DNA of 64,000 nucleotides, taken from assembly GCA_003023565.1 (NCBI GenBank), contig PXSA01000002.1:111834-175833 (forward strand), given 5' to 3'. Positions within the stretch are counted from its first letter, which is position 1. The number at the start of each line of letters is the position of its first letter. The position numbers and the translations under genes are program-made. Source of the DNA: Halobacteriales archaeon QS_9_68_17. GTDB lineage: Archaea > Halobacteriota > Halobacteria > Halobacteriales > Natronoarchaeaceae. Under the pieces are notes generated by a model. That model saw nothing but the letters and a program-made list of their open reading frames with translations. It did no database searches and had not been told where the DNA came from. Below, piece by piece: positions 1-64,000 of this stretch.

Positions 1-95
1 GAACTCCGGTAGGCCACTGTATGAGAGCGAGTGGCATGAACGTGTCGGATTCATCCCCGCCCTGAAGCGCGGGGCTTTCTCCTTGCACTTCCGTA
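1..95 (+). mobile_element. Probable right end of an IS200/IS605-type (tnpB) element
   Basis: A GC hairpin (CCCCGC at 55-60 pairing with GCGGGG at 69-74) is followed by CTTTCTCCTTG. From memory, this hairpin-plus-pyrimidine layout resembles the right end of haloarchaeal TnpB elements. The transposase itself would lie to the left, outside the window. Seen: the hairpin. Inferred: the element identity, which could not be checked by alignment. Confidence 0.4.
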
Positions 96-102
96 ACGCC
101 GC

Positions 103-261
103 TCAGCCGGGTGTCTGTCTCCGTTCCTCGCTGTTTCTAAGTAGCGAATAAAGTGCCAAACCCAGTACTGCTTCGAGTGGACCGAGGAACACTGCTACGA
201 GTAAAGAGAGGAAGTACACGAGGGTACCGGATATGCTCTCGCTGGAAGGGCTTGTGTCCAT
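103..261 (-). CDS. Small hypothetical membrane protein
   Basis: A 52-residue reading frame starting at the ATG at 261. It has a polar N-terminus, one hydrophobic stretch of about 28 residues (roughly residues 12-40), and a basic/polar tail ending RRQTPG. A longer frame opens at 378, but its extra N-terminus looks like random read-through. I recognise no family. It lies between an insertion-element end and a decayed amidase, so it could itself be debris. Confidence 0.3.
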   Translation of the reverse strand: MDTSPSSESISGTLVYFLSLLVAVFLGPLEAVLGLALYSLLRNSEERRQTPG

Positions 262-380
262 ATCTAAAAGCTTGATCGGTTGGATAATAGACTTTTCGGA
301 ACGACAGGTTCGCACCACACATAGCACGGGAATTCGGTAGACCGAGAATCGAAACGAAGAACCCGTGCTACTACTCACTA

Positions 381-852
381 CTACCTCCCTTCCACCGCCG
401 ACCCCACTCGCAGGGCCGTCGCTTCGTCGTCGTACCCCGTAACGGCCTGGAGGCCGACGGGCCGCCCGTCGACCTCGCCGCAGGAAACCGAGAGAGCCAG
501 GTGGCCGGTGCGGTTGAACGGGCCGGTGTGGGCGACGGTGCGCAAGAGCGACTCGTCGTCGACGCTCGCCTCGTCGAGGTCGGGCGCGGTTGTCGGCGTC
601 GTCGAGAGGGCGAACGCGTCGTCCTCGCCGAGTGCGGCCTCGACGGCCTCAGCGAACCGCCGGGCGGCGTTCCGCGCGGCGACGTACGGTTCGCCCTCGG
701 TGCGCTCGGCGAACGCTCGGCCACCGGGGTGTCCGCGCCGGCCATCGCCGCCTCAACCACGCCGACCGAGAGGCCGTCGACCCGCGGGTTCCGGATGGGG
801 CCGTGCGCGCATGTCTCGCCGGAGGTGAAGGACGCGAACCCGTCTACGTCAA
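381..852 (-). pseudogene. Amidase (GatA/AmdA-like family) relic
   Basis: Two reading frames on the minus strand together give a recognisable amidase-signature C-terminus. The pieces are GETCAHGPIRNP, then SVGVVEAAMAGAD, then YVAARNAARRFAEAVEAAL, STTPTTAPD, TGPFNRTGHLALSVSCG and DGRPVGLQAV, ending at the TAG at 381-383. The frame changes near 718; one missing C in a short C run there would restore it. The Ser/Lys catalytic core of a full amidase (normally over 400 aa) is absent, so large internal or N-terminal deletions must also have occurred. No intact start is visible. This is a non-functional remnant. Confidence 0.7.
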
Positions 853-1052
853 GCGTTTTCGAAGCGGAAATCAGTCGAATCGAACTCTCTCGGCGCGCTT
901 TCGGCCTACGTCATTGCGGGACGTACTGCCGCGGTCCGGGCGATCGGACCGGCGGCGCGACGCTATCTGGTAACTACTTCGCATCGAACTGGCAGCTGAT
1001 TGTGACGTAGTATCATACGGGTTCGTGTTGCCAACACGCCACAGGGGATCCC

Positions 1053-2228
1053 ATGAAACTCGCACTCATCGCGGTCGGTCAGGCCGGCGGGAAGATCGTC
1101 GACGAGTTCCTGGCCTACGAGCAGCGGGCCGACGCGGACTTCATCGCGGACGCCACGGCGATAAACACGGCGCAGGCCGACCTCCAGGGGCTCGACTACG
1201 TCCCCGACGACAAGCGGGTGCTCATCGGCCAGTCCCGCGTCGGCGGCCACGGCGTGGGTGCCGACAACGAACTGGGCGCGGAGATAGCCGCCAAGGAGGC
1301 GACCGAGATCGTCGCCGCGACCGACGACATCCCCGTGAGTCACGTCGACGCCTTCCTCGTGGTCGCGGCGCTCGGCGGCGGCACCGGGAGCGGCGCGGGG
1401 CCGGTGATCGCTCAGGAGCTAAAGCGAGTGTACACGAACCCCGTCTACGGTCTCGGCATCCTGCCCGCCAGCGACGAGGGCGGCATCTACACGCTCAACG
1501 CCGCGCGGTCGTTCCAGACGTTCGTCCGCGAGGTCGACAACCTGCTCGTCTTCGACAACGACGCGTGGCGACAGTCGGGCGAGACGCTCCGGACCGGCTA
1601 CGACGAGATCAACGAGGAGATCGCCCGCCGGTTCAGCGTCCTCTTCAGCGCCGGCGAGACGGCCACCGACGACGCCGTCGCGGAGAGCGTCGTCGACGCC
1701 AGCGAGATCGTCAACACGCTGGCCGGCGGCGGCGTCTCCACCGTCGGCTACGCCGCCGAGGAACTCGTCCCGGAGGACGGTCAGGGGGGCCTCCTCTCGC
1801 GTTTCACTGGGGGCGGAGCCAACGAGCCGGACCCCAGCGAGGCGACCAACCGGATCACCGGCCTCGTCCGGAAGGCGACGCTCGGCCGCCTCACCCTGCC
1901 CTGCGAGGTCGACAGCGCCGAGCGCTCCCTGTCGGTCGTCGCCGGCCCGCCCGAGCACCTCAGCCGGAAAGGCATCGAGGAGGGCCGCCGCTGGCTGGAG
2001 GACGAGACCGGGTCGATGGAGGCCCGGGGCGGCGACTACCCGCTCCGCTCCGACTCCGTCGCGGCGGCGGTGCTGCTCTCGGGCATCACGGAGGTCCCGC
2101 GCGTCACCAAACTCCAGATCATCGCCAACGAAACCCAGGAGAACATCGAGGAGCGCCGGAGCGGCGACGAGAGCGCACGGGAGCAACTGATCGGCGAGCA
2201 GGGCGAGGACATCGACCCGCTGTTCTGA
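1053..2228 (+). CDS. cetZ: CetZ-family tubulin/FtsZ-like GTPase
   Basis: 391 residues. The N-terminus (MKLALIAVGQAGGKIVDEF) is the CetZ nucleotide-binding start. The tubulin signature GGGTGSG is at about residues 108-114, and the conserved blocks GQSRVGGHGVGADNE and GIYTLNAARSFQTF match CetZ proteins. CetZ proteins polymerise with GTP at the haloarchaeal envelope, and the best-studied member (CetZ1) controls rod-cell shape and motility; which paralog this is cannot be told from sequence alone. The gene is monocistronic, and its stop lies only 42 nt from the 3' end of the convergent tnpB. The ATG at 1053 fits the family start exactly. Confidence 0.93.
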   Translation: MKLALIAVGQAGGKIVDEFLAYEQRADADFIADATAINTAQADLQGLDYVPDDKRVLIGQSRVGGHGVGADNELGAEIAAKEATEIVAATDDIPVSHVDAFLVVAALGGGTGSGAGPVIAQELKRVYTNPVYGLGILPASDEGGIYTLNAARSFQTFVREVDNLLVFDNDAWRQSGETLRTGYDEINEEIARRFSVLFSAGETATDDAVAESVVDASEIVNTLAGGGVSTVGYAAEELVPEDGQGGLLSRFTGGGANEPDPSEATNRITGLVRKATLGRLTLPCEVDSAERSLSVVAGPPEHLSRKGIEEGRRWLEDETGSMEARGGDYPLRSDSVAAAVLLSGITEVPRVTKLQIIANETQENIEERRSGDESAREQLIGEQGEDIDPLF

Positions 2229-2269
2229 CGGCGCGGGCAGATATCGAAGCGCCGAGAAGGAGATACCAA

Positions 2270-3538
2270 CTACGTGTTCCGAGCTGACGATTCGGAACGC
2301 AGTTTATCCGTGAACTCGTCCTCGAACCCGTCGGGGTAGGCGTCGAACTCGCCGTTCGGACTCACCGTTCCGGACTTCAGGGCCAGTTGGCGGTGGCCCG
2401 TCCGCCGCGACGGCTGTTGACCGCGGCGGACGTAACGGAACCCGATGTTCTTCGCTGCGTTGTAGTCGGCATTCCCGCGATTTCCACAGCGTTCACACCG
2501 GAAGCGGTCGCGGGAAGGACGGTTCGCACTGGACGAGTGGCCACATTCAGCACACCTTTGTGAGGTGTGTTCAGGATTCACCTTGACCAAACGAATGCCG
2601 CGTTCCCGGCACTTGTATTCGAGCTGACCAATGACTCGTCTGAATGCCCACATGTGGAACCACGACGCATTCGGGAGGCGCTCCTTGATATCATCGAGGT
2701 TTTCGACAGCGATAGCCGTACAGTCGTATCGGAGTGCTTCCGCGACGATACCGTTCGAAACTCGATGTAACACGTCGTCGGTGTACCGACGTTGCCGTCC
2801 GCCGACTCGTTTGAGCGTACGTCTAGCGCTTCTGGTTCCACAGCGCTGGAGCGAACCACGGACACGTTCGAACTCGTCTCGCCGATGATTCAGTCGACTA
2901 CCCGAATAGAACTTCGCCGTGCTGGTGACGGCTACGTTCTCCACACCGAGATCAACCCCGAGAACCGTTCCGTTCTCGGCGGTTCTGGTGTCGGTTAGGG
3001 GCCGTCGGAATCCGAGGTGCAGGTAGAAATCGCTGTCTCTGACGGTGAGGGTGCTTTCAGTTAGTGTCCAGTCGTCGCTGTCGAGGAACTGGTGCTGATA
3101 GCCAGAATCATCCTTCGGAAGAACCAGCTGACATTGGATCCGGTCCTCGACCGTAGCGAGCGAAACGGACCCATCGTCGAACATCGTCATCGATCGCTGG
3201 TCGTACGTCACCGTCGGTGCAGTGAACTGGGGTTTCGACGTTCGCTTGCCGCGTGCCCGTTGCTCCAGACAGCTAGCGATTGCATCTGCCGCCCGACGAG
3301 TAGCTAAGATAGCGTGTTGGCTGCCGACTGATGTTCGGTTCCGAATTTCATCATACGTGAGCGACTGCACCTCGCCTCGACGTACAGTTTCCCGAGATTG
3401 TGCCCGGTTCCAGACGAGATCAGCGGCTAGCTGACACGCTCGCTTCCACTCCGTGATCGTCTGCTCCAGCAATTCGCGGTCGCTCTCGGAGACCGCTATC
3501 CGAGTGACGGCTGTTCGACGATCGTACTCGTCGGGCAC
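2270..3538 (-). CDS. tnpB: TnpB, RNA-guided nuclease of a solo IS200/IS605 (IS1341-type) element
   Basis: 422 residues with a GTG start. The RuvC-like triad is complete: D196 in VDLGVEN, E279 in AVENLDD and D358 in NADYNAAKN. The zinc ribbon is C329/C332 and C348/C351. TnpB proteins are RNA-guided DNA nucleases that favour transposon retention. No TnpA (Y1 transposase) gene is adjacent, so this copy is non-autonomous. A TATA-like TTTAAATAC lies about 28 nt before the GTG, implying a leaderless transcript. Only 42 bp separate the stop from cetZ, so any guide RNA must overlap the 3' coding end. The canonical right-end hairpin is not obvious there. Confidence 0.92.
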   Translation of the reverse strand: MPDEYDRRTAVTRIAVSESDRELLEQTITEWKRACQLAADLVWNRAQSRETVRRGEVQSLTYDEIRNRTSVGSQHAILATRRAADAIASCLEQRARGKRTSKPQFTAPTVTYDQRSMTMFDDGSVSLATVEDRIQCQLVLPKDDSGYQHQFLDSDDWTLTESTLTVRDSDFYLHLGFRRPLTDTRTAENGTVLGVDLGVENVAVTSTAKFYSGSRLNHRRDEFERVRGSLQRCGTRSARRTLKRVGGRQRRYTDDVLHRVSNGIVAEALRYDCTAIAVENLDDIKERLPNASWFHMWAFRRVIGQLEYKCRERGIRLVKVNPEHTSQRCAECGHSSSANRPSRDRFRCERCGNRGNADYNAAKNIGFRYVRRGQQPSRRTGHRQLALKSGTVSPNGEFDAYPDGFEDEFTDKLRSESSARNT

Positions 3539-3561
3539 TACGTTTGACTGGCCTCGGTTTC

Positions 3562-3570
3562 GTATTTAAA
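3562..3570 (-). promoter_or_regulatory. TATA box of tnpB
   Basis: On the minus strand the sequence reads TTTAAATAC, centred about 28 nt upstream of the GTG start at 3538. That is the usual spacing for a leaderless haloarchaeal transcript, and it supports the GTG start choice. Confidence 0.6.
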
Positions 3571-3615
3571 CCTGTGCAGGAAGCGAGAGCTGTTTGCGGT
3601 TAGAATGCTGAGAAG

Positions 3616-3700
3616 CGCCGAGGGAGCGATTTGAACGCTCGAGTCCTTGCGGACAGTTGCTCTCGAAGCAACCGCCTTGGCCGGGCTAGGCTACCTCGGC
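3616..3700 (-). tRNA. tRNA-Ser(CGA)
   Basis: 85 nt with a full cloverleaf. The acceptor stem is GCCGAGG/CCTCGGC with discriminator G at 3616. The anticodon stem is GTTGC/GCAAC around loop TTCGAGA (anticodon CGA). A long type-II variable arm (TGTCC-GCAA-GGACT) identifies the serine class. The T-arm is GAGCG-TTCAAAT-CGCTC. No CCA is encoded. An AT-rich TTTATGG (about 3727-3735 on the + strand) lies 27-35 nt upstream of the 5' end and may be its promoter. Confidence 0.95.
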
Positions 3701-3801
3701 TTCGCTCGTCGCTTCGACGGTATCGAGTTTATGGGTTTCGGTTCGGATACGTCTCACCTATCGACCATCAAAAATAAACCGGACGGGCGCGGACGGACAC
3801 C

Positions 3802-4715
<914 letters not shown>

Positions 4716-4733
4716 GCTCTGTCGCGCCGGGGC

Positions 4734-5135
4734 TCAGGGCTCGGTATGCGTGACGTGCTCCGGGGCGATGGCGAGGACGATCCGCTCCGTCTCGATGGGG
4801 TTCGGGTACTCGTCCTCGCCCATGTACCGCTTCGTCAGTTCGTCGATGTGCTCGCGCGCGCCGTCCGTGGTCACGTCGGCCACTTCGCCCCGCACTGAGA
4901 GCATCCGGTAGGGGTTGTCCGGGTCGGTCATGCTGACGGCGACCCGGCCGTCCCCCTGCACGTTCTCGGCTTTCTGGCGACCGCGCTCGGTGTTGACCAA
5001 CAGCCGGTCGGACTCGGCGTCGTAGTCGACCCACACCGGCGTCGCTTGCGGCGACCCGTCCGGCATCAGCGTCGCCAGGTGAGCGAACGTCTTCTTCTCG
5101 AACAGGTCGCGGAAGTCGTCTGGTATCGACGCCAT
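4734..5135 (-). CDS. Pyridoxamine 5'-phosphate oxidase-like (PPOX) F420/FMN-dependent protein
   Basis: 133 residues, a split-beta-barrel flavin-binding fold. Typical blocks are FAHLATLMPDGSPQATPVWVDY near the N-terminus, then LLVNTERGRQKAENV, VAVSMTDPDNPYRMLSVRGEV and a C-terminal ERIVLAIAPEHV. Length and pattern match the TIGR-type PPOX-class F420-dependent enzymes common in haloarchaea. The substrate is unknown. The ATG at 5135 gives MASIPDDF; the longer upstream frame lacks family similarity. The gene ends 18 nt from the end of the convergent moxR. Confidence 0.85.
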   Translation of the reverse strand: MASIPDDFRDLFEKKTFAHLATLMPDGSPQATPVWVDYDAESDRLLVNTERGRQKAENVQGDGRVAVSMTDPDNPYRMLSVRGEVADVTTDGAREHIDELTKRYMGEDEYPNPIETERIVLAIAPEHVTHTEP

Positions 5136-5256
5136 GGGTCCAGTACGGGGACGAACCACAAAGGCATACCACCTCCTCACAGCGAGCGTCGAATCACAGC
5201 GAGGTGACCGGGACGGTACGGCGGCAGGACCGAACTGTCCCGGTTGGGCGAGCACC

Positions 5257-5757
5257 TCACGTCCGCAGAACGCTCGTCAGCGCCACGACCGCGACGAGCA
5301 GGAAGACGAGCGCCGACAACGGCTTCCCACCCCCGACGACCGAGTACAGACCGTAGCTCCCGGCGGAGACGGCGAACGCGAGCGCGACGCTCCCGGCGGC
5401 GTGAACGACTTCGGTCCGACGCGTGTCGGCCTCGCGACCGAGTTGCTCGCCGAGGCCGATGGCGTTGTCCAGCAGGTCCCAGACGACGACCGCACCGCCG
5501 GCACCGACGAGGACGACGAGGGTCGGCGCGTTCTCGACCGCCGCCGCGACCACCCCGCCGAACAACAGGATGCCGGCCCAGACCGCCGCGCGCCGCCAGC
5601 CGCGGCCGACCGCAACGGCGGCCGCACACAGGGCTAGCACGCCGAACGGGACCGCGATAGCCGCGTAGAAGCCGAGCGCGAGCGTGACGACGCTGACCGT
5701 GGCGGCCGCGACGACCCCGCTGTGCAGGGACGGCAAGCGGGGTATCTCGTCGGTCAT
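5257..5757 (-). CDS. Polytopic membrane protein, last gene of the DUF58 operon (DUF7519-like)
   Basis: 166 residues with about five hydrophobic helices and few charged residues except a short stretch around GREADTRRTEV. The ATG at 5757 overlaps the DUF58 stop codon (ATGA, 5754-5757), so the two are translationally coupled. The upstream ATG at 5766 is less likely. Haloarchaeal DUF58 operons usually end with a protein of this size and topology. The function is unknown; position implies a role with the DUF58/MoxR system at the membrane. Confidence 0.7.
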   Translation of the reverse strand: MTDEIPRLPSLHSGVVAAATVSVVTLALGFYAAIAVPFGVLALCAAAVAVGRGWRRAAVWAGILLFGGVVAAAVENAPTLVVLVGAGGAVVVWDLLDNAIGLGEQLGREADTRRTEVVHAAGSVALAFAVSAGSYGLYSVVGGGKPLSALVFLLVAVVALTSVLRT

Positions 5758-7139
5758 CGCGACCACCGCTTCCCGGTGCTCGCGAGCGCCGCTTCCGTCG
5801 ACGTTTCAGCCGGGACGTCGACCACCCGGATCCCCGCCCCCCGGAGCGCCGTTATCCGCGCGGCGCGCTCGGCCCCGGCGAGGCGGTGCCCGGGCGTGTC
5901 GTCGCCCGTCGGGTCGGGGCTGACGGTAGTGACGAGGTGGCCGTGTGCGTCGACGAGGCGCGCGAACCGGGCGACCTGATCGTCGCACAGCGGCGAGAAC
6001 AGGACCACCTGCGCGTCCTCGGGGAGGCGCTTTCGGAGCCGTCGCATTCGGACGTTGAAGTAGAAGTCCGCCTCGGGCGCTTCCGGCGAGAACGCGTCGT
6101 GGGACGAGAAAAGCGACCGCGCCCTCGCGCGGTGGTCCGTGCCGAGACCGGGCGGGAGCCAGGCCTCGGTGGGGCCGAACGCCGCGATACCGACCCGGTT
6201 GCCCGCGTCGAGCAGCGCCGGGAACACCGCGGTCGCCGCCTCGACCGACCGGTCGACCGCGTGCGGACGGTCCTCGTCCGGGCGGAGATACGCCTCCTCG
6301 CGCACGTCCAGCAGGAGGACGACCGTCGCGGAGCGCTCCTGCCGGAACCGCAGCGTGGCGAGTTCGCCCGTCCGGGCGTGGCGGTTCCAGTCGATGCGGG
6401 AGATGGCGTCCCCGGGCCGGTACTCCCGGGTAGAGTGGAACTCGACGCCCTCGCCGCCGTCGTCGGTCTCCACCCGGCCGGCGTGGCGCGTCGTCAGGGC
6501 GCGGAGCGCGACATCCGAAACCGGCTCGAACGGCGACTCACACCGCAGGACGTCCGCCGTCGGGACCCGGGCGCGGGTCTCGACCGCGCCGCTCATCCCC
6601 CGGCCGACGACGAGGAGACGGTCGAACTCGTGGACCCCCCGCCCGGCGGTGACGGCGTACTCGAACGTCGCGGACTCGCCGGCACGGAGCGACGTACCGT
6701 GTCGCGGGACGCCGTCGGTCACCGCGATCGGGTCCGGCACGCCGTCGACGAGTCGGAGGTCGGGAAGCGTCGACTCCCCCTCGTTTCTCACCGTCACGCT
6801 GACCTCGACCTCGTCGCCCGGGTCGGGGGCGGGGTCGGAGAGCGTCCGCTCGACGGCGAGCGACATCGAGAGTCCGGTCGCCGCCCGCGCGTACGCCGCG
6901 TACGCGACGCCGATGACGCCGACGAGGAACAGCGAGGGATACCGCAGCACGATCCCCGCCCCGCCGGCGACGAGGGCGACGGCGCTGATCCCGCGCCAGC
7001 GTCTCGTCTCCCGCGTCGTCGTCTCGACCGTTCGGTCGGTCGATTCGGCGGTCGGGTCCGGGGTCGCCGCGCCGTCGCCGACGGCGACGTCCGCGTCCGC
7101 GTCGGCGGAGCCGCTTCCCGTGGACGCGCTCGCGGTCAT
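5754..7139 (-). CDS. DUF58-domain membrane protein (vWA-like partner of MoxR)
   Basis: 461 residues. An acidic, low-complexity N-terminus of about 45 residues precedes two membrane helices (roughly 50-90). A beta-sandwich-like stretch with CARDB-type character follows (VSVTVRNEGESTLPDL). The DUF58 core is then marked by EYRPGDAISRIDW at about residue 240-255 and LLLDVREEA. DUF58 proteins carry a vWA-like fold and pair with MoxR ATPases in maturing metal- or complex-bound proteins. The ATG at 7139 overlaps the upstream stop (ATGA). The MoxR partner at 3802 is broken. Confidence 0.88.
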   Translation of the reverse strand: MTASASTGSGSADADADVAVGDGAATPDPTAESTDRTVETTTRETRRWRGISAVALVAGGAGIVLRYPSLFLVGVIGVAYAAYARAATGLSMSLAVERTLSDPAPDPGDEVEVSVTVRNEGESTLPDLRLVDGVPDPIAVTDGVPRHGTSLRAGESATFEYAVTAGRGVHEFDRLLVVGRGMSGAVETRARVPTADVLRCESPFEPVSDVALRALTTRHAGRVETDDGGEGVEFHSTREYRPGDAISRIDWNRHARTGELATLRFRQERSATVVLLLDVREEAYLRPDEDRPHAVDRSVEAATAVFPALLDAGNRVGIAAFGPTEAWLPPGLGTDHRARARSLFSSHDAFSPEAPEADFYFNVRMRRLRKRLPEDAQVVLFSPLCDDQVARFARLVDAHGHLVTTVSPDPTGDDTPGHRLAGAERAARITALRGAGIRVVDVPAETSTEAALASTGKRWSR

Positions 7140-7702
7140 TCCTCGGTCACCTCGTAGAGGGCGGCGACGGCGCGGGCGGCCCGTTTCGCCCGGCGGTCGA
7201 ACCGCGGGCGGAGCGAGACCGTTTCGCGGACCTTGGTCCAGAGCGACGCCGACTGCGGGAGGCTGTCGGCGAAGAACGCGGCGGCGACCGGGTCGTCCGT
7301 CCAGGTGCCCGCGTCGAGCGCTTCCCGGGCGGTCGCCTCCGAGCAGTCCTCGACGTACGTGACGGCGTCGACCGCCGCGGCTTCCAGGCGCTTGCTGACC
7401 CGCTCGCGTCGGGCCGCCCAGTGGCGGCCCCGGCGCATCGCCAGGTCGTCGTCGAAGCCGTCGCCCGGCGTCGGGAGGGTCTGTCGGGTCTCCGGGTCGG
7501 GCGTCTCGAACTCGACGACGCTCGACCCCCGGCGGCGCGACACCACGCGGAGTCCCTGGAGGAGCGCGACGATGCCGACGAGGATCACGAAGCCTTCGGA
7601 GACGTCGACGTATCCGGCGTACGTCGGTGCGAGCAGGAAGACGAACCCGGTCCCCGCGGCGACGAGACCGATCGCGACCGCGAGCCGACGGAGCCGACTC
7701 AT
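7136..7702 (-). CDS. Small membrane protein of the DUF58 operon (DUF7269-like)
   Basis: 188 residues. Two N-terminal membrane helices (about 5-25 and 32-52) are followed by a basic cytosolic tail with many Arg residues and a conserved acidic/Trp motif (EALDAGTWTDDPVAAAFF). Both its ends overlap neighbours by 4 nt (ATGA at 7699-7702 and 7136-7139). In haloarchaea a protein like this regularly sits between the DUF4129 and DUF58 genes. The DUF number is from memory. The biochemical role is unknown. Confidence 0.72.
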   Translation of the reverse strand: MSRLRRLAVAIGLVAAGTGFVFLLAPTYAGYVDVSEGFVILVGIVALLQGLRVVSRRRGSSVVEFETPDPETRQTLPTPGDGFDDDLAMRRGRHWAARRERVSKRLEAAAVDAVTYVEDCSEATAREALDAGTWTDDPVAAAFFADSLPQSASLWTKVRETVSLRPRFDRRAKRAARAVAALYEVTEE

Positions 7703-8643
7703 CGCTCGTCCCCCGCGTACGCCGTCTCGACCCGTCGAAGCGCGGCGACGGCACGCTCCTCGCGGTCCTCCGTCGGGTCCCGGCCGCCGTAACGGACCTC
7801 CTCGAACAGCGTTGTCAACTCCGCCACGTCGTCGTCGGTCATGCCGGCGTCGACGGCGGCGTCGGCGAACTCACCGGGCGTGCTCGATTCGGGGCTGTCG
7901 ACGTCGAGGTGGTCGGTCATTTCGCGCCAGGCGCGGTACACCTCGTTCTCGATGTCGACCGAATCCTCGATCCGGTCCGCCGCACGCCCCGCCGCCCGCC
8001 CGACCGCGGAGCGGCGTTCCTCGTCGGTCCGGTCGGGGGTCTCGTCCTCGTCGGCGTCGTTCTCGACGTCACTGAACAGGTACAGGCCCACGAGCAGTAC
8101 CGGCGTGAGCGCGAGGAGGGCGAACAGGAGCGCCGACGGCGACGTGGGGTCGACGCGGCCCTCGCCGTCGCCGAGTCCGATCGGGGACGAGGAGCCGTTA
8201 CCGTCGCCTATCCCGATCCCGGTTACGTTCACCGACGACGAGGGCGAGAACGGGTCCACGCAGCCGGCGGTCAGGAGAACGAGCAGCAGGAACAGGGGGA
8301 TACCGATACCGAGCACGAACGAGAACGCGACGAGGCCGTCGTACCGCGAGTACATGAACGCGCCGAAGAGCAACAGCGTGGCCGCCAGCACGCCGAACGG
8401 GGCTTCACCGGAGAGCACCGAGAGGCACAGTTCCGGGAACGTCGGGCCGCCTTCCAACGACGACCCGGAATCGTTCTGACCGGCACCGCTTGTCTCCCCG
8501 GAGGATTCCGACGATGGGGAGCCGAACCCGCCGCCGCCGCTGCTCTCGGTGTCTACCGGCGTGGTGAGCGTCGCCGCCGCGACCGATATCGCGAGCACGC
8601 AGACGACGGCGACGAGGATCGGCCGGAGGGCGTCTCGATTCAC
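7699..8643 (-). CDS. DUF4129-domain membrane protein, first gene of the DUF58 operon
   Basis: 314 residues. An N-terminal signal/anchor helix (about 9-27) is followed by a Ser/Gly-rich extracytoplasmic linker, two further helices (about 80-125), another Gly/Ser-rich loop and a fourth helix (about 172-190). The C-terminal DUF4129 region has VYRAWREMTDHL and TPGEFADAAVDAGM, then VEEVRYGG-type residues (LFEEVRYGG). DUF4129 is found with MoxR-DUF58-transglutaminase clusters. This gene leads a tightly coupled four-gene operon running down to 5257. The ATG at 8643 is preceded by AT-rich DNA. Confidence 0.85.
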   Translation of the reverse strand: MNRDALRPILVAVVCVLAISVAAATLTTPVDTESSGGGGFGSPSSESSGETSGAGQNDSGSSLEGGPTFPELCLSVLSGEAPFGVLAATLLLFGAFMYSRYDGLVAFSFVLGIGIPLFLLLVLLTAGCVDPFSPSSSVNVTGIGIGDGNGSSSPIGLGDGEGRVDPTSPSALLFALLALTPVLLVGLYLFSDVENDADEDETPDRTDEERRSAVGRAAGRAADRIEDSVDIENEVYRAWREMTDHLDVDSPESSTPGEFADAAVDAGMTDDDVAELTTLFEEVRYGGRDPTEDREERAVAALRRVETAYAGDER

Positions 8644-8827
8644 AGCCGAATTTGCGTCATTGTTGACTTATATGTTCGGAATCCTACGGCGCAATCATCT
8701 CCGTTTCACCGCGCTCCGCGGACGCATAGCGGCGCCGCTACCACGTCCCGATCAGATCCCGAGACCGTCCGAGTGGGGTTCGATGCTGACCCCCCGAGTG
8801 ATCGCCGTCGTACAGGTCGGGAGAGAA

Positions 8828-9114
8828 AGATCGAATTCACGACCGTACGTCGGGCTATTTCCGCGGCGAGCCACACGACGCGGTCGAAGAGATGCTGGAG
8901 AACGAAAACGAGATGCGGACGACGAGGCCGCCGCCGCGGAGGACTTCGGCATCAAGGCCGGCGTGCTCGTCGGCCTCGTCGCCGTCTACGGCCTGTTTCT
9001 CGCGCCGAACCGGCTTCTCGCGCCGTCGGTCGATGGCGACGCTGTGCTGTTTTCCGTGGTGACCTCAGAGGGGTACGGTCCCATTCCGCTCGTCGCCGCC
9101 GGTCTGGCACGCTG
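8828..9114 (+). pseudogene. Frameshifted small membrane protein remnant
   Basis: Two overlapping frames give a plausible single protein. The first part is GYFRGEPHDAVEEMLENENE. A one-base shift near 8911 leads to DADDEAAAAEDFGIKAG, a hydrophobic helix (VLVGLVAVYGLFLAPNRLL) and a C-terminus ending VAAGLAR at the TGA 9112-9114. No in-frame ATG is found for the first part. I do not recognise the family, but the amphipathic-acidic-then-TM layout and codon use look like a real haloarchaeal gene. The rest of the 590-bp gap (8644-9235) shows nothing I can name. Confidence 0.35.
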
Positions 9115-9235
9115 ACGCAGTGCACGCCGGAGAAAGAGGACGAACGAAAAGCGCCCGAACCCGGCGGCACCGTTTCCATAGTACTACCAGAATCACTAGA
9201 TTAAAACGTTTCGAACTGATACCGTACGAAGGATA

Positions 9236-10969
9236 ATGCAATTGCTGTCCGTGGTGGTCGCACTACTTCTCGCCGGACTCCTGCTTCTATGGACGGCGCT
9301 CGCGGCTTGGCAGCGACGGAAAGCGCCGGGCTCCGACCTGTTCGCGCTCGCCGCCGGTTCGGCGGGGGCCGCTGCGCTCGCGGTCGCCGCCTCGATCGCG
9401 CTGTCGCTCCCCCGCGAGGTCGCGCTCGCGTCGACGGTGGTCGTCGGACTCGTGTTCCCGGTCCCGTGGTTGCTGTTCTCTTTCGCGTACACGGGCCGGA
9501 ACGACCTGGTTTCGCCCGGGGCGGCCACAGCGGTCGCCGCGGTCCCGGTGACCGGACTGCTGGCGACGGGGCTCATCTTCGGGTCGCGGCTGGTCCCTTG
9601 GTTGACTCTCCCGGCACGGGACGCCGCCACTGGGCTGGCAGCGGTCACCGCGGTCTTTCTGAACATGGTCCAGTGGCTCGCGCTGCTGTACACCGGTGGG
9701 GTGATGCTGGTCGGTTCCGGCGTGGTGCTGTGGACGTTTCACCGCTACGAGCACCTCGACTCGACGGCCGGCACGCTGCTCGGCGTCTTCGGGACCGTCC
9801 CCTGGATATCGGTGCTGTTCGGGCTTCGGGTCAGCGAGATCGAGCCGATCGCGCTCCCGGGAACGGTCGCTGTCGGCTTCCTCGCGGGCGGTCTCGCCGC
9901 CGCCGGTAGCCTCGAACGCTATCAGCTGTTTCGTAACGTCCCGGCGGCCGGCAACGTCGGCCCCGCGACGGTGGTCAAGGAACTGGACGACGTGATGGTC
10001 GTGACCGACAGCGAGGAGACGGTGGTCGAGGCCAACGCCGCCGCCGAGCAGGCGCTGGACGCGGCGGCGGCGGAGGTGATCGGTGCGGACCTCGAGGCGG
10101 TTCTCGACGTAACCTTGGGGGACCTCCGCGAGACGACTCCCATCGAACTGCAGTCGGTGAGCGGTCGCTGTCTGTTCGAACCGACGGTCTCGGAACTGAC
10201 CGACCAGCACGGCCACCGCCTCGGCTACGCGATCGTCCTCCGAGACGTAACGGCTCGAACCACTCGCCAGCAGCGTCTGGAGGTCCTCAACCGCGTGCTA
10301 CGGCACAACCTCCGCAACGACATGAACGTCATCAGCGGGCGCGCCGAACTGATCCGCAGAAACGCCGACGACCCTGAACTCGCACGGAACGCACAGTGCA
10401 TCCTCCGGAACGCGCGCGGTCTGAACCGTCTCTCGGAGGAGGCGAGAGAGATAGACCGGGTGATAGCGACCGTCGGAACGGCCTCCGAGTCGGTCTCGCT
10501 GGCACCCCTGGCCGAGGGGGTGCTGGATGCGGTCGGTCGGCGGACGGTGACGACGGACGTAGCGGTCCCGGAGGGGATCGCCGTCCGGAGCTCCGAGGAA
10601 GTCCTCAAACTGGCGCTGGAGAACCTGGTCGACAACGCGATCGAACACAACGACACCGATGCGCCGTACGTCGGGATCCGCGCCAGCTACGACGCCGACC
10701 GCGCGTACCCGGTGACGGTGTCGGTCGACGACGACGGCCCCGGGATCCCGGACACCGAGCGGCGGGTGATCGAGCGGGGCGACGAAAGCTCGCTGCAACA
10801 CGGGAGCAGCCTCGGCCTGTGGGTCGTCCGCTGGGCCGTCACTCGACTGGGCGGAGAGATCGACTTCGAACGCCGCGAGCCTCGCGGGATGACCGTCACG
10901 CTTCGACTGCCCGGCGAGCGGCGAAGCGAGGTCGGTGCGGACGCGGCCCCCGACGGCGTTCGGCAGTGA
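9236..10969 (+). CDS. 7TM-PAS sensor histidine kinase
   Basis: 577 residues. Seven hydrophobic helices fill roughly residues 1-230, the N-terminal 7TM sensor found in many haloarchaeal kinases. A PAS domain (about 240-345) has VVTDSEETVVEANAAAE and ends in VLRDVTAR. The HisKA-like dimerisation helix has the phospho-accepting histidine in VLRHNLRND (about 360). The HATPase domain has the N-box (LVDNAIEHND) and G-box (DDDGPGIPD; HGSSLGLWVVRW). It would sense a membrane or small-molecule cue and phosphorylate a response regulator. No regulator is adjacent on this strand; the nearest is the HalX gene at 13347-13922. Its last 74 bp overlap the 3' end of the convergent pilin-like gene. Confidence 0.9.
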   Translation: MQLLSVVVALLLAGLLLLWTALAAWQRRKAPGSDLFALAAGSAGAAALAVAASIALSLPREVALASTVVVGLVFPVPWLLFSFAYTGRNDLVSPGAATAVAAVPVTGLLATGLIFGSRLVPWLTLPARDAATGLAAVTAVFLNMVQWLALLYTGGVMLVGSGVVLWTFHRYEHLDSTAGTLLGVFGTVPWISVLFGLRVSEIEPIALPGTVAVGFLAGGLAAAGSLERYQLFRNVPAAGNVGPATVVKELDDVMVVTDSEETVVEANAAAEQALDAAAAEVIGADLEAVLDVTLGDLRETTPIELQSVSGRCLFEPTVSELTDQHGHRLGYAIVLRDVTARTTRQQRLEVLNRVLRHNLRNDMNVISGRAELIRRNADDPELARNAQCILRNARGLNRLSEEAREIDRVIATVGTASESVSLAPLAEGVLDAVGRRTVTTDVAVPEGIAVRSSEEVLKLALENLVDNAIEHNDTDAPYVGIRASYDADRAYPVTVSVDDDGPGIPDTERRVIERGDESSLQHGSSLGLWVVRWAVTRLGGEIDFERREPRGMTVTLRLPGERRSEVGADAAPDGVRQ

Positions 10970-11669
10970 CCGCCGGCCCCCGCGCTTCCCGGAGCGCGAC
11001 CGTTGACGGGTGCGGACTCGCGGCCCACGTGACGCTCGCTTCCCCCGATTCCGTGATCGTGATCGTTCCGTAGTGCGTGTTCCCGTCGCCGCTCGTCTCG
11101 GCGCGGAGTTCGTACTCACCGGGGTTGTCGGGGTTCTTCGCCCCTTCGAAGACCACGATGACGGAGTCGTTCGCGCTCGCCGTGTAGGCCGACCCGGAGA
11201 ACCCTATCTTCAGGGCCGCGCCGTCGTTTTCCACAGTCCAGTCGTCGACGTCGCCGGTTATCTCCCTATCGATGCTCCCGGTGCTGTTCTCGTCGATGCC
11301 GACGCGAACGAGGTCGGCGCGTTCGGTCTCGGAGAACATGTCCGGTTTCGGCTCGGTCGTCACTTCCAGATACACGCTGTTCAGCGAGTTACCGGTAGTG
11401 TCCGAGTCCTCCTCGATCGTGAAGTTCACGCGGTAGGAAACGTCGGTCGCTCCCGCCCGGGTGTCCGACAGTCGAACGAGGTCCTCTCGGTTCCCGCTCC
11501 ACGGGTTTCCGGACAGCGCCGAGTCGTTACCGGTGGTGAACGACGGCCCGGAGAGGCCGTCGCCGAACCGAAGCGCACCGGCGGCGAAAACGGACGCGAG
11601 CAGCAGGACGAGTACGACCATCACGATGACTCCGATAACCGGACTCACTCCGCGGGTCCACTCGTCCAT
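10896..11669 (-). CDS. Type IV pilin-like protein (haloarchaeal pilin N-terminal domain)
   Basis: 257 residues from the ATG at 11669. The N-terminus, RGVSPVIGVIVMVVLVLLLA, is the class III prepilin signal and hydrophobic assembly helix of haloarchaeal pilins. The next 170 residues are a Thr/Ser/Asp-rich beta domain (TDVSYRVNFTIEEDSDT; YTASANDSVIVVFEG; YELRAETSGDGNTHYGTI). PibD would cleave before the helix, and the product could join a pilus or pseudopilus. The last 40 residues are basic and Pro/Arg-rich, unlike the rest, and overlap the kinase gene. They may be read-through after loss of the original stop. It sits among sensor genes. Confidence 0.82.
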   Translation of the reverse strand: MDEWTRGVSPVIGVIVMVVLVLLLASVFAAGALRFGDGLSGPSFTTGNDSALSGNPWSGNREDLVRLSDTRAGATDVSYRVNFTIEEDSDTTGNSLNSVYLEVTTEPKPDMFSETERADLVRVGIDENSTGSIDREITGDVDDWTVENDGAALKIGFSGSAYTASANDSVIVVFEGAKNPDNPGEYELRAETSGDGNTHYGTITITESGEASVTWAASPHPSTVALREARGPAVTAERRRGPRPHRPRFAARRAVEA

Positions 11670-11761
11670 AGTGGTGAAGCCGGCCCGAATTGCAAAAATT
11701 CTGACGGTGGTTCGCTGTCGGACGGGTATCGTCGGGACCGCCGCGTCGTTTCGACCCGCCG

Positions 11762-13189
11762 TCAGTCGGTCACAGCGTCGATCCCCGTTATCTCGAAGCG
11801 GGCACCGCCGCCCGGCGCTCCCGATGCCGCGACGGTCCAGCCGTGAGCGTCGACGATCTCGGCGACGATGGTCAGCCCGAACCCGAACCCGTCCTCGGCG
11901 GTCGTGTGACCCGGTTCGAACACGTCCTCGCGCTCCGCTTCGGGGATCCCCGGCCCGTCGTCCTCGACGCAGAACCCGTCTTGTCCGTCGAGGGGACGGA
12001 CGCGGACAGTGACGTCCTCGCCGCCGTGTTCGACGGCGTTTCGATAGAGGTTCGCGAAGACGTATCGGAGCCGGGTCGGATCGGCCTCGACCGCGGGCAG
12101 GTCCCCGACCCGAAGCGACGCGCCGTTCGTCTCGACCTGCCTCCAGCACCGCGCGGCGAACGCGTCGAGTTCGACGGGTTCGGTATCGCCATCCGTCCGG
12201 CTTTCGCGGGCGAACCGCAGCGCGTCCTCGATTATCCGCCCGGACCGGTCGAGCGCGCGTTCGACCTTCGAGAGATGCTCCGACGCCGGGTCCGCCTCCC
12301 GCCGCACGAGTTCGAGGCGGTTCAACGCGAGGTTCAGCGAGTTGCGGAGGTCGTGAGAGACGATATCGATGACCGTTTCGAGTCGGTCGTTCCGCCGTTC
12401 CAGGTCCCGTTTCCGCTCCTCGTGAGGCGTGGCGTCGCGGACGACGATAGTCGCTCCGGAGCGCTCCTGCTCGGATCCGCGCGGGGCAATGACCGCTTCG
12501 ACCGGGAGGGCGTCGTCGCCCGATGCCGGGACCTCGGGTCCGCGTTTCAGCACGCCTGAACCGGTCGAGGCGGTCCCGGACTCGGCGGCATCGCGGAACG
12601 CGTCGAGGGCCGCCTCGTCGAGGACGCCCTCGTCCACCAGGACGTCGACGGGTTCTCCGCGGAGTTCCGTCCGGTCGCGCCCCAGCAGTTCGGCGGCGGG
12701 GCCGTTGACGACCTCGATCCGCTCTTCGCCGTCGAGGGTGACCACCCCCTCGGGGAGCGTTTCGACGGCGGTGCGGTACCGTTCGAGTTCGTCGCCGGCG
12801 CTCCCGTGGTCTTCGACCGCGTTCTCGATGCGCTCGGCGAGCGCCGCGTACTGGTCGCCGTCCAGCGCTTTCGGGACGTACTCGGAGACGCCCCTCGCGA
12901 CCGCCGCGCTGGCGACCGCCTCTGACCCCTCGCCGGTAAAGAGGAGAAACGGAACGGTCGGGTCGGCGTCGCGCACGGCGTCGAGAAACGTCAGGCCGTC
13001 GGCGTCGGCGAGTTCGCGGCCGCTGACGACGCAGTCCACGTCGCCGTCAGCGAGTCGGTCGAGAGCGCCGTCGGCGGCCGTTTCGGCCGCGACGCGGAAC
13101 CGGTCCCGCTCCCCTTCGAGCGCGTCGGCCGCGGCCGCCGGGTCGTCCGGTTCGTCGTCCACGAGGAGGATCAGGGTCTGCTCGGTCAT
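11762..13189 (-). CDS. Hybrid sensor kinase: pseudo-receiver, PAS, HisKA, HATPase
   Basis: 475 residues. The receiver-like domain is at 5-115. The acidic pocket (LLVDDEPDD) and the lysine (EYVPKA) are kept, but the phospho-accepting Asp is Gly57 (CVVSGREL, where relatives have CVVSD). A PAS domain spans about 130-255 (GVVTLDGEERIEVVN). The HisKA histidine lies in IVSHDLRNSLN, and the HATPase carries N-box LYRNAVEHGG and G-boxes EDDGPGIP and GFGFGLTIVAEI. It is cytosolic with no membrane helices. The domain order matches bacteriopsin-activator-type haloarchaeal kinases. The HalX regulator begins upstream in the same direction, with a 157-nt gap. Confidence 0.9.
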   Translation of the reverse strand: MTEQTLILLVDDEPDDPAAAADALEGERDRFRVAAETAADGALDRLADGDVDCVVSGRELADADGLTFLDAVRDADPTVPFLLFTGEGSEAVASAAVARGVSEYVPKALDGDQYAALAERIENAVEDHGSAGDELERYRTAVETLPEGVVTLDGEERIEVVNGPAAELLGRDRTELRGEPVDVLVDEGVLDEAALDAFRDAAESGTASTGSGVLKRGPEVPASGDDALPVEAVIAPRGSEQERSGATIVVRDATPHEERKRDLERRNDRLETVIDIVSHDLRNSLNLALNRLELVRREADPASEHLSKVERALDRSGRIIEDALRFARESRTDGDTEPVELDAFAARCWRQVETNGASLRVGDLPAVEADPTRLRYVFANLYRNAVEHGGEDVTVRVRPLDGQDGFCVEDDGPGIPEAEREDVFEPGHTTAEDGFGFGLTIVAEIVDAHGWTVAASGAPGGGARFEITGIDAVTD

Positions 13190-13346
13190 CCGCTTCGGAC
13201 CGCCTCCGGCGGACGCGAGTGTAGCGCCGCGACCGCTCGGTCGCGGAGCGAGATAAGGGGTCGGCAGCGGCGGAGCGGGGTCGGGGATCGACGGCGACTG
13301 CCGGTCGTCCGCGCCCTCGGCGACGTCCTTTCGGTGGGAAGCGGAG

Positions 13347-13922
13347 TCATTCGAACAGCACTTCGAGTTTCTCTCGCGTCAGTTCGGAGTAGATCCCCTC
13401 GCTCGGCGGCGTCTCGATCTCCTCGCGGAGCTCCTGAAACCGCTCCTGTGCGTCGGTGTACCGGTCGCTCTCCTCCAGTTTCTCGACGTCCATCTTCGAT
13501 TCGAGCGTCGCTATCCTCGACGCGAGGGAGATGGCCTCCCGGACCGTGGCCACGTACTCGTTTCGCGCGAGCATGGCGTCCACCACGTCGTAGAGGTCGC
13601 GGGCGAGGACGGGCTTGACGAGATACTCGTCGAACCCCAGCGAGAGGATGTCGAGGTCGGGTTCGACGGCCGTGATGAAGACGACGCGGCAGTTGTATCC
13701 CCGCCACCGGATGCGGTCGATGACTTCGCCGCCCGACTTGTCAGGCATCCGTCGGTCGAGGAGCACGACGTCGACATCGGGCGACATCGATTCGATGGCA
13801 CCGTCGCCGGAGTACGCCGTCCGGACGGTGTATCGCTCCGTCAGGTGCTCCGCGTAGATGTCGGCGACCCCCTCCTCGTCGTCGACGACCAGTACGGTCG
13901 CTTCGCCACGTGATCGTTCCAT
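13347..13922 (-). CDS. Response regulator with HalX output domain
   Basis: 191 residues. The receiver domain is complete: acidic pocket VVDDEEG, phospho-acceptor D56 in VVLLDRRMP, and K103 in YLVKPV. The C-terminal half (about 115-191) is the HalX domain, an all-helical output module specific to haloarchaea with a likely coiled coil (LASRIATLESKMDVEKLEES). There is no DNA-binding domain, so it probably signals through protein contacts. It is the only intact phosphorylatable receiver in this cluster and the natural partner for the two nearby kinases. Confidence 0.92.
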   Translation of the reverse strand: MERSRGEATVLVVDDEEGVADIYAEHLTERYTVRTAYSGDGAIESMSPDVDVVLLDRRMPDKSGGEVIDRIRWRGYNCRVVFITAVEPDLDILSLGFDEYLVKPVLARDLYDVVDAMLARNEYVATVREAISLASRIATLESKMDVEKLEESDRYTDAQERFQELREEIETPPSEGIYSELTREKLEVLFE

Positions 13923-13980
13923 AGGCGTCTATCCGCGTAGAACGTTTCCTCCACCTTATTATTTTGTCCGGGGATAGAGA

Positions 13981-14612
13981 CGCCGGAACGACATCTCCTC
14001 GACGGGGGAGGTCGTGTTCTCGACCATCGGTGTCGCCGACGAACTGGAGGCCGTGCTCGCGCACGAACTGCCCGACGTGAAGAACCGCGACGTAGCGGTG
14101 ATGACCGTGGCCTACCCGCTGCCGACGCTGACGTACGTCGTCGCGACGGTTCGTACGCCGTCCTCCGGACGGTGTTCGAGTCGCTCCGCTGTCTTCGGAC
14201 CAGCCACGACGACGCCCGCGCGCTCGCCGCAGTCGCAGTCGTGACGACGACGCTGGTCACCGTCTTCGCCGCCGCTCTGGGTCGGGAGCTTCCTGCTCTC
14301 CCGCCTGCTCCGTCGCTACCGCGAGCACGCCGCCGACCGCGGCGCGGCGGCGGTCACCGGCGACCCGCTCGCGCCGGCGAGCGCGCTGGAGACCACCGAC
14401 GAGGACCTCTCGTCGACGCCCGACCGCGATCCGGACGCTCGACGGGGGCGTCGAGGCGCTGTACGTCGCCCCGCTCGACTCCGCGCCGTTCACCGAGGAG
14501 GGCGACGACGGTCTTCTCGGCAAGGGACCTCCTCCCGGACACCCATCCCGGGACGGCCGACCGGATCGAGCGGTTGCGGTCGATGGCCGCCGACCTCGCA
14601 GGGTCACCCTGA
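13981..14612 (+). pseudogene. htpX: HtpX-like M48 metalloprotease, multiply frameshifted
   Basis: At least four frame changes split a recognisable HtpX C-terminal half. The pieces are GVADELEAVLAHELPDVKNRDVAVMT, then AALAAVAVVTT-type helix text (ALAAVAVVTTTLVTVFAA), SFLLSRLLRRYREHAADRGAA, LDGGVEALYVAPLDSAPFTE and DTHPGTADRIERLRSMAADL. The catalytic HExxH motif reads HELPD, so the second zinc-binding His is gone. The N-terminal membrane part is missing. Both the frame damage and the lost ligand show the gene is dead. An intact HtpX would be a membrane zinc protease for quality control. Confidence 0.85.
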
Positions 14613-14694
14613 CGACCGCCGCCGGCAGACAGTCGCCGGCCGGACGGTCACGGACGATCGAAAGCGTTTCTCCGCCGCCGCGTCAGGAGCGACC

Positions 14695-15681
14695 ATGGAA
14701 CGGATCACGCTGTCGAACGCCGCGTTCGAAGGGGACAACAACGTCTACCTCTTCGGGGACGGTCCCGAGACGGTCCTCGTCGACACCGGCGACGGGGCAC
14801 CGGCGACCCGGGAGCAGTTAGAGAGCGCGCTCGCCGACCGCGGCGTCTCCATCGCGGACGTGGACCGCGTCTTCCTCACGCACTGGCACGGCGACCACAC
14901 GGGACTCGCCGGGGAGATCCAGGCCGAGAGCGGGGCCGACGTGTACGTCCACGCCCGCGACGCGCCGCTGGTCGAGGGCGACGAGGACGCCTGGACTGCC
15001 ATGCACGAGCGACAGAACGCGTACTTCGAGCAGTGGGGGATGCCCGAGGACCAGCAGCGCGCCCTCCGTGAGCGGATGGATGGCGCGGGCTCCGGCGACG
15101 TGGCCCCCGACGTGACGACGTTCGAGGACGGCGACGCGTTCTCGTTCGACGGGCGCGACCTCCGCGTCGTCCACACCTCCGGGCACGCCGACGGCCTCTC
15201 GCTGTTCGAACTCGGCGGCGGCCGCGAGGCGTTCACGGGCGACGCGCTCCTCCCTCAGTACACGCCGAACGTCGGCGGCGCGGACGTCCGCGTCGAGCGA
15301 CCGCTGGAGAAGTACCTCCGGGCGCTCCGGCGGATCGCCGACGCCGACTACGACCGCGCGTGGCCGGGCCACCGCGAACCCATCGACGACCCGACCGAGC
15401 GCGCCGAGTACATCATCGACCACCACGAGGAGCGGTCGTGGCGCGTGCTCGACGCGCTCCGGCGGAAGGACCCCTGCGACGCGTGGACCGTCAGCGCCGA
15501 CCTGTTCGGCGACCTGGCGGGGATCCACATCCTCCACGGCCCCGGCGAGTCCTACGCCCATCTCGAACACCTGGAGCGCGAGGGGTCGGTCGTCCGCGAG
15601 GGGAACGAGTACCGCCTCGCCGAGGGGGTGGCCGAGCGGTTGGAAGCGACTGATGGCGAGCGGTGGGAACTGGAGTGCTGA
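14695..15681 (+). CDS. Metallo-beta-lactamase-fold hydrolase
   Basis: 328 residues. The zinc motif HWHGDH is at 63-68, with further ligands in VVHTSGHADG, FTGDALL and WPGHREP. An early VDTGDG is the usual beta-strand/Asp of the fold. A C-terminal helical region of about 80 residues (YIIDHHEERSWRVLDALRR; YAHLEHLEREG) looks like the winged/helical tail of the LACTB2-like branch. The reaction is probably hydrolysis of an ester or thioester, or an RNA-type substrate; sequence does not decide. Transcribed alone, downstream of the dead htpX. Confidence 0.88.
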   Translation: MERITLSNAAFEGDNNVYLFGDGPETVLVDTGDGAPATREQLESALADRGVSIADVDRVFLTHWHGDHTGLAGEIQAESGADVYVHARDAPLVEGDEDAWTAMHERQNAYFEQWGMPEDQQRALRERMDGAGSGDVAPDVTTFEDGDAFSFDGRDLRVVHTSGHADGLSLFELGGGREAFTGDALLPQYTPNVGGADVRVERPLEKYLRALRRIADADYDRAWPGHREPIDDPTERAEYIIDHHEERSWRVLDALRRKDPCDAWTVSADLFGDLAGIHILHGPGESYAHLEHLEREGSVVREGNEYRLAEGVAERLEATDGERWELEC

Positions 15682-16061
15682 AAGCCCTCGGCGCTCCCTG
15701 GCAGTCGCGCCTCGCCCGTTCGACGCCAACCGGAGTGGCGTCGCCACTCCGACTTTCGCTCACTGCGTTCGCGAAGACGCCAACGAGCGCCAGGCGCTCG
15801 TCTCAGGCCCGCCAGTTCGCGCGAGCCACCGAGATCTCCGGCCTCACGAGCCTTCACTCGCGCCGCTCGTGACGACCCCGCGGTCGCGAGGACACGCTCC
15901 GAGTTACCCTTCCCCGTCCTCCCGAGCGTAGCGACGGAGGTCGACCGAGACGACGAAGCCGTTTCGTGACGCTGCAAACGCTTCGCGTTTGCGAGCGGCT
16001 CGGAAGACGCCCCGCGTCTTTCGGCGTGCGCTGGCGACGAGACGCCAGCGCGGCCGTTCCC
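15682..16061. repeat. Hairpin-rich intergenic spacer
   Basis: This 380-bp gap between convergent genes holds no credible ORF but has at least five compact inverted repeats. They are GGAGTGGC/GCCACTCC at 15732-15750, GAGCGC/GCGCTC at 15785-15799, GCAAACG/CGTTTGC at 15974-15992, AAGACGC/GCGTCTT at 16004-16020 and GCGCTGGCG/CGCCAGCGC at 16028-16051. One or more could terminate the two converging transcripts, but the density exceeds what termination needs. Confidence 0.7.
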
Positions 16062-17204
16062 TTACAGTCCGAGTTCTCGACCGATGACGAGGTGCTGGAT
16101 CTCGCTCGTGCCCTCGCCGATCTCCATGAGCTTCGCGTCGCGGTAGAACCGTTGTGGGGCGAAGTCGGTGGTGTAGCCGTAGCCCCCAAGGGTCTGGACG
16201 GCTTCCTCGGCGACCTCGCGGGAGGCCTCGCTGGCGTCGAGTTTGGCGAGCGCGCTCGCCTTCGTGACCGGTTCGCCCTGGTCGTACTCCCAGGCGGCCT
16301 TGTGGGTGAGCAGCCGGGCGCGCTCGGTCTTGCGCTCCATCTCGACGACCTTGTCGCGGACGGCGTCGAACTCGCTGATGGGCTGGCCGAACTGCTCGCG
16401 CTCCGTCGAGTACTCCTTGGCGGCCTCGTACGCGCCCTGTGCGAGACCGACCGACAGCGCGGCGATGGAGATGCGCCCGCCGTCCAGCGTCTTCTTGGTC
16501 TGGTTCCAGCCGTCGCCCTCCTCGCCGAGCAGGCGGTCCTCGGGGACGCGGACGTCGTCGAGCTGGATCTCGCAGGTCGGCGAGGCGTTCAGCCCCATCT
16601 TGTCCCAGACCGTCGTCACCTCGAAGCCGTCGTCCTCGCGAGGGTCGACGATGAACGTCGAGATGCCGTCGTAGCCCGCGTCGGGGTCCGTGACGGCCTT
16701 GACGAGGACGCTCCCGGCCTCGCTCGCGTTCGTGATGAACTGCTTCGTGCCGTCGAGGACGTACTCGTCGCCGTCCCTGACCGCCCGCGTGTTCATGTCG
16801 CTCGCGTCGCTCCCGCTCTCGGGTTCCGTGAGCGCCCACCCGCCGACGTACTCGCCCTCCGCCAGCGGTCGGAGCCAGCGCTCCTTCTGCTCCGCCGTGC
16901 CGAACAGTTCGATCGGCTTCGCCGCGAGGCTGACGTGGGCCGCGAACGAGAGACCGACGGAGCCGGAGACGCGCCCCAGTTCCTCCGTGACGAGCGCGTA
17001 CATGAGTTGATCGCCGCCGAGACCGCCGTACTCCTCGGCGACGGGGACGCCCATCATGTCGAGGCCTGCCAGCTGGTCGAATATCTCCCGCGGGAACCGG
17101 TGTTCGTCCTCGATCTCCTGTGCGATCGGAGCGATCTCCTCCTCGCAGAACTCCCGGACGCTGTCCCGGATCATCCGGTGTTCGTCGGACAGAGTGAACT
17201 CCAT
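16062..17204 (-). CDS. Acyl-CoA dehydrogenase
   Basis: 380 residues, the standard length. Typical family text includes EEYGGLGGDQL, GGWALTEPESGSDAS (FAD-binding), KQFITNASEAG, and ISTFIVD. The catalytic-base region near the C-terminus is QTLGGYGYTTDF followed by FYRDAKLMEIGEGTSEIQ. It catalyses alpha,beta-dehydrogenation of an acyl-CoA with electrons passed to ETF. The ATG at 17204 has an AT-rich TATA (TTTTTATC on the minus strand, 17226-17235) 22-31 nt upstream, which supports this start over the earlier in-frame ATG. A second paralog lies at 46099. Substrate chain length is not evident. Confidence 0.93.
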   Translation of the reverse strand: MEFTLSDEHRMIRDSVREFCEEEIAPIAQEIEDEHRFPREIFDQLAGLDMMGVPVAEEYGGLGGDQLMYALVTEELGRVSGSVGLSFAAHVSLAAKPIELFGTAEQKERWLRPLAEGEYVGGWALTEPESGSDASDMNTRAVRDGDEYVLDGTKQFITNASEAGSVLVKAVTDPDAGYDGISTFIVDPREDDGFEVTTVWDKMGLNASPTCEIQLDDVRVPEDRLLGEEGDGWNQTKKTLDGGRISIAALSVGLAQGAYEAAKEYSTEREQFGQPISEFDAVRDKVVEMERKTERARLLTHKAAWEYDQGEPVTKASALAKLDASEASREVAEEAVQTLGGYGYTTDFAPQRFYRDAKLMEIGEGTSEIQHLVIGRELGL

Positions 17205-17302
17205 ACGCAATACTTGCGAACCGAAGATAAAAACATGGGAGGTCCTCATCGCCGCCGTGTACCGGTGAGCGGGCGGCTACTGATCCGTCGGTTCGTCTAT
17301 TG

Positions 17303-17335
17303 TTGCATTTATAACTGAACTCCAGAAATTTTATC
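17303..17335 (+). promoter_or_regulatory. Promoter region of the secreted nuclease gene
   Basis: Two AT-rich boxes, CATTTATAAC (about 17304-17313) and AATTTTATCC (about 17326-17335), precede the GTG at 17360. The second lies 25-34 nt upstream, the expected TATA position for a leaderless transcript, and supports that start. Confidence 0.5.
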
Positions 17336-17359
17336 CAACCGAAGGCTGTTCCTCCGCCC

Positions 17360-19555
17360 GTGCGACGACGTAACTTCATCGCCGCGCTGGCGACGACGGC
17401 CGTCGGTGCCAGTGCCGGGACACGACGCGGTACCGCCGCCGCGCGCTCGCTCGCGCAGGCGTCGACGATAGACGCGTTGTCGTTTTACTCGACCGCGAGC
17501 CTCCTCGCGGCCGACGAAACGCCGCTTTCCGACGACGAGGTAATCGCCGTGTGGGCCGAGTCGTCGGCGTACACCGTCGACGAGGACGGGAACGGCGACG
17601 CCGTCGACTACCCCGACGACGTGGCTATCCCGCTCGTAGCGGTCGACGGCGACGCCGACGTCGTCGGCTACGGCGCTCCCCTCGCCAACGACGAGGCGGA
17701 CTTCGACGCCGGCAACGAGGAGTTCGTCCTCAACCTGTGGGACGAACACGTCGACGGGGACCGCGTCGTCTGGGACGAGAGCCACGACCAGTTCTACGAC
17801 CTCTCGGAGTACGACGTGTTCGCGGATTACGCCGCCGAGAACGGGTACACGGTCGAGGGAACCGACTCGCTGACCGACTCGCTGTCCGACGCCGACGGCG
17901 TCGTCGTCACCTCGCCCAGTCGCGCCTTCACCGACGAGGAGGCCGCGGCACTGCGGTCGTTCGTCGACGACGGCGGCGCGCTCTTTCTCGTCGACCAGTC
18001 CGACTTCCGGGACTTCGACGAGACGGCCAACCTGAACGCCCTCGCGGCCTCGCTCGACCTCGACTTCCGGTTCAACGACGACCAGGTGATGGACGACGAG
18101 TCGAACGCCGGGTCGGAGTTCAACCCCGTCACGAGCGATTTCAACGACGCGTTCCCGTACTTCGAGGACCGCGACGGACTGGGCTTCGAGATCGACCCGA
18201 CCGAGACGTACGAGGTGGACGTGACGGAGGTCGCCGACGGCGACACCGTCACCGTGGAGTTCGAGGACGGGAACCAGGAGAGCGTCCGCGTGCTCGGCGT
18301 CGACACCCCCGAGTCGGCGGGCAACGCCCGGTTCGAGCGCCTCGAGGAGTGGGAGGGGATCGAGGACCTGGAGTACTTACAGGAGTGGGCCGCCGAGGCG
18401 ACGGCCTTCGCCGAGGGGGAGTTGCTCGGTGAGACCGTCACGGTCTCGTTCGACGAGAACGAGGGCGTCCGGGACGCGTTCGACCGGGTGCTCGCGTACA
18501 TCGATTACGACGCCTCGGGCGACGGGAGCAGGGACACGACGTACAACCGGGAACTCATCGCCCGCGGTCTCGCCCGCGTGTACGGCTCCGGGTTCTCCCG
18601 TCACGACGAGTTCTGGGCCGTCGAGGCGGCGGCGCGAGCGGACGGCGTCGGCCTCTGGGCCGAGAGCGACCCGGAGAACAGCGACCCGATCCGGAACCGC
18701 GACGTCGACGACCTGTTCGTCCCAGACCCGGTGACGATCACGACGAGCGACCGTCACATCACGCCGAACCGGGTCCCCGTCTTCGCGGAGGACACCGCCG
18801 AGGGCGCGACCGCGGTGACGAACGGCCGGATCCCGCTCGCGGCCGTCGACGAGGACGCCCGCGTCGGCCTCGTTGCCGGCCCCCTCGTCGACGAGTCCTA
18901 CGAGGCCGACGAGGGCTACCCGGTCGAGACGTCGGGGTACGAGAACTTCGTCTTCCTCACGAACCTGGTCGACGCGCTGGCCGACCGGACCGACGACGAG
19001 GTGCTGATCGAGGGCGGGCACGGCCAGTTCGCCGCGGACTACGCCCTCTCGAACGAGGACGCCGCCTACTACCAGCGCTATCTGGAGGGCGTCGGCATCG
19101 GCTTCGAGCAGGTGAACGAGGTCACCGGCGACCGCCTCGACGACGCCCGCGCTGTCGTGGTCACCACGCCCGCGGCGGCGTTCGACGCGGCGACCGTCGA
19201 CGAACTGCGGTCGTTCGCCGCCGACGGCGGCGCGGTCCTCCTGCTGGGCAGTTCCGCCGCACCGACCGCCGCCCGCGAGAACCTGAACGCCCTGGCCGAC
19301 GGTCTCGGCACGGACCTCCGCGTCGGCGGGAGCGGCGTCACCGACCCGTCGTCGAACGTGAACGACGACCCCTCGGTGCCCGTCACGACCGCGTTCAACC
19401 GCCGGTTCAAACTGTTCTCGGCGTACGACGGGGCCGACGAGTCGCCGGACCGGGGGCGTGGAAACGGCCGCGGTAACGGTCGTGGACGAGGGCGCGGAAA
19501 CGGCCGCGGTCGGGGGCGAAACGACGGCCGCGGACGCGGTCGGAACGGTATCTGA
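17360..19555 (+). CDS. Tat-exported thermonuclease (SNase) domain between two DUF4350-like domains, with Arg/Gly tail
   Basis: 731 residues, GTG start. The Tat signal is MRRRNFIAALATTAVGAS. Residues about 50-280 and 465-690 are two related copies of a DUF4350/GATase-like domain: FADYAAENGYTVEG versus YQRYLEGVGIGFEQ, then NLNALAASLDLD versus NLNALADGLGTD. Between them (about 283-437) is a staphylococcal-nuclease domain. It starts VADGDTVTV and keeps the catalytic residues: Arg and Glu in VRVLGVDTPES, and the second Arg in FDRVLAYID. The last 35 or so residues are a run of RG/NG repeats, strongly basic in an otherwise acidic protein. Likely role: extracellular nucleic-acid cleavage, with the tail binding the polymer. 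Both the fusion and the tail are unusual. Confidence 0.88.
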   Translation: MRRRNFIAALATTAVGASAGTRRGTAAARSLAQASTIDALSFYSTASLLAADETPLSDDEVIAVWAESSAYTVDEDGNGDAVDYPDDVAIPLVAVDGDADVVGYGAPLANDEADFDAGNEEFVLNLWDEHVDGDRVVWDESHDQFYDLSEYDVFADYAAENGYTVEGTDSLTDSLSDADGVVVTSPSRAFTDEEAAALRSFVDDGGALFLVDQSDFRDFDETANLNALAASLDLDFRFNDDQVMDDESNAGSEFNPVTSDFNDAFPYFEDRDGLGFEIDPTETYEVDVTEVADGDTVTVEFEDGNQESVRVLGVDTPESAGNARFERLEEWEGIEDLEYLQEWAAEATAFAEGELLGETVTVSFDENEGVRDAFDRVLAYIDYDASGDGSRDTTYNRELIARGLARVYGSGFSRHDEFWAVEAAARADGVGLWAESDPENSDPIRNRDVDDLFVPDPVTITTSDRHITPNRVPVFAEDTAEGATAVTNGRIPLAAVDEDARVGLVAGPLVDESYEADEGYPVETSGYENFVFLTNLVDALADRTDDEVLIEGGHGQFAADYALSNEDAAYYQRYLEGVGIGFEQVNEVTGDRLDDARAVVVTTPAAAFDAATVDELRSFAADGGAVLLLGSSAAPTAARENLNALADGLGTDLRVGGSGVTDPSSNVNDDPSVPVTTAFNRRFKLFSAYDGADESPDRGRGNGRGNGRGRGRGNGRGRGRNDGRGRGRNGI

Positions 19556-19639
19556 CGCCACGGAAACCCCCCGAGAAGACGTTTCGGTCCCCGGCCGCCC
19601 GCCAAGGCATTTATGCCCTTACGTCGTCCTCCAACCGAT

Positions 19640-20437
19640 ATGGAAGTGCGCGACCTGGTTCGGGGCACCGTCGACTGGAGCGACATGGAGGCGGTCGCGC
19701 GGGAACTCGCCGACCGAACCGGTCGCGACGCGGTCAGGGTGACGTTTCTGGAGGCGGACAACTGGCTCTCGACGCCCTGCGTCGTCGACGAGGAGTGGTT
19801 CGTGAAGGTCATCTCGCCGCAGAACTCGCTCGTCCACGCGCTGTTTACCACCGGCCGCAACCTCGGCGCGGTCACGAGCGGTCGCGGGGGCTTTTTCGAC
19901 CACGTCGGCAGCCCCGTCGAGATGGCCGAGCGAGAACTCGACGCCACCGAACGGATGCGCGAGATCGGCGTGAACGCCCCCGAACCGGTCGAGGCGTTCG
20001 AAGTCGACGGCCTCGGCGTCCTCGTCCTGGAGTTTCTGGATGACTTCCGGACGTTCGAGGACCTCGACACCGAGGAGACGCGTGACCTCGCGCCGGACCT
20101 CTTCGCGAACCTCCGAAAACTCCACGACGACGGCCTGGCACACGGCGACCTGCGCGGCGAGAACGTCCTCGTCAGGGGCGGCGAGGTGTTTTTCATCGAC
20201 GCGACGAGCGTCCGCGAGTCGGGGCTCGCCGACGCGCGCGCATACGACCTCGCCTGCGCGCTGGCGACGCTCGAACCCGACCTCGGGTCGGCCACCGTCG
20301 TCGCCCTCGCGCGGAGCGCGTACTCGCTCGACGGACTCCTCGACGCGCTGGAGTTCCTCGATTTCGTCAACGTCCGCCCCGATCACGACTTCGACGCCGA
20401 GCGCCTCAAAGGCGAGATAGAGAAGGTCGCCGCGTGA
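19640..20437 (+). CDS. RIO1/Bud32-like serine kinase or kinase-like protein
   Basis: 265 residues. A winged N-terminal part (about 1-30) is followed by a kinase fold. The P-loop region is divergent, the lysine is in EEWFVKVISP, and the hinge is VLVLEFLDD. The catalytic loop is HGDLRGENVLV, with the metal-binding Asp in VFFIDATSV. The combination fits archaeal RIO-type atypical kinases, which act in ribosome maturation or protein phosphorylation. The ATG at 19640 is preceded by CATTTATGCC (19608-19617), about 27 nt upstream, fitting a leaderless start. The longer frame from 19613 lacks that support. Confidence 0.82.
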   Translation: MEVRDLVRGTVDWSDMEAVARELADRTGRDAVRVTFLEADNWLSTPCVVDEEWFVKVISPQNSLVHALFTTGRNLGAVTSGRGGFFDHVGSPVEMAERELDATERMREIGVNAPEPVEAFEVDGLGVLVLEFLDDFRTFEDLDTEETRDLAPDLFANLRKLHDDGLAHGDLRGENVLVRGGEVFFIDATSVRESGLADARAYDLACALATLEPDLGSATVVALARSAYSLDGLLDALEFLDFVNVRPDHDFDAERLKGEIEKVAA

Positions 20438-20501
20438 CCGCTCCGACCCGCCCTCGGCGTCGGCGGGCGACACGCGAAGCGGTGGCGGGGACGCCGCCGT
20501 C

Positions 20502-22574
20502 TCACGGCGTCTCGACGTCGGTGATATCGAACCGAGCGCCGCCGTCGCGGCCGTCGGCGACCTCGATCTCCCAGCCGTGTGCCGCCGCGATCTCGGTGAC
20601 GATGTACAGGCCGTAGCCGGTGCCGTCGGTGGCGGTGGTGTAGCCGGCTTCGAGCACCGCCTCCTTCTCGCTGTCGGGGACCCCCTGCCCGTCGTCCTCC
20701 ACGAAGAACCCGTCAGAGAGCGCTCCGACGGTGATAGCCACGTCGTCGGCGTCGTCACCCGGCGCGCCTTCGGCCCCATCCGACGCCGCTTCGCTCGACC
20801 CGGAACCGTTTCCCGCGGCGTTCCGACGGGTCTGCGAGTCCCCATCGGTCGACCCGTGCTCGATCGCGTTCCTGAACAGGTTCTCGAACAGTTCCTGCAG
20901 GCGGAACTCGTCGGCGAGGACGTCGACCCCCTCGCAGTCGACGGTCAGGGTCGCCACGCCCGTCGCCACGTTCGCCCACGCCTGTCGGGTGACGGCGGCG
21001 AGGCCCACGGCCGCCGTGTCGCCGACGACCTCTCCCTGCCGCGCGAGCGAGAGCACGTCCTCGACGAGCGCCTCCATGCGGTCGAGGCTCGCTTCGATCG
21101 ATTCGACCTGCTCCGCCGGTGCCGACGCCTCCAACAGCGTCAGTTCGCCGCGAACGACGTTCAGCGGGTTCCGGAGGTCGTGGGCCACGATGCTGGCGAA
21201 CTCCTCCAGTCGGTCGTTCTGCCGCTGGAGTTCCCGCTCCGACCGGATCCGAGTGAGGGCTTCGGCGGCGAGTTTCGTCAGCACGCCGAGGATCTCCACG
21301 TCCGGTTCGTCGAACGCGTACGGTTCCGTGTCTCCCGTGCTGAGGACGCCGTGGTCGCCGATGGGGACGTAGCTCCCCGAGCGGAGCGCGCCGCGGTCGT
21401 AGTCGTCGGCAGTCCGGTCCAGGTCGTCGAAGATCAACGGTTCGCCATCGCGGTAGCAGCGCGCCGCCGGCGTCTCGCCGTCGATCCGGTATCCCGGCCG
21501 CTTGCCCGCCTCGGTGACGGTCTGGTCGGTGGCCGTGAAAGTGCGCAGCACCTCGTCGTCCTCGTCGGCGAGGCGGACGGTCGTCATGACGTACCCGAGG
21601 ATGTTCTTCGACGCGTCGGCGGTGATCCGCGCCACGTCCATGCGGGTCTTCGCCGCCATCAGCTCCCTGCTCGCGTCGTGGAGGGACTCGAACTGCAACT
21701 CGCGGCGCTTCAGGTCGGTGACGTTCTGATAGCTCCCCTGGACGCGAACGACCGCGTCGTCCTCGAACTCCGGTTCGCCGCGCGACCGTATCCACTTGCT
21801 CTCGTCTCCCCCGTCGTCCAGTCTGACCTCGATGTCGTACGGGATGCCCTCCGCTATCGCACGCTCGAACGCCGCTTCGATGGTCTCGCTGTCCTCCGGG
21901 ACGTAGCGGTCGAAGCTCTCCGCTATCGTCGGTTGCTCGTCGGGCGGCAGGCCGTGGACGCGTCGGACCTGTTCGCTCCACCAGAGCGACTCCGCCTCGA
22001 CGTCGTACTCCCAGGCACCGACGTCCGCGATGTCCTGTGCCTTCGCGAACAGCCGCTGCCGGTGGCGCTCCGACCGGCGCTGGACGGCGGCCCCGGCGGC
22101 GCGTTCGACCCGGTCGGTCAGCACGTCGGGACGCTCGTCGATGACCGCTCTCGGCACGTAGTCCGTGACGCCGGCCGACAGCGCCTCGCCGACGGCGTCG
22201 TCACCGTCGTCCCCGATCAGTATCAGCGGCAGGTCGCAGCGCCGTTCCCGGATCGATCGCAGAAACGCCGTCACGGTGGCGACCGGCAGTTCGGCCCCGG
22301 CGACGACGCAGTCGATCCCGCCGGCCGACAGCAGTTCCCGTCCGGCGGCGGCGCTCGTCGCCGTGCGGACGCTGACCCAGCTTTCGCCTTCGAGACGGTT
22401 CGCGGCCTCGTCGAGGCTGCTACCGTCGCCGACGAGCAAGACCTCGATCCCGGGGTCGGCGGGGGACGAGGGGTCGACTGGCGTCTCTGTCAACGTATCA
22501 GCTGATCGGATGGGTTCCACGGCTATTTGCCTTGTGGCTCGCGGGTCGGGATGCCAGTATCCGGATCGACGCAC
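20502..22574 (-). CDS. Sensor kinase: degenerate receiver, PAS, GAF, HisKA, HATPase
   Basis: About 690 residues, cytosolic. The receiver-like domain (about 43-160) has lost its key residues. The acidic pocket reads LLVGDGS, the phospho-acceptor position is Gly93 (CVVAGAELP), and the lysine is Arg (DYVPRAV). PAS (about 170-295) shows ADVGAWEYDVEAESLWWSE and a PAC end (GSYQNVTDLKRRE). A GAF domain (about 300-455) contains PAARCYRDGEPLIFDDL. The phospho-accepting His lies in IVAHDLRNPLNV. The HATPase has N-box LFRNAIEHGS, a Ser/Ala-rich insert of about 40 residues, then EDDGQGVPD and GTGYGLYIV. The start is uncertain: ATG at 22574 or GTG at 22520. Confidence 0.87.
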   Translation of the reverse strand: MRRSGYWHPDPRATRQIAVEPIRSADTLTETPVDPSSPADPGIEVLLVGDGSSLDEAANRLEGESWVSVRTATSAAAGRELLSAGGIDCVVAGAELPVATVTAFLRSIRERRCDLPLILIGDDGDDAVGEALSAGVTDYVPRAVIDERPDVLTDRVERAAGAAVQRRSERHRQRLFAKAQDIADVGAWEYDVEAESLWWSEQVRRVHGLPPDEQPTIAESFDRYVPEDSETIEAAFERAIAEGIPYDIEVRLDDGGDESKWIRSRGEPEFEDDAVVRVQGSYQNVTDLKRRELQFESLHDASRELMAAKTRMDVARITADASKNILGYVMTTVRLADEDDEVLRTFTATDQTVTEAGKRPGYRIDGETPAARCYRDGEPLIFDDLDRTADDYDRGALRSGSYVPIGDHGVLSTGDTEPYAFDEPDVEILGVLTKLAAEALTRIRSERELQRQNDRLEEFASIVAHDLRNPLNVVRGELTLLEASAPAEQVESIEASLDRMEALVEDVLSLARQGEVVGDTAAVGLAAVTRQAWANVATGVATLTVDCEGVDVLADEFRLQELFENLFRNAIEHGSTDGDSQTRRNAAGNGSGSSEAASDGAEGAPGDDADDVAITVGALSDGFFVEDDGQGVPDSEKEAVLEAGYTTATDGTGYGLYIVTEIAAAHGWEIEVADGRDGGARFDITDVETP

Positions 22575-22612
22575 CGGGACGGCGACGCCTCCCGGCGTCG
22601 AGGGGAACTAGA

Positions 22613-22623
22613 TGATTTTATAA
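22613..22623 (+). promoter_or_regulatory. TATA box of the aldehyde dehydrogenase gene
   Basis: The sequence ATTTTATAA lies about 28-38 nt before the ATG at 22651. It favours that start over the in-frame ATG at 22624, which would sit on the promoter itself. Confidence 0.6.
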
Positions 22624-22650
22624 TTGTGGATGTTCCAATTTTTGCCGAGC

Positions 22651-24189
22651 ATGAGCCAGCAGACGACCGACCGAGTCCACCAGCACTACATCGGCGGCGA
22701 GTGGACGGACGGCGAGGGCACGGGGACGTTCGAGAGCGAGAACCCTGCGACGGGCGACAGTCTCGGGGAGTTCCACCGCGGGACGGAGGCGGACGTCGAC
22801 CGCGCGATGGCGGCGGCCGAGAACGCCTTCGAGGAGTGGCGCGAGCTGTCGTACATCGACCGCGCGGAGTACCTCTGGGACATCTATCACGAACTGCGCG
22901 ACCGCCACGAGGAACTCGGCGAGACCGTCACCAAGGAGTGCGGCAAGGAGATCAGCGAGGGGAAAGCCGACGTGACCGAGGCCTGGCACATGGTCGAGTG
23001 GGCCGCCGGCAACGCCCGCCACCCCCACGGCGACGTCGTCCCCAGCGAGATCGGCTCCAAAGACGCTTACATGCGGCGCAAACCCCGCGGCGTCATCGGC
23101 TGTGTCACCCCCTGGAACTTCCCCGTCGCCATCCCCTTCTGGCACATGGCCGTCTCGCTCGTCGAGGGCAACACCGTCGTCTGGAAACCCGCCGAGCAGA
23201 CGCCCTGGTGCGGCCAGATCATCGCCGAGATGTTCGAGGACGCCGGCATCCCCGACGGCGTCTTCAACATGGTCCAGGGCTTCGGCGACGCCGGCAACGC
23301 CATCGTCGAGGACGACCGCACCGACACGGTCCTCTTTACCGGCTCCGCCGAGGTCGGCCACCAGATCGCCGACACGGTCGGCGGCGAGCCCGGCAAACTC
23401 GCCGCCTGCGAGATGGGCGGCAAGAACGGCATCGTGGTCACCGGGAACGCCGACCTCGACGTCGCCGTCCACAGCGCCGTCATGTCCTCGTTCAAGACCA
23501 CCGGCCAGCGCTGCGTCTCCTCCGAGCGTCTGATCGTCCACACGGACGTCTACGACGAGTTCAAGGAGCGTTACGTCGAGATCGCGAAAGACGTCGCGGT
23601 CGGTGACCCGCTGGAGGAGGACACGTTCATGGGGCCGGCGATCGAGGCCCAGCACGTCGAGAAGATCCGCAAGCACAACGAGCTCGCGCGCGAGGAGGGC
23701 GCGAACGTGCTCGTCGACCGCACCGAACTGGGCGACGACGAAATTCCCGACGGCCACGAGGACGGCCACTGGGTCGGGCCGTTCGTCTACGAGATCGATT
23801 ACGACACGGACCTGCGCTGTCTCAAGGAGGAAGTGTTCGGCCCTCACGTCGCGCTGGTCGAGTACGACGGCGACATCGAGCGCGCGGTCGAGATCCACAA
23901 CGACACGCCCTACGGGCTGGCCGGCGCGGTCATCTCCGAGGACTACCGCCAGATCAACTACTACCGCGACAACGCGGAGGTGGGACTGGCGTACGGGAAC
24001 CTGCCGTGTATCGGCGCGGAGGTACAGTTGCCGTTCGGCGGCGTCAAGAAGTCCGGCAACGGCTACCCCAGCGCCCGCGAGGTCATCGAAGCGGTCACCG
24101 AACGAACGGCGTGGACGCTCAACGACTCGAAGGACATCGAGATGGCACAGGGACTGTCCGCGGACATCAAGACCGAAGGAAGCGACTGA
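22651..24189 (+). CDS. Aldehyde dehydrogenase (NAD(P)-dependent)
   Basis: 512 residues, ALDH superfamily. The landmark motifs are VTPWNFPVAIP (cofactor cradle), FTGSAEVG, catalytic base E254 in CEMGGKN, nucleophile C288 in GQRCVSSE, and EEVFGPHVALVEY. The C-terminus has the usual PFGGVKKSGNG. It oxidises an aldehyde to its acid via a thiohemiacetal. The substrate is unknown: haloarchaeal homologues include alpha-ketoglutarate semialdehyde dehydrogenase, but no sugar- or amino-acid-degradation genes are adjacent. Transcribed alone. Confidence 0.93.
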   Translation: MSQQTTDRVHQHYIGGEWTDGEGTGTFESENPATGDSLGEFHRGTEADVDRAMAAAENAFEEWRELSYIDRAEYLWDIYHELRDRHEELGETVTKECGKEISEGKADVTEAWHMVEWAAGNARHPHGDVVPSEIGSKDAYMRRKPRGVIGCVTPWNFPVAIPFWHMAVSLVEGNTVVWKPAEQTPWCGQIIAEMFEDAGIPDGVFNMVQGFGDAGNAIVEDDRTDTVLFTGSAEVGHQIADTVGGEPGKLAACEMGGKNGIVVTGNADLDVAVHSAVMSSFKTTGQRCVSSERLIVHTDVYDEFKERYVEIAKDVAVGDPLEEDTFMGPAIEAQHVEKIRKHNELAREEGANVLVDRTELGDDEIPDGHEDGHWVGPFVYEIDYDTDLRCLKEEVFGPHVALVEYDGDIERAVEIHNDTPYGLAGAVISEDYRQINYYRDNAEVGLAYGNLPCIGAEVQLPFGGVKKSGNGYPSAREVIEAVTERTAWTLNDSKDIEMAQGLSADIKTEGSD

Positions 24190-24231
24190 CCGCGGAGGAC
24201 CGGCCGTAGGCCGTGTCCGAGTCGCAGTCTC

Positions 24232-24246
24232 CCCTTCGTCGAAGGG
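24232..24246. terminator. Short palindrome downstream of the aldehyde dehydrogenase gene
   Basis: CCCTTCG and CGAAGGG flank a single T, 43 nt past the stop codon. It could aid 3'-end formation, but no T-run follows, so the role is a guess. Confidence 0.3.
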
Positions 24247-24500
24247 CGACGACTGAGCGGTGAGGTCCTCGTGGCCGAACCGCAGTCTCGGTGTCGCAGC
24301 GAACGACGATCGACCGGCGAGGACGGGTCGGCGGCCCCTCGTGACCCGTTCGGCCCCGCCCCAGTCGTAAACGGAACCGTCGCCGCCCGAGACGGTCGGG
24401 CCGTCGAGTGGTGTCGCAGTCGGGTCGGGAGGACGCGGACCCGTTCCCGGTCGACTCACTGGGTCGGTAGACTCGAAAGAGGACGAGGACGGAAGACCCG

Positions 24501-24538
24501 TTCGGGACGTCCCGAATCGGAACCGCCCGGGCGGTTCC
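24501..24538. repeat. Two adjacent perfect palindromes
   Basis: TTCGGGACGTCCCGAA (24501-24516) and GGAACCGCCCGGGCGGTTCC (24519-24538) are perfect palindromes separated by two bases. They lie in the 453-bp gene-free gap (24190-24642) between convergent genes. The rest of the gap shows no ORF. A T-rich stretch on the minus strand (CTTTTATAC, about 24628-24636) just past the nitrilase-family gene may be its terminator. Confidence 0.7.
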
Positions 24539-24642
24539 GGGTGTGACGCGGACGCGAGCGCGACGGGCTTGCCGGCTCGACGTGAAAAGCGTCGGTTGCC
24601 GGCGTGCTGACGTAAGGCTCGGAACTGTATAAAAGATGGGGC

Positions 24643-25443
24643 TTACAGCCGGCGGTCGTCGAGCGCCGGGAACTCGGACCGGACCTCGGTGACGGTCTCC
24701 GGGTCGGCGGTCGCCGTGACGAGCGCGGGGTCGTCGTCGCTGCTCGCGAGCGGCGTCCCCCATGGGTCGTAAACTGACGAGCGGCCGAGGAGTTCGGCGT
24801 CGTCGAACGCGCCGCTGCCGTTTATGGTCGCCACGTAGAACTGGTTCTCGACGGCGCGGGCGCGGGAGAGGGTCCGCCAGTGCTCGACGCGGGGGTACGG
24901 CCACGCGCTCGGGACGAGCGCGAGCGTCACGTCGTCGGCGAACTCTCGGTACAGTTCGGGAAAGCGGAGGTCGTAACAGGTGGTGACGGCGACCGTGTGG
25001 TCCTCGAAGGGGGTGACCTGCACTCGCTCGCCGGGCACGAGGAGTTCGCTCTCGGCGGACTCGTAGCCGAACAGGTGGTGCTTGCGGTAGACGAGGCGTC
25101 GCTCCCCGTCCCGGTCGAACAGCACGGCGGTGTTGGCGAGGCCGTCTTCGGCGGGCGTAGACGCCGTCTCCGTTGCCGCGAGGTCCTCGACGATGCTGCC
25201 GGCGAGGACGCCGACGTCGTGTTCGTCCGCCGTCCGGGCGACCCGGGTGAGCGTCTCGCCTTCGAGCGGTTCGGCGCGTCGGTGATAGAGGTCGAACGCG
25301 AAGTACCCGACGTTGAATATCTCCGGGAGGGCGACGAGGTCGGCCCCCTCGTCGGCCGCGGCGGCCACGGCGTCGACCGCGCGGTCGACGTTCGCGTTCA
25401 CCTCGCCCGCCTCGACCCGGATCTGGGCGAGCGCGACCTTCAC
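24643..25443 (-). CDS. Carbon-nitrogen hydrolase (nitrilase superfamily)
   Basis: 266 residues, GTG start. The catalytic triad is complete: E41 (ALPEIF), K121 (VYRKHHLFG) and C156 (VTTCYDLRFPE). The last motif and the overall length resemble omega-amidase/Nit2-type members, which hydrolyse amides such as alpha-ketoglutaramate. The true substrate is not determined. The GTG overlaps the stop of the upstream SRPBCC gene (GTGA at 25440-25443), so the two are co-translated. The pairing may be incidental or reflect a shared small-molecule pathway. Confidence 0.9.
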   Translation of the reverse strand: MKVALAQIRVEAGEVNANVDRAVDAVAAAADEGADLVALPEIFNVGYFAFDLYHRRAEPLEGETLTRVARTADEHDVGVLAGSIVEDLAATETASTPAEDGLANTAVLFDRDGERRLVYRKHHLFGYESAESELLVPGERVQVTPFEDHTVAVTTCYDLRFPELYREFADDVTLALVPSAWPYPRVEHWRTLSRARAVENQFYVATINGSGAFDDAELLGRSSVYDPWGTPLASSDDDPALVTATADPETVTEVRSEFPALDDRRL

Positions 25444-25874
25444 GCTTCGACCTCCAGATCGGCCCTGAGTGCGGCTTCGAGGTTGTCGAGTTCGTTGTCG
25501 AGGTTCCGCTGGAAGAAGCGTTCGACGCCGGGGAGGCGGCCGTCGACGACGAACGTGTTGACCAGTTCGCAGCCCTCTTCCGTGGGGACGACCTCGTGTT
25601 CACCGGTGACGCGCATCACTTTCGACCTGCCGACGAACTTCACGTGACGCGGCGGGTCGCGCTCGACCTCTTCCGTCCGGACCTGCGCCGACGTGTCGAG
25701 CAGCGGTACCGGCAGGTGTACGTGCCAGATGGCTTCGCGGCCGCTCTCGTCTTTCAGTTCGAAGTCTGTGACCACGCTTATCGACCGGGCGCGTTTCTCC
25801 GGGTCGGCGATGAACTCCCAGACGCGCTCCGGCGACACGGTGAACTCGAACGTCCGCTCAACCCGGACTGTCAT
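25440..25874 (-). CDS. SRPBCC-family (START-like) ligand-binding protein
   Basis: 144 residues. The typical opening is VERTFEFTVSPERVWEFIADPEK, with a hydrophobic-cavity beta sheet and a long C-terminal helix (RNLDNELDNLEAALRADLE). Such proteins bind hydrophobic ligands or act as carbon-monoxide-dehydrogenase-G-like or polyketide-cyclase-like folds; none of the catalytic variants can be assigned here. First gene of a two-gene unit with the nitrilase-family hydrolase, with a 4-nt overlap. Confidence 0.85.
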   Translation of the reverse strand: MTVRVERTFEFTVSPERVWEFIADPEKRARSISVVTDFELKDESGREAIWHVHLPVPLLDTSAQVRTEEVERDPPRHVKFVGRSKVMRVTGEHEVVPTEEGCELVNTFVVDGRLPGVERFFQRNLDNELDNLEAALRADLEVEA

Positions 25875-25916
25875 GATAGAGTTTCCAGCCCGAGATGGTA
25901 AAAGTCCGCTGGAACG

Positions 25917-26141
25917 TCAGCTCTGAGTGACTTTCCAAGTCGTCGAACGCGCCCGCCCCCACTTCTCGATGTCGACCTCGTCGCTCTTCTCGGCGAGCCG
26001 CGGGAGGCGAACGCCGACCTGCTTCGCCGAGAGTTCGATGGCGTCGGCGATGTTTTTCGCCCGGAAGTACTGCTCGCCCCGGGAGACGCTCTCGCGGAGG
26101 TACGCGAGGATGCGTCGTTCCTCTTCGGTGTACTCAGTCAT
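25917..26141 (-). CDS. Small winged-helix-like haloarchaeal protein (DUF7123-like)
   Basis: 74 residues, helical then basic. The pattern EERRILAYLRESVSRGEQYFRAKNI followed by DAIELSAKQVGVRLPRLAEKS looks like a winged helix, with the second block as the recognition unit. This protein is widespread in haloarchaea and is thought to be a transcription regulator. A TATA-like GGTTATACG lies 30-38 nt upstream of the ATG. It is separate from the SRPBCC gene (42-nt gap), though the same strand leaves co-transcription possible. Confidence 0.8.
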   Translation of the reverse strand: MTEYTEEERRILAYLRESVSRGEQYFRAKNIADAIELSAKQVGVRLPRLAEKSDEVDIEKWGRARSTTWKVTQS

Positions 26142-26197
26142 CGTCTACGCGCCAGTGTAAGGCGCTGATACGTATAACCATTTCCGTGGTCGGTCGC

Positions 26198-26380
26198 TCA
26201 CCAGTACACGTGGATGTACGCGACAGCGAGCGCGGCGAACAGCATCGCGGCGGCGAACCCCCAGGCTGCGGCCTGTTCGGGCGCGCCGACGAACGTCCCG
26301 ACCGCGCCGACCGCGGCGAGCAGCGAGAACAGCATCGCGAACCCGATCCCTTCGTCAGTGGCGACGGAGTCTGTCGTCAT
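26198..26380 (-). CDS. Small two-helix membrane protein
   Basis: 60 residues. After a short polar N-terminus (MTTDSVATDEG) come two hydrophobic helices (about 13-32 and 38-57) joined by GAPEQAAAW. The C-terminus is HVYW. Proteins of this size and layout are common next to housekeeping genes in haloarchaea (a DUF75xx-type family, from memory). The function is unknown. It is divergent from the LEA14-like gene, sharing a 74-bp region. Confidence 0.65.
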   Translation of the reverse strand: MTTDSVATDEGIGFAMLFSLLAAVGAVGTFVGAPEQAAAWGFAAAMLFAALAVAYIHVYW

Positions 26381-26454
26381 GCCCGTTCCTTTCGGCGGCG
26401 GGAACTTAGTTCATGAGGAAAGCCTATGCCGATGCCCTGACTCTACCCGGCACG

Positions 26455-27516
26455 ATGGACGGGGAACGGGTCAGGGCCGCACTGCTGGGTAGCACGGTTC
26501 GCATCGCGGCGACGGCGCTCGGCGTCGTCGCTATCGCGCTCGTTGCGGCGGTCGCGCTGGGACTGGTCGGCGTGCCCGGCGTCGAGGGCGTCGACAACGA
26601 GTTCGGCGAGGTCAACGACACCACGACGGTGGTCGTCACGGACCTCGTTGTCGACAACCCCAACCCGTTCGGAACGGGATTTCTCGGGGCGTCCGCCGAG
26701 TACACGGTCCGGATGAACGGGGTGCCGATGGCGAACGGGTCGAAAGGGGACCTGGATCTGGATCCGGGCGAGAACGACGTGCGCCTGCGGACGTACATGG
26801 ACAACGAGCGCATCCCCGACTGGTGGGTGACGCACGTCCGCAACGGCGAGCGGACGGCGGTCGCCATCGACGCGCGGATCCGCTCCGACGCGGCCGGTCG
26901 GAGCGTCCCCGTCGAACGGACCGAGACGGTAAACACCAGCATGATCGAGCGGTTCGACTCGAACGAGACGCGCCCGGTCGACGCCGACAGCCGTGTCTTC
27001 GACGACCCGGTGCTGTACGTCAACGAGACGCGTGGCGAGTGGGGGAACGTCACCGCCGAGGAGACGCCGATGCGAGCGACGTTCGTCGCGTACAACCCGA
27101 AGGACGTGCCCTACGTCGTCACCGAAATGCGCTACGAGATCACGATGAACGGCGTCGTCGTGGGTGAGGGCACGAGCCAGCGGGAGTACGTCATCGAACC
27201 GCGGTCGTCGGAGGCGATCGAGACCCGGACGGCGATCCGGAACGAGCGCCTCGACGACTGGTGGGTCACCCACCTGCGCAACGACGAGGTGACCGACCTC
27301 CGCATCGAGTTCGCGGCGACGGTCGAGGCGGAGGACCCCACGTCGCTCACCGGAGAGACCGTATCGCTCCAGTTACCGATGAATCGCCTCACGCACGCGG
27401 AGACCATCGAGACGGACATGCTCGGCAGCGAGAACGAATCGACGAGCGGGAACGTATCGGGCGACGGGAACGCGTCCGCGAGCGCGGTCGACGCGCCGGC
27501 CGCTGGCGGTCCCTGA
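26455..27516 (+). CDS. LEA14-like membrane-anchored protein with two WHy domains
   Basis: 353 residues from the ATG at 26455. One N-terminal anchor helix (about 14-40) is followed by two related beta domains. Domain 1 has VVVTDLVVDNPNPFG and RIPDWWVTHVRNGE. Domain 2 has MRATFVAYNPKDVPY and RLDDWWVTHLRNDE. The repeated DWWVTHxRN motif shows internal duplication. The fold is the LEA_2/WHy type, linked to desiccation and stress tolerance. The acidic Ser/Asn-rich tail is outside the repeats. The upstream ATG at 26413 would add 14 residues without family support. Confidence 0.85.
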   Translation: MDGERVRAALLGSTVRIAATALGVVAIALVAAVALGLVGVPGVEGVDNEFGEVNDTTTVVVTDLVVDNPNPFGTGFLGASAEYTVRMNGVPMANGSKGDLDLDPGENDVRLRTYMDNERIPDWWVTHVRNGERTAVAIDARIRSDAAGRSVPVERTETVNTSMIERFDSNETRPVDADSRVFDDPVLYVNETRGEWGNVTAEETPMRATFVAYNPKDVPYVVTEMRYEITMNGVVVGEGTSQREYVIEPRSSEAIETRTAIRNERLDDWWVTHLRNDEVTDLRIEFAATVEAEDPTSLTGETVSLQLPMNRLTHAETIETDMLGSENESTSGNVSGDGNASASAVDAPAAGGP

Positions 27517-27646
27517 CGGCGGCGATAGAGTTTTACTGCTGCCGCCACCAGTAGCACCTGCATGACACGGAGTACCCACGCTCCTGGTCGCGTTCTTCTC
27601 CGGTGATGAGGTATCGGTATCGACGACGGACGACGGCGAGTCGATC

Positions 27647-28075
27647 GTGATCGAAGTCGACGACGACGAACACCGGTTACCCCGTAGCGACGCGGTCGCG
27701 CTGCGCGAGGCCATCAGCGACGCCGTCACGGAGACGCGGGAGTTCTTCCGCACGGCGGGCGCGTACCGCGAGGACGGCTCCTACGAGGTGAATCGCCGCG
27801 GAGCCGACTCGTCGGGTAACTCGAAGGTGTTCGAGAGCTTCGACGCCGTCAAACGCCTGTTCGACCGCTTGCCCGAAACGTTCTCCGCGGAGGACGTGGA
27901 GCACACGGGTATCACGGGGTCGCGCAGGCACATGATGGTCAGACACTTCGCCGAACACCCCGCGTTCGACTGCGAGATCGACCGGCGGAGCCCCCTGACG
28001 GCGACGAAAGTCGGCGACGGGACCGAACCGACCGACCGACCCGACGGGTCGCAGCCGAGCGCGACGGCCGACTGA
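27647..28075 (+). CDS. Conserved haloarchaeal protein of unknown function (DUF7528-like)
   Basis: About 142 residues, GTG start. Recognisable blocks are HRLPRSDAVALREAISDAVTE, FRTAGAYREDGSYEVNRRGAD and TGSRRHMMVRHFAEHPAFDCE. The open frame extends upstream to 27566 and encodes coherent residues (VSVSTTDDGESIVIEVDDD) but has no start codon. An ATG at 27562 lies in another frame that stops after 14 codons. Either translation begins at the internal GTG, or the N-terminus has a one-base frameshift. The family is helical, with no known activity. Confidence 0.72.
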   Translation: MIEVDDDEHRLPRSDAVALREAISDAVTETREFFRTAGAYREDGSYEVNRRGADSSGNSKVFESFDAVKRLFDRLPETFSAEDVEHTGITGSRRHMMVRHFAEHPAFDCEIDRRSPLTATKVGDGTEPTDRPDGSQPSATAD

Positions 28076-28144
28076 CCGGCTCGTCGCCGTTCTGCGGTTT
28101 CTGAGAACGTGTGTAGCGTCGAGTGTCGGCGGGCTAAACTTCCC

Positions 28145-29401
28145 TCAGGGCCAGTTGCCGGACTGCTCGTACGCGTCCAGCACGCGCCGGATGGCGACGG
28201 CGTAGGCGGCGGTCCGCATGTTCGGGAGGTCGTGGTCGTCGTAGGCGCTGGTCAGGTCGTCGAACGCCTCGACCATGATGGACTCCAGTTCCTCGTTGAC
28301 CTTCTCCTCGGTCCAGTAGAAGCGCTGGCGGTTCTGGACCCACTCGAAGTACGAGACGGTGACGCCGCCCGCGTTCGCGAGGATGTCCGGGACGACGAGG
28401 ACGTCCTTCTCGGTCAGTACGTCGTCGCCGTCAGGCGTGACCGGGCCGTTCGCGGCCTCGGAGACGACGTCGGCGCTGACGTCCTCGGCGAGGTCGGCGT
28501 CGATGGCGTTTTCGAGCGCCGCGGGCACGAGCAGGTCGACGTCGAGGGTGAGGAGTTCGTCGTTGGTGATCTCCTCGTCGGCCGCCGAGAACCCGACGAC
28601 GCTGCCGGTCTCGTTCTTGTGGTCCTTGGCGGCGACGGGGTCGAGCCCGTCCTCGCTGTGGATGCCGCCGCTGGAGTCGGAGACGGCGACGACCGTCGCG
28701 CCGAGTTCGTCGGCGAGCTTGGCCGTGACCCAGCCGGCGTTCCCGTAGCCCTGCACGGCGACGGTGGCGTCGGCGATGTCGCGGCCGAGGTAGTCGAACG
28801 CCTCGCGGGCGGCGATGACCGTCGAGCGGCCCGTCGCCTCGACGCGGCCGGCGCTACCGCCGCTGGAGATGTCCTTGCCGGTGATCACGCCGGGAGCGGT
28901 CGTGTTCTCTAGCGTCTCGTAGGTGTCTTTGATCCAGTTCATCTCCCGCTGGCCGGTGTTGACGTCCGGCGCGGGGATGTCCCGGTCCTCGCCGATGAGC
29001 GGGCGCAGCTCCTTCGCGAACGAGCGGGTGAGCCGTTCGAGCTCGCCCTCGCTGTACTCGTCGGGGTCGATCTCGATCCCGCCCTTGCCGCCGCCGTACG
29101 GGATGCCGACGGTGGCGCACTTGTACACCATCCACCCGGACAGGGCCTTCACCTCGTCGCGGTTGACGCCGGGGTGGTAGCGGATACCGCCCTTGTACGG
29201 GCCGCGGTCGCCGTTGAACTGGGAGCGGTAGGCGCGGAACACCTCGGTCGAGCCGTCGTCCATCTCGACCGAGAGGTTGGTTTCGAGGACGCGTTCCGGG
29301 TTCTTCAGCCGGGTGAGAACGCCGTCGTCGATGTCGAGGTACGCCGCGGCGTCGTCTACCTGCTCTTGCAGACTCTCGAACGGGTTGACCCCTTCGGACA
29401 T
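28145..29401 (-). CDS. gdh: Glutamate dehydrogenase
   Basis: 418 residues, full-length hexameric-type GDH. The substrate-binding lysines lie in [11 protein letters not shown] and [13 protein letters not shown], and the catalytic Asp is in IPAPDVNTG. The Rossmann glycine motif is VQGYGNAG. It interconverts glutamate with 2-oxoglutarate and ammonium. The ATG at 29401 has TATA-like GGTTAAAC (minus strand GTTTAACC, 29426-29433) about 28 nt upstream. A C-terminal fragment of a second GDH lies divergently at 29816-30072, so the ancestor probably had two copies here. Confidence 0.96.
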
Positions 29402-29815
29402 GTACTAGAGGACGCCAGCATCCTTGGTTAAACGTACTGGTTCGCAAATACTGCGGGTAACGACGCGATGTATGAACCGACACGATTCCCGTCCACGGAG
29501 ATATCCACCGGAGTCGAAGATCGTTCGATCGGTTTTTCCACGTACAGAAGACATTGGAAGCGTCGACCCGCAAAGATCGCCGCTATCCATCACACCGGCC
29601 GTATCGGCGATAGCGTAGTAGCACGTGTTTATGACAGAGCAAATACCGTACAGTCGTACGGTTCGGCCACGAACGACGCGAGACACTGGAGACGACGACG
29701 TCGATCCGACGGGTCTCGAACGCGCGACGTTTTCGACGGCCGCTTCGGACAGTTCGCGGGCGGCGCGACGGAATCGGGTCGACGAACGACGGCGAGACGG
29801 GTCGACCGAGCGACG

Positions 29816-30072
29816 ATGTCCTCCGGGACTGCCGACGCGACGGGCGAGACCGTGGACGCCGAGGAGGTCCCGTACTTCGAGTGGTTGCAGGACATCAACC
29901 GCCGGTCCTGGTCGCTCGAACGGGTCACCGAGGAACCCGAAAACGAGATGTTCGGAGCGGCGACGTGCGCGAGCAGGTCGAGCGTCGGGATATCCCGTGG
30001 CGCGACGCGGCCTACGTCGTCGCGCTCTCCCGCGTCGCCGAGTCACACGAGAAGCGCGGCCTCCGGCTCTGA
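29816..30072 (+). pseudogene. C-terminal fragment of a second glutamate dehydrogenase
   Basis: About 70 codons match the GDH C-terminus: VPYFEWLQDINRRSWSLERV, then after a shift near 29953 REQVERRDIPWRDAAYVVAL and SRVAESHEKRG. The intact neighbour has the equivalent [15 protein letters not shown]. This copy uses the LQDINRRSWSLERV variant of a different GDH paralog, so it is not a recent local duplication. Everything upstream of the Rossmann domain is gone. The 29404-29815 stretch before it holds no gene I can recognise. Confidence 0.8.
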
Positions 30073-30073
30073 C

Positions 30074-30928
30074 TTAGTCGTCTATCGCTCCGGCCGCCCT
30101 GGCCCGCTCGACCACGCGTTCGGCCTGCGCGACGAGCGGGGCGTCCACCATCTTACCCTCCACGCGGAACACGCCGGCGTCCGCCGCTTCCTTCGCGGCG
30201 AGCACTTTCCGCGCCCACTCGACGCTGTCCCCGTCGGGCGTGAACGCCTCGTTGATCGGGTCGACCTGCGCGGGATGGATCGCCATCTTCCCGTCGTAAC
30301 CGAGTTCGGCGGCGAACGCGGTCTCCTCACGCAGCCCCGCCGTGTCCTCGAAATCGGTGTAGACGGTGTCGACGGCGTCGACGTCCGCGGCGCTTGCGGC
30401 CAGCACCGCGTGTTCCCGCGCGTAAAGCACCTCGGTCCCGTCCTCGGTCCGCGTCGCGCCGAGGTCGGCCGCGAGGTCCTCGGCCCCGAACACGAGCGCG
30501 TCGGTCGGGTCGGCCGCGGCTATCTCCTCGGCGTGCAACACGCCGGCGGCCGTCTCGACCAGCGCGAGCACCGGGAGGGACCGGTCGTGGTCGTCGACGA
30601 GTCCGTCGAGCGTCCGCACGTCGTCCGCGTCCGCCGTCTTGGGTAGCATGACGGCGTCGACGGCGTCGCTCGCGTCGCCGTCGAGGACGGCGTCCAAGTC
30701 CGCGTCCGCGGCGACCCCCACGGGGTTGACTCGAACGCAGACCTCGCAGTCGGGGTCGAACGACGGATCCGCGAGGAGGGACCGAACGGCCTCCCTGCCG
30801 TCCGATTTCCGCTCGGGAGCGACCGCGTCTTCCAGGTCGAACACGACGACGTCGGCACCGCTTGACGGTGCCTTGCGAAGCAGCGCCGGTTGGTCGCCGG
30901 GACTGAACAGAACGCTTCTCCGTGCCAT
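30074..30928 (-). CDS. HpcH/HpaI aldolase / citrate lyase beta-like (CitE-type) CoA-ester lyase
   Basis: 284 residues, TIM-barrel lyase. Conserved blocks are RSVLFSPGDQP, VVVFDLEDAVAPERK (metal-binding), CVRVNPVG, and VLALVETAAGVL. Also present are FGAEDLAADLG and YDGKMAIHPAQV near the C-terminus. Members cleave or form malyl-, methylmalyl- or citramalyl-CoA; haloarchaea use such lyases around the methylaspartate cycle and acetate assimilation. The exact substrate is not evident. The gene stops one base after the GDH fragment on the other strand. Confidence 0.88.
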   Translation of the reverse strand: MARRSVLFSPGDQPALLRKAPSSGADVVVFDLEDAVAPERKSDGREAVRSLLADPSFDPDCEVCVRVNPVGVAADADLDAVLDGDASDAVDAVMLPKTADADDVRTLDGLVDDHDRSLPVLALVETAAGVLHAEEIAAADPTDALVFGAEDLAADLGATRTEDGTEVLYAREHAVLAASAADVDAVDTVYTDFEDTAGLREETAFAAELGYDGKMAIHPAQVDPINEAFTPDGDSVEWARKVLAAKEAADAGVFRVEGKMVDAPLVAQAERVVERARAAGAIDD

Positions 30929-31040
30929 ATCGCTCGTGCGTCCGGAAGCGGTTTCAAACTATCCGACGGCCGTCGTCTTCCCCGTTGGGGAACGGGTCGG
31001 GAAACATACACCTCTTCGGGGCAAGAAATTACGGTCGCGT

Positions 31041-31090
31041 CTCTATTAATTAACTTAACCATTAATTTCCTAATTGGTTACATTTAGGTA
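31041..31090 (+). promoter_or_regulatory. AT-rich island upstream of the first surface-protein gene
   Basis: A stretch of about 50 bp (CTCTATTAATTAACTTAACC onward) is strikingly AT-rich for this genome. It sits 105-155 bp before the ATG at 31197, so the transcript probably has a 5' leader. The second paralog has a similar island. Confidence 0.5.
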
Positions 31091-31196
31091 CCCGTGAGTA
31101 GTCGTAGTTATCAACTCCAGAGGGGAGACACGACGCGAACGACGCGAGCGCCGTCGACAGGGCGGCGTGGAGCGCTTCACCCTACCGGAAACGACC

Positions 31197-33032
31197 ATGA
31201 GGACAACAGACCAGGCCGACGACGACCGGGCGGGACGTGTGGAGCAGGAAACGACGCGTGAGGGCGGGGGATCGACCGCGTTCGGCGGTGAGTCCCGCGC
31301 TCAGTCGTCGGTCATCGCGGTGGTGCTTCTGGTCGGGGTGACGGTCGCCGGGGCGACCGCGGTCCTCGTGGTCGGGTCGGACGCGTTGTCGGACACGCAA
31401 CGCGACGCGAACGTGGACAGCGCGGAGAACGCGCTCTCCCAGATCGACGCGAAGGCGAGTCGCGTCGCGTCGGGGACGAACAACACCGAGGTGCTCACGG
31501 TCGCCGACTCCGGCGACGGGGAAACCCGCGTCGAACCGAACGCCGGGAACATCAACGTCACGATGGAGAACGAGACGACCGGCGACGTACAGCAGGTCTT
31601 GCTCGACGAGTCACTCGGTCGGGTCGTCTACGAGGTTGACGGCGAGGAGATCGCGTTCCAGGGCGGCGGGGTCTGGCGCAACACGGGCGACGGGAGTCGG
31701 ATGGTTTCCCGTCCCGACGTCCACTACCGCGGGGCCGGCCAGGAATCCCCGACCGCGACCGTTCCGCTGACGGTGATAAAGGGGGAAAGCTCCTCCGGGG
31801 ACTCGCTTACGATCTCCGACGACGGCACCGAACTCCGGTTCCCGGTCCGGAACACCAACCGGACGAACCCGATTACCGAGGGTCGGATCAACATGACGGT
31901 CCGGAGCGAGTACTACCTCGCTTGGGGCGATTACTTGGAGCAGTTGACGGGCGGCGTCGCCACATACGACCACGACGATAACGAGGTCAGCATCGTTCTC
32001 GTCTCCCCGCGCGACCGCGAGAACATCCAGCAGGGGCTGTTCCAGACCGGGACGGAAACCGACCTCGTGGTCAGCGGATCCGGGGACGCGTCGACCGTCG
32101 ATAGCTACAACTCCTCGGTCGGGCCGTACCACGTCCAGAACTCCTCGAACGGGTCGATTCGGACCGCGGGAGACATCCTGATATCGAGCAACGGGGAGGT
32201 GTACGGCGACCTCATCGGCGGCGGCGAGGTCACGGTCAAGGCGTCCTCCGCGACGGTGACCGGAAACGTCTCGTACGACAGGCGGGGGAGCCCGTTCAAA
32301 GAGAGCGTGGTACAGGGATGGGTGGCGGACAACGCGTCGGTCAACAGCACGCCACCCATCCGTGCGTACGTGAAAAGTCGGGTCGATGCCTTCAGCAACT
32401 CGTCGGCCAACGACAACGACGAGGTCTCGGCGATCAGTAGCGACAACCTGGATTTCGCGTCCAACGGTAACTCCATCACGCTCCCCAGCGAGTCCGGGAC
32501 CACGCGACAGTACTACATCGACGGGGACCTGGCGATGACCGACGACCAGAACCTCACGTTCGACACCTCGAACGGGGACGTCTTCGTCGCGGTCGAGAAC
32601 TCGATCACGATGGACACGGAGGCGAACATCAGCGTCGAGGGGGAGAACTCGGTGCGGTTCTTCATCCTCGACGACTTCACGATGGACGGACAGTCGAGCG
32701 TCCACGTTCCGGAAGACGACGCGACGCGACTTTGGGTGTACGGAACGCCCGAGACCGACGTCACTTTCGACGGGAACGGGAAGGGTAACAGCCCCGTGTT
32801 CGTCGGTGCCGTGTACGCTCCGTCGACCGGAGACGGGACCGGTGGCATCTCGATCGACAACTACGCGGAGATATACGGCGGGATCGTCGGCGGGGAAACC
32901 GACATCAGTCAGGGGTCCGTCCACTTCGACCACGCCCTGCAGAACGTGGACCCGCTCCCGACCGACGAGACGATCCCCCGCGTCACTCATCTCCACCTGA
33001 GCATCAACCGCGTCGAGATAGCCGCCGACTGA
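31197..33032 (+). CDS. Prepilin-like surface protein with bactofilin/DUF7305-type C-terminus, copy 1
   Basis: 611 residues from the ATG at 31197. A polar N-terminus of about 35 residues leads to RAQSSVIAVVLLVGVTVAG, a class III-type signal and assembly helix. Next come a DUF7289-like stretch (AENALSQIDAKASRV; DESLGRVVYEV; FQGGGVWR) and EYYLAWGDYL. The C-terminal third is a beta-helix-like region with repeated short turns (SIRTAGDILISSNGEVYGDL; NITVEGENSVRFF; VFVGAVYAPST; YGGIVGG). It ends VTHLHLSINRVEIAAD. A surface or pilus-associated role is inferred. The tandem copy at 33247 is closely related. Confidence 0.78.
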   Translation: MRTTDQADDDRAGRVEQETTREGGGSTAFGGESRAQSSVIAVVLLVGVTVAGATAVLVVGSDALSDTQRDANVDSAENALSQIDAKASRVASGTNNTEVLTVADSGDGETRVEPNAGNINVTMENETTGDVQQVLLDESLGRVVYEVDGEEIAFQGGGVWRNTGDGSRMVSRPDVHYRGAGQESPTATVPLTVIKGESSSGDSLTISDDGTELRFPVRNTNRTNPITEGRINMTVRSEYYLAWGDYLEQLTGGVATYDHDDNEVSIVLVSPRDRENIQQGLFQTGTETDLVVSGSGDASTVDSYNSSVGPYHVQNSSNGSIRTAGDILISSNGEVYGDLIGGGEVTVKASSATVTGNVSYDRRGSPFKESVVQGWVADNASVNSTPPIRAYVKSRVDAFSNSSANDNDEVSAISSDNLDFASNGNSITLPSESGTTRQYYIDGDLAMTDDQNLTFDTSNGDVFVAVENSITMDTEANISVEGENSVRFFILDDFTMDGQSSVHVPEDDATRLWVYGTPETDVTFDGNGKGNSPVFVGAVYAPSTGDGTGGISIDNYAEIYGGIVGGETDISQGSVHFDHALQNVDPLPTDETIPRVTHLHLSINRVEIAAD

Positions 33033-33084
33033 GCGGATCGTCACCTCCCGCCGACCGATCGTTCATCGGTCTCGCCGGTAAAAC

Positions 33085-33160
33085 AAATACCCATTTTATA
33101 TAAATAATAATACCCGTATGTCATGCACACAATGTGTCAAGTCAACTAGTTTTATATCGA
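33085..33160 (+). promoter_or_regulatory. AT-rich promoter region of the second surface-protein gene
   Basis: The region contains CATTTTATATAAATAATAAT and, further on, GTTTTATATCG (33149-33158). The latter would place transcription start near 33180. A 20-codon upstream frame (ATG 33192 to TAG 33252-33254) overlaps the main ATG at 33247. Translation of this leader could couple to or throttle the surface gene. Confidence 0.5.
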
Positions 33161-33246
33161 TGTAGTACCTCTCACCAATCGGTTTCCGATCATGAACGCC
33201 GAACCGACTATGGGCGGTCAACGACCGCGGTCCCGCTGGGGCAGTG

Positions 33247-35064
33247 ATGGATAGCCGTCGTACCGCCGACGAGCGCGGCCGGACCGGGCCGCGCTCCGTC
33301 CGCCCTGAGTACGGACGGGACCCCGGAGACAGCGGGTCGACGGGGACGCTGCGCGGGCAATCGTCGGTCCTCGCCGTTGCTTTCCTGGTCGGGTTGACGG
33401 TCACCGGAGCGACGGCGGTGTATCTCGTCGGTTCCTCGGCGCTGTCCGAGAGCCAGGAGCGAGCGGACCTCGACTCCGCGGAGAACGCTCTCGCTCAGGT
33501 CGACAGCAGCGCCGCCAGAGTCGCCGCCGGGACGAACAACACGGAGCGGATCCGCCTCAGCGACGCGACCGGCGGCGAGACGCGGGTCGAACCGGACGCC
33601 GGACGTATCAACGTCACGCTGGAGAACGACTCCACGGGAGCGGTCCGCGAGGTGATACTGGACGGGTCACTCGGCCGGATCGTTCACGACGTCAACGGCG
33701 AGGAAGTGGCGTTTCAGGGCGGCGGCGTATGGCGTCGCTCGGGGTCGGGGAGTCAGGTGGTGTCCAAGCCGGACATCCACTACAGCAACGACGGCCTCGA
33801 CCAGCCGACCGTGACGCTCCCGCTGACGCTCATCGAGGGGCCGAACACGACCGGGTCCGACCTCGAGATCACGGACGATGGAACGGAGATCCGATACCCG
33901 GTGCGCAGCGACGACGCGCTGTCGAACCCCGTGACGACGGACACCCGAATCAACATCACCATTCGGAGCGAGTACTACCGCGCGTGGGGGGACTACCTCC
34001 GGGGACTGGCGGAGGCGACCCCCGCCTACGACCACGACGAAAACGAGGTCACGGTCGCGCTCGTCAGGCCGTCCGAGAACGAACCGGTGTCGAACGCTTT
34101 GCTCCAGACGGGTCCTGGCGCTGCCCTCGAGTTCGACAGCAACGCGCACGCCGACAGCTACAACTCCTCGCAGGCACCCTACGCGTCCGCGAACGCGGAG
34201 AACGGCACTATCGTCACCGCCGGCGACCTCAAGATACAGAGCAACGGCGCGGTTCTCGGCGACATCGTCGCCGGCAACACCGTCGAGATCGACTCCGCGA
34301 ACACGCGCGTCACGGGCAACGTCTCGTACGGGGGCGCGGACGACACGGAGATACACCAGAACGCCGACATAGAGGGCTGGGTCAACGACAACGCTTCGGT
34401 CGAGGGGACGCCGTCGATCAAGGGGTACGTCGGCCACACCTTCGAGCGCCTCGAGAACGACACGGTCAACGATAACGACGCCGAGACGAACATCACCGGC
34501 GAATCGATCGACTTCGGCGGATCGGACACGGTCGTTCTGCACGGCGACTCCGACCGCCGAGAGTACTACATCGACGACGACCTCTCGCTGAGCGGTCACG
34601 AGACGCTGATCCTCGACACGACTGACGGGGAGATCAGCCTCGCGGTCGACGAGAGCATCGCGATGGACGGCCACGCCAACATCACCGTTCGAGGGGACAA
34701 CGCGGCGCGGGTCTTCGTCGATGACGACTTCGACATGGGCACCCAGTCGGAGACGTACGTTCCCGGGGACCGGTCCCCGCTGCTCTGGGTGTACGGGTCG
34801 TCCAACACCGACGTGGACTTCGACGGCAACGTCAGGTTCACCGGCGTCGTGTACGCGCCGAGCGGCGAGGGTATCAGCGTCGACAGCAACGCGGAGGTGT
34901 TCGGCGGCGTGGTCGGTCGCGGCGACGCGGACATCCAGAGCAACGCGCGACTGCACTACGACGAGGCGCTCTCCGGCGTGGCACCGGTCCCGGAAGACGA
35001 GGAGATCCCCCGTATCACGCATCTCCACCTGAGCGTCAACCGCGTCGAGATAACCGCCGACTGA
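33247..35064 (+). CDS. Prepilin-like surface protein with bactofilin/DUF7305-type C-terminus, copy 2
   Basis: 605 residues. It has the same architecture as copy 1: LRGQSSVLAVAFLVGLTVTG as signal/assembly helix, AENALAQVDSSAARVAAGTN, GSLGRIVHDVNGEEVAFQGG, and EYYRAWGDYLRGL. The C-terminal beta-rich region again has GDLKIQSNGAVLGDIVAGN, MDGHANITVRGDNAARVF and VVYAPSGEG, and ends ITHLHLSVNRVEITAD. The two copies align over their whole length with only small gaps, so this is an old tandem duplication with divergence. It may be an adhesin, a minor pilin or a surface polymer scaffold. Confidence 0.78.
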   Translation: MDSRRTADERGRTGPRSVRPEYGRDPGDSGSTGTLRGQSSVLAVAFLVGLTVTGATAVYLVGSSALSESQERADLDSAENALAQVDSSAARVAAGTNNTERIRLSDATGGETRVEPDAGRINVTLENDSTGAVREVILDGSLGRIVHDVNGEEVAFQGGGVWRRSGSGSQVVSKPDIHYSNDGLDQPTVTLPLTLIEGPNTTGSDLEITDDGTEIRYPVRSDDALSNPVTTDTRINITIRSEYYRAWGDYLRGLAEATPAYDHDENEVTVALVRPSENEPVSNALLQTGPGAALEFDSNAHADSYNSSQAPYASANAENGTIVTAGDLKIQSNGAVLGDIVAGNTVEIDSANTRVTGNVSYGGADDTEIHQNADIEGWVNDNASVEGTPSIKGYVGHTFERLENDTVNDNDAETNITGESIDFGGSDTVVLHGDSDRREYYIDDDLSLSGHETLILDTTDGEISLAVDESIAMDGHANITVRGDNAARVFVDDDFDMGTQSETYVPGDRSPLLWVYGSSNTDVDFDGNVRFTGVVYAPSGEGISVDSNAEVFGGVVGRGDADIQSNARLHYDEALSGVAPVPEDEEIPRITHLHLSVNRVEITAD

Positions 35065-35105
35065 GAGCCGACGCGCTTTTTTTCCCGGTCCGTGTCGGAC
35101 CACAC

Positions 35106-35564
35106 ATGACGGGTCTGTACTACGAGGAGTTCGAGGTCGGCGAGACGATCGAACACGGCAAGCGACGCACCGTCAGCGAGCGCGACAACCAGGCGTTCTG
35201 CGACATGACGATGAACCAGCAGCCGCTCCACCTCGACGCCGAGTTCGCCGAGGAGACGCAGTTCGGCGAGCGCCTCGTCAACGGCCTCTACACGATGAGC
35301 CTCGCCGTCGGCCTCACGATCCCGGAGACGACGGACGGCACCATCGTCGCGAACCTCTCGTACGACGACGTGGAGCATCCGTCGCCGGTGTTTCACGGCG
35401 ACACCCTCCGCGTCCAGTCGACGGTAACGAACAAGCGCGAAACCAGCGACGGCGAGCGCGGCGTCGTCACCATGCACGTGGAGGCGTTCGCGGTCAGCCG
35501 GGACGACGAACTCGTCTGCGAGTTCGACCGGACCGTGCTGTCGGAGAAGCGACCGGACGCCTAA
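35106..35564 (+). CDS. MaoC-family hydratase
   Basis: 152 residues, hot-dog fold. The conserved blocks are YYEEFEVGETIEHGKRRTV, DNQAFCDMTMNQQPLHLDAEF (carrying the hydratase-type D/H residues) and GLYTMSLAVGL. Members hydrate enoyl-CoA or mesaconyl-CoA-type substrates. The size and opening fit the haloarchaeal mesaconyl-CoA/enoyl-CoA hydratase group, but substrate is not provable here. Its stop codon overlaps the stop of the convergent peroxiredoxin-like gene (35561-35564). Confidence 0.85.
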   Translation: MTGLYYEEFEVGETIEHGKRRTVSERDNQAFCDMTMNQQPLHLDAEFAEETQFGERLVNGLYTMSLAVGLTIPETTDGTIVANLSYDDVEHPSPVFHGDTLRVQSTVTNKRETSDGERGVVTMHVEAFAVSRDDELVCEFDRTVLSEKRPDA

Positions 35565-36082
35565 ACGCGGTACTCCACCTCGGGTGCCGGCGCGTCTACG
35601 CCAAGTTCCGACAGCGCCGCGGCGGCCCCCTCGAACGGCGACCGCTCCGGCGCGTCGAACGGGTCCGCCGGCGACCAGGCGTGCCGGACGGTCCACTCGG
35701 GACCGACGACGAACAGGGCGCGACCCGGGACGCCGCGGTGGGCGTGCCAGTCGCCGAGTGTGACGCCGTAGGCGTCCGCGATGCTCGCGTGGTAGTCGCT
35801 GAGCAGGGGCGTCCGCAGGCCCTCGGTCTCGGCGACGCTGGCGTTGGCGAAGACGGTGTCGCCGGTTATCGGCCAGACGAGCACGTCCTCGTCGTCGGCC
35901 CACGCCGACCCGCCGAGCGCTCGCAGGTCGTCGCGACAGACGGGCGCGTGGCCCGACGGGACGAACAGGAGCAGGGCCGCGTCGACGTCCCCGATGCGAC
36001 GGTGCAGGTCGTAGTACGACGGGTCGCGGCCGTCGACGCCGGGAAGCGAGAAGTCGGGCGCGGTCCGTCCTTCGGAGAGCAT
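35561..36082 (-). CDS. Peroxiredoxin-like (AhpC/TSA redoxin) protein
   Basis: 173 residues from the ATG at 36082. A thioredoxin-fold start (GRTAPDFSLPGVDG) leads to a candidate peroxidatic cysteine in PSGHAPVCRDDLRAL, at the usual place after a beta strand (ALLLFVPSG). There is no second conserved Cys, so it would be a 1-Cys type. The canonical PxxxTxxC motif is altered to GHAPVC, which makes peroxidase activity likely but not certain. The ATG at 36106 would add 8 unsupported residues. Confidence 0.78.
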   Translation of the reverse strand: MLSEGRTAPDFSLPGVDGRDPSYYDLHRRIGDVDAALLLFVPSGHAPVCRDDLRALGGSAWADDEDVLVWPITGDTVFANASVAETEGLRTPLLSDYHASIADAYGVTLGDWHAHRGVPGRALFVVGPEWTVRHAWSPADPFDAPERSPFEGAAAALSELGVDAPAPEVEYRV

Positions 36083-36127
36083 GGTTCGACGAACGCGGGA
36101 CGGCACAAAGAGCGTGTCGGGGCGGCG

Positions 36128-36889
36128 TTAGCTGGTCGAGTAGCCCCCATCGGCCGTCAGCGCGTGGCCGGTGACGAACGACGCCTCGTCGCTGGCGAGG
36201 AAGGTCACACAGTCGGCTATCTCCTCGGGCTTGCCGATCCGGCGAAGCGGGTACTCCTGTTCCATCCGCTCGCGCGCGTCCTCGGGGTCGTCGTGGCCGG
36301 CGAAGAACGCGTCGGCGAGTTGCGTCTCGACGAACCCCGGACAGACGGCGTTCGCCCGAACGCCGTCCGGCCCCACCTCGGTGGCGACCGTCCGGGTGAG
36401 GCTGATCACGGCGGATTTGGTCAGCGAGTACACCGACTGGTAGGGGAAGCCGATCTGGCCGCCCAGCGACGCCATGTTGACGATAGCGCCGGACCCCTGC
36501 TCGCGCATGACCGGTAGGGCCGCCTGACACCCGTTCCAGGTCCCCCTGAGGTTCACGTCGATCACGTACTCCATCACGTCGTCGTCGGTGTCCTCCACGC
36601 GGGACGGCGGGTGGCCGACGCCGGCGTTGTTGAACAGGACGTCGAGGCCGTACTCCTCGGCCGTCTCGTCTATCGCGGCGGCGAACGCGTCGCCCTCTCG
36701 CACGTCGAGTTCGGACGAGACAGCGGTGCCGCCGTCGTCCTCGATCGCCGTCGCCGTCTCCGCCGCGGCGTCGCCGTCGATGTCGGTCGTGACGACCGTC
36801 GCGCCCTCCTCGGCGCACCGCTCGGCGGTCGCTCTCCCGATCCCGGATCCAGCGCCGGTGATGAACACGGTCTTGCCGTCGAGTCGCAT
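36128..36889 (-). CDS. Short-chain dehydrogenase/reductase
   Basis: 253 residues, classical SDR. The cofactor motif is TGAGSGIG (11-18), Asp38 region TTDIDGD suggests NAD preference, FNNAGVG is the NAG motif, and the catalytic YSLTK is near residue 155. PGFVETQLAD follows. The C-terminus GHALTADGGYS is typical of 3-oxoacyl/alcohol dehydrogenases. A TATA-like element (AAATTTAAGG on the minus strand, 36913-36922) lies about 26-33 nt before the ATG at 36889. The substrate is unknown; acyl-CoA genes nearby suggest fatty-acid or related metabolism. Confidence 0.92.
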   Translation of the reverse strand: MRLDGKTVFITGAGSGIGRATAERCAEEGATVVTTDIDGDAAAETATAIEDDGGTAVSSELDVREGDAFAAAIDETAEEYGLDVLFNNAGVGHPPSRVEDTDDDVMEYVIDVNLRGTWNGCQAALPVMREQGSGAIVNMASLGGQIGFPYQSVYSLTKSAVISLTRTVATEVGPDGVRANAVCPGFVETQLADAFFAGHDDPEDARERMEQEYPLRRIGKPEEIADCVTFLASDEASFVTGHALTADGGYSTS

Positions 36890-37003
36890 ACGAACCGACT
36901 CGGGCCGCATCTCCTTAAATTTTGAACCCGTTGAAAGACACGACAGCGTCGTGACCGTCCCCCCGCGCTTAACGCGCTGGCCGCTGTAGTCCGGATCCCG
37001 CAT

Positions 37004-38140
37004 ATGGAAGACGAACCGCTGGAGGAAGGGCGACGGGTCATCCGCGACGTCGAGGTCGACCAGCACGTCCCGATGTTCGAGCGGCTGCGAAAGGGCGGCC
37101 CGCGACAGTGGTTCCTCGTCACGGGGAATCGGCTGGTCGTCGCGCTCGCGCTGCTCGTCTCGGTGTTCGTCGCGCTGATCGCGCTCGGGAGCGTCCGCAC
37201 GCTAGAGATGCGGACGCTCCTGACCGAGACGACGACCATCCAGACGCTGTTCACCACGCTGCTTTCGGGGATCATCCTGCTCGTCTCTATCGTGGTCTCG
37301 GTCAACTCGATCGTCCTCTCTCAGGAGCTCACGTCGATCGAACAGCAGCAGGGACGTATCGAGTCGTCGATGGAGTTCCGCCGCACCATCGAGGAGTACG
37401 TCAGTGACGGCGTCCCGCCGACGACGCCCCCGGCGTTTCTGGAGGTGTTGCTGGACACCGTCGGCAACCGCGTCGACGACCTCGAAGGACTGTGTTCGGG
37501 GGTACCGGACGAAGCGTTGCAGGCCGACGTCGACGCGTTCGCCGAGAAGGTCCGGACGCACGTCGACGAGGTGGAGACGCGACTGGAGGGCGAGGCGTCA
37601 GGGACGGCGGACATCCTGCTCGCCGGCCTGAGCTACGACTACTCGTGGCAGTTGTACGCCATCCGACAGATACGGGCGGAACACGAGGACGCGCTGCCGC
37701 AAGCGGCGGTGGAGGTCATCGACGACATGCTGGATGCGCTCAAGCAGTTCGCGACCGGCCGGGGCTACTTCAAGACGCTGTACTACGAACAGGAGTTCGC
37801 GAACCTCTCGAACGCCCTGCTGTACGTTTCGCTGCCGGCGATCGTCTTTATGTCGTACTTCCTGCTCGCGCTCGACGCCGCCCAGATCCCGGACGTGCAG
37901 GTCTTCGGCATCAACTCGCTGCTCGTGTACATCATCTTCGCCTACACCGTCGCGCTCGCCCCGTACATCGTCTTCACCTCGTATCTGATCCGGAGCACGG
38001 TCGTCGCCCGCCGGACGCTCGGGGCCGGCCCGTTCGTCGTGCGCCACGACACGGTCGACGTTCGCGGCGACCGGTCGGCGACCGAGGAGGAGTCGGACGA
38101 GGCCGCGAGGGACGTCGAGGCCGCCAAGGAGCCGACGTAG
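37004..38140 (+). CDS. Four-helix membrane protein of unknown function
   Basis: 378 residues. A cytosolic N-terminus of about 45 residues precedes two helices (about 46-65 and 75-102) and a long, mainly helical soluble loop (about 105-285). That loop has Gln/Glu-rich coiled-coil character (SQELTSIEQQQGRIESSMEF) and RGYFKTLYYEQEFANL. Two further helices (about 285-310 and 320-345) and an acidic tail follow. This conserved haloarchaeal architecture has no assigned function. It could be a membrane sensor or scaffold. Transcribed alone. Confidence 0.75.
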   Translation: MEDEPLEEGRRVIRDVEVDQHVPMFERLRKGGPRQWFLVTGNRLVVALALLVSVFVALIALGSVRTLEMRTLLTETTTIQTLFTTLLSGIILLVSIVVSVNSIVLSQELTSIEQQQGRIESSMEFRRTIEEYVSDGVPPTTPPAFLEVLLDTVGNRVDDLEGLCSGVPDEALQADVDAFAEKVRTHVDEVETRLEGEASGTADILLAGLSYDYSWQLYAIRQIRAEHEDALPQAAVEVIDDMLDALKQFATGRGYFKTLYYEQEFANLSNALLYVSLPAIVFMSYFLLALDAAQIPDVQVFGINSLLVYIIFAYTVALAPYIVFTSYLIRSTVVARRTLGAGPFVVRHDTVDVRGDRSATEEESDEAARDVEAAKEPT

Positions 38141-38222
38141 CGTCACGCGGACCGCTGTCGGTCGTTTTCGGAGCAACCGCTACCGTCGCGGTTGCCCCGG
38201 TGAACAGTCGCAGCGACCCGTC

Positions 38223-39885
38223 TCAGAGGATCGTTCCGTGTTTCTTGTCGGGCAGGTCCTTCTCGACGTCCTCGTAGAACGCGAAGCGGGCCTCCAGTTC
38301 GTCCCGCAGGGCGCTCGGCGGCACTATCTCGTCGATCACGACCTCGCTCGCCATGCGGTGGACGTCGATGTCACGGCGGTACTCCTCCCGTTTCTCCTCG
38401 ACGAAACGCTCGCGCTTTTCCTCGTCGTCTATCTCGTCGATCGTCCGGCGGTAGACGGCGTTGATGGCGGCCTCCGGTCCCATGACCGCGATCTCGCCGC
38501 TGGGGAGCGCGATAGTGCTCTCGGGATCGTAGGCCGGGCCACCCATGGCGTAGACGCCCGCGCCGTACGCCTTGCGGACGATCACGGTCTGTTTCGGGAC
38601 GGTCGCGGACGAGGTGGCGTAGATGAACTTCTTGCCCTTCTCTAGGACGGCGTCTTTCTCGACCTGCGACCCGGCCATGAAGCCCGGCGTGTCACAGAGG
38701 TACAGCAGGGGGATGTCGTAGGCGTCGCACTTCCAGATGAACTCCGCGGCCTTCTCCGCCGCGTCGGGGAAGATAGCGCCGGCGCGCTGGGCCGGCTGGT
38801 TCGCCACGATGCCGACGGGACGGCCATCGATCCGCGCGAAGGCCGTGATGACCTCCGGCCCGTACCGCTCCTGCAGCGGGAAGTACGACCCCGCGTCGAC
38901 GACACGCTCTATCGCGTCCTCCATGTCGTACCCCTTGTTCGGGCTCTCGGGGACGAACGAGGTCGCGGGCGTGTTCCTCGTCGCGGGCGACGAGGTCCGC
39001 GCTCCCGGAGTGTTCGGCGTGGATCGACGCGCCCCCGAGGTCCTGCATGTCGATATCCTCGCCCGTGACCATCCGCACCATCCGCGGGCTGGCGATCGCC
39101 ATCGCGCTGACCCCCTCGACCATCACGGTGAAGTCGGAGAACACCGGCGTGTACGCCGCCCCGGCGATACAGGGACCGTAGAGGACGCAGATCTGGGGGA
39201 CGCGGCCAGAGAGCATCGAGTGGTTGTAGTAGTACTTCCCGATGCCCTCGCGATTGGCGAAGAAGCCGCGCTGCTGGTCGATGCGCGCGCCCGAGGAGTC
39301 CATCAGGTACAGCACGGGCCGACCGCTCTTCAGCGCGCGCTGTTGCATCCGCAGGAACTTCTCGACGCCCTTCTCGGCCATGCTGCCGGCCTTGACGGTG
39401 AAGTCGTTGGCCATGAAGTGGACGTCGCGGCCCTCGAACGCCGCCGCGCCGATCAGCAGGCCGTCGCCGGGGAGGCGCTCGCCGTCGTCCTCGCTCCCGT
39501 CCGTGCCGTTCGGGTGCCACGCGTCGAAGTCGGCGAACTTACCGTCCTCGAACAGGAGGCCGTCGCCCTCGCCGTCGCCGAACCACAGGTCGAGTCGGTC
39601 GCGGACGAACAGTTTTCCCTGTTCCGCCAGTCGATCGCGGTACTTCGCCGGACCGCCGGCCTCGATGTCCGCGATCTCCTCGCGGAGTGTCTCCTCGCGC
39701 TCGGTCGGTCCGAGGTCGTCCCCGGCCGCCGCGGCGTTCCCGTCCGCCGCGACGGCGTGCGTGGCGGTCGGTTCGTCGCGCTCGCCGACGTACACCTCGA
39801 CGTCGTCGCCGACGTGTTCAGCGAGCGCCGCCGCGATGGCCGAGGCCTCTTCGTCGCTTGCCGCCTCGCCGATACGGACCTTCAT
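38223..39885 (-). pseudogene. pccB: Biotin-dependent acyl-CoA carboxylase carboxyltransferase subunit with N-terminal epsilon-like domain, frameshifted
   Basis: The N-terminal 45 residues (MKVRIGEAASDEEASAIAAA onward) resemble the small PccX/epsilon subunit. They are fused to a full carboxyltransferase: KLFVRDRLDLWFGDG, GAAAFEGRDVHFMANDFTVK, SGARIDQQRGFF, YGPCIAGAAYTPVFSD. The frame breaks near 38965 (after EEHARDLV) and resumes with PESPNKGYDMEDAIERVVD through to 38223. A 5-nt loss between two CTCG repeats would explain the break and restore about 555 aa. Everything else is intact, so the damage is recent or a sequence error. The enzyme would carboxylate propionyl- or acetyl-CoA. Confidence 0.85.
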
Positions 39886-40001
39886 GGTCGTTTCTGCGAC
39901 GGGTCATTTGAAACGCTTTTCCATTTGCAACATTTGCGCTGACCCGAAGGCGGTCGCGCGGCGGGAAACCGGCAGACCCGAAAGCGCCCGCCGGCGCGCG
40001 A

Positions 40002-41084
40002 TCACTCGATCGAGAAGCGCAGCAGCGCGCCGACGCCGCCGAAGGCCTCGTCGAACCGCCGACCGTCCTCGAAGTCGGTCGAGACGACGACGGAGTCGCC
40101 GCCCTCCTCGTCCGTCTCCGCCTCCAGTTGGGTGATCGCGTCCACGCCCTGCGTCTCGGAGACGAGCAGCGTCCGGACGGCCCCGTAGTCCAGCGCCTCC
40201 TCGGTCGCCTCGCGGCCGTACACCACCTCGCCGTCGCCCGCTTTCACCCGCTCGAAGAACTCTTCGAGGGTATCCCGGGTCGCCCGCTGTTCGGGGTCGA
40301 GCAGTTCCGCCCCCGCGCGGTCGACCAACTGACGCAGCCCCTGTTCGGAGGCGTACTCGACGGAGAACGCGCCGCCCGCGACCTTCTCCCGGAGTCGGTG
40401 GTCGAGATACTCCTCCTCGACGAACTCGTCGGCGGTGACCTCCGACCCGCCGACGAGGACGCGGTCGACCTCGTCGTCGCCGAGGAACGCCCGCTCGGCC
40501 TCCGCGGCGACCTCCTCGAAGAACTCGTGTTTCTGGCGCTCGCGCTCGCGCTCGAACCGCTGGGCCGACTGGCCGCCGGCCTTCGTCTTGCCCATCACCT
40601 GACTGTCGAGAGACTCCTCGACGGAGAGGTCGTCACCGCGCAGGCGACCCAGCACCGCGCCGCCGCGCTCGACGACGATCAGCCCGTCGGTCGTCTCCGC
40701 TTTCGTCGCGCCTTCCAGCGGGCCGACGTCGAACCCGTTGTCGAACTCGTAGGTCCACTCCGTCACGGGATGGGGGAGGTCGTCGAAGACGTACGAGACG
40801 GTCTCGCCGTCCACGTCGCCGGCGTAGACGACGAGCCCGTTCTCCGGCACCGACTCGTACTCCAGCAGCGTGTGGCGGACGCTGTCGAGCGCGTCGCGGT
40901 CGCCCTGCGTCGCGTGGTCGGCGTCGATGTACTCCGCCTCCGCGTGGTCTTCCTCGATCACCTCGCGGACCTCGCCGAGGGGTCGGTCCGGCGGCACGGC
41001 GAGGGTGACGAGGTCCGTCTCGCCGCTCTCGACTGCCTCGACGCGCTCGATCCGCTCGCGGAGTTCGTAGTAGGCCGTGGTCAT
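40002..41084 (-). CDS. Vms1/Ankzf1-like, aRF1-related peptidyl-tRNA hydrolase
   Basis: 360 residues, a paralog of release factor aRF1 but shorter and without its NIKS codon-recognition motif. The middle domain carries KAGGQSAQRFERERERQ, where GGQ is the peptidyl-tRNA hydrolysis tripeptide. The C-terminal eL8-like domain has VRTLLVSETQGV. Vms1-type factors release nascent chains from stalled ribosomal large subunits, so a ribosome-rescue role in the cytosol is inferred. The ATG at 41084 fits (MTTAYYELRERIERV). No ribosomal genes are nearby. Confidence 0.82.
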   Translation of the reverse strand: MTTAYYELRERIERVEAVESGETDLVTLAVPPDRPLGEVREVIEEDHAEAEYIDADHATQGDRDALDSVRHTLLEYESVPENGLVVYAGDVDGETVSYVFDDLPHPVTEWTYEFDNGFDVGPLEGATKAETTDGLIVVERGGAVLGRLRGDDLSVEESLDSQVMGKTKAGGQSAQRFERERERQKHEFFEEVAAEAERAFLGDDEVDRVLVGGSEVTADEFVEEEYLDHRLREKVAGGAFSVEYASEQGLRQLVDRAGAELLDPEQRATRDTLEEFFERVKAGDGEVVYGREATEEALDYGAVRTLLVSETQGVDAITQLEAETDEEGGDSVVVSTDFEDGRRFDEAFGGVGALLRFSIE

Positions 41085-41237
41085 GGAGTATGCTCCGTAC
41101 GACGGCCAGCGGTTTACCTGTCGGGAGCCCTCCGCGACGCGATAAAAGAGGTACCGTCATAGAGACCGCTGTACGTCATTTCGATGTTTCGGCGACCCGG
41201 GCCACCGATTACCGGAAAACAGTTCCAGCGGTTCCTA

Positions 41238-42095
41238 TCAGTTCAGCGTCGCTTCCAGCCGGTCGATCAGCTCCTCGTTGCCGAAGTGGACCGGCACGCG
41301 CTGGTGAAGCCGCTCCGGGTCGATATCCAGCAGCGACTGCTCGCCGTCGGAGGAGCGCCCGCCCGCGGACTCGATGACGTAGCCGATGGGGTTGCCCTCG
41401 AACTGGAGACGGAGCTTCCCCTCCGGCCGGGACTGGAGCGCGGGGTACGAGAACACGCCGCCGTAACCGACGACCTGGTTCACGTCGCCGACCAGCGCGC
41501 CGCCGTAGCGCAGTTTCAGCTCCTCCTCGATCTCCTCGGCGTACTCGGAGAACGCGGTCGTCCACTCGTCGACCCCGCCGCCGAAGCCGTACACCACCGG
41601 GTCGTCCGGGAGCGCGAGGTCCGCCTCGATCGGCCGTCGCTCGCCGTCGACTATCTCGTACTCGGTGACGGTGCCGTCGGTGGCGGCGATCATCGTCGTG
41701 ATCGGACCGTAGAGGACGTACGCCGCGGCGACCAACCCCCGGCCCCTCGCGGGCAGGTCGGCGTCGTACACGCCGACGATGGTGCCCATCAGGTTGTCCG
41801 TTTCGAGGTTCGAGGAGCCGTCGAGCGGGTCGAGCGTCACGGAGAGCCCGGAGCCACAGTCCTCGACCGCCTCGCGCTCCTCGCTGGCGAACTGACCGAC
41901 GCCGTCGATGCCGGTGATGCTGTGGGCGAGCACCTTGTCGGCCCACAGGTCGGCCGCCAGTTGCTCCTCGCCGCTTGCGTTCTCCGAACCGACCGTCTCC
42001 CGGCGGCCGCGGAGGCCGTCGCGGATCTCCGGCGCGGTCTCCGCGACGGCCCCGAACACCGCGTCGACGACGTCCTCGCGCTGGACCGTGCTCAT
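41238..42095 (-). CDS. fbp: Fructose-1,6-bisphosphatase, class I
   Basis: 285 residues. Metal/phosphate motifs are FASEERE, LDPLDGSSNLETDN and LQFEGNPIGYVIESAGG; the last is the C-terminal substrate loop. It hydrolyses fructose-1,6-bisphosphate to fructose-6-phosphate in gluconeogenesis. The ATG at 42095 overlaps the stop of the upstream aldolase gene (ATGA, 42092-42095), so both are made from one message, with the aldolase first. Confidence 0.95.
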   Translation of the reverse strand: MSTVQREDVVDAVFGAVAETAPEIRDGLRGRRETVGSENASGEEQLAADLWADKVLAHSITGIDGVGQFASEEREAVEDCGSGLSVTLDPLDGSSNLETDNLMGTIVGVYDADLPARGRGLVAAAYVLYGPITTMIAATDGTVTEYEIVDGERRPIEADLALPDDPVVYGFGGGVDEWTTAFSEYAEEIEEELKLRYGGALVGDVNQVVGYGGVFSYPALQSRPEGKLRLQFEGNPIGYVIESAGGRSSDGEQSLLDIDPERLHQRVPVHFGNEELIDRLEATLN

Positions 42096-42880
42096 TTACC
42101 CAGTGCGGCGTCCGCGGTCGCTCCCTCGTAGATAACCTGTTCGAGCGCGTCGAGTATCCGCTCGGGGTCGTCGCGCTGCCAGACGTTGCGGCCGACCGCG
42201 AGGCCGGACCCGCCGGCGTCCATGACCGCCTCGACGCTGGAGAGGAACTCGTAGTCCGATACCTTCGATCCGCCGCTCATGACGACTTTCACGTCGCCCG
42301 CGGCGTCGACGGCCCACTCCATCCCCTCCTTGCTGCCGGGGTACTTCACCTTCGCCACGTCGGCCCCCAGTTCCAGCGCGATACGGGAGCCGTAAGCGAT
42401 CACTTCGTCTTTCGTGTCGTTCTTGAGGCCCTGACCGCGCGGGTACGACCACATGACGACCGGCAGGTCCTCGTCGTGGGCCGCCTCCTGTACGCCACGG
42501 AAGTCCTCGTACATCCGCGGCTCGTGGTTCGACCCGGAGTAGACGGTGTAACCCACCGCGCTCGCCCCCATTTCGAGGGCGTTCTCGACCGTCCAGTTCT
42601 TCGGCGAGTACGGTTCGCCCATCCAGAGGTTGCTCGTCCCGTTCAGCTTCGCGAGCAGGTTCACCTCGTCGTCGTACGACGGGTAGTACGTCTCCGCGAC
42701 GCCTTTCTGGACCGCCATCCCCGTCACCGCGTCGTGGGTCGCGATGTCGAAGACGGTCTCCGGGTCGAGCGACTCCGGCACGGCCTCGAAGTCGGTTGGC
42801 CCGTGCTCGAGACCGTGGTCCATCGCCAGAATGAGTATGTTCCCGTCCCGGGTGATATCTGAGTCGGTCAGCGGGATCAT
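42092..42880 (-). CDS. fba: Class I fructose-bisphosphate aldolase, archaeal (DhnA-type)
   Basis: 262 residues, TIM barrel. The opening LILAMDHGLEHGP and the Schiff-base lysine region ADVAKVKYPGSKEGM are diagnostic, as is VVMSGGSKVSDYEFL and a phosphate-binding GGSGLAVGRNVWQR. It condenses triose phosphates to fructose-1,6-bisphosphate and works with fbp just downstream. A strong TATA (TAAATATATATG on the minus strand, 42905-42916) lies 25-36 nt before the ATG, implying a leaderless and well-expressed operon. Confidence 0.96.
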   Translation of the reverse strand: MIPLTDSDITRDGNILILAMDHGLEHGPTDFEAVPESLDPETVFDIATHDAVTGMAVQKGVAETYYPSYDDEVNLLAKLNGTSNLWMGEPYSPKNWTVENALEMGASAVGYTVYSGSNHEPRMYEDFRGVQEAAHDEDLPVVMWSYPRGQGLKNDTKDEVIAYGSRIALELGADVAKVKYPGSKEGMEWAVDAAGDVKVVMSGGSKVSDYEFLSSVEAVMDAGGSGLAVGRNVWQRDDPERILDALEQVIYEGATADAALGK

Positions 42881-42904
42881 CTGTTACGAAGTCCAATGAA
42901 CTCG

Positions 42905-42916
42905 CATATATATTTA
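42905..42916 (-). promoter_or_regulatory. TATA box of the fba-fbp operon
   Basis: Minus-strand TAAATATATATG, 25-36 nt upstream of the ATG at 42880. One of the clearest TATA elements in the window. Confidence 0.7.
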
Positions 42917-43026
42917 GCGGATGGGACGTGAAATCGTTCGGCGGCCTGTACGACGGTCAAAGCGTCCGAAATCCGATCTCGTCTCGTTATCGTCGGTGTA
43001 ACGAACTTACTACTGAGATAGTAAAC

Positions 43027-43770
43027 TTACTCCTCGGTCCGGTTCGCGGCGGCGTCTCGCCATTCGACGACGGTCCCTTCGTCGACGGGCAGAGCGTCCG
43101 CGACGTGATAGGGGTCGGACGTCGCGAGCCGTCCGATCGACGTGACGCCCGCGTCGGCGAGGAGTTCGGCGTCGTCCTCGTCGACGGCTTCGAGGTCGGT
43201 GACGGGGTCGGGCCGGCTTCGCTTTCGCCACGCGGACTCCGCGGCCGCCGCGGCACCGCTCCCGTCCGCCTCCGCGGTGACCGCATCGTCCGCCTCCGTC
43301 TCGGACGGCGACCAGTCGCCCGTCCGGGTCGGCGACTCGTCGTTCGCCCGGTCGGTCAACCAGTCGGCGTCGTCCGCGCTGTCGCCGTCCGCCGCGTCCT
43401 CCCCGCCGGACGGCGTCCAGTCGTCGTCCTGTACCGGCGAGGCGTCGTCGTCCTGCCAGCCGCTCTGGCTCTCGGCGACCCAGCTACGCTCGCCGTCGCG
43501 GAGTCCCCGGACGGTGTTCGACCGGTTGTCCAGGTCCCCCCCGCCGCCGTCGAGGTTCCAGGAGAGCGAGTGTTCCCGGCGTATCCTCGTCGCCACGCCG
43601 GGGTTGACCCCGGCGTCGACGAGCTGTCGGTACGATACCGTCTTCCGCCTGACGTCCGTCACCGTCACGTCCATCTCTTCGAGCACCGACGCCGTCGCGT
43701 CGCCGATGAACTGCAGCTCCGTCAGACCGTGCGTCTCGGCCCCGTCTGCGGGGGTTTCGTTCCCAGTCAC
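43027..43770 (-). CDS. Haloarchaeal protein with two helix-hairpin-helix-like regions and an acidic linker (DUF7409-like)
   Basis: 247 residues. The N-terminal 75 residues (LTELQFIGDATASVLEEMDV; LVDAGVNPGVATRIRREHSL) and the C-terminal 60 residues (PDPVTDLEAVDEDDAELLAD; AGVTSIGRLATSDPYHVADA) each look like helix-hairpin-helix repeats as in DNA-binding or topoisomerase-type domains. A long acidic, Asp/Ser/Trp-rich disordered linker joins them. The function is unknown; non-specific nucleic-acid contact is possible. The 313-bp gap to the next gene (43771-44083) shows no ORF or RNA I can support. Confidence 0.68.
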   Translation of the reverse strand: MTGNETPADGAETHGLTELQFIGDATASVLEEMDVTVTDVRRKTVSYRQLVDAGVNPGVATRIRREHSLSWNLDGGGGDLDNRSNTVRGLRDGERSWVAESQSGWQDDDASPVQDDDWTPSGGEDAADGDSADDADWLTDRANDESPTRTGDWSPSETEADDAVTAEADGSGAAAAAESAWRKRSRPDPVTDLEAVDEDDAELLADAGVTSIGRLATSDPYHVADALPVDEGTVVEWRDAAANRTEE

Positions 43771-44083
43771 GTGCCCTCACCGCTCTATCCGTACCTGTCA
43801 CCCATCCCTCTTGAAGGTTGCTGCTAACCGCTCGGGCGTTGTACGATTGTCAGACAGCGATCGTCTAGCTGGTACGTACCGCGTCAGCGTTCAGTTACGC
43901 TCGCCGTTCCCGACACAGGACGGCGACACTTGCCGATTCGGTCGACGTTCCAACGTCTCAGCGACGGGACCGGTCCGCGCTTCGTCCGACCGAATCATCT
44001 CTTATCTTTCATTGTCTCCCGTTTCGCTGCGGCCGACGGCGCGAGTCGGCAAACTTAGGTCGGGGTCGCAAGAACTGCCACGT

Positions 44084-44947
44084 ATGGTACGCGAACTCGA
44101 CTCGGTCGAGCGGGTCGGCGTCGTCGGCGCGGGGACGATGGGTAGCGGCATCGCACAGGTCGCCGCGACCGCCGAGTACGACGTCGTGATGCGCGACGTG
44201 GAGGAAGCGTTCGTCGAACGCGGGTTCGACTCGATCGACGACAGCCTCGACCGGTTCGTCGGGAAGGGGAAGCTAAACGAAACCGAGGCCGACGCGGTCC
44301 GCGACCGGGTCACCGGCACCACCGACCTCGCCGACCTCGCGGACTGCGACCTCGTCGTCGAGGCGGCCGCCGAGGACATGGATATCAAGCAGGACGTCTT
44401 CGCGGCCCTCGACGAGGTGACCGACGACGACGTGGCCCTCGCGACGAACACCTCGACGCTCTCGATCACGACCATCGCGAGCGCGACGGGGCGGCCCGAG
44501 CGGGTCGTCGGCATCCACTTCATGAACCCCGTTCCGGTGATGGAGGGCGTCGAGGTCGTCACCGGCGAGAAGACGGCGGACGCGACGGTCGAACTCGCTC
44601 ACGACGTCGCGGAGTCGCTCGGCAAGACCACGTGGGAGTCCGACGACAAGCCCGGGTTCGTCTCCAACCGCGTCCTGATGCCGTGGATCAACGAGGGGAT
44701 CCGCGCGTTCGACGAGGGCGTCGCGACGAAGGAGGACATCGACCGCGGGATGAAACTCGGCACGAACGTCCCGATGGGGCCGCTCGAACTCGCCGACCAC
44801 ATCGGTCTCGACGTCTGTCTCGACGCGACCGAGACGCTGCACGAGGAACTCGGCGACCGGTACAAGCCCGCGTACCTCCTGAAGCGGAAGGTCGACGCCG
44901 GCGACCTCGGGAAGAAGACCGGCAAGGGGTTCCACGACTACGACTAG
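44084..44947 (+). CDS. 3-hydroxyacyl-CoA dehydrogenase
   Basis: 287 residues. The NAD-binding Rossmann start is VGVVGAGTMGSG. The catalytic His is in GIHFMNPVPVM with a conserved NTSTLSIT before it, and the C-terminal domain carries KPGFVSNRVLMPWINEG and GPLELADHIGLD. It catalyses the NAD-linked oxidation of 3-hydroxyacyl-CoA (or the reverse, as in 3-hydroxybutyryl-CoA dehydrogenase). Its stop overlaps the stop of the convergent squalene/phytoene-synthase gene by a shared CTAG (44944-44947). Confidence 0.93.
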   Translation: MVRELDSVERVGVVGAGTMGSGIAQVAATAEYDVVMRDVEEAFVERGFDSIDDSLDRFVGKGKLNETEADAVRDRVTGTTDLADLADCDLVVEAAAEDMDIKQDVFAALDEVTDDDVALATNTSTLSITTIASATGRPERVVGIHFMNPVPVMEGVEVVTGEKTADATVELAHDVAESLGKTTWESDDKPGFVSNRVLMPWINEGIRAFDEGVATKEDIDRGMKLGTNVPMGPLELADHIGLDVCLDATETLHEELGDRYKPAYLLKRKVDAGDLGKKTGKGFHDYD

Positions 44948-45987
44948 TCGAGCGGTCGCTCGGCCATCCGGCCCCGCAGGTCGTCGATCGACGACCGGTT
45001 GACGCCCTCGTCGAAGCGACCGATGAGCGCGAACACCTCGCTTCTGGGCACCTTCACGGACCCCTCGGTCACCACGTCCGCGGGCCGCGCTCGGAGCTCG
45101 CGGATAGTCGCCACCGCGAGCAGGTACGGGATCGCCCACGCGGCGAGCGTGTTCCCTTGCGTCTCCGGCAGCGCTTCCAGGTACTCCTGTGCGTCGTCGA
45201 GGTAGCCCGCGGCGTGGTCGGTGACGCGCTCGACGACTCGGGCGACGTCGCCCGCGCGCTCCGGGTCCGCGACGTCCTCGGCCGTCAGGCCCTCGTCGGC
45301 GAGCCACGAGGCCGGCAGGTAAACGTTGTCCTCCTCGCGGTAGTCGGCGGCCACGTCTTTCGCCACGTTGACCAACTGGAGCAACAGGGCGAACGAGCGG
45401 GCGTTCGTCTCCAGCCGTTCGGTCCGCTCCGGTCCCGTCTCCTCGGTCAGCAGGTTCGTGATGAGGTCGCCGACCGTCCCCGCCGCGTACCAGCAGTACT
45501 CCTCTAGCTCGTCTATCGTCTCGATGCGGAGACCGCCGATGTCGGCGTATCGGTCGACGAACGTCGCCATCCCGGTGACGAGTTCGCTCACCGGGTCCAG
45601 CAGCGCGGTCCGGGTCGGTTCCGGGAGGGATCCGAACGTCCCCGTCACCCGCGGCGTCGCGGCGACGACGTCCCAGTCGTCGTTCGGGTCCTCCGGGATC
45701 CAGGGTCCGACGGCGTCGCGGAACTCCTGGACGGTCGTCGCGTCGTCGGGCGCGAGCGCGCGGTCGTACCGACGCAGTAGCGCGGCTTTCTCGTCCGCCG
45801 GTATGTGCCCGGCGTCCTCGACGGTGTCTGCGATCCGACACAGCAGGTAGCCCACGCAGATCCGCGAGGCCATCGGCTCCTCCAGCGCGTCGATCGTGAT
45901 CGCGAACGTCCGAGAAACCCCCTGAACAGCGTCGTGACACCACTCTAGGTTCTCGGCGACCGTCCGCGTGCTACTGCCCGAATGCAT
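44944..45987 (-). CDS. Squalene/phytoene synthase-family prenyltransferase
   Basis: 347 residues. The first Asp-rich motif is DTVED (in LLCRIADTVEDAG) and the second is NVAKDVAADYREE followed by DNVYLP. The YCWYAAGTVG motif before it is typical of the trans-isoprenyl head-to-head enzymes. Length favours squalene synthase (farnesyl diphosphate to squalene, for membrane squalene and menaquinone-associated lipids) over the shorter phytoene synthases, but this is inference. ATG at 45987; the longer frame to 46095 lacks support. Confidence 0.88.
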   Translation of the reverse strand: MHSGSSTRTVAENLEWCHDAVQGVSRTFAITIDALEEPMASRICVGYLLCRIADTVEDAGHIPADEKAALLRRYDRALAPDDATTVQEFRDAVGPWIPEDPNDDWDVVAATPRVTGTFGSLPEPTRTALLDPVSELVTGMATFVDRYADIGGLRIETIDELEEYCWYAAGTVGDLITNLLTEETGPERTERLETNARSFALLLQLVNVAKDVAADYREEDNVYLPASWLADEGLTAEDVADPERAGDVARVVERVTDHAAGYLDDAQEYLEALPETQGNTLAAWAIPYLLAVATIRELRARPADVVTEGSVKVPRSEVFALIGRFDEGVNRSSIDDLRGRMAERPLD

Positions 45988-46098
45988 TCCACTCGATTCC
46001 CCTAAGGGACCGCCGTGGTAAAAGCATCCGGGGCACCCCTCGGGCACGAGCGTGCGGAAATGAGGAAAACTAAAGCAACGACCGTCAAAGATCACGGC

Positions 46099-47289
46099 AT
46101 GGATCTCAGCCTGTCAGCGGAACAGAAACAGATCCGTGACATGGTCGCCGAGTTCGTCGACGAGGAGGTCGTCCCGAGGGCCGCCGACATCGACCACGAA
46201 GACGAGTTCCCCGCCGACCTCGTGGGCGAGATGGCCGACCTCGGGCTGATGGGCATGCCCTTCCCCGAGGAGTACGGCGGGGCGGGCCTCGACTATCACT
46301 CCTACGCGATCGGGCTGGAGCAGATCAGCCGCGGGAGCGGCGGCCTCGGCACCGTCGTCGCGGCCCACACGAGCCTCGCCGGCAACATGCTCTACGCGTT
46401 CGGCGACGAGCGCCAGAAGGAGGAGTACCTGACGCCGCTGGCCGCCGGCGACGACATCGGCGCGTTCGCGCTCTCGGAACCCGGCGCGGGCAGCGACGTG
46501 CCCGCGATGGAGACGACCGCCGAGCGAACCTCGGCGACGTCTCGCTCCGACGGAGACGAGACGACCGCGGAGAGGGACGGCGACGGGTACGTGCTGAACG
46601 GCGGCAAGCTCTGGATCTCCAACGGCTCCGTCGCCGACACCGTCATCGCCTTCGCCAAGACGGACCTCGACGCCGGCAACAAGGGCATCTCCTCGTTCGT
46701 CGTCCGCCCCGAGGAGGACGACGGGTTCGTCGTCGAGGGAACGGAGGAGAAACTCGGCGACAAGGGCTGTCCCACCGCCGAACTGCGCTTCGACGACCTC
46801 CGGATCCCCGAGGACCGCCTGCTCGGCGAGGCGGGCGAGGGGTTCGTCCACGCGCTCAAGACGCTCAACGGCGGCCGCATCACTATCGCGGCCCGCGGCG
46901 TCGGCATCGCCCGCGCCGCCCGCGACGAGGCGCTGGAGTACGCCCGGCAGCGCGAGCAGTTCGACCAGCCCATCGCGGAGTTCCAGTCGATCAAACACAA
47001 ACTGGCGGACATGGACACCAAGCTTCAGGCCGCGAAGATGCTGATGCACAAGGCGGCGGACAAGAAGATCCGCGGCGAGAACTTCGTCAAGGAGGCCGCG
47101 CAGGCCAAACTCTACGCCAGCGAGGTCAGCCGCGAGGTCGCCAACGAGGGCATCCAGATCCACGGCGGCTACGGCTACACCAAGGACTTCCCCGCCGAGC
47201 GGTTCTATCGGGACGCCAAGCTCAACGAGATCTACGAGGGGACCAGCGAGGTGCTGCGCAACACTATCGGCGACCAACTACTCGACTGA
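46099..47289 (+). CDS. Acyl-CoA dehydrogenase
   Basis: 396 residues from the ATG at 46099. Family blocks are PEEYGGAGLDYHSYAIGLEQ, FALSEPGAGSDVPAM, GGKLWISNGSVADT, and the C-terminal GIQIHGGYGYTKDF with FYRDAKLNEIYEGTSEV. A hydrophilic insert of about 20 residues (AERTSATSRSDGDETTAER) lies between the FAD region and GDGYVLNG and is not in the paralog at 16062. The enzyme feeds electrons to ETF during fatty-acid oxidation. Transcribed alone; the divergent squalene/phytoene-synthase gene shares the promoter region. Confidence 0.93.
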   Translation: MDLSLSAEQKQIRDMVAEFVDEEVVPRAADIDHEDEFPADLVGEMADLGLMGMPFPEEYGGAGLDYHSYAIGLEQISRGSGGLGTVVAAHTSLAGNMLYAFGDERQKEEYLTPLAAGDDIGAFALSEPGAGSDVPAMETTAERTSATSRSDGDETTAERDGDGYVLNGGKLWISNGSVADTVIAFAKTDLDAGNKGISSFVVRPEEDDGFVVEGTEEKLGDKGCPTAELRFDDLRIPEDRLLGEAGEGFVHALKTLNGGRITIAARGVGIARAARDEALEYARQREQFDQPIAEFQSIKHKLADMDTKLQAAKMLMHKAADKKIRGENFVKEAAQAKLYASEVSREVANEGIQIHGGYGYTKDFPAERFYRDAKLNEIYEGTSEVLRNTIGDQLLD

Positions 47290-47572
47290 ATCTGCCTCCC
47301 GCCTCCGCGACCTCCTCGCGGACCCACGCCGCGGCGGCGTCCGACCGCTCGCCCGCGTCCGTGAGCGCGTACACGTCGTGGTCCGTGCGTTTCTCGACGA
47401 AGCCCCCCGACCAGTTTCCGCATCGCCCCGTAGAAGCGGTCCGGACTCAGTCGGTCTTCGTAGCCGGCCTCGATATCGGCTTTCGACTGCTGGCCGTGGC
47501 GCTCGTCGCCGTACAGCAGGACAGTGGTCTCGCCGTCCCGCTTTGCAGCCACTTGCCCGTACTGACGCGACG
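47264..47572 (-). pseudogene. PadR-like winged-helix regulator with a frameshift in a G-run
   Basis: Two frames join into a winged-helix protein: YGQVAAKRDGETTVLLYGDE, SKADIEAGYEDRLSPDRFYG, then after a shift GFVEKRTDHDVYALTDAGER and SDAAAAWVREEVAEAGG. The junction is a run of six G (CCCCCC on the + strand near 47405-47410); one G fewer restores the frame. The C-terminus overlaps the acyl-CoA dehydrogenase gene by 26 bp. No clear ATG is seen at the N-terminus. It could be a real mutation or an error in the homopolymer. Confidence 0.68.
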
Positions 47573-47667
47573 CGTCGCCCGGGGGAAAACGGTTCGCAAA
47601 GGACTCCCGCTCGGGTTCCCGTGACCGAAACCGATAGTTTCGATTGGCGGGGGTCCCTACACCCTGT

Positions 47668-47940
47668 ATGACCGACACGGAGACCGCGAACGGCGTCACC
47701 GCCCGCTACTTCGAGACGGAGACCGAGCGCGTCCTCGAGTTCGATCGCGACGGGCGGACGGCGGCCGTCGCCCAGAACGCCGAGGGCTACGCCATGCTGA
47801 AAGTCCGTCCGGCGGCCGACGGCGACGAACTCGAACGCTACTACGGCTTCGACATGGCGCTCGACCACGCCGCGGAACTGCTCGGCGTCGGCGTCCACGA
47901 CCTGCCGGTCCCGGAAGGGGCCGACGACCTCGGGATGTGA
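47668..47940 (+). CDS. Small conserved haloarchaeal protein (DUF7111-like)
   Basis: 90 residues from the ATG at 47668. Short beta-rich text (ARYFETETERVLEFDRDGRT; AAVAQNAEGYAMLKVRP) is followed by a helix (LERYYGFDMALDHAAELLG) and an acidic C-terminus. It is conserved across haloarchaea as a stand-alone small protein. I know no function. The upstream ATG at 47644 adds 8 residues unlike the family. Confidence 0.7.
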   Translation: MTDTETANGVTARYFETETERVLEFDRDGRTAAVAQNAEGYAMLKVRPAADGDELERYYGFDMALDHAAELLGVGVHDLPVPEGADDLGM

Positions 47941-48003
47941 CGCGGGCCTTTCGCGCCGTCGTTCGGTAGTCCCTGGACGGGTTTCGAGCGCGAGCGACCG
48001 CCG

Positions 48004-48282
48004 TCAGGTCACGATCGAGTACGTGAACAGGAAGCCGAAGTACAGCAGCACGAGCGCGGCGATCGCCTGCAGCCGGAACAGGCGGATCTCCTCGCTCTCG
48101 TCGCGGTAAGCGTCCTGAAAGGCCTCTACCTCCGCTTCGGTACACTCGTCGTGGTGGTCGAGACCGACGTGGAGGGTCCTGTACTCGGCCTCGCTGAACG
48201 GGCGACCGCAGTAGGGGCAGTCGTGAGTGGTTTCGTCGGGCGGTACCTCCGTCGCCACGTCCGTAGCTGTGTCCGTGCTCAT
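48004..48282 (-). CDS. Small zinc-finger membrane protein of the terminal-oxidase cluster (DUF7410-like)
   Basis: 92 residues. A polar N-terminus of about 20 residues precedes a C2H2-type finger (CPYCGRPFSEAEYRTLHVGLDH, with a further His/Asp/Glu-rich stretch) and one C-terminal membrane helix (AIAALVLLYFGFLFTYS). The ATG at 48282 overlaps the end of the upstream membrane-protein gene (ATGA, 48279-48282). Its place next to coxB/coxC points to oxidase assembly or regulation, which is inference. Confidence 0.78.
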   Translation of the reverse strand: MSTDTATDVATEVPPDETTHDCPYCGRPFSEAEYRTLHVGLDHHDECTEAEVEAFQDAYRDESEEIRLFRLQAIAALVLLYFGFLFTYSIVT

Positions 48283-49536
48283 AGGTACGGGGGCGTCGCG
48301 CTCGGTTCCGAGACGATCCACATGCTCACCATCGTGTAGACGACCATGACGAGGATGAACGGGTACTGGCTCCGGACCGCTTGAAGGCGGCTCGGGAAGG
48401 CGTCGTACGCCGTGGCGTGGGCGACCCAGATAGCGACCAGATGGCCGACCAGGACGAACGCGAGTTCGAGGCCGCCGAACCAGGCCGGCAGGACGAACAG
48501 GTCGGGGCTCGCCGGCGGCGAGAACGGCGCGGCGAGCGCGGTCCCGAGCGGCAGGGAGAGGCGGACGAAGTAGCCGAGGAAGTGCGCGAGGTGGTAGCCG
48601 GCGGCGATCGCCAGCAACGTACACCGCCATCGGCGGCACGCCGGCGTCGACCAGCCGCCGCGCGGCGTCGCCCCAGGCCGGCGTCGTGACCAGCCCGTCG
48701 TACGTCGTCACCCACAGCAGGGCGACGATGAACGCCACGTCGTCCGCGCCGGTGACGCCGCGTGACTCCGTCAGCCCCATCCCGGGCAGTCGGAGTTCGA
48801 TCCCGTCGTCGGTGCGCGCGAGCGGGGCGACTCGCCCGTAGTCGTCGAACACCCGAGAGACCGGGTCGACGGTCGAGAACCACCGGTCCGCGCCGAACGC
48901 GACGCCGCCGACCACCGTCACGACGGCGTACGCCGCGACGACCCGGGCGAGCAGTCGCGGGTCGTCGGCCAGCGGGCTGACGACCTCGACCCAGATGAGC
49001 GCGACCAGTCCCGCGACGCTCGGCCACGCGCCCAGTCGCTCCGGATACGACAGGGCCAGCGACGGCAGGAGTTCGACGAACGTGCGGAACGGGTTCAGCG
49101 ACGGCCACGTGTCCCCGACGAGATAGACCGACATCACGTAACCGGCCCACCAGCCGACCCACACCACGAGGACCGCGAGGTTCCGAAACGGGTCGGTCGG
49201 GCCGCGGAAGCCGAACCAGAGGATCGCGACGAGAGCCGCCAGGCCGACGACGCTCGCGAGCGTGTCGAGAACCCGCGACCGGGAGACGGCGAGCGTCGAC
49301 CCGTACTCGTCGATCCGTCGGATGAGCGTTCGGTCGGTGACGAGGCTGGCGAGCAGGAACGACGCGCCGACCGCCCCGCCGCCGGTCGCGAGGAACAGCC
49401 ACGTCGGGACGGCAAGCGACCCCGAGGACTCGCGGAGCGCGCCGCCGTGGGCGAGCGCACGCCCGGCGAGGGCCACAAGCGCGAACACGGTTGCGGCCGC
49501 GACGCTCGGGTAGCGGGGGAGTGGGGATGAGTCCAT
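48279..49536 (-). pseudogene. Polytopic membrane protein of the cox cluster, frameshifted
   Basis: About nine to ten membrane helices. The first frame, from the ATG at 49536, runs through ALAHGGALRESSGSLAV and LNPFRTFVELLPSLALSY to VPPMAVYV. The protein then continues in another frame from about 48617 (LLAIAAGYHLAHFLGYFVRL) to the end at 48279. A 2-nt loss near TACG/TTGCTG would account for it and restore about 419 aa. The family occurs next to haloarchaeal cox genes. Some databases label it 'fenitrothion hydrolase', which I do not trust. Function unknown, possibly oxidase-related. Confidence 0.75.
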
Positions 49537-49560
49537 GCGTGAGCAGAACGGGACCCGTCG

Positions 49561-50406
49561 TCAGGCCGCCGCGCCGGCGTACAGGACGACGACCAGGAAC
49601 ACCCAGACGACGTCGACGAAGTGCCAGTACATCGAGATGGTGCTCACCGAGACGTGACGCTCGGCGGAGTACTGGCCGCTGAGTCCGCGGGCGAACACGA
49701 TGGCGAGCATCACCGCGCCGAGCGAGACGTGGAGGCCGTGCAGCCCCGTCAGCCCGTAGAAGCCGTTCCAGTAGATGCTCTCGGTCAGCGTGTGGCCCTC
49801 GACGAGGATGAACTCGTAGTACTCGTACGCCTGCCCGCCGATGAAGACCAGGCCGAGCAGGAGCGTCACCGCGAGCAGGCCGAGGAACCGGCCGCGATTG
49901 TCCTTCCGGAGCGCGACGTGCGCGTAGTGAACGGTGGCGCTGCTCGCGATCAGGATGAGCGTGTTCGCGAGGACCAGTCCGGTCAGGCCGGGGATCTCGC
50001 CCGGCGGCCACTCGCCGACGCGGATGAAGAAGTAGTACACGAACCCGGCACCGAAGGTCGCTATCTCGGAACCGAGGAACGCCATCATTCCCCAGCGGAG
50101 TTTGCTCTCGCTCTCGTGGTCCGCGCCTCGGTCCCAGAACGACTTCACGAAGGCGTGATACACCCAGCCGTACAGGCCGAGCAGGAAGACGAACGTGCTC
50201 CCTACGAACGCGGCCGGGCCGGCGCTACTGGGAACCATCCCCGCGTCGCCGCCGAGCAGGTACAGCGCCACGGCGACGTAGAACCCCGCGCCGCCGATGG
50301 AAGTGATGAACGGCCACCAGCTAGCCTCGCCGAACCCCTGGGGCCAGTCCTCCACCGCCGGCAAGTGATGCCCGTGGTCCTCCGTCGTATCGTCCGCTAC
50401 GGTCAT
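49561..50406 (-). CDS. coxC: Cytochrome c oxidase subunit III
   Basis: 281 residues, ATG at 50406. Seven membrane helices are expected. Family motifs are KLRWGMMAFLGSEIATFGAG, SATVHYAHVALRK, EYYEFILVEG, and near the end GLHGLHVSLGAVM and ISMYWHFVDVVWVFLVVVLY. Subunit III stabilises the catalytic core in the membrane. It lies between the frameshifted membrane-protein gene and coxB on the same strand. Confidence 0.95.
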   Translation of the reverse strand: MTVADDTTEDHGHHLPAVEDWPQGFGEASWWPFITSIGGAGFYVAVALYLLGGDAGMVPSSAGPAAFVGSTFVFLLGLYGWVYHAFVKSFWDRGADHESESKLRWGMMAFLGSEIATFGAGFVYYFFIRVGEWPPGEIPGLTGLVLANTLILIASSATVHYAHVALRKDNRGRFLGLLAVTLLLGLVFIGGQAYEYYEFILVEGHTLTESIYWNGFYGLTGLHGLHVSLGAVMLAIVFARGLSGQYSAERHVSVSTISMYWHFVDVVWVFLVVVLYAGAAA

Positions 50407-50528
50407 ACCCGGCAGTTTCGTCCGGACTACCAAAAATCCATCCAACTGCGTCGGAGGCATCGCGGCCCGCCGCGGCGCTATCGTCGGGAAAGCAAAGCGG
50501 CAGTCGATCGCCGGTCAGACGGCGACGC

Positions 50529-51248
50529 TCAGGAGTCCTCGGAGCGCTGCTCCTCCAGCCACTGCTCGAACTCCTCCTGAGTAACGACCTGTACCTCGAA
50601 CAACATCCGGGAGTGCCCCTGACCGCAGTACTCGGCGCAGTAGCCCTGATAGGTGTTTCCGGGGTTCGTCGCCTCCGTCCGGATCACGTTCTGCTGGCCC
50701 GGCACGGCGTCCTGCTTCAGCCCGAGGTCGGGCACGTGGAACGCGTGGAGCCAGTCAGCCGTCCCGATCTCGAAGTACACCTTCTCGTTGGCGGGGATCA
50801 CCAGCTGTCCCTGGTTGGAGTCGACGATGACGTTCTCGTCCTCGTACTCGAAGGTCCAGTAGTACTTCTGGGCCGTGACGTTGATCTCCGTGTCTTCGGG
50901 CTGCGGTTCGGCCTGGTCGGTGGTGATCACGTCCTGCGCGCCCATGACGTTGTACGCGCCGACCCCGACGAACAGCAGGATGACGGCGGTCGCGATCGTC
51001 CACGTGATCTCCAGCCTGCGGTTCTCCCGCGTCGGCTTCGGCTCGTCGTTGTTCGTGAACCGGACGACGGTGTAGATGAGGATCCCCTCGACCAGGAGCG
51101 TGATCGGCACCGCGACGAACAGCAGCTCCTGATTCAGGTTGCTGATCAGCCTGTCCGTCGTGGACTCTTGGGCCGCCACGGGCTCGGCGGCCATCGCCAG
51201 CAACGCCACCCCGAAAAGCGCTACGGCGGCAATCCGCTTTCTCTTCAT
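50529..51248 (-). CDS. coxB: Cytochrome c oxidase subunit II
   Basis: 239 residues. A signal peptide (about 1-27, ending VAAQ) precedes two membrane helices and the soluble cupredoxin domain. The CuA site is intact: the upstream His in WLHAFHVPDLG and CAEYCGQGHSRM (two Cys, His, Met). It receives electrons from a halocyanin or similar carrier. A GTG at 51251 is possible, but the ATG at 51248 with TATA CTATTTAACC (minus strand, 51274-51283) about 26-35 nt upstream is favoured. Confidence 0.96.
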   Translation of the reverse strand: MKRKRIAAVALFGVALLAMAAEPVAAQESTTDRLISNLNQELLFVAVPITLLVEGILIYTVVRFTNNDEPKPTRENRRLEITWTIATAVILLFVGVGAYNVMGAQDVITTDQAEPQPEDTEINVTAQKYYWTFEYEDENVIVDSNQGQLVIPANEKVYFEIGTADWLHAFHVPDLGLKQDAVPGQQNVIRTEATNPGNTYQGYCAEYCGQGHSRMLFEVQVVTQEEFEQWLEEQRSEDS

Positions 51249-51273
51249 CACAGGTGAGAGCTTAGGAACTCAC

Positions 51274-51283
51274 GGTTAAATAG
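51274..51283 (-). promoter_or_regulatory. TATA box of coxB
   Basis: Minus-strand CTATTTAACC, 26-35 nt upstream of the ATG at 51248. The divergent ctaA-ctaB fusion gene begins 137 bp away at 51386. Confidence 0.6.
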
Positions 51284-51385
51284 CTGCTGAAATCCCGACC
51301 CATCGAGGGGTTCCGCCCCGCCGGGCGGTCGAGAAACGGCGGGTCTAAGTGCGCGGAAACGAACACTCGAAAGAGAGGGATCGAC

Positions 51386-52816
51386 GTGGAACGAGAGAGC
51401 TACCCCCGTCCCGTTCGGACCGGCGACCGGTTCACCGGCCTCGTCGCCGCGACCGCGATGGGCGTCTACCTGCTCATCATCGTCGGCGCGACGACCGCCA
51501 TCACCGACGCGGCCGCCGCCTGCTCGACGTGGCCGACCTGTAACGGGCAGTGGGTCGTCGACGGGAGCGACCCGGACCTCGCGATCGCGTGGGGACACCG
51601 CCTCGCCGCCCTGCTCGTCGGCGTCCTCCTGCTCGGGACCGGCGTCGTCGCCTGGCTCGGATCGCCGTCCCGGCGCGTGCGCGCCGCCGTGACCGCCGCG
51701 ACCCTGGCCTATCCGGTGCAGGTCGGTCTCGGCGCGGTCACGGCCGTCGACGGGCCGACGGCGCTGCTGTCCGGCGTCCATCTGTTACTCGGCACTGCCC
51801 TGTTCGGCAGTCTCGCCCTCGCGGTCGCGTGGCTGCTCGAAGCCCAGACCGCGACGCCCGAGGACAGGCAACCGGTCGACGACGTCGAGCGGGTCGACGA
51901 CGAGCCGTCGCCAGACCCACAGCGGCCGTCGCTCCCCGAGGGACCGGTCGCCCGGGCGACGGCGTACGCCGGCGCGTACTTCCGACTGATGAAGCCGCGG
52001 CTGATGTGGCTGCTCTGTCTGGTCGCCGCCGCGGGGATGGCGCTCGCGGCCGGGCCATCGCTCACCGTCGAGACCGTGGTGTGGACGCTCCTCGGTGGCG
52101 TCCTCTCCATCGGCGCGAGCGGCACGTTCAACCACGTCCTCGAACGCGACATCGACCGCAAGATGAACCGCACGTCCGACCGCCCGCTCGCGACCGACGT
52201 CGTCTCCGTCCGGAACGCGCTCGCGTTCGGCGGCCTGCTCACGGTCGCCTCGCTGGCCGCGTTCCTACAGGTGAACCTGCTCGCGGCGGCGCTGGGTCTG
52301 ACGGCCATCACGTTCTACAGCGTCGTGTACACGCTCGTACTGAAGCCGAACACCGTCCAGAACACCGTCATCGGCGGCGCGGCCGGCGCGCTCCCGGCGG
52401 TCATCGGCTGGGCCGCGGTGACCGGGTCCGTCGGCGTTCCGGGCCTCGCGCTCGCGGGCGTCATCTTCCTGTGGACGCCCGCGCACTTCTACAACCTCGC
52501 GCTGGCGTACAAAAAGGACTACGCCCGCGGCGGCTTCCCGATGATGCCGGTCGTCCGCGGCGAGGCGGTGACGCGCAAGCACATCGTTTATTACCTCGCC
52601 GCGACGCTCGTCTCCGCGGCCGTGCTGTCGGCGGTGAGCGACCTCGGCCTGCTGTACGCGCTGACGAGCGCCGCCCTCGGCGGCGTCTTCCTCTGGGCGG
52701 TGGTCCGCCTCCACCGCGAGCGGACGGAGGCCGCCGCGATGCGCTCGTTCCACGCCTCGAACGCCTACCTCGGTCTGCTCCTGCTGGCCGTCGTCGTCGA
52801 CTCGCTCGCGCTATGA
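51386..52816 (+). CDS. ctaB: Fused heme A synthase-like (CtaA/Cox15) and heme O synthase (CtaB) protein
   Basis: 476 residues, GTG start. The N-terminal third (about 15-155) has four helices with STWPTCNGQWV and IAWGHRLAALLVG, matching half of CtaA. A hydrophilic linker of about 35 residues leads to a complete UbiA-type heme O synthase (about 190-476). Its motifs are FRLMKPRLMWLL, NHVLERDIDRKMNRTSDRP, LVLKPNTVQNTVIGG and WTPAHFYNLALAYKKDYARG. The enzyme farnesylates heme B for the oxidase. The fusion is known in haloarchaea. ATGA overlap joins it to the next gene. Confidence 0.93.
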   Translation: MERESYPRPVRTGDRFTGLVAATAMGVYLLIIVGATTAITDAAAACSTWPTCNGQWVVDGSDPDLAIAWGHRLAALLVGVLLLGTGVVAWLGSPSRRVRAAVTAATLAYPVQVGLGAVTAVDGPTALLSGVHLLLGTALFGSLALAVAWLLEAQTATPEDRQPVDDVERVDDEPSPDPQRPSLPEGPVARATAYAGAYFRLMKPRLMWLLCLVAAAGMALAAGPSLTVETVVWTLLGGVLSIGASGTFNHVLERDIDRKMNRTSDRPLATDVVSVRNALAFGGLLTVASLAAFLQVNLLAAALGLTAITFYSVVYTLVLKPNTVQNTVIGGAAGALPAVIGWAAVTGSVGVPGLALAGVIFLWTPAHFYNLALAYKKDYARGGFPMMPVVRGEAVTRKHIVYYLAATLVSAAVLSAVSDLGLLYALTSAALGGVFLWAVVRLHRERTEAAAMRSFHASNAYLGLLLLAVVVDSLAL

Positions 52817-53484
52817 GTACGCGAACGCTCCGCCCGGCGCTGCCGGACGGCAGAACGCTGCTCTACGGCGCACTGCTGTTGAACACGGAGTTCCTCGCGG
52901 TCCTGTTCTACCCCGATATCCAGTCGCTCACCGTCGACGGCTGGCTCAACGTCGTCTACGCCCTGGTCTGGCTCAACGTCGGCGTCTGGGCGGTCCTGCG
53001 AACGGACCCGCCGCCGGCGTCGCCGCGGCAACGGCGGACCGCACTCAGCGTCGCGGCGGGCTATTTCGCCCTCCTCGCCGTCGTCGGCGGTCTCGTCTCG
53101 GTCGGCGACGCGTTCAGCCCGGTCGACCTCCCGAACACCGGGCCGCGGGTCGCCTGGCTGATCCCGGGGTGGGGTCCCGCGGTGACGTACGTCGGTGACC
53201 TGCTCACCGTGGCGCTCATGCCGTACAAGACGGTCGGCTATCTCGCGCTCGCGTACCTCGTGTACGCGACGGTGCTGGACGCGGCGGGAACGGCCGTCTC
53301 CGGCGTCCTCGGCCTGCTCTCCTGCGTTAGCTGTACCTGGCCGGTGCTCGCCTCGCTCGCGACGAGCCTGCTCGGCGGCTCCTCCGCGCTCGCGCTCGCG
53401 GTGACGAACTGGTCGCACGAGATCTCGACCGTGGTGTTCGTCCTCACGGTCGCGTTACTGCACTGGCGGCCGTTCGGCCGGTAG
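52813..53484 (+). CDS. Polytopic membrane protein of the cox cluster (DUF7546-like)
   Basis: 223 residues with about six membrane helices. A notable LSCVSCTWPVLASLAT carries a CxxC pair near the membrane, possibly for metal or redox work. The ATG overlaps the ctaB stop (ATGA, 52813-52816), and the next gene begins 2 nt after its stop, so all three form one operon. The role is unknown, probably oxidase biogenesis. Confidence 0.75.
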   Translation: MSTRTLRPALPDGRTLLYGALLLNTEFLAVLFYPDIQSLTVDGWLNVVYALVWLNVGVWAVLRTDPPPASPRQRRTALSVAAGYFALLAVVGGLVSVGDAFSPVDLPNTGPRVAWLIPGWGPAVTYVGDLLTVALMPYKTVGYLALAYLVYATVLDAAGTAVSGVLGLLSCVSCTWPVLASLATSLLGGSSALALAVTNWSHEISTVVFVLTVALLHWRPFGR

Positions 53485-53485
53485 G

Positions 53486-53899
53486 ATGTACTCGCGGGAA
53501 CACGTCGCCATCGGCGCGGTCGTCTCGGGCCTCGGCGTCGCCGCGCTCCGGGCGGCGCTCCCGTCGCCGGCGCTCGCCGCGCTGTTCGCCTACGTCCTCC
53601 TGCTCTCGGTGTTCATCGACCTCGACCACTTCCTCGTCGCGCGCCGCCACGCGGGCGACTGGTCGCATCTGCGAGCCTGCGTCAGCGACCCCGTGTTCGC
53701 GTTCACCGAGCAGGACGAGGTGTTCGCGGGCGTCCCCGAACGGCGGATCCGGACCGAGCGCCTGCTGAGTCACGCGCTGGTCGGCGGGGCGCTCACGGCG
53801 GCGCTGGCGGCGGTGTCGGTGCCGGTCGCGCTGTTTACCGCCGCCGTCGTCTACGTCCACGTCGTCGCTGACCTGCTCCGTGACGCCGGGTTCGCGTAG
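53486..53899 (+). CDS. Small integral membrane protein (YdjM/metal-dependent hydrolase-like)
   Basis: 137 residues. Four helices with an early conserved HVAIGAVVSG, then SVFIDLDHFLVARRH, whose Asp-x-Asp-His pattern resembles membrane-bound metal-dependent hydrolases of the YdjM type. A C-terminal helix (AAVVYVHVVADLLRDAGF) supplies another His. The gene starts 1 nt after the preceding stop and is the last of the ctaB operon. The function is unknown. Confidence 0.7.
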   Translation: MYSREHVAIGAVVSGLGVAALRAALPSPALAALFAYVLLLSVFIDLDHFLVARRHAGDWSHLRACVSDPVFAFTEQDEVFAGVPERRIRTERLLSHALVGGALTAALAAVSVPVALFTAAVVYVHVVADLLRDAGFA

Positions 53900-53950
53900 C
53901 GCGGCCGGGTCCCCGCGGCCCGGACGCATGGTCGCGGACCCGCGTTCAGG

Positions 53951-54406
53951 TCACTGCTGGCTCGCGCGCGATAGCTCCGCCAGGAGGTCCGACGGGTTCC
54001 GGGTTCTGGGGGACCCCTCGGGGTCGGACAGCGGCGGCGCTTCCCACTCGGCGGGGACGTTCCAGAGTCCGTCGCGTCGCCGCTCCGGACGATCCAGTCG
54101 AAGCGGCAGTAGGGGTAGCCGTGGTCGTAGTCGGCCCGGCCCTGCATGGCGACGTCGAACTCACCGTTTCCGTAGTCGGTGTCCCGGCAGGTGCCGGTGT
54201 CTCTCTCGACGAGTTCGGCCTCGATGCCGAACGTCGAGAGGTGCTCGACGACCGCCCCCCCACCCGGACGTTCTTTCGCCCTCGTCTGACGACCTGCGGC
54301 CGCGACATCCGGCGATACCAGCGAGGCCCGCGGCCCCGAGCCCTCTAAGCAGTCGCCGGCGGTTCGTCGTCCGGTCCCTCACGTCTCCCGCACTGGGGAA
54401 CGACAT
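53951..54406 (-). pseudogene. Peptide ABC-transporter substrate-binding lipoprotein, reduced to its two ends
   Basis: The N-terminus is a Tat lipoprotein signal (TNRRRLLRGLGAAGLAGIAGC). After about 20 residues and a frame change near 54257 it continues directly with the C-terminus of a family-5 binding protein: EHLSTFGIEAELVERDTGTC, NGEFDVAMQGRADYDHGYPY, FDWIVRSGDATDS. A second frame change near 54063 follows, then VPAEWEAPPLSDPEG and DLLAELSRASQQ to the TGA at 53951-53953. Roughly 400 middle residues are deleted. Haloarchaeal versions normally precede their permease and ATPase genes; none is here. Confidence 0.8.
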
Positions 54407-54596
54407 AGAACACCAAGCAGAACGGTTATTGATAAAATATTAATGTGGTATTTCTTCACAGATTTACAAATCGGTATCGGCTCTCCGGGGTGGACGCAGG
54501 CGGAGAGATCACACTCTAACTCGCGGCCACGAGGCGATTTCACCATCTCGACACGTAGGATCCTCTGGGATCGGGAAGAAAGAGTTAAGTGAGATC

Positions 54597-54645
54597 GTAA
54601 AGCATCCTTTACTGTAAAGCGTCCTTTCCGGAAAGCGCGCTTTAC
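54597..54645 (+). promoter_or_regulatory. Three tandem 16-bp palindromic operator sites
   Basis: GTAAAGCATCCTTTAC (54597-54612), GTAAAGCGTCCTTTCC (54614-54629) and GGAAAGCGCGCTTTAC (54630-54645) are three dyads of the form GtAAAGC-NN-CTTTaC, spaced 16-17 bp apart. They end 8 nt before the ATG at 54654, over the expected TATA and transcription-start positions. The likely binder is the XRE-type regulator encoded two genes on (55067-55288) or a similar dimeric repressor. The region 54407-54596 is AT-rich with no ORF. Confidence 0.75.
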
Positions 54646-54653
54646 GATCAACC

Positions 54654-55070
54654 ATGACGCCCACCGGAACCTCCACGACGAATCGACTCTCCGAACGACG
54701 ACGGTACCGACGGCTGATGGTCGCCAGCGTCGTCGGCGCGGCCCTTGCCGCACTGGCGCTCAGGAACCTCGGCTATCCGGTCCTCAGCGAAGGCGTCTAC
54801 TGGGCCGGCATCCTCGCCTTCCTCGGCGTCTTGCGGCTGACGCCCGTCTCGCTGTTCGACGAGCGCGACCGCGCGCTCGAACGGCACGCGAGCCAGATCA
54901 CCCTCACCGCCGCCGCGGTCGTCCTGGTCCTCGGCGCGTCGGCGGCGAGGCTGCTCACGACGGCGACGACGTACGCCGTCCCGACGGTCGTCTGGGGCGC
55001 GCTCTACGGCTACGCCGGGCTGATCGCGGTCTTCGCGGCCGCGTATCTCTGGATGCGCTACCGGCCATGA
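54654..55070 (+). CDS. Four-helix membrane protein, DUF2178-like
   Basis: 138 residues. A basic N-terminus (about 1-20) is followed by four helices; the loop between helices 2 and 3 has LFDERDRALERHASQIT, the DERD motif typical of DUF2178 proteins. Such genes occur with an XRE regulator immediately downstream, exactly as here (ATGA overlap at 55067-55070). The pair heads an operon with an ABC exporter. The membrane protein may be the sensor or target of the regulator. Strongly regulated, judging by the operators upstream. Confidence 0.8.
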   Translation: MTPTGTSTTNRLSERRRYRRLMVASVVGAALAALALRNLGYPVLSEGVYWAGILAFLGVLRLTPVSLFDERDRALERHASQITLTAAAVVLVLGASAARLLTTATTYAVPTVVWGALYGYAGLIAVFAAAYLWMRYRP

Positions 55071-55288
55071 ACAACGACCTCCGCGCCCGGCGGGACCGCG
55101 CCGACCTGAGTCAGGCCGACCTCGCGGCGGCGGTCGGCGTCAGCCGCCAGACCATAAACGCCATCGAGCGCGACCGGTACGACCCGTCGCTCGAACTGGC
55201 GTTCGAACTCGCCGAGCACTTCGACTGCTGGATCGAGGACCTGTTCGACCCCGCGCTCGACGGGGACGGGTCCGGCGGCACCGAATAA
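55067..55288 (+). CDS. XRE-family helix-turn-helix regulator
   Basis: 73 residues, a single helix-turn-helix: LRARRDRADLSQADLAAAVG, then VSRQTINAIERDRYDPSLEL, and a C-terminal helix with FDCWIEDLFDP. The size and sequence match YozG/CopG-like XRE regulators that pair with DUF2178 membrane proteins. It is the prime candidate to bind the palindromes at 54597-54645 and control its own operon. The last residues are an acidic/Gly-rich tail. Confidence 0.9.
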   Translation: MNNDLRARRDRADLSQADLAAAVGVSRQTINAIERDRYDPSLELAFELAEHFDCWIEDLFDPALDGDGSGGTE

Positions 55289-55393
55289 GTGCCGAAGCGG
55301 GCCGTCCGCCAACGGGACGCCGCCGGCGTTCTCGCGCGGCCGCTCGCGTCCGCCGATCGAACCGCTTACTTCCGGTCCGGAACAGGCTCGGAT

Positions 55394-56377
55394 ATGGACG
55401 CGCTCGTCGCTGACGACGTGGAGAAACGGTACGGCGGGACCGCCGCACTCGACGGCGTCTCGCTGTCCGTGGCCGAAGGGGAGGTGTTCGCGTTGGTCGG
55501 ACCGAACGGCGCGGGGAAGACGACGTTCGTCCGCGCGTTGACGGGCACGACCCGGCCGGACGCGGGCGAGGTGTCCGTGCTCGGCGAGTCGCCCGCGGCG
55601 GTCGACGAGTCCCGCCTCGGCGTCCTCCCGCAGTCGTTCTCTCCGCCCGCCCGCCTGACAGCGCGCGAACTCGTCGACTACTACGCGGGCCTCTACGACG
55701 ACGCCCGCGGTACCGACGACGTGCTGGCGAGCGTCGGGATGGCCGACGCCGCCGACACGTGGTACGAGAACCTCTCCGGCGGCCAGCAGCGCCGGACCTG
55801 CCTCGGCGTCGCCCTCGTCAACGACCCCGACGTGCTCTTCCTCGACGAACCGACGACCGGCATCGACCCCGCCGGGCGACGCACCGTCCAGGAGCAGGTC
55901 GTCGACCTCGCCGCCGGCGGCGCGACGGTGTTGCTGACGACCCACGACATGGCCGAGGCGGAACGCGTCGCCGACCGCGTGGGGTTTCTCGCGGACGGCG
56001 AACTAATCGCCGTGGGAAGCCCCGCGGCCCTCGTCCGCGAACACGGCGGGGAGCGCCGCCTCGTGGTCGAGACCGACGCGGACGCGGACGCGCTCGGCGA
56101 CGCCGACTTCGCGGCGGAGTCCCGGGACGGCGAACTCGTCGCCTACGGCGTCGACCCGGCGGACATCGGCGTCGTCGTCCGCGCGCTGGACGACGCCGGC
56201 GTCGCCTACAGCGAACTCGTCTGGACGCAACCGGACCTAGAGGACGTGTATCTCGAACTCACCGGCGACCGGTACGCGCGCCGACCGGGGGCCGTCGCCC
56301 CCGGCGGGGAAGTCGGGACGGAACCGGCGGCGGGGACAGACCGGGGAGCGGAAGCGGGGACCGGAGGTGACCGGTGA
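55394..56377 (+). CDS. ABC transporter ATP-binding protein
   Basis: 327 residues from the ATG at 55394. Walker A is GPNGAGKT (36-43), the signature is LSGGQQRR, Walker B is VLFLDEPTTG and the switch His is in LTTHDMAE. The C-terminal 100 residues form an extra beta-rich domain as in exporters of the ABC-2 type, with a Gly/Ala-rich tail (about 305-327). The permease begins at the next codon (TGATG, stop and start sharing a base), so it is a two-gene exporter. The substrate is unknown; drug or antimicrobial export is common for this family. Confidence 0.93.
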   Translation: MDALVADDVEKRYGGTAALDGVSLSVAEGEVFALVGPNGAGKTTFVRALTGTTRPDAGEVSVLGESPAAVDESRLGVLPQSFSPPARLTARELVDYYAGLYDDARGTDDVLASVGMADAADTWYENLSGGQQRRTCLGVALVNDPDVLFLDEPTTGIDPAGRRTVQEQVVDLAAGGATVLLTTHDMAEAERVADRVGFLADGELIAVGSPAALVREHGGERRLVVETDADADALGDADFAAESRDGELVAYGVDPADIGVVVRALDDAGVAYSELVWTQPDLEDVYLELTGDRYARRPGAVAPGGEVGTEPAAGTDRGAEAGTGGDR

Positions 56378-57123
56378 TGGGCGCGCTCGCTCGCGTCGGC
56401 GCGGAGGCCGGGGCCGCGTGGCGCTCGTTCGTCCGCCGGCGCACCGCCGTCTTCTTCACCTTCTTCTTCCCGGTGATACTGATCGTCATCTTCGGCGCGC
56501 TCGTTCGGACCGACCCGACCGGCGCGGGCCTGTTCACCGAACCGGCGGGCTACTACGTGCCCGGCTATCTGGCCGTCGTCGTGCTGTTCACGCCCCTCTC
56601 GCGGGTCGGCAGCACCGTGGCGCGCCAGCGCGAGGGCAACCGCTTCGAGAAACTCGCGACGACGCCGCTCACCCGTGCCGAGTGGCTGGCCGCGCACACG
56701 CTTGTCAACGTCGCCATCATCGGCATCGCGAGCGCGCTGCTGTTGCTCGTCATCGCGCTCATCACCGACGCGCAGTTCGCCCTCTCGGCGTGGCTCGCCC
56801 CCCTCATCGCGCTCGGCGTCGCGCTGTTTTGCGGCGTCGGCGCGATACTCGGGGCCGTCGCCGACTCGCAGGACGGCGTCATCGCGGCGAGCAACACCAT
56901 CGCCCTGCCGATGCTGTTTCTCGCCGAGACGTTCGTCACGCCGGACCTCCTGCCGTCGTACGCCCTGCCGCTGGTCGACCTCCTACCGCTGACCTACTTC
57001 TCGCGAGGGGTCCGTGCAGTGACGTACTACGGGTCGTCGCCGGCGACCGACGCGGCGATACTGGCGGCGCTCGCGCTCGTCGGTTTCGCAGTCGGCGCGT
57101 ACGCCATCCCGCGGACCGACTGA
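56377..57123 (+). CDS. ABC-2 type permease
   Basis: 248 residues with six membrane helices: FFTFFFPVILIVIFGALV, then GYLAVVVLFTPLSRVGSTVA, ending with LTYFSRGVRAVTYYG and LALVGFAVGAYAIP. The loop ARQREGNRFEKLATTPLTR is the conserved ABC-2 cytoplasmic segment after helix 2. It forms the exporter with the ATPase just upstream. The ATG at 56377 is chosen; a GTG one codon earlier is also possible. Confidence 0.9.
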   Translation: MGALARVGAEAGAAWRSFVRRRTAVFFTFFFPVILIVIFGALVRTDPTGAGLFTEPAGYYVPGYLAVVVLFTPLSRVGSTVARQREGNRFEKLATTPLTRAEWLAAHTLVNVAIIGIASALLLLVIALITDAQFALSAWLAPLIALGVALFCGVGAILGAVADSQDGVIAASNTIALPMLFLAETFVTPDLLPSYALPLVDLLPLTYFSRGVRAVTYYGSSPATDAAILAALALVGFAVGAYAIPRTD

Positions 57124-57156
57124 AACGCGGTGCTCGACGGGTCAGCGACCGAGCGG

Positions 57157-57475
57157 TCACGCCAGCAGGTCGTCGTGGAGGCGAACGGCGCGGCGGTCCT
57201 CGTCGAACTCGACGACGCCGACGTCGACCGTCTTCGGGACGTGACCGTGATAGAGCGCCCTCGATGTCCGGGCGCGGTCCTTCGAGAGCGGCGTCCCGTC
57301 TCGTCCGCTTCCATCCGCGCGACCGCCGTCGAGAGGTCCGCGGGGGCGAGCACGCCGCCGCAGGTCCGCAGTGCGAGTAACGCGAAGCGGCGGTGTGAAC
57401 GGCTCAGTACCTCGTACACCACGGCATCGTCGTCTTCGGCCGTTACTCGATCCCTGAAACACGGGAACAGACCGG
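57157..57475 (-). pseudogene. DUF7344-like winged-helix protein, frameshifted
   Basis: Two frames combine: AVVYEVLSRSHRRFALLALR and APADLSTAVARMEADETG, then after a one-base shift near 57295 LSKDRARTSRALYHGHVPK and VGVVEFDEDRRAVRL. The second block with its H-x-H-x-P-K and GVVEFDE is the hallmark of the haloarchaeal DUF7344 regulator domain. A missing G in a GGGG run would restore the frame. The 5' end is unclear. If real, the gene is disabled; it may also be a sequence error. Confidence 0.65.
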
Positions 57476-57584
57476 CGCTCGCGCCGGACGGAACGCACGG
57501 ACGGTCCCCGGCGCACGGCCGGTCTCGCTCCGTTCATCAGGAACTACCGTTAGAGTCAAACTGTCGGACGTGGAACGGTCTTCC

Positions 57585-58001
57585 ATGAGCGTCGACCAGA
57601 CGCAGCGGTCCATTCGATGTCTCGTCGCCAAAGTCGGTCTCGACGGCCACGACCGCGGCGCACACGTCATCGCGCGGGCGTTCCGCGACGCCGGCTTCGA
57701 AGTTATCTACTCCGGGTTACACAAGGCTCCCGACGAGATCGTGCAGGCGGCGGTCCAGGAGGACGTCGACGTCCTCGGGATCTCCATCCTTTCCGGGGCG
57801 CACAACACGCTCGTTCCCAAGGTGATCGAGGGGCTGGAAGAGTACGACGCGTTCGAGGACACCCTGATCCTCGTCGGCGGGGTCATCCCCGACGAGGACA
57901 AGGCGGAACTCAAGGAGATGGGCGTCGCGGAGGTGTTCGGTCCCGGCACCAAGATGGCAGACACCATCCAGTTCGTCCGCGAAAACGTCCCCGAACGATG
58001 A
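57585..58001 (+). CDS. Methylmalonyl-CoA mutase, cobalamin-binding (C-terminal) subunit
   Basis: 138 residues. The B12 motif DGHDRG (20-25) with downstream SILSGAHNTLVPKVI and LVGGVIPDEDKAEL is complete, and the length is that of a free-standing small subunit. With the large subunit, encoded elsewhere, it isomerises methylmalonyl-CoA to succinyl-CoA in propionate metabolism. The start ATG at 57585 is preferred to the upstream GTG at 57570. Its stop overlaps the meaB start (ATGA, 57998-58001). Confidence 0.94.
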   Translation: MSVDQTQRSIRCLVAKVGLDGHDRGAHVIARAFRDAGFEVIYSGLHKAPDEIVQAAVQEDVDVLGISILSGAHNTLVPKVIEGLEEYDAFEDTLILVGGVIPDEDKAELKEMGVAEVFGPGTKMADTIQFVRENVPER

Positions 58002-59074
58002 GCGCCGACGTACGCGGACTCGTCGACGACCTGCTAGACGGCCACCAACGCGCGCTGGCGCGTACCATCACGAAGATCGAGAATCGCGAACCCGGCTACC
58101 GGGAACTCGTCTCCGCGCTGTACGAGCATACGGGCGACGCCGAGGTGGTCGGCGTCACGGGAAGCCCCGGTGCCGGGAAGTCGACGCTCGTGGACAAACT
58201 GACCGAGACGTACCGGGACCGCGGCCACACCGTCGGCGTCATCGCCGTCGACCCGTCGTCGCCGTACACCGGCGGCGCGGTGCTCGGCGACCGCATCCGC
58301 ATGGCGTCGAACGTCGGCGACATGGACGTGTTCTTCCGGTCGATGAGCGCCCGCGGCAACCTCGGCGGCATCTCCACCGCGACCGCGGACGCCGTCAAGG
58401 CCCTGGACGCGTTCGGCAAGGACAAGGTCATCGTGGAGACGGTCGGCGCGGGGCAGAACGAGATCGACATCGTCCGGACCGCGGACACCGTCGCCGTCCT
58501 CGTCCCGCCCGACAGCGGCGACGAGGTCCAGACGCTGAAGGCCGGTATCCTGGAGATCGGCGACGTGTTCGTCGTCAACAAGGCCGACCTGTCCGGTTCG
58601 GACCGCACGGTACAGGAGCTGAAAGAGATGATCCAGCTCGCGGGCGACACGGGGTCGCCGGCGAGCGGGGGCGGTCACCACGGCCCCGACCAGCACGCCC
58701 TCGGCGACGCGGGGGGCGACACCGGAGACACCGGGGCCGGAGCCGGGGCCGAGGACGACGGCTGGACGCCAAGCGTCGTCGAGACGGTCGCCACTGACGC
58801 GACGGGCATGGACGACCTGACCGACGCGCTCGCCGAGCACCGCGAGTACATGACCCGGAGCGGGCGACTGGACGAGAAGGCGCGCACCCGCACCGCCGAG
58901 GAGATCCGACTGCTCCTCCGCGAGGACGCGAGCGGCCTGCTCGAACGCGAACTCGACCGCCGCGGCGGCATCGACGCGCTGGTCGAGTCGGTCCGCGCCG
59001 GCGAGACGGACCCCTACGCCATCGCCGACGACGTCGTCTCCCCCATCGAGGAGTGTCTGGATGAGCGCGAGTGA
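57998..59074 (+). CDS. meaB: Methylmalonyl-CoA mutase-associated GTPase MeaB
   Basis: 358 residues. Walker A is GSPGAGKS (55-62), followed by VIAVDPSSPYTGGAVLGDR, VETVGAGQNEID and the specificity motif NKADLSGSD. MeaB protects and reactivates the B12 mutase, and gene fusion-like coupling to the small subunit fits. A Gly/His/Asp-rich insert of about 35 residues (GGGHHGPDQHALG onwards, about 230-262) interrupts the domain before WTPSVVETVATD and is probably surface-exposed. The C-terminal helical hairpin is intact. Confidence 0.93.
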   Translation: MSADVRGLVDDLLDGHQRALARTITKIENREPGYRELVSALYEHTGDAEVVGVTGSPGAGKSTLVDKLTETYRDRGHTVGVIAVDPSSPYTGGAVLGDRIRMASNVGDMDVFFRSMSARGNLGGISTATADAVKALDAFGKDKVIVETVGAGQNEIDIVRTADTVAVLVPPDSGDEVQTLKAGILEIGDVFVVNKADLSGSDRTVQELKEMIQLAGDTGSPASGGGHHGPDQHALGDAGGDTGDTGAGAGAEDDGWTPSVVETVATDATGMDDLTDALAEHREYMTRSGRLDEKARTRTAEEIRLLLREDASGLLERELDRRGGIDALVESVRAGETDPYAIADDVVSPIEECLDERE

Positions 59075-59111
59075 GGGGTCGCTTAAGTTCCTGGCAGTAG
59101 TATGACAGCGT

Positions 59112-60050
59112 ATGAAGCTACGACGACTCGCCGCCGTCGCCGCGGGCGGTCTCGGCGCGACAGCCTTCGCGAACGCAGCGCTCGCCCGGCGGGCCGACCC
59201 GCTCGACCCGCCGCTCCCCGGTGACCAGGGCACCTATCGATGGCGCGGCATCGACGTCGCCTACACCGAGGCGGGCGACCCCGAGGACCCCGACCTGGTG
59301 TTTCTCCACGGCGTCAACGCCGCCGGCACGAGCAGGGAGTTCGACGCCGTGTTCGAGCGCCTCGCCGAGCGCTACCACGCCATCGCGCTGGACCTACCCG
59401 GGTTCGGCCACTCCGACCGCCCGCCGCTGCTTTACTCGGCGTCGCTGTACGAGTCGTTCGTCGCCGACTTCCTCGCGGACCTCACCGAGGACGCCGTCTG
59501 CGTCGCCTCGTCGCTGACCTGTGCCTACGCCGTCAGCGCGGCCGACCGGACCGACGTGTCCCGTCTCGTGCTCGTCTGTCCGAGCGCGGACTCGATGGGC
59601 GACCGCGACGTGTTCCGCCGGTCGCTGCTGCGACTGCCGCTGGTCGGCACCGCCGCGTTCAACTTGATCGCCAGCAAGCCGTCGATACGGTACTTCAGCG
59701 CCGACCACGGCTACTACGACTTGTCGAACAAGCCCGAGGAGGAGGTCGAGTACCAGTGGCAGAGCGCTCACCAACCCGGCGCGCGCTACGCGCCGGCGTC
59801 GTTCGTCAGCGGCTTCCTCGACTCGAAGACGGACCTCGCCGCAGCGGTCGGCGACCTCGACGTGCCGGTGACGCTCGTCTGGGGCCGGGAAGCGGAGATC
59901 AACCCCCTGTCGGAGGGGCGCGACCTCGCGGAGGCGGCGGACGCGCGCCTCGTCGTCGTCGACTACGCGCGCCTGCTTCCGCACGCGGAACACCCCGACG
60001 AGTTCCTGGACGCCGTCGAGCCGGCGCTACCGCGGGTCGAACGCGAGTAA
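59112..60050 (+). CDS. Alpha/beta-hydrolase
   Basis: 312 residues. An N-terminal hydrophobic stretch (AAVAAGGLGATAFANAAL) is a possible membrane anchor or signal. The fold shows LVFLHGVNAAG, ALDLPGFGHSDRPP, a putative nucleophile in CVASSLTCAYAVS and a late His in LLPHAEHPDEF. The usual G-x-S-x-G elbow is degenerate (A-S-S-L-T), and the acid position reads REAEINPL. Catalysis is thus plausible but atypical. The gene converges on the OB-fold gene with a 24-bp overlap. Confidence 0.82.
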   Translation: MKLRRLAAVAAGGLGATAFANAALARRADPLDPPLPGDQGTYRWRGIDVAYTEAGDPEDPDLVFLHGVNAAGTSREFDAVFERLAERYHAIALDLPGFGHSDRPPLLYSASLYESFVADFLADLTEDAVCVASSLTCAYAVSAADRTDVSRLVLVCPSADSMGDRDVFRRSLLRLPLVGTAAFNLIASKPSIRYFSADHGYYDLSNKPEEEVEYQWQSAHQPGARYAPASFVSGFLDSKTDLAAAVGDLDVPVTLVWGREAEINPLSEGRDLAEAADARLVVVDYARLLPHAEHPDEFLDAVEPALPRVERE

Positions 60051-60422
60051 GCGCCGGTCCGTCGTCGCCGACCGCGCGGTCGTCAGTTCGACCGGCATCC
60101 CCCGCTCCAGTTCTTCCGGGTCGGCTTCCCGTAGCTGACCGGTGATCCGGACCGGACCGAACGACGCGATGGCCGTGACGTACGGCGTGTCCTCGCTGAA
60201 CGACGGCGTCGCGACGTGTGTGACCGTGTACGTCCGCAGTTCGCCCGCGTCGGGCAGCGGCGTCTCGGTCAGGTCGGAACCCCCGCAGTCGGGACAGACC
60301 CGCCTCGGCGGCACCGAGCCGTGGCCGCTGTCGCACTCCAGATAGTAGCCCTCGCCCTCGGCGACGGCGTCGACGAAGTCGTCGAACCCCTCGTCGCGCG
60401 CGCCGGTGGGGTCCGCGCTCAT
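60027..60422 (-). CDS. Zinc-ribbon OB-fold protein (DUF35), thiolase partner
   Basis: 131 residues. An N-terminal zinc ribbon (YLECDSGHGSVPPRRVCPDC, with the first Cys pair incomplete: one Cys and a His) is followed by the OB-fold (LRTYTVTHVATPSF; SFGPVRITGQL). DUF35 proteins bind acyl-CoA and assemble with thiolases and HMG-CoA synthase in archaea. It follows the thiolase gene by 55 nt on the same strand, so the two form a complex-encoding pair. Confidence 0.88.
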   Translation of the reverse strand: MSADPTGARDEGFDDFVDAVAEGEGYYLECDSGHGSVPPRRVCPDCGGSDLTETPLPDAGELRTYTVTHVATPSFSEDTPYVTAIASFGPVRITGQLREADPEELERGMPVELTTARSATTDRRLLAFDPR

Positions 60423-60477
60423 GCTTCCACCTCCAGAGCGTCGCTCTGGCGTCGTCGCACTCGCCCGCGACGCTCCC

Positions 60478-61647
60478 TCATGCGACCACCTCCTCGACGA
60501 CGTGAACCAGACAGCTCGCGACGGTTCCGCCCGCGTTGTGCGCGAGCCCCACGGTGCCGTCCGCCACGGCGTCGCTGTTGACGTGGTCGCCGCGAAGCAG
60601 TTTCGTTATCTCGGCCACCTGCGCGGTGCCCGTCGCGCCGACCGGGTGGCCCTTCGCCTTCAGGCCGCCCGAGAGGTTGACGGGGAGGTCCCCCTCCGCG
60701 GTCGTCTCGCCGCGGCGGGCCGCGCCGATCCCCTCGCCCGTCTCGTAGAACCCCATCGACTCCAGCGCGAGCACCTCCGCGATGGTGAAGCAGTCGTGGA
60801 CCTCGACGAAGTCCACGTCGCCCGGGCCGATGCCGGCGTCCTCGTAGGCCTCTTTTGCCGCGCTGTTCGTCGCCGGCGTGCGGGCGAGGTACTCGCGGTC
60901 CTGCAGCGCCATGTCGTCGCCGCCCTGTCCCGACCCGGTGACGGCGACGGGGGCGTCCACGTCGTTCGCCTCGGCGTACGCCTCGCTGACCAGCACCAGC
61001 GCGCTCGCCCCGTCGCTGATCGGACAGGAGTCGTAGAGCCCGAGCGGTTCGGACACCGGCGGGGCCTCCAGCACGTCGTCGACGCTGATCGGGTCCTGAT
61101 AGTGCGCGAGTTCGTTGCCTATCGCGTGCTCGTGGTTCTTGACGGCGACGTGGGCCAGGTCATCGCGGTCGCCGCCGTACTCGTCGAAGTACGCCTGCGC
61201 CATCAGCGCGTACGCGCCGGGGAACGTCACGCCCTGCCGGACCTCCCACAGTTCGTCGGCGGCGATGGCGAGCGCCTCCGTCGCGCCGGCGGTGCCCAGG
61301 TTCGTCATCCGCTCCGCGCCGCCGACGAGGACGACGTCCTCCTCCCCGTTGCGGACGTCGCGTACCGCCGACCGGAGCGCCGCGCTGGAGGACGCGCAGG
61401 CGCTCTCGTACCGGGTCGCCGGCGCTCTGACGCCGGCTGCTTCGGCCATCAGCGGCCCCTGGTGGCCCTGTCGTTCCGCCAGTTCCCCCATGAAGTTCCC
61501 GTATCGGAGCGACTCCACGTCCGACCGGGAGACGCCGGCGTCCGCGAACGCGTCGTCGCTGGCGTCCCCGAACAGGTCCCGTCCCGTGCGCTCCGGAGCG
61601 TTCCCGAACTCGGTGACGCCGACGCCGGCGATTCGTACCTCTGTCAT
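60478..61647 (-). CDS. Thiolase-family acetyl-CoA acetyltransferase
   Basis: 389 residues. The nucleophile is in YESACASSSAALR (residue about 84), with VEVHDCFTIAEVLALE, NLSGGLKAKGHPVGATG and a late NAGGTVASCLVHV. This is the archaeal SCP-x/thiolase type that works with DUF35 proteins. It forms acetoacetyl-CoA from two acetyl-CoA, the first step of the mevalonate route, or cleaves 3-ketoacyl-CoA; the direction is not decided by sequence. Confidence 0.92.
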   Translation of the reverse strand: MTEVRIAGVGVTEFGNAPERTGRDLFGDASDDAFADAGVSRSDVESLRYGNFMGELAERQGHQGPLMAEAAGVRAPATRYESACASSSAALRSAVRDVRNGEEDVVLVGGAERMTNLGTAGATEALAIAADELWEVRQGVTFPGAYALMAQAYFDEYGGDRDDLAHVAVKNHEHAIGNELAHYQDPISVDDVLEAPPVSEPLGLYDSCPISDGASALVLVSEAYAEANDVDAPVAVTGSGQGGDDMALQDREYLARTPATNSAAKEAYEDAGIGPGDVDFVEVHDCFTIAEVLALESMGFYETGEGIGAARRGETTAEGDLPVNLSGGLKAKGHPVGATGTAQVAEITKLLRGDHVNSDAVADGTVGLAHNAGGTVASCLVHVVEEVVA

Positions 61648-61734
61648 TGACGATCGTAGGCGACCGAGCCTGTAAAGGCTGCCGCCCGCGACCCGTTTCG
61701 TGGGGTTTCTAAGGGTCCGCTCCCTACTGCCGCC

Positions 61735-62151
61735 ATGGACGAACAGCCTGGTCTCAGCGACCAGTATCGGATGTCGAGCCCCTGGCCGATGCTCATCGCG
61801 TTCGGGATCGCCATCGCCGAGGTGGGGATCTTCTGGCCGCTCGCGCCCATGGCCGTCGGCGGCCTGCTCATGCTCGTCGGGAGTCTCGTCGGAATGATCC
61901 GGGAAACGGGCTACGTCGAGAGCCCGTGGCCGCTTCTCGGCGGGTTCGGGATCGCTCTCGTCGCCGTCGGAGCGGCCCTCTTCTCGTACAGCGGCGGCGC
62001 GTTCGCGGTCAACAGCGTCGCCGAGAGCACGCGCTCGGCTGGGAGCGTCGGACTCCGCGGCGTCTCTATCGCTGTCTCCGGCGGTCTCGCGATAGTCGGC
62101 GCGCTCGTCGGTAAGTACTGGACCACCGCGAACGCCGACGCGCGGTACTGA
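61735..62151 (+). CDS. Four-helix membrane protein upstream of coxA (DUF7541-like)
   Basis: 138 residues. A short N-terminus (DEQPGLSDQYRMSSPWPM) precedes two helices (about 18-55), then a loop with GYVESPWPL and two more helices (about 65-85 and 108-128). The SSPWP/ESPWP repeat shows two-fold internal symmetry. It is conserved next to haloarchaeal oxidase genes and probably assists the oxidase. Followed by the next gene with a 41-nt gap. Confidence 0.78.
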   Translation: MDEQPGLSDQYRMSSPWPMLIAFGIAIAEVGIFWPLAPMAVGGLLMLVGSLVGMIRETGYVESPWPLLGGFGIALVAVGAALFSYSGGAFAVNSVAESTRSAGSVGLRGVSIAVSGGLAIVGALVGKYWTTANADARY

Positions 62152-62192
62152 ACCGACAACCTATTTGTCGCCGGAGCCGAAGTACCGACAAC

Positions 62193-62444
62193 ATGTCACG
62201 CGACGTCTTCGACCGGGAGACGCTCCTCGACCTGACCGTGAACGTGATCCCGCTCGGTATTCTCGTGTTCTTCCTCGGCGCGTTCACGTTCGTCGATCCG
62301 TTCGGCTGGCACGGCACCTACTCGCTGCTGCAACTCGGGATCGTCGTCATCATGGCGGTGAGCCTGTCCGTCCTGACGTACTACTCGGGCAAACTCATCG
62401 CGACCGACGAGCTGGAGCGCGAAGGCAGCGAACGCGGCGAGTGA
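62193..62444 (+). CDS. Small two-helix membrane protein upstream of coxA (DUF6684-like)
   Basis: 83 residues. A cytosolic start (SRDVFDRETLLDLTVN) leads to two helices (about 17-34 and 45-65) and an acidic tail (ATDELEREGSERGE). Likely an accessory oxidase subunit or assembly helper. The 201-bp gap to coxA holds the coxA promoter (CTTTATCC about 25-32 nt before its ATG) and no other gene. Confidence 0.78.
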   Translation: MSRDVFDRETLLDLTVNVIPLGILVFFLGAFTFVDPFGWHGTYSLLQLGIVVIMAVSLSVLTYYSGKLIATDELEREGSERGE

Positions 62445-62645
62445 CCCTCCGGCTCCCGTCGCCTCCTTCGTTTCTTCGACGACTTCGCCGAACGTCAGCG
62501 CCGATACGGCCGGGGTGCAGTGGCGACTCGCTCCGTCCGTCGACTGCCGAACGTGCGCGGGAGTAGACCGGTACGAGTACACGAGAAACCGTACACCGAA
62601 GGTGGAACCGACCCTTTCTTTATCCTCCAACCCTGACGGTCGCTT

Positions 62646-64000
62646 ATGGCAATGGAAGGGCAGATAGCGCTGACGGTGCTGATGGGGGTCCTGCTTCTCG
62701 GGGTCGCCGTGTGGCTTACGCGCCTCGAGGACTGGCGCTCGTACACGCCGCTCGCGGGCGGCGGTGTCATCGGCGACGAGACCGGACACGCACATCACGA
62801 GAAGCCGTCGGGGATCATCCGCTGGTTCACGACGGTCGACCACAAGGACATCGGTATTCTGTACGGTACGTACGCAGTCATCGCGTTCGCCTGGGGCGGT
62901 CTCGCCGCGTTCCTGATGCGGACCGAACTCGTGACGGCGGACATCACTATTCTCCCCGGGACGCAAGTGTACAACGCCCTGCTGACGAGTCACGGCATCA
63001 CGATGCTGTTCCTCTTCGGGACGCCGATCCTCGCCGCCTTCGCGAACTACTTCGTCCCGCTTTTCATCGACGCTAACGACATGGCGTTCCCCCGAATCAA
63101 CGCCATCGCGTTCTGGCTCCTGCCGCCCGGGGCACTTCTGGTCTGGGCGGGCTTTTTCCTCGCGCCGTTCGCCGACGCCGTCACCGGCGGTTCGGCGATG
63201 AGTTGGACGATGTACCCGCCGCTCTCCGCCGAGCAGACCAACCCCGCGAACGACCTGATGCTGCTCGGACTGCACCTCACCGGCGTCTCGGCGACCATGG
63301 GCGCGATCAACTTCATCGCGACCATCTTCACCGAGCGCGGCGAGAACGTCGGCTGGAGCAACCTCGACATCTTCTCGTGGACCGTCCTCACCCAGTCGGG
63401 GCTCATCCTGTTCGCCTTCCCGCTGCTGGGTAGTGCGATCATCATGCTCCTGTTCGACCGGAACTTCGGCACGACGTTCTTCGCCGCCGAAGGCGGGGGT
63501 ACCATCCTCTGGCAGCACCTGTTCTGGTTCTTCGGCCACCCCGAAGTGTACATCCTCGTCCTCCCACCGATGGGAATCATCAGCTACGTCCTGCCGCGGT
63601 TCGCGGGCCGGAAGCTGTTCGGGTTCAAGTTCGTCGTCTACTCGACGCTGGCCATCGGCGTGCTGAGTTTCGGCGTCTGGGCTCACCACATGTTCACGAC
63701 GGGTATCGACCCCCGGCTTCGCGCTAGCTTCATGGCCGTCTCGCTGGCGATCGCTATCCCGAGCGCCGTGAAGACGTTCAACTGGATCACGACCATGTGG
63801 AACGGTAAAATTCGGCTCACGACGCCGATGCTGTTCTGCATCGGCTTCGTCTCGAACTTCATCATCGGCGGCGTCACCGGCGTCTTCCTCGCCGCTATCC
63901 CCGTCGACCTCGTGCTTCACGACACCTACTACGTCGTCGGTCACTTCCACTACATCGTCATGGGTGCCATCGCGTTCGCCGGCTTCGCCGGTCTCTACTA
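62646..64000 (+). CDS. coxA: Cytochrome c oxidase subunit I (3' end outside the window)
   Basis: The first 451 codons are present and open to the window edge. Motifs are the low-spin heme His in LLTSHGITMLFLF, the CuB/cross-linked Tyr region WQHLFWFFGHPEVYILVLPP, the tandem THxxF-like WAHHMFTTGID, and HDTYYVVGHFHYIVMG, which holds heme a3 and heme a ligands. An acidic/His-rich stretch (GDETGHAHHEKPSG) precedes helix 1. It is the proton-pumping catalytic core, paired with coxB and coxC at 49.5-51.2 kb. Confidence 0.96.
   Translation, partial: MAMEGQIALTVLMGVLLLGVAVWLTRLEDWRSYTPLAGGGVIGDETGHAHHEKPSGIIRWFTTVDHKDIGILYGTYAVIAFAWGGLAAFLMRTELVTADITILPGTQVYNALLTSHGITMLFLFGTPILAAFANYFVPLFIDANDMAFPRINAIAFWLLPPGALLVWAGFFLAPFADAVTGGSAMSWTMYPPLSAEQTNPANDLMLLGLHLTGVSATMGAINFIATIFTERGENVGWSNLDIFSWTVLTQSGLILFAFPLLGSAIIMLLFDRNFGTTFFAAEGGGTILWQHLFWFFGHPEVYILVLPPMGIISYVLPRFAGRKLFGFKFVVYSTLAIGVLSFGVWAHHMFTTGIDPRLRASFMAVSLAIAIPSAVKTFNWITTMWNGKIRLTTPMLFCIGFVSNFIIGGVTGVFLAAIPVDLVLHDTYYVVGHFHYIVMGAIAFAGFAGLY

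Follow-up and report, generated by a model that had tools for sequence, protein, structure and literature searches.

The gene at 17360-19555 on the forward strand of the window, as the whole analysed stretch of 64,000 nucleotides is called here, encodes, in our reading, a modular secreted nuclease of haloarchaea, and the GIFT domain nested within the nuclease of some relatives, together with the varying C-terminus, are the traits of this family most worth testing. The explanation that probably accounts best for the observations is that a secreted, Ca2+-dependent nuclease of the SNase type degrades extracellular nucleic acid and that a C-terminal module, here an RG tail, retains the enzyme or grips the DNA. 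The open reading frame is intact, with a GTG start and 731 codons that are free of internal stops, and its product comprises, in this order, a Tat-type signal, a DUF4350 half, an SNase domain, another DUF4350 half and a 35-residue tail of R, G, N and D. The features of the locus, with the basis of each assignment in brackets, are as follows.

17360..17464, forward strand: Tat-type signal region, residues 1-35, VRRRNFIAALATT... (twin arginine; sequence read by eye)
17474..18175, forward strand: N-terminal GIFT/DUF4350 domain, residues 39-272 (Pfam, homology to the C-terminal half, AF2)
18203..18667, forward strand: SNase domain, residues 282-436 (Pfam, AF2, Foldseek, catalytic residues)
18287..18289, forward strand: codon of R310, equivalent of SNase R35 (catalytic-residue comparison)
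18311..18313, forward strand: codon of E318, equivalent of SNase E43 (catalytic-residue comparison)
18344..18367, forward strand: EEWEGIED omega-loop block, residues 329-336 (alignment with S. aureus nuclease, in its loop preceding helix 1)
18485..18487, forward strand: codon of R376, equivalent of SNase R87 (catalytic-residue comparison)
18731..19417, forward strand: C-terminal GIFT/DUF4350 domain, residues 458-686 (IFT52_GIFT, 37% identity to the N-terminal half)
19448..19552, forward strand: basic RG/NG tail, residues 697-731 (sequence, composition, codon test)
19613-20437, forward strand: RIO/APH-like kinase, immediately 3' of the nuclease gene

The N-terminus of the protein, VRRRNFIAALATTAVGASAG, is by eye compatible with a Tat signal, as proposed in the first-pass annotation, and 91 of the 98 proteins in the family census described below carry an RR pair ahead of the first domain under a loose test. 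The whole protein has a net charge of -104 and contains not a single cysteine, and the lipobox that is a feature of Hvo_1477-type surface nucleases is absent from its sequence. As part of the joint explanation given above, the protein is probably exported through the Tat pathway and is predicted to reside at the cell surface or outside the cell. The same genome encodes a second, short SNase with a start that by eye resembles a lipobox (L002:1408-2004), so that the two nucleases may divide labour.

The SNase domain matches the Pfam family PF00565 over residues 309-434 (53.9 bits against a cut-off of 21) and can be aligned with the sequence of S. aureus nuclease. In the numbering of the latter, R35, E43 and R87 are the catalytic residues and D21, D40 and T41 the Ca2+ ligands; the window protein has R310, E318 and R376, and D295, D315 and T316, respectively, at these positions. 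The equivalents of D21, R35, D40, E43 and R87 are invariant in all 98 proteins compared, and that of T41 is kept in 91 of them. An AF2 model of residues 35-691 (10 sequences) has a pLDDT of 80.8 and a pTM of 0.51, so the relative placement of the domains in it is not trustworthy; within this model, the SNase domain matches S. aureus nuclease in Foldseek with E about 1e-10 and TM values mostly of 0.80-0.86 by target length. The best NCBIfam match to this region (residues 282-434) is EcnA (NF047969), at 103.7 bits, which is below the cut-off of 180. Judged from its sequence, the protein is a putative Ca2+-dependent SNase-type endonuclease with a complete active site. The earlier statement that the catalytic Arg/Glu/Arg is retained is thus borne out, and the concern that these residues are not positioned for catalysis did not materialise.

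Pfam places the SNase domain between two DUF4350 stretches, in agreement with the sandwich arrangement noted earlier. The profiles of DUF4350 (56.6 bits against a cut-off of 30.4; best stretch 153-263), IFT52_GIFT (39.1 against 27.2; best stretch in the C-terminal domain 585-650) and the GldG-type ABC_transp_aux (45.7 against 34.7) each match in two stretches, and those of GldG and OST48_N match the flanking domains weakly. The two halves are homologous to each other, with 75 of 202 positions identical between residues 35-280 and 456-692 (E=3e-17 in a single comparison); the relationship of the flanks that had been claimed earlier therefore stands. The AF2 model of the N-terminal half alone (12 sequences) has a pLDDT of 80.4 and a pTM of 0.84, and its only two Foldseek matches at E<=0.001 are both to the IMPa peptidase (best 2.4e-4). 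Further matches are to the N-domain of IFT52 (5fmr_C; probability 1.00, rmsd 1.9 over 86 columns, partial length, E 0.01), to S1P (8uw8; probability 1.00, but a weak E of 0.0098) and to peptidase E (best chain with a probability of 0.99-1.00 and E about 0.01, a level at which unrelated folds, e.g., CobU, rank alongside). These matches, of partial length, lend some support to a GIFT fold. Because the protein lacks cysteines, a GATase-like cysteine active site is absent. Sugar binding has been proposed for GIFT domains (PMC7226087). The GIFT domain of S1P packs against the protease, where it stabilises a residue of the oxyanion hole and may regulate access (PMC11231238), and archaeal DUF4350 proteins are linked to GldG and to the beta-galactosidase trimerisation domain (PMC5898192). 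For the nuclease, we infer that the GIFT domains would bind a surface glycan or protein and/or brace the catalytic domain.

At E<=1e-40, the core of this protein has matches in 76 of the 243 genomes sampled from the order, including five (G021, G035, G045, G060 and G067) in which the match is solely through a GIFT domain that stands alone. Of 294 genomes sampled across the phylum, among which the order of the window has an unstated share, 12 match at E<=1e-30, and every one of the 12 belongs to that order. The 121 loci yielded 115 distinct ORFs with a GIFT domain, and 98 of these, de-duplicated by identical last 200 residues, are complete with SNase plus a following GIFT domain and constitute the census; the remaining 17 were left out owing to a locus edge, a missing C-terminal part of SNase or the lack of a GIFT domain at the end, and some rows that appear truncated or frameshifted (L038 and L087) were kept. 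The order GIFT-SNase-GIFT, the presence of which in relatives had been proposed as a check, is found in 64 of the 98 proteins; in 15, the N-terminal GIFT domain is missing, 13 have several GIFT stretches ahead of an intact SNase, and in six a GIFT domain is nested within SNase, where these counts refer to HMM stretches, so that one domain may be split. Among plasmid records, 119 match the core at E<=1e-5, with at least 80% of the core covered in three; for the 20 of the 119 matches that are listed, coverage is 98% in three, 60-63% in six and 23-27%, i.e., the SNase part, in 11. The names of the plasmid members, among the matches listed, are 'thermonuclease family', 'lamin tail domain-containing' and 'PKD domain-containing' protein. 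Both kinds of domain, SNase and GIFT, have been described before, and members of the family are already annotated under such generic names, so that the designation of an undescribed system in the first-pass annotation was overstated: the core is that of a widespread haloarchaeal family. Some loci of one family group (L024-L028) encode proteins of about 260-275 amino acids with a stand-alone GIFT domain of the N-terminal type and without the nuclease. Three SNase-GIFT proteins (L045:4992-6287, which sits on a Haladaptatus plasmid, L094 and L111) start no more than 12 residues from SNase and lack a signal sequence; by sequence, these are possibly intracellular or mis-started.

In the six nested proteins (L034, L039, L040, L042, L097 and L106), SNase is interrupted after EEWEG, at an identical point in all of them, by an insert of 245-274 residues that includes the GIFT domain, after which SNase resumes with the catalytic residues kept. 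The insertion point maps between G333 and I334 of the window protein, which corresponds, in the alignment with S. aureus nuclease, to the loop that leads from E43 to helix 1. By analogy with the role proposed for the GIFT domain in the protease S1P, it is conceivable, if on balance unlikely, that the nested GIFT domain, which is near the catalytic Glu in sequence, gates or orients the substrate at the active site.

The region after the last GIFT domain is variable. In the 98 proteins, it is a lamin tail in 41, shorter than 20 residues in 17, a neutral or acidic low-complexity end in 12, a basic RG/KG tail in 12, including the window protein (the border between the basic and neutral classes is arbitrary, and L039, with a net charge of +2 over the extension, was classed as neutral), and of another kind in 16. 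The classes were assigned by our own composition rules and a lamin-tail HMM built from eight census proteins. Reading of the sequences suggests that the other ends include dockerin-like (L040, L042 and L097; the EF-hand match in L042 is below threshold, E 0.0015), PKD-like and hydrophobic (L014 and L082) ones. The window protein shows no match to the lamin tail (LTD) profile at E<=1. Expressed per 100 residues, the basic-tail ends have a median net charge of +14.0, as follows from the definition of the class, the lamin-tail ends one of -16.4 and the cores one of about -12 to -15. Seven genus groups, which belong to four family groups (with L034 of Halovenus counted in f4), have members with basic tails. 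On a quick ML tree of the C-terminal part of SNase and the last GIFT domain, the five end classes require at least 19 changes compared with a mean of 51.2 for shuffled labels, and the basic tails alone require four, three of which are forced by starred branches. All 12 basic tails fall into one unstarred group of 24 rows (SH-aLRT 88), so these tails could derive from one old acquisition followed by losses and replacements. Since 86 of the 98 proteins lack a basic tail, it is a module of particular lineages and not an element of the core mechanism. RG/KG dipeptides are clearly more frequent than in shuffled sequences in four of the 12 basic tails (L001, L003, L004 and L076; fractions 0.002 or less), and in the other eight are not above the shuffles (fractions 0.1 or more). 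In the basic tails of L051, L061, L070 and L074, the RG/KG part is preceded by a common GGPGxPGC motif, which contains a single cysteine and is perhaps a processing or attachment site.

The tail of the window protein (residues 697-731) consists of R, G, N and D, plus a single final I, with a net charge of +10 over the last 35 residues and +8 over the last 41. Each of the four CGN codons and each of the four GGN codons occurs in this region, and the longest exact DNA repeat, of 15 nt, is reached by a fraction of 0.44 of 300 simulations in which the tail peptide was back-coded with the gene's own codons. This codon diversity, along with a repeat no longer than expected by chance, indicates that the tail is not a chance DNA repeat. 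The genuine tail of about 35 residues that the first-pass annotation had described is thus confirmed, with the correction that, there being no RGG triplet in it, it is a repeat of RG dipeptides and not an RGG box. Two relatives from the same genus, L003 and L004, have in-frame tails of like kind but other lengths: L003 is 90% identical to the window protein and shares the RG/KG/NG make-up of its tail, with different letters and length, and L032 of Halostella pelagica, the same locus as L004, again has an in-frame RG/KG/NG tail of another length and other letters. In the three tailed copies of this genus, 45, 36 and 57 residues follow the last GIFT domain, and the basic RG/KG composition is retained; a fourth copy, L097, has the dockerin-like end in place of the tail. 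An origin by frameshift or repeat expansion was rejected on the basis of the codon test together with the in-frame tails of the relatives, and the suspicion that the tail is absent from all relatives proved unfounded, with basic tails in 12 of the 98 proteins. A genome-wide tag was considered and rejected: no similar tail was found elsewhere in the same genome, where the next matches have E 0.49 or worse (89% complete genome, low-complexity query).

In G002, from the same genus, the nested, dockerin-ended L097 occupies the site equivalent to 16062-20437 of the window, and its neighbours, an acyl-CoA dehydrogenase and a RIO-like kinase, are 93% and 79% identical, respectively, to those that are nearest to the nuclease gene in the window. 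On the tree, L097 groups with the nested L034, L040, L042 and L106 (starred, 96), separately from the group of the three RG-tailed copies of the genus (starred, 100). The shared site and the tree placement of L097 together are more easily reconciled with replacement of the whole gene at one site than with exchange of the tail only. The acyl-CoA dehydrogenase adjoins the nuclease gene in eight of the 121 loci, seven of them distinct (those of the window, L003, L004=L032, L097, L040, L042 and L071), and in three of the 15 loci for which the flanks extend over 5 kb (L032-L046). Because the flanks of most loci span no more than 1.5-2.5 kb, absence of the neighbour elsewhere is uninformative. The kinase is close to the nuclease gene in the loci of the window, L003, L004=L032, L097 and L071 (61% identical in the latter). 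Both genes are near the nuclease of L071, a lamin-tail form from another family group, and the dehydrogenase is near the nested, dockerin-like forms L040 and L042 of Haloarchaeobius. Conserved partner genes were considered, but we read the shared neighbours as a presumed old shared chromosomal site and not as a functional partnership. Elsewhere in the window, 31167-33032 and 33244-35064 on the forward strand are tandem paralogues, each with DUF7289 followed by DUF7305.

Under the explanation that we consider probable, the enzyme would cut DNA or RNA at high salt, and extracellular nucleic acid would be degraded mainly for nutrients (phosphate), perhaps also in the turnover of biofilm DNA. The C-terminal module, be it a lamin tail, a dockerin-like end, a hydrophobic segment or an RG tail, would tether the acidic enzyme to its substrate or to the cell; in this lineage, the disordered RG tail would do so by a grip on nucleic acid or on an acidic polymer of the surface, built up from many individually weak contacts of Arg. 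Salt at haloarchaeal concentrations screens charge, which counts against a charge-based grip. PMC4486849 states that the surface of halophile DNases is itself acidic, for which reason they require a further domain for DNA binding, that the secreted halophile DNases in the set of Alzbutas et al. have a C-terminal HhH or lamin-tail domain, that the HhH domain enables DNaseTA to function at up to 4 M NaCl, and that lamin tails are linked to DNA binding. Furthermore, fusion to an HhH domain is described as increasing the salt tolerance of DNaseI (PMC4777378), S. aureus nuclease itself as impaired by high salt (PMC11719836) and deletion of Hvo_1477 as reducing growth of Haloferax volcanii on DNA (PMC3929857). 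Given that its position is that of the lamin tail in relatives, we infer, by analogy, that the RG tail is an alternative, disordered module for retention or grip. The first-pass proposal that the tail holds DNA or RNA is accordingly plausible as far as this published precedent and the 41 lamin tails go, and DNA binding by the tail itself stays a conjecture by analogy. That 17 proteins (one of which, L038, is apparently truncated) continue for fewer than 20 residues beyond their last GIFT domain suggests that the core does not need the module; the acidity of the lamin-tail ends means that a function shared with the basic tail does not follow; and the 12 relatives with neutral or acidic low-complexity tails indicate that basicity may be incidental.

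Attachment of the enzyme to the cell envelope (the acidic S-layer, glycans or the membrane), with the tail as an attachment or sorting element instead of a nucleic-acid grip, would explain the same facts nearly as well, and we hold it to be possible, if doubtful. Dockerin-like (L040, L042 and L097) and hydrophobic (L014 and L082) ends occupy the place of the tail, and lamin tails, too, have been taken as membrane attachment instead (PMC5118699). An unrelated protein, L044:2218-3327 (reverse strand), of 369 amino acids, located 1.7 kb from a family member and without a Pfam or NCBIfam match at E<=0.001, has a start that by eye is Tat-like and a similar, long, basic tail rich in K, R, G and N. 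However, this is the only credible example outside the family in a rough call of 413 genes around the loci plus the window, where the tail scan gave 18 hits, of which 15 were family members and two apparently spurious frames, and the search of the window's own genome for such tails, mentioned above, also speaks against this reading. The drift of tail length and letters among close relatives and the many family members with other low-complexity ends or none are what would be expected if the tail were a weakly constrained end without specific function. Against this stand the peptide repeat, which was kept while its codons diversified, the retained basic composition in the three tailed copies of the genus and the spread of basic tails over several genus and family groups, and such a functionless tail seems unlikely. 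Defence against incoming DNA, i.e., restriction of phage or plasmid DNA at the surface, as suggested earlier, is very improbable: the PADLOC candidate model C3a212 'SNc+LTD' matches the protein, but the match is confined to the shared SNase domain, a scan of viral contigs with two peptide patterns found no relative, and the nearest neighbours are the dehydrogenase and the kinase. A defence system or mobile-element cargo was accordingly set aside as having little support.

Beyond the preferred explanation of a secreted, retained nuclease, it is conceivable, albeit on balance unlikely, that the GIFT domains are working parts of the nuclease instead of passive anchors and that lamin tails and disordered RG tails are exchangeable grips, which would make the protein a modular, salt-proof nuclease. 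If so, a disordered Arg-Gly tail would replace a folded DNA-binding domain in a very acidic secreted protein. It is a genuine question how nucleases with strongly acidic, halophilic surfaces bind DNA in near-saturated salt, and the tested answer that was found is the HhH fusion in DNaseTA. The family constitutes a natural series, in which one core is followed by a folded module, by a tail that is either basic or neutral, or by nothing, and in which rescue of high-salt activity by the C-terminal module can be tested directly, and the DUF4350/GIFT domains gain a link to an easily assayed enzyme.

A literature search, with most subscription journals outside its coverage, found no paper in which DUF4350 is coupled with a nuclease, nothing relevant on RG-tailed secreted haloarchaeal proteins and no relevant paper on EcnA. 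The flanks of the window protein match DUF4350, IFT52_GIFT and ABC_transp_aux above the cut-off and in this respect resemble the known GIFT domains (GldG, IFT52, OST48/Wbp1 and S1P) and arCOG01314/DUF4350; whereas in these systems no nuclease is coupled to the domain in the parts of the literature covered, the GIFT domains of the window protein flank SNase. EcnA, a calcium-activated nuclease, is similar to the SNase domain by best NCBIfam match but is a single-domain model of 151 positions, below the cut-off of which the window protein falls. Hvo_1477, the closest protein that has been studied, is, like the window protein, a secreted haloarchaeal SNase with an extra C-terminal module and is implicated in growth on extracellular DNA; it is a 327-aa lipoprotein with a lipobox and a lamin-tail superfamily match, and DUF4350 is not mentioned in PMC3929857, whereas the window protein is of the Tat type, lacks a lamin tail and combines GIFT-SNase-GIFT with an RG tail. 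Another secreted halophile nuclease with an added C-terminal module is DNaseTA of Thioalkalivibrio sp. K90mix (PMC4486849), although it belongs to a separate nuclease family, DNaseI, and has an HhH domain; it can serve as a model for how the tail may work.
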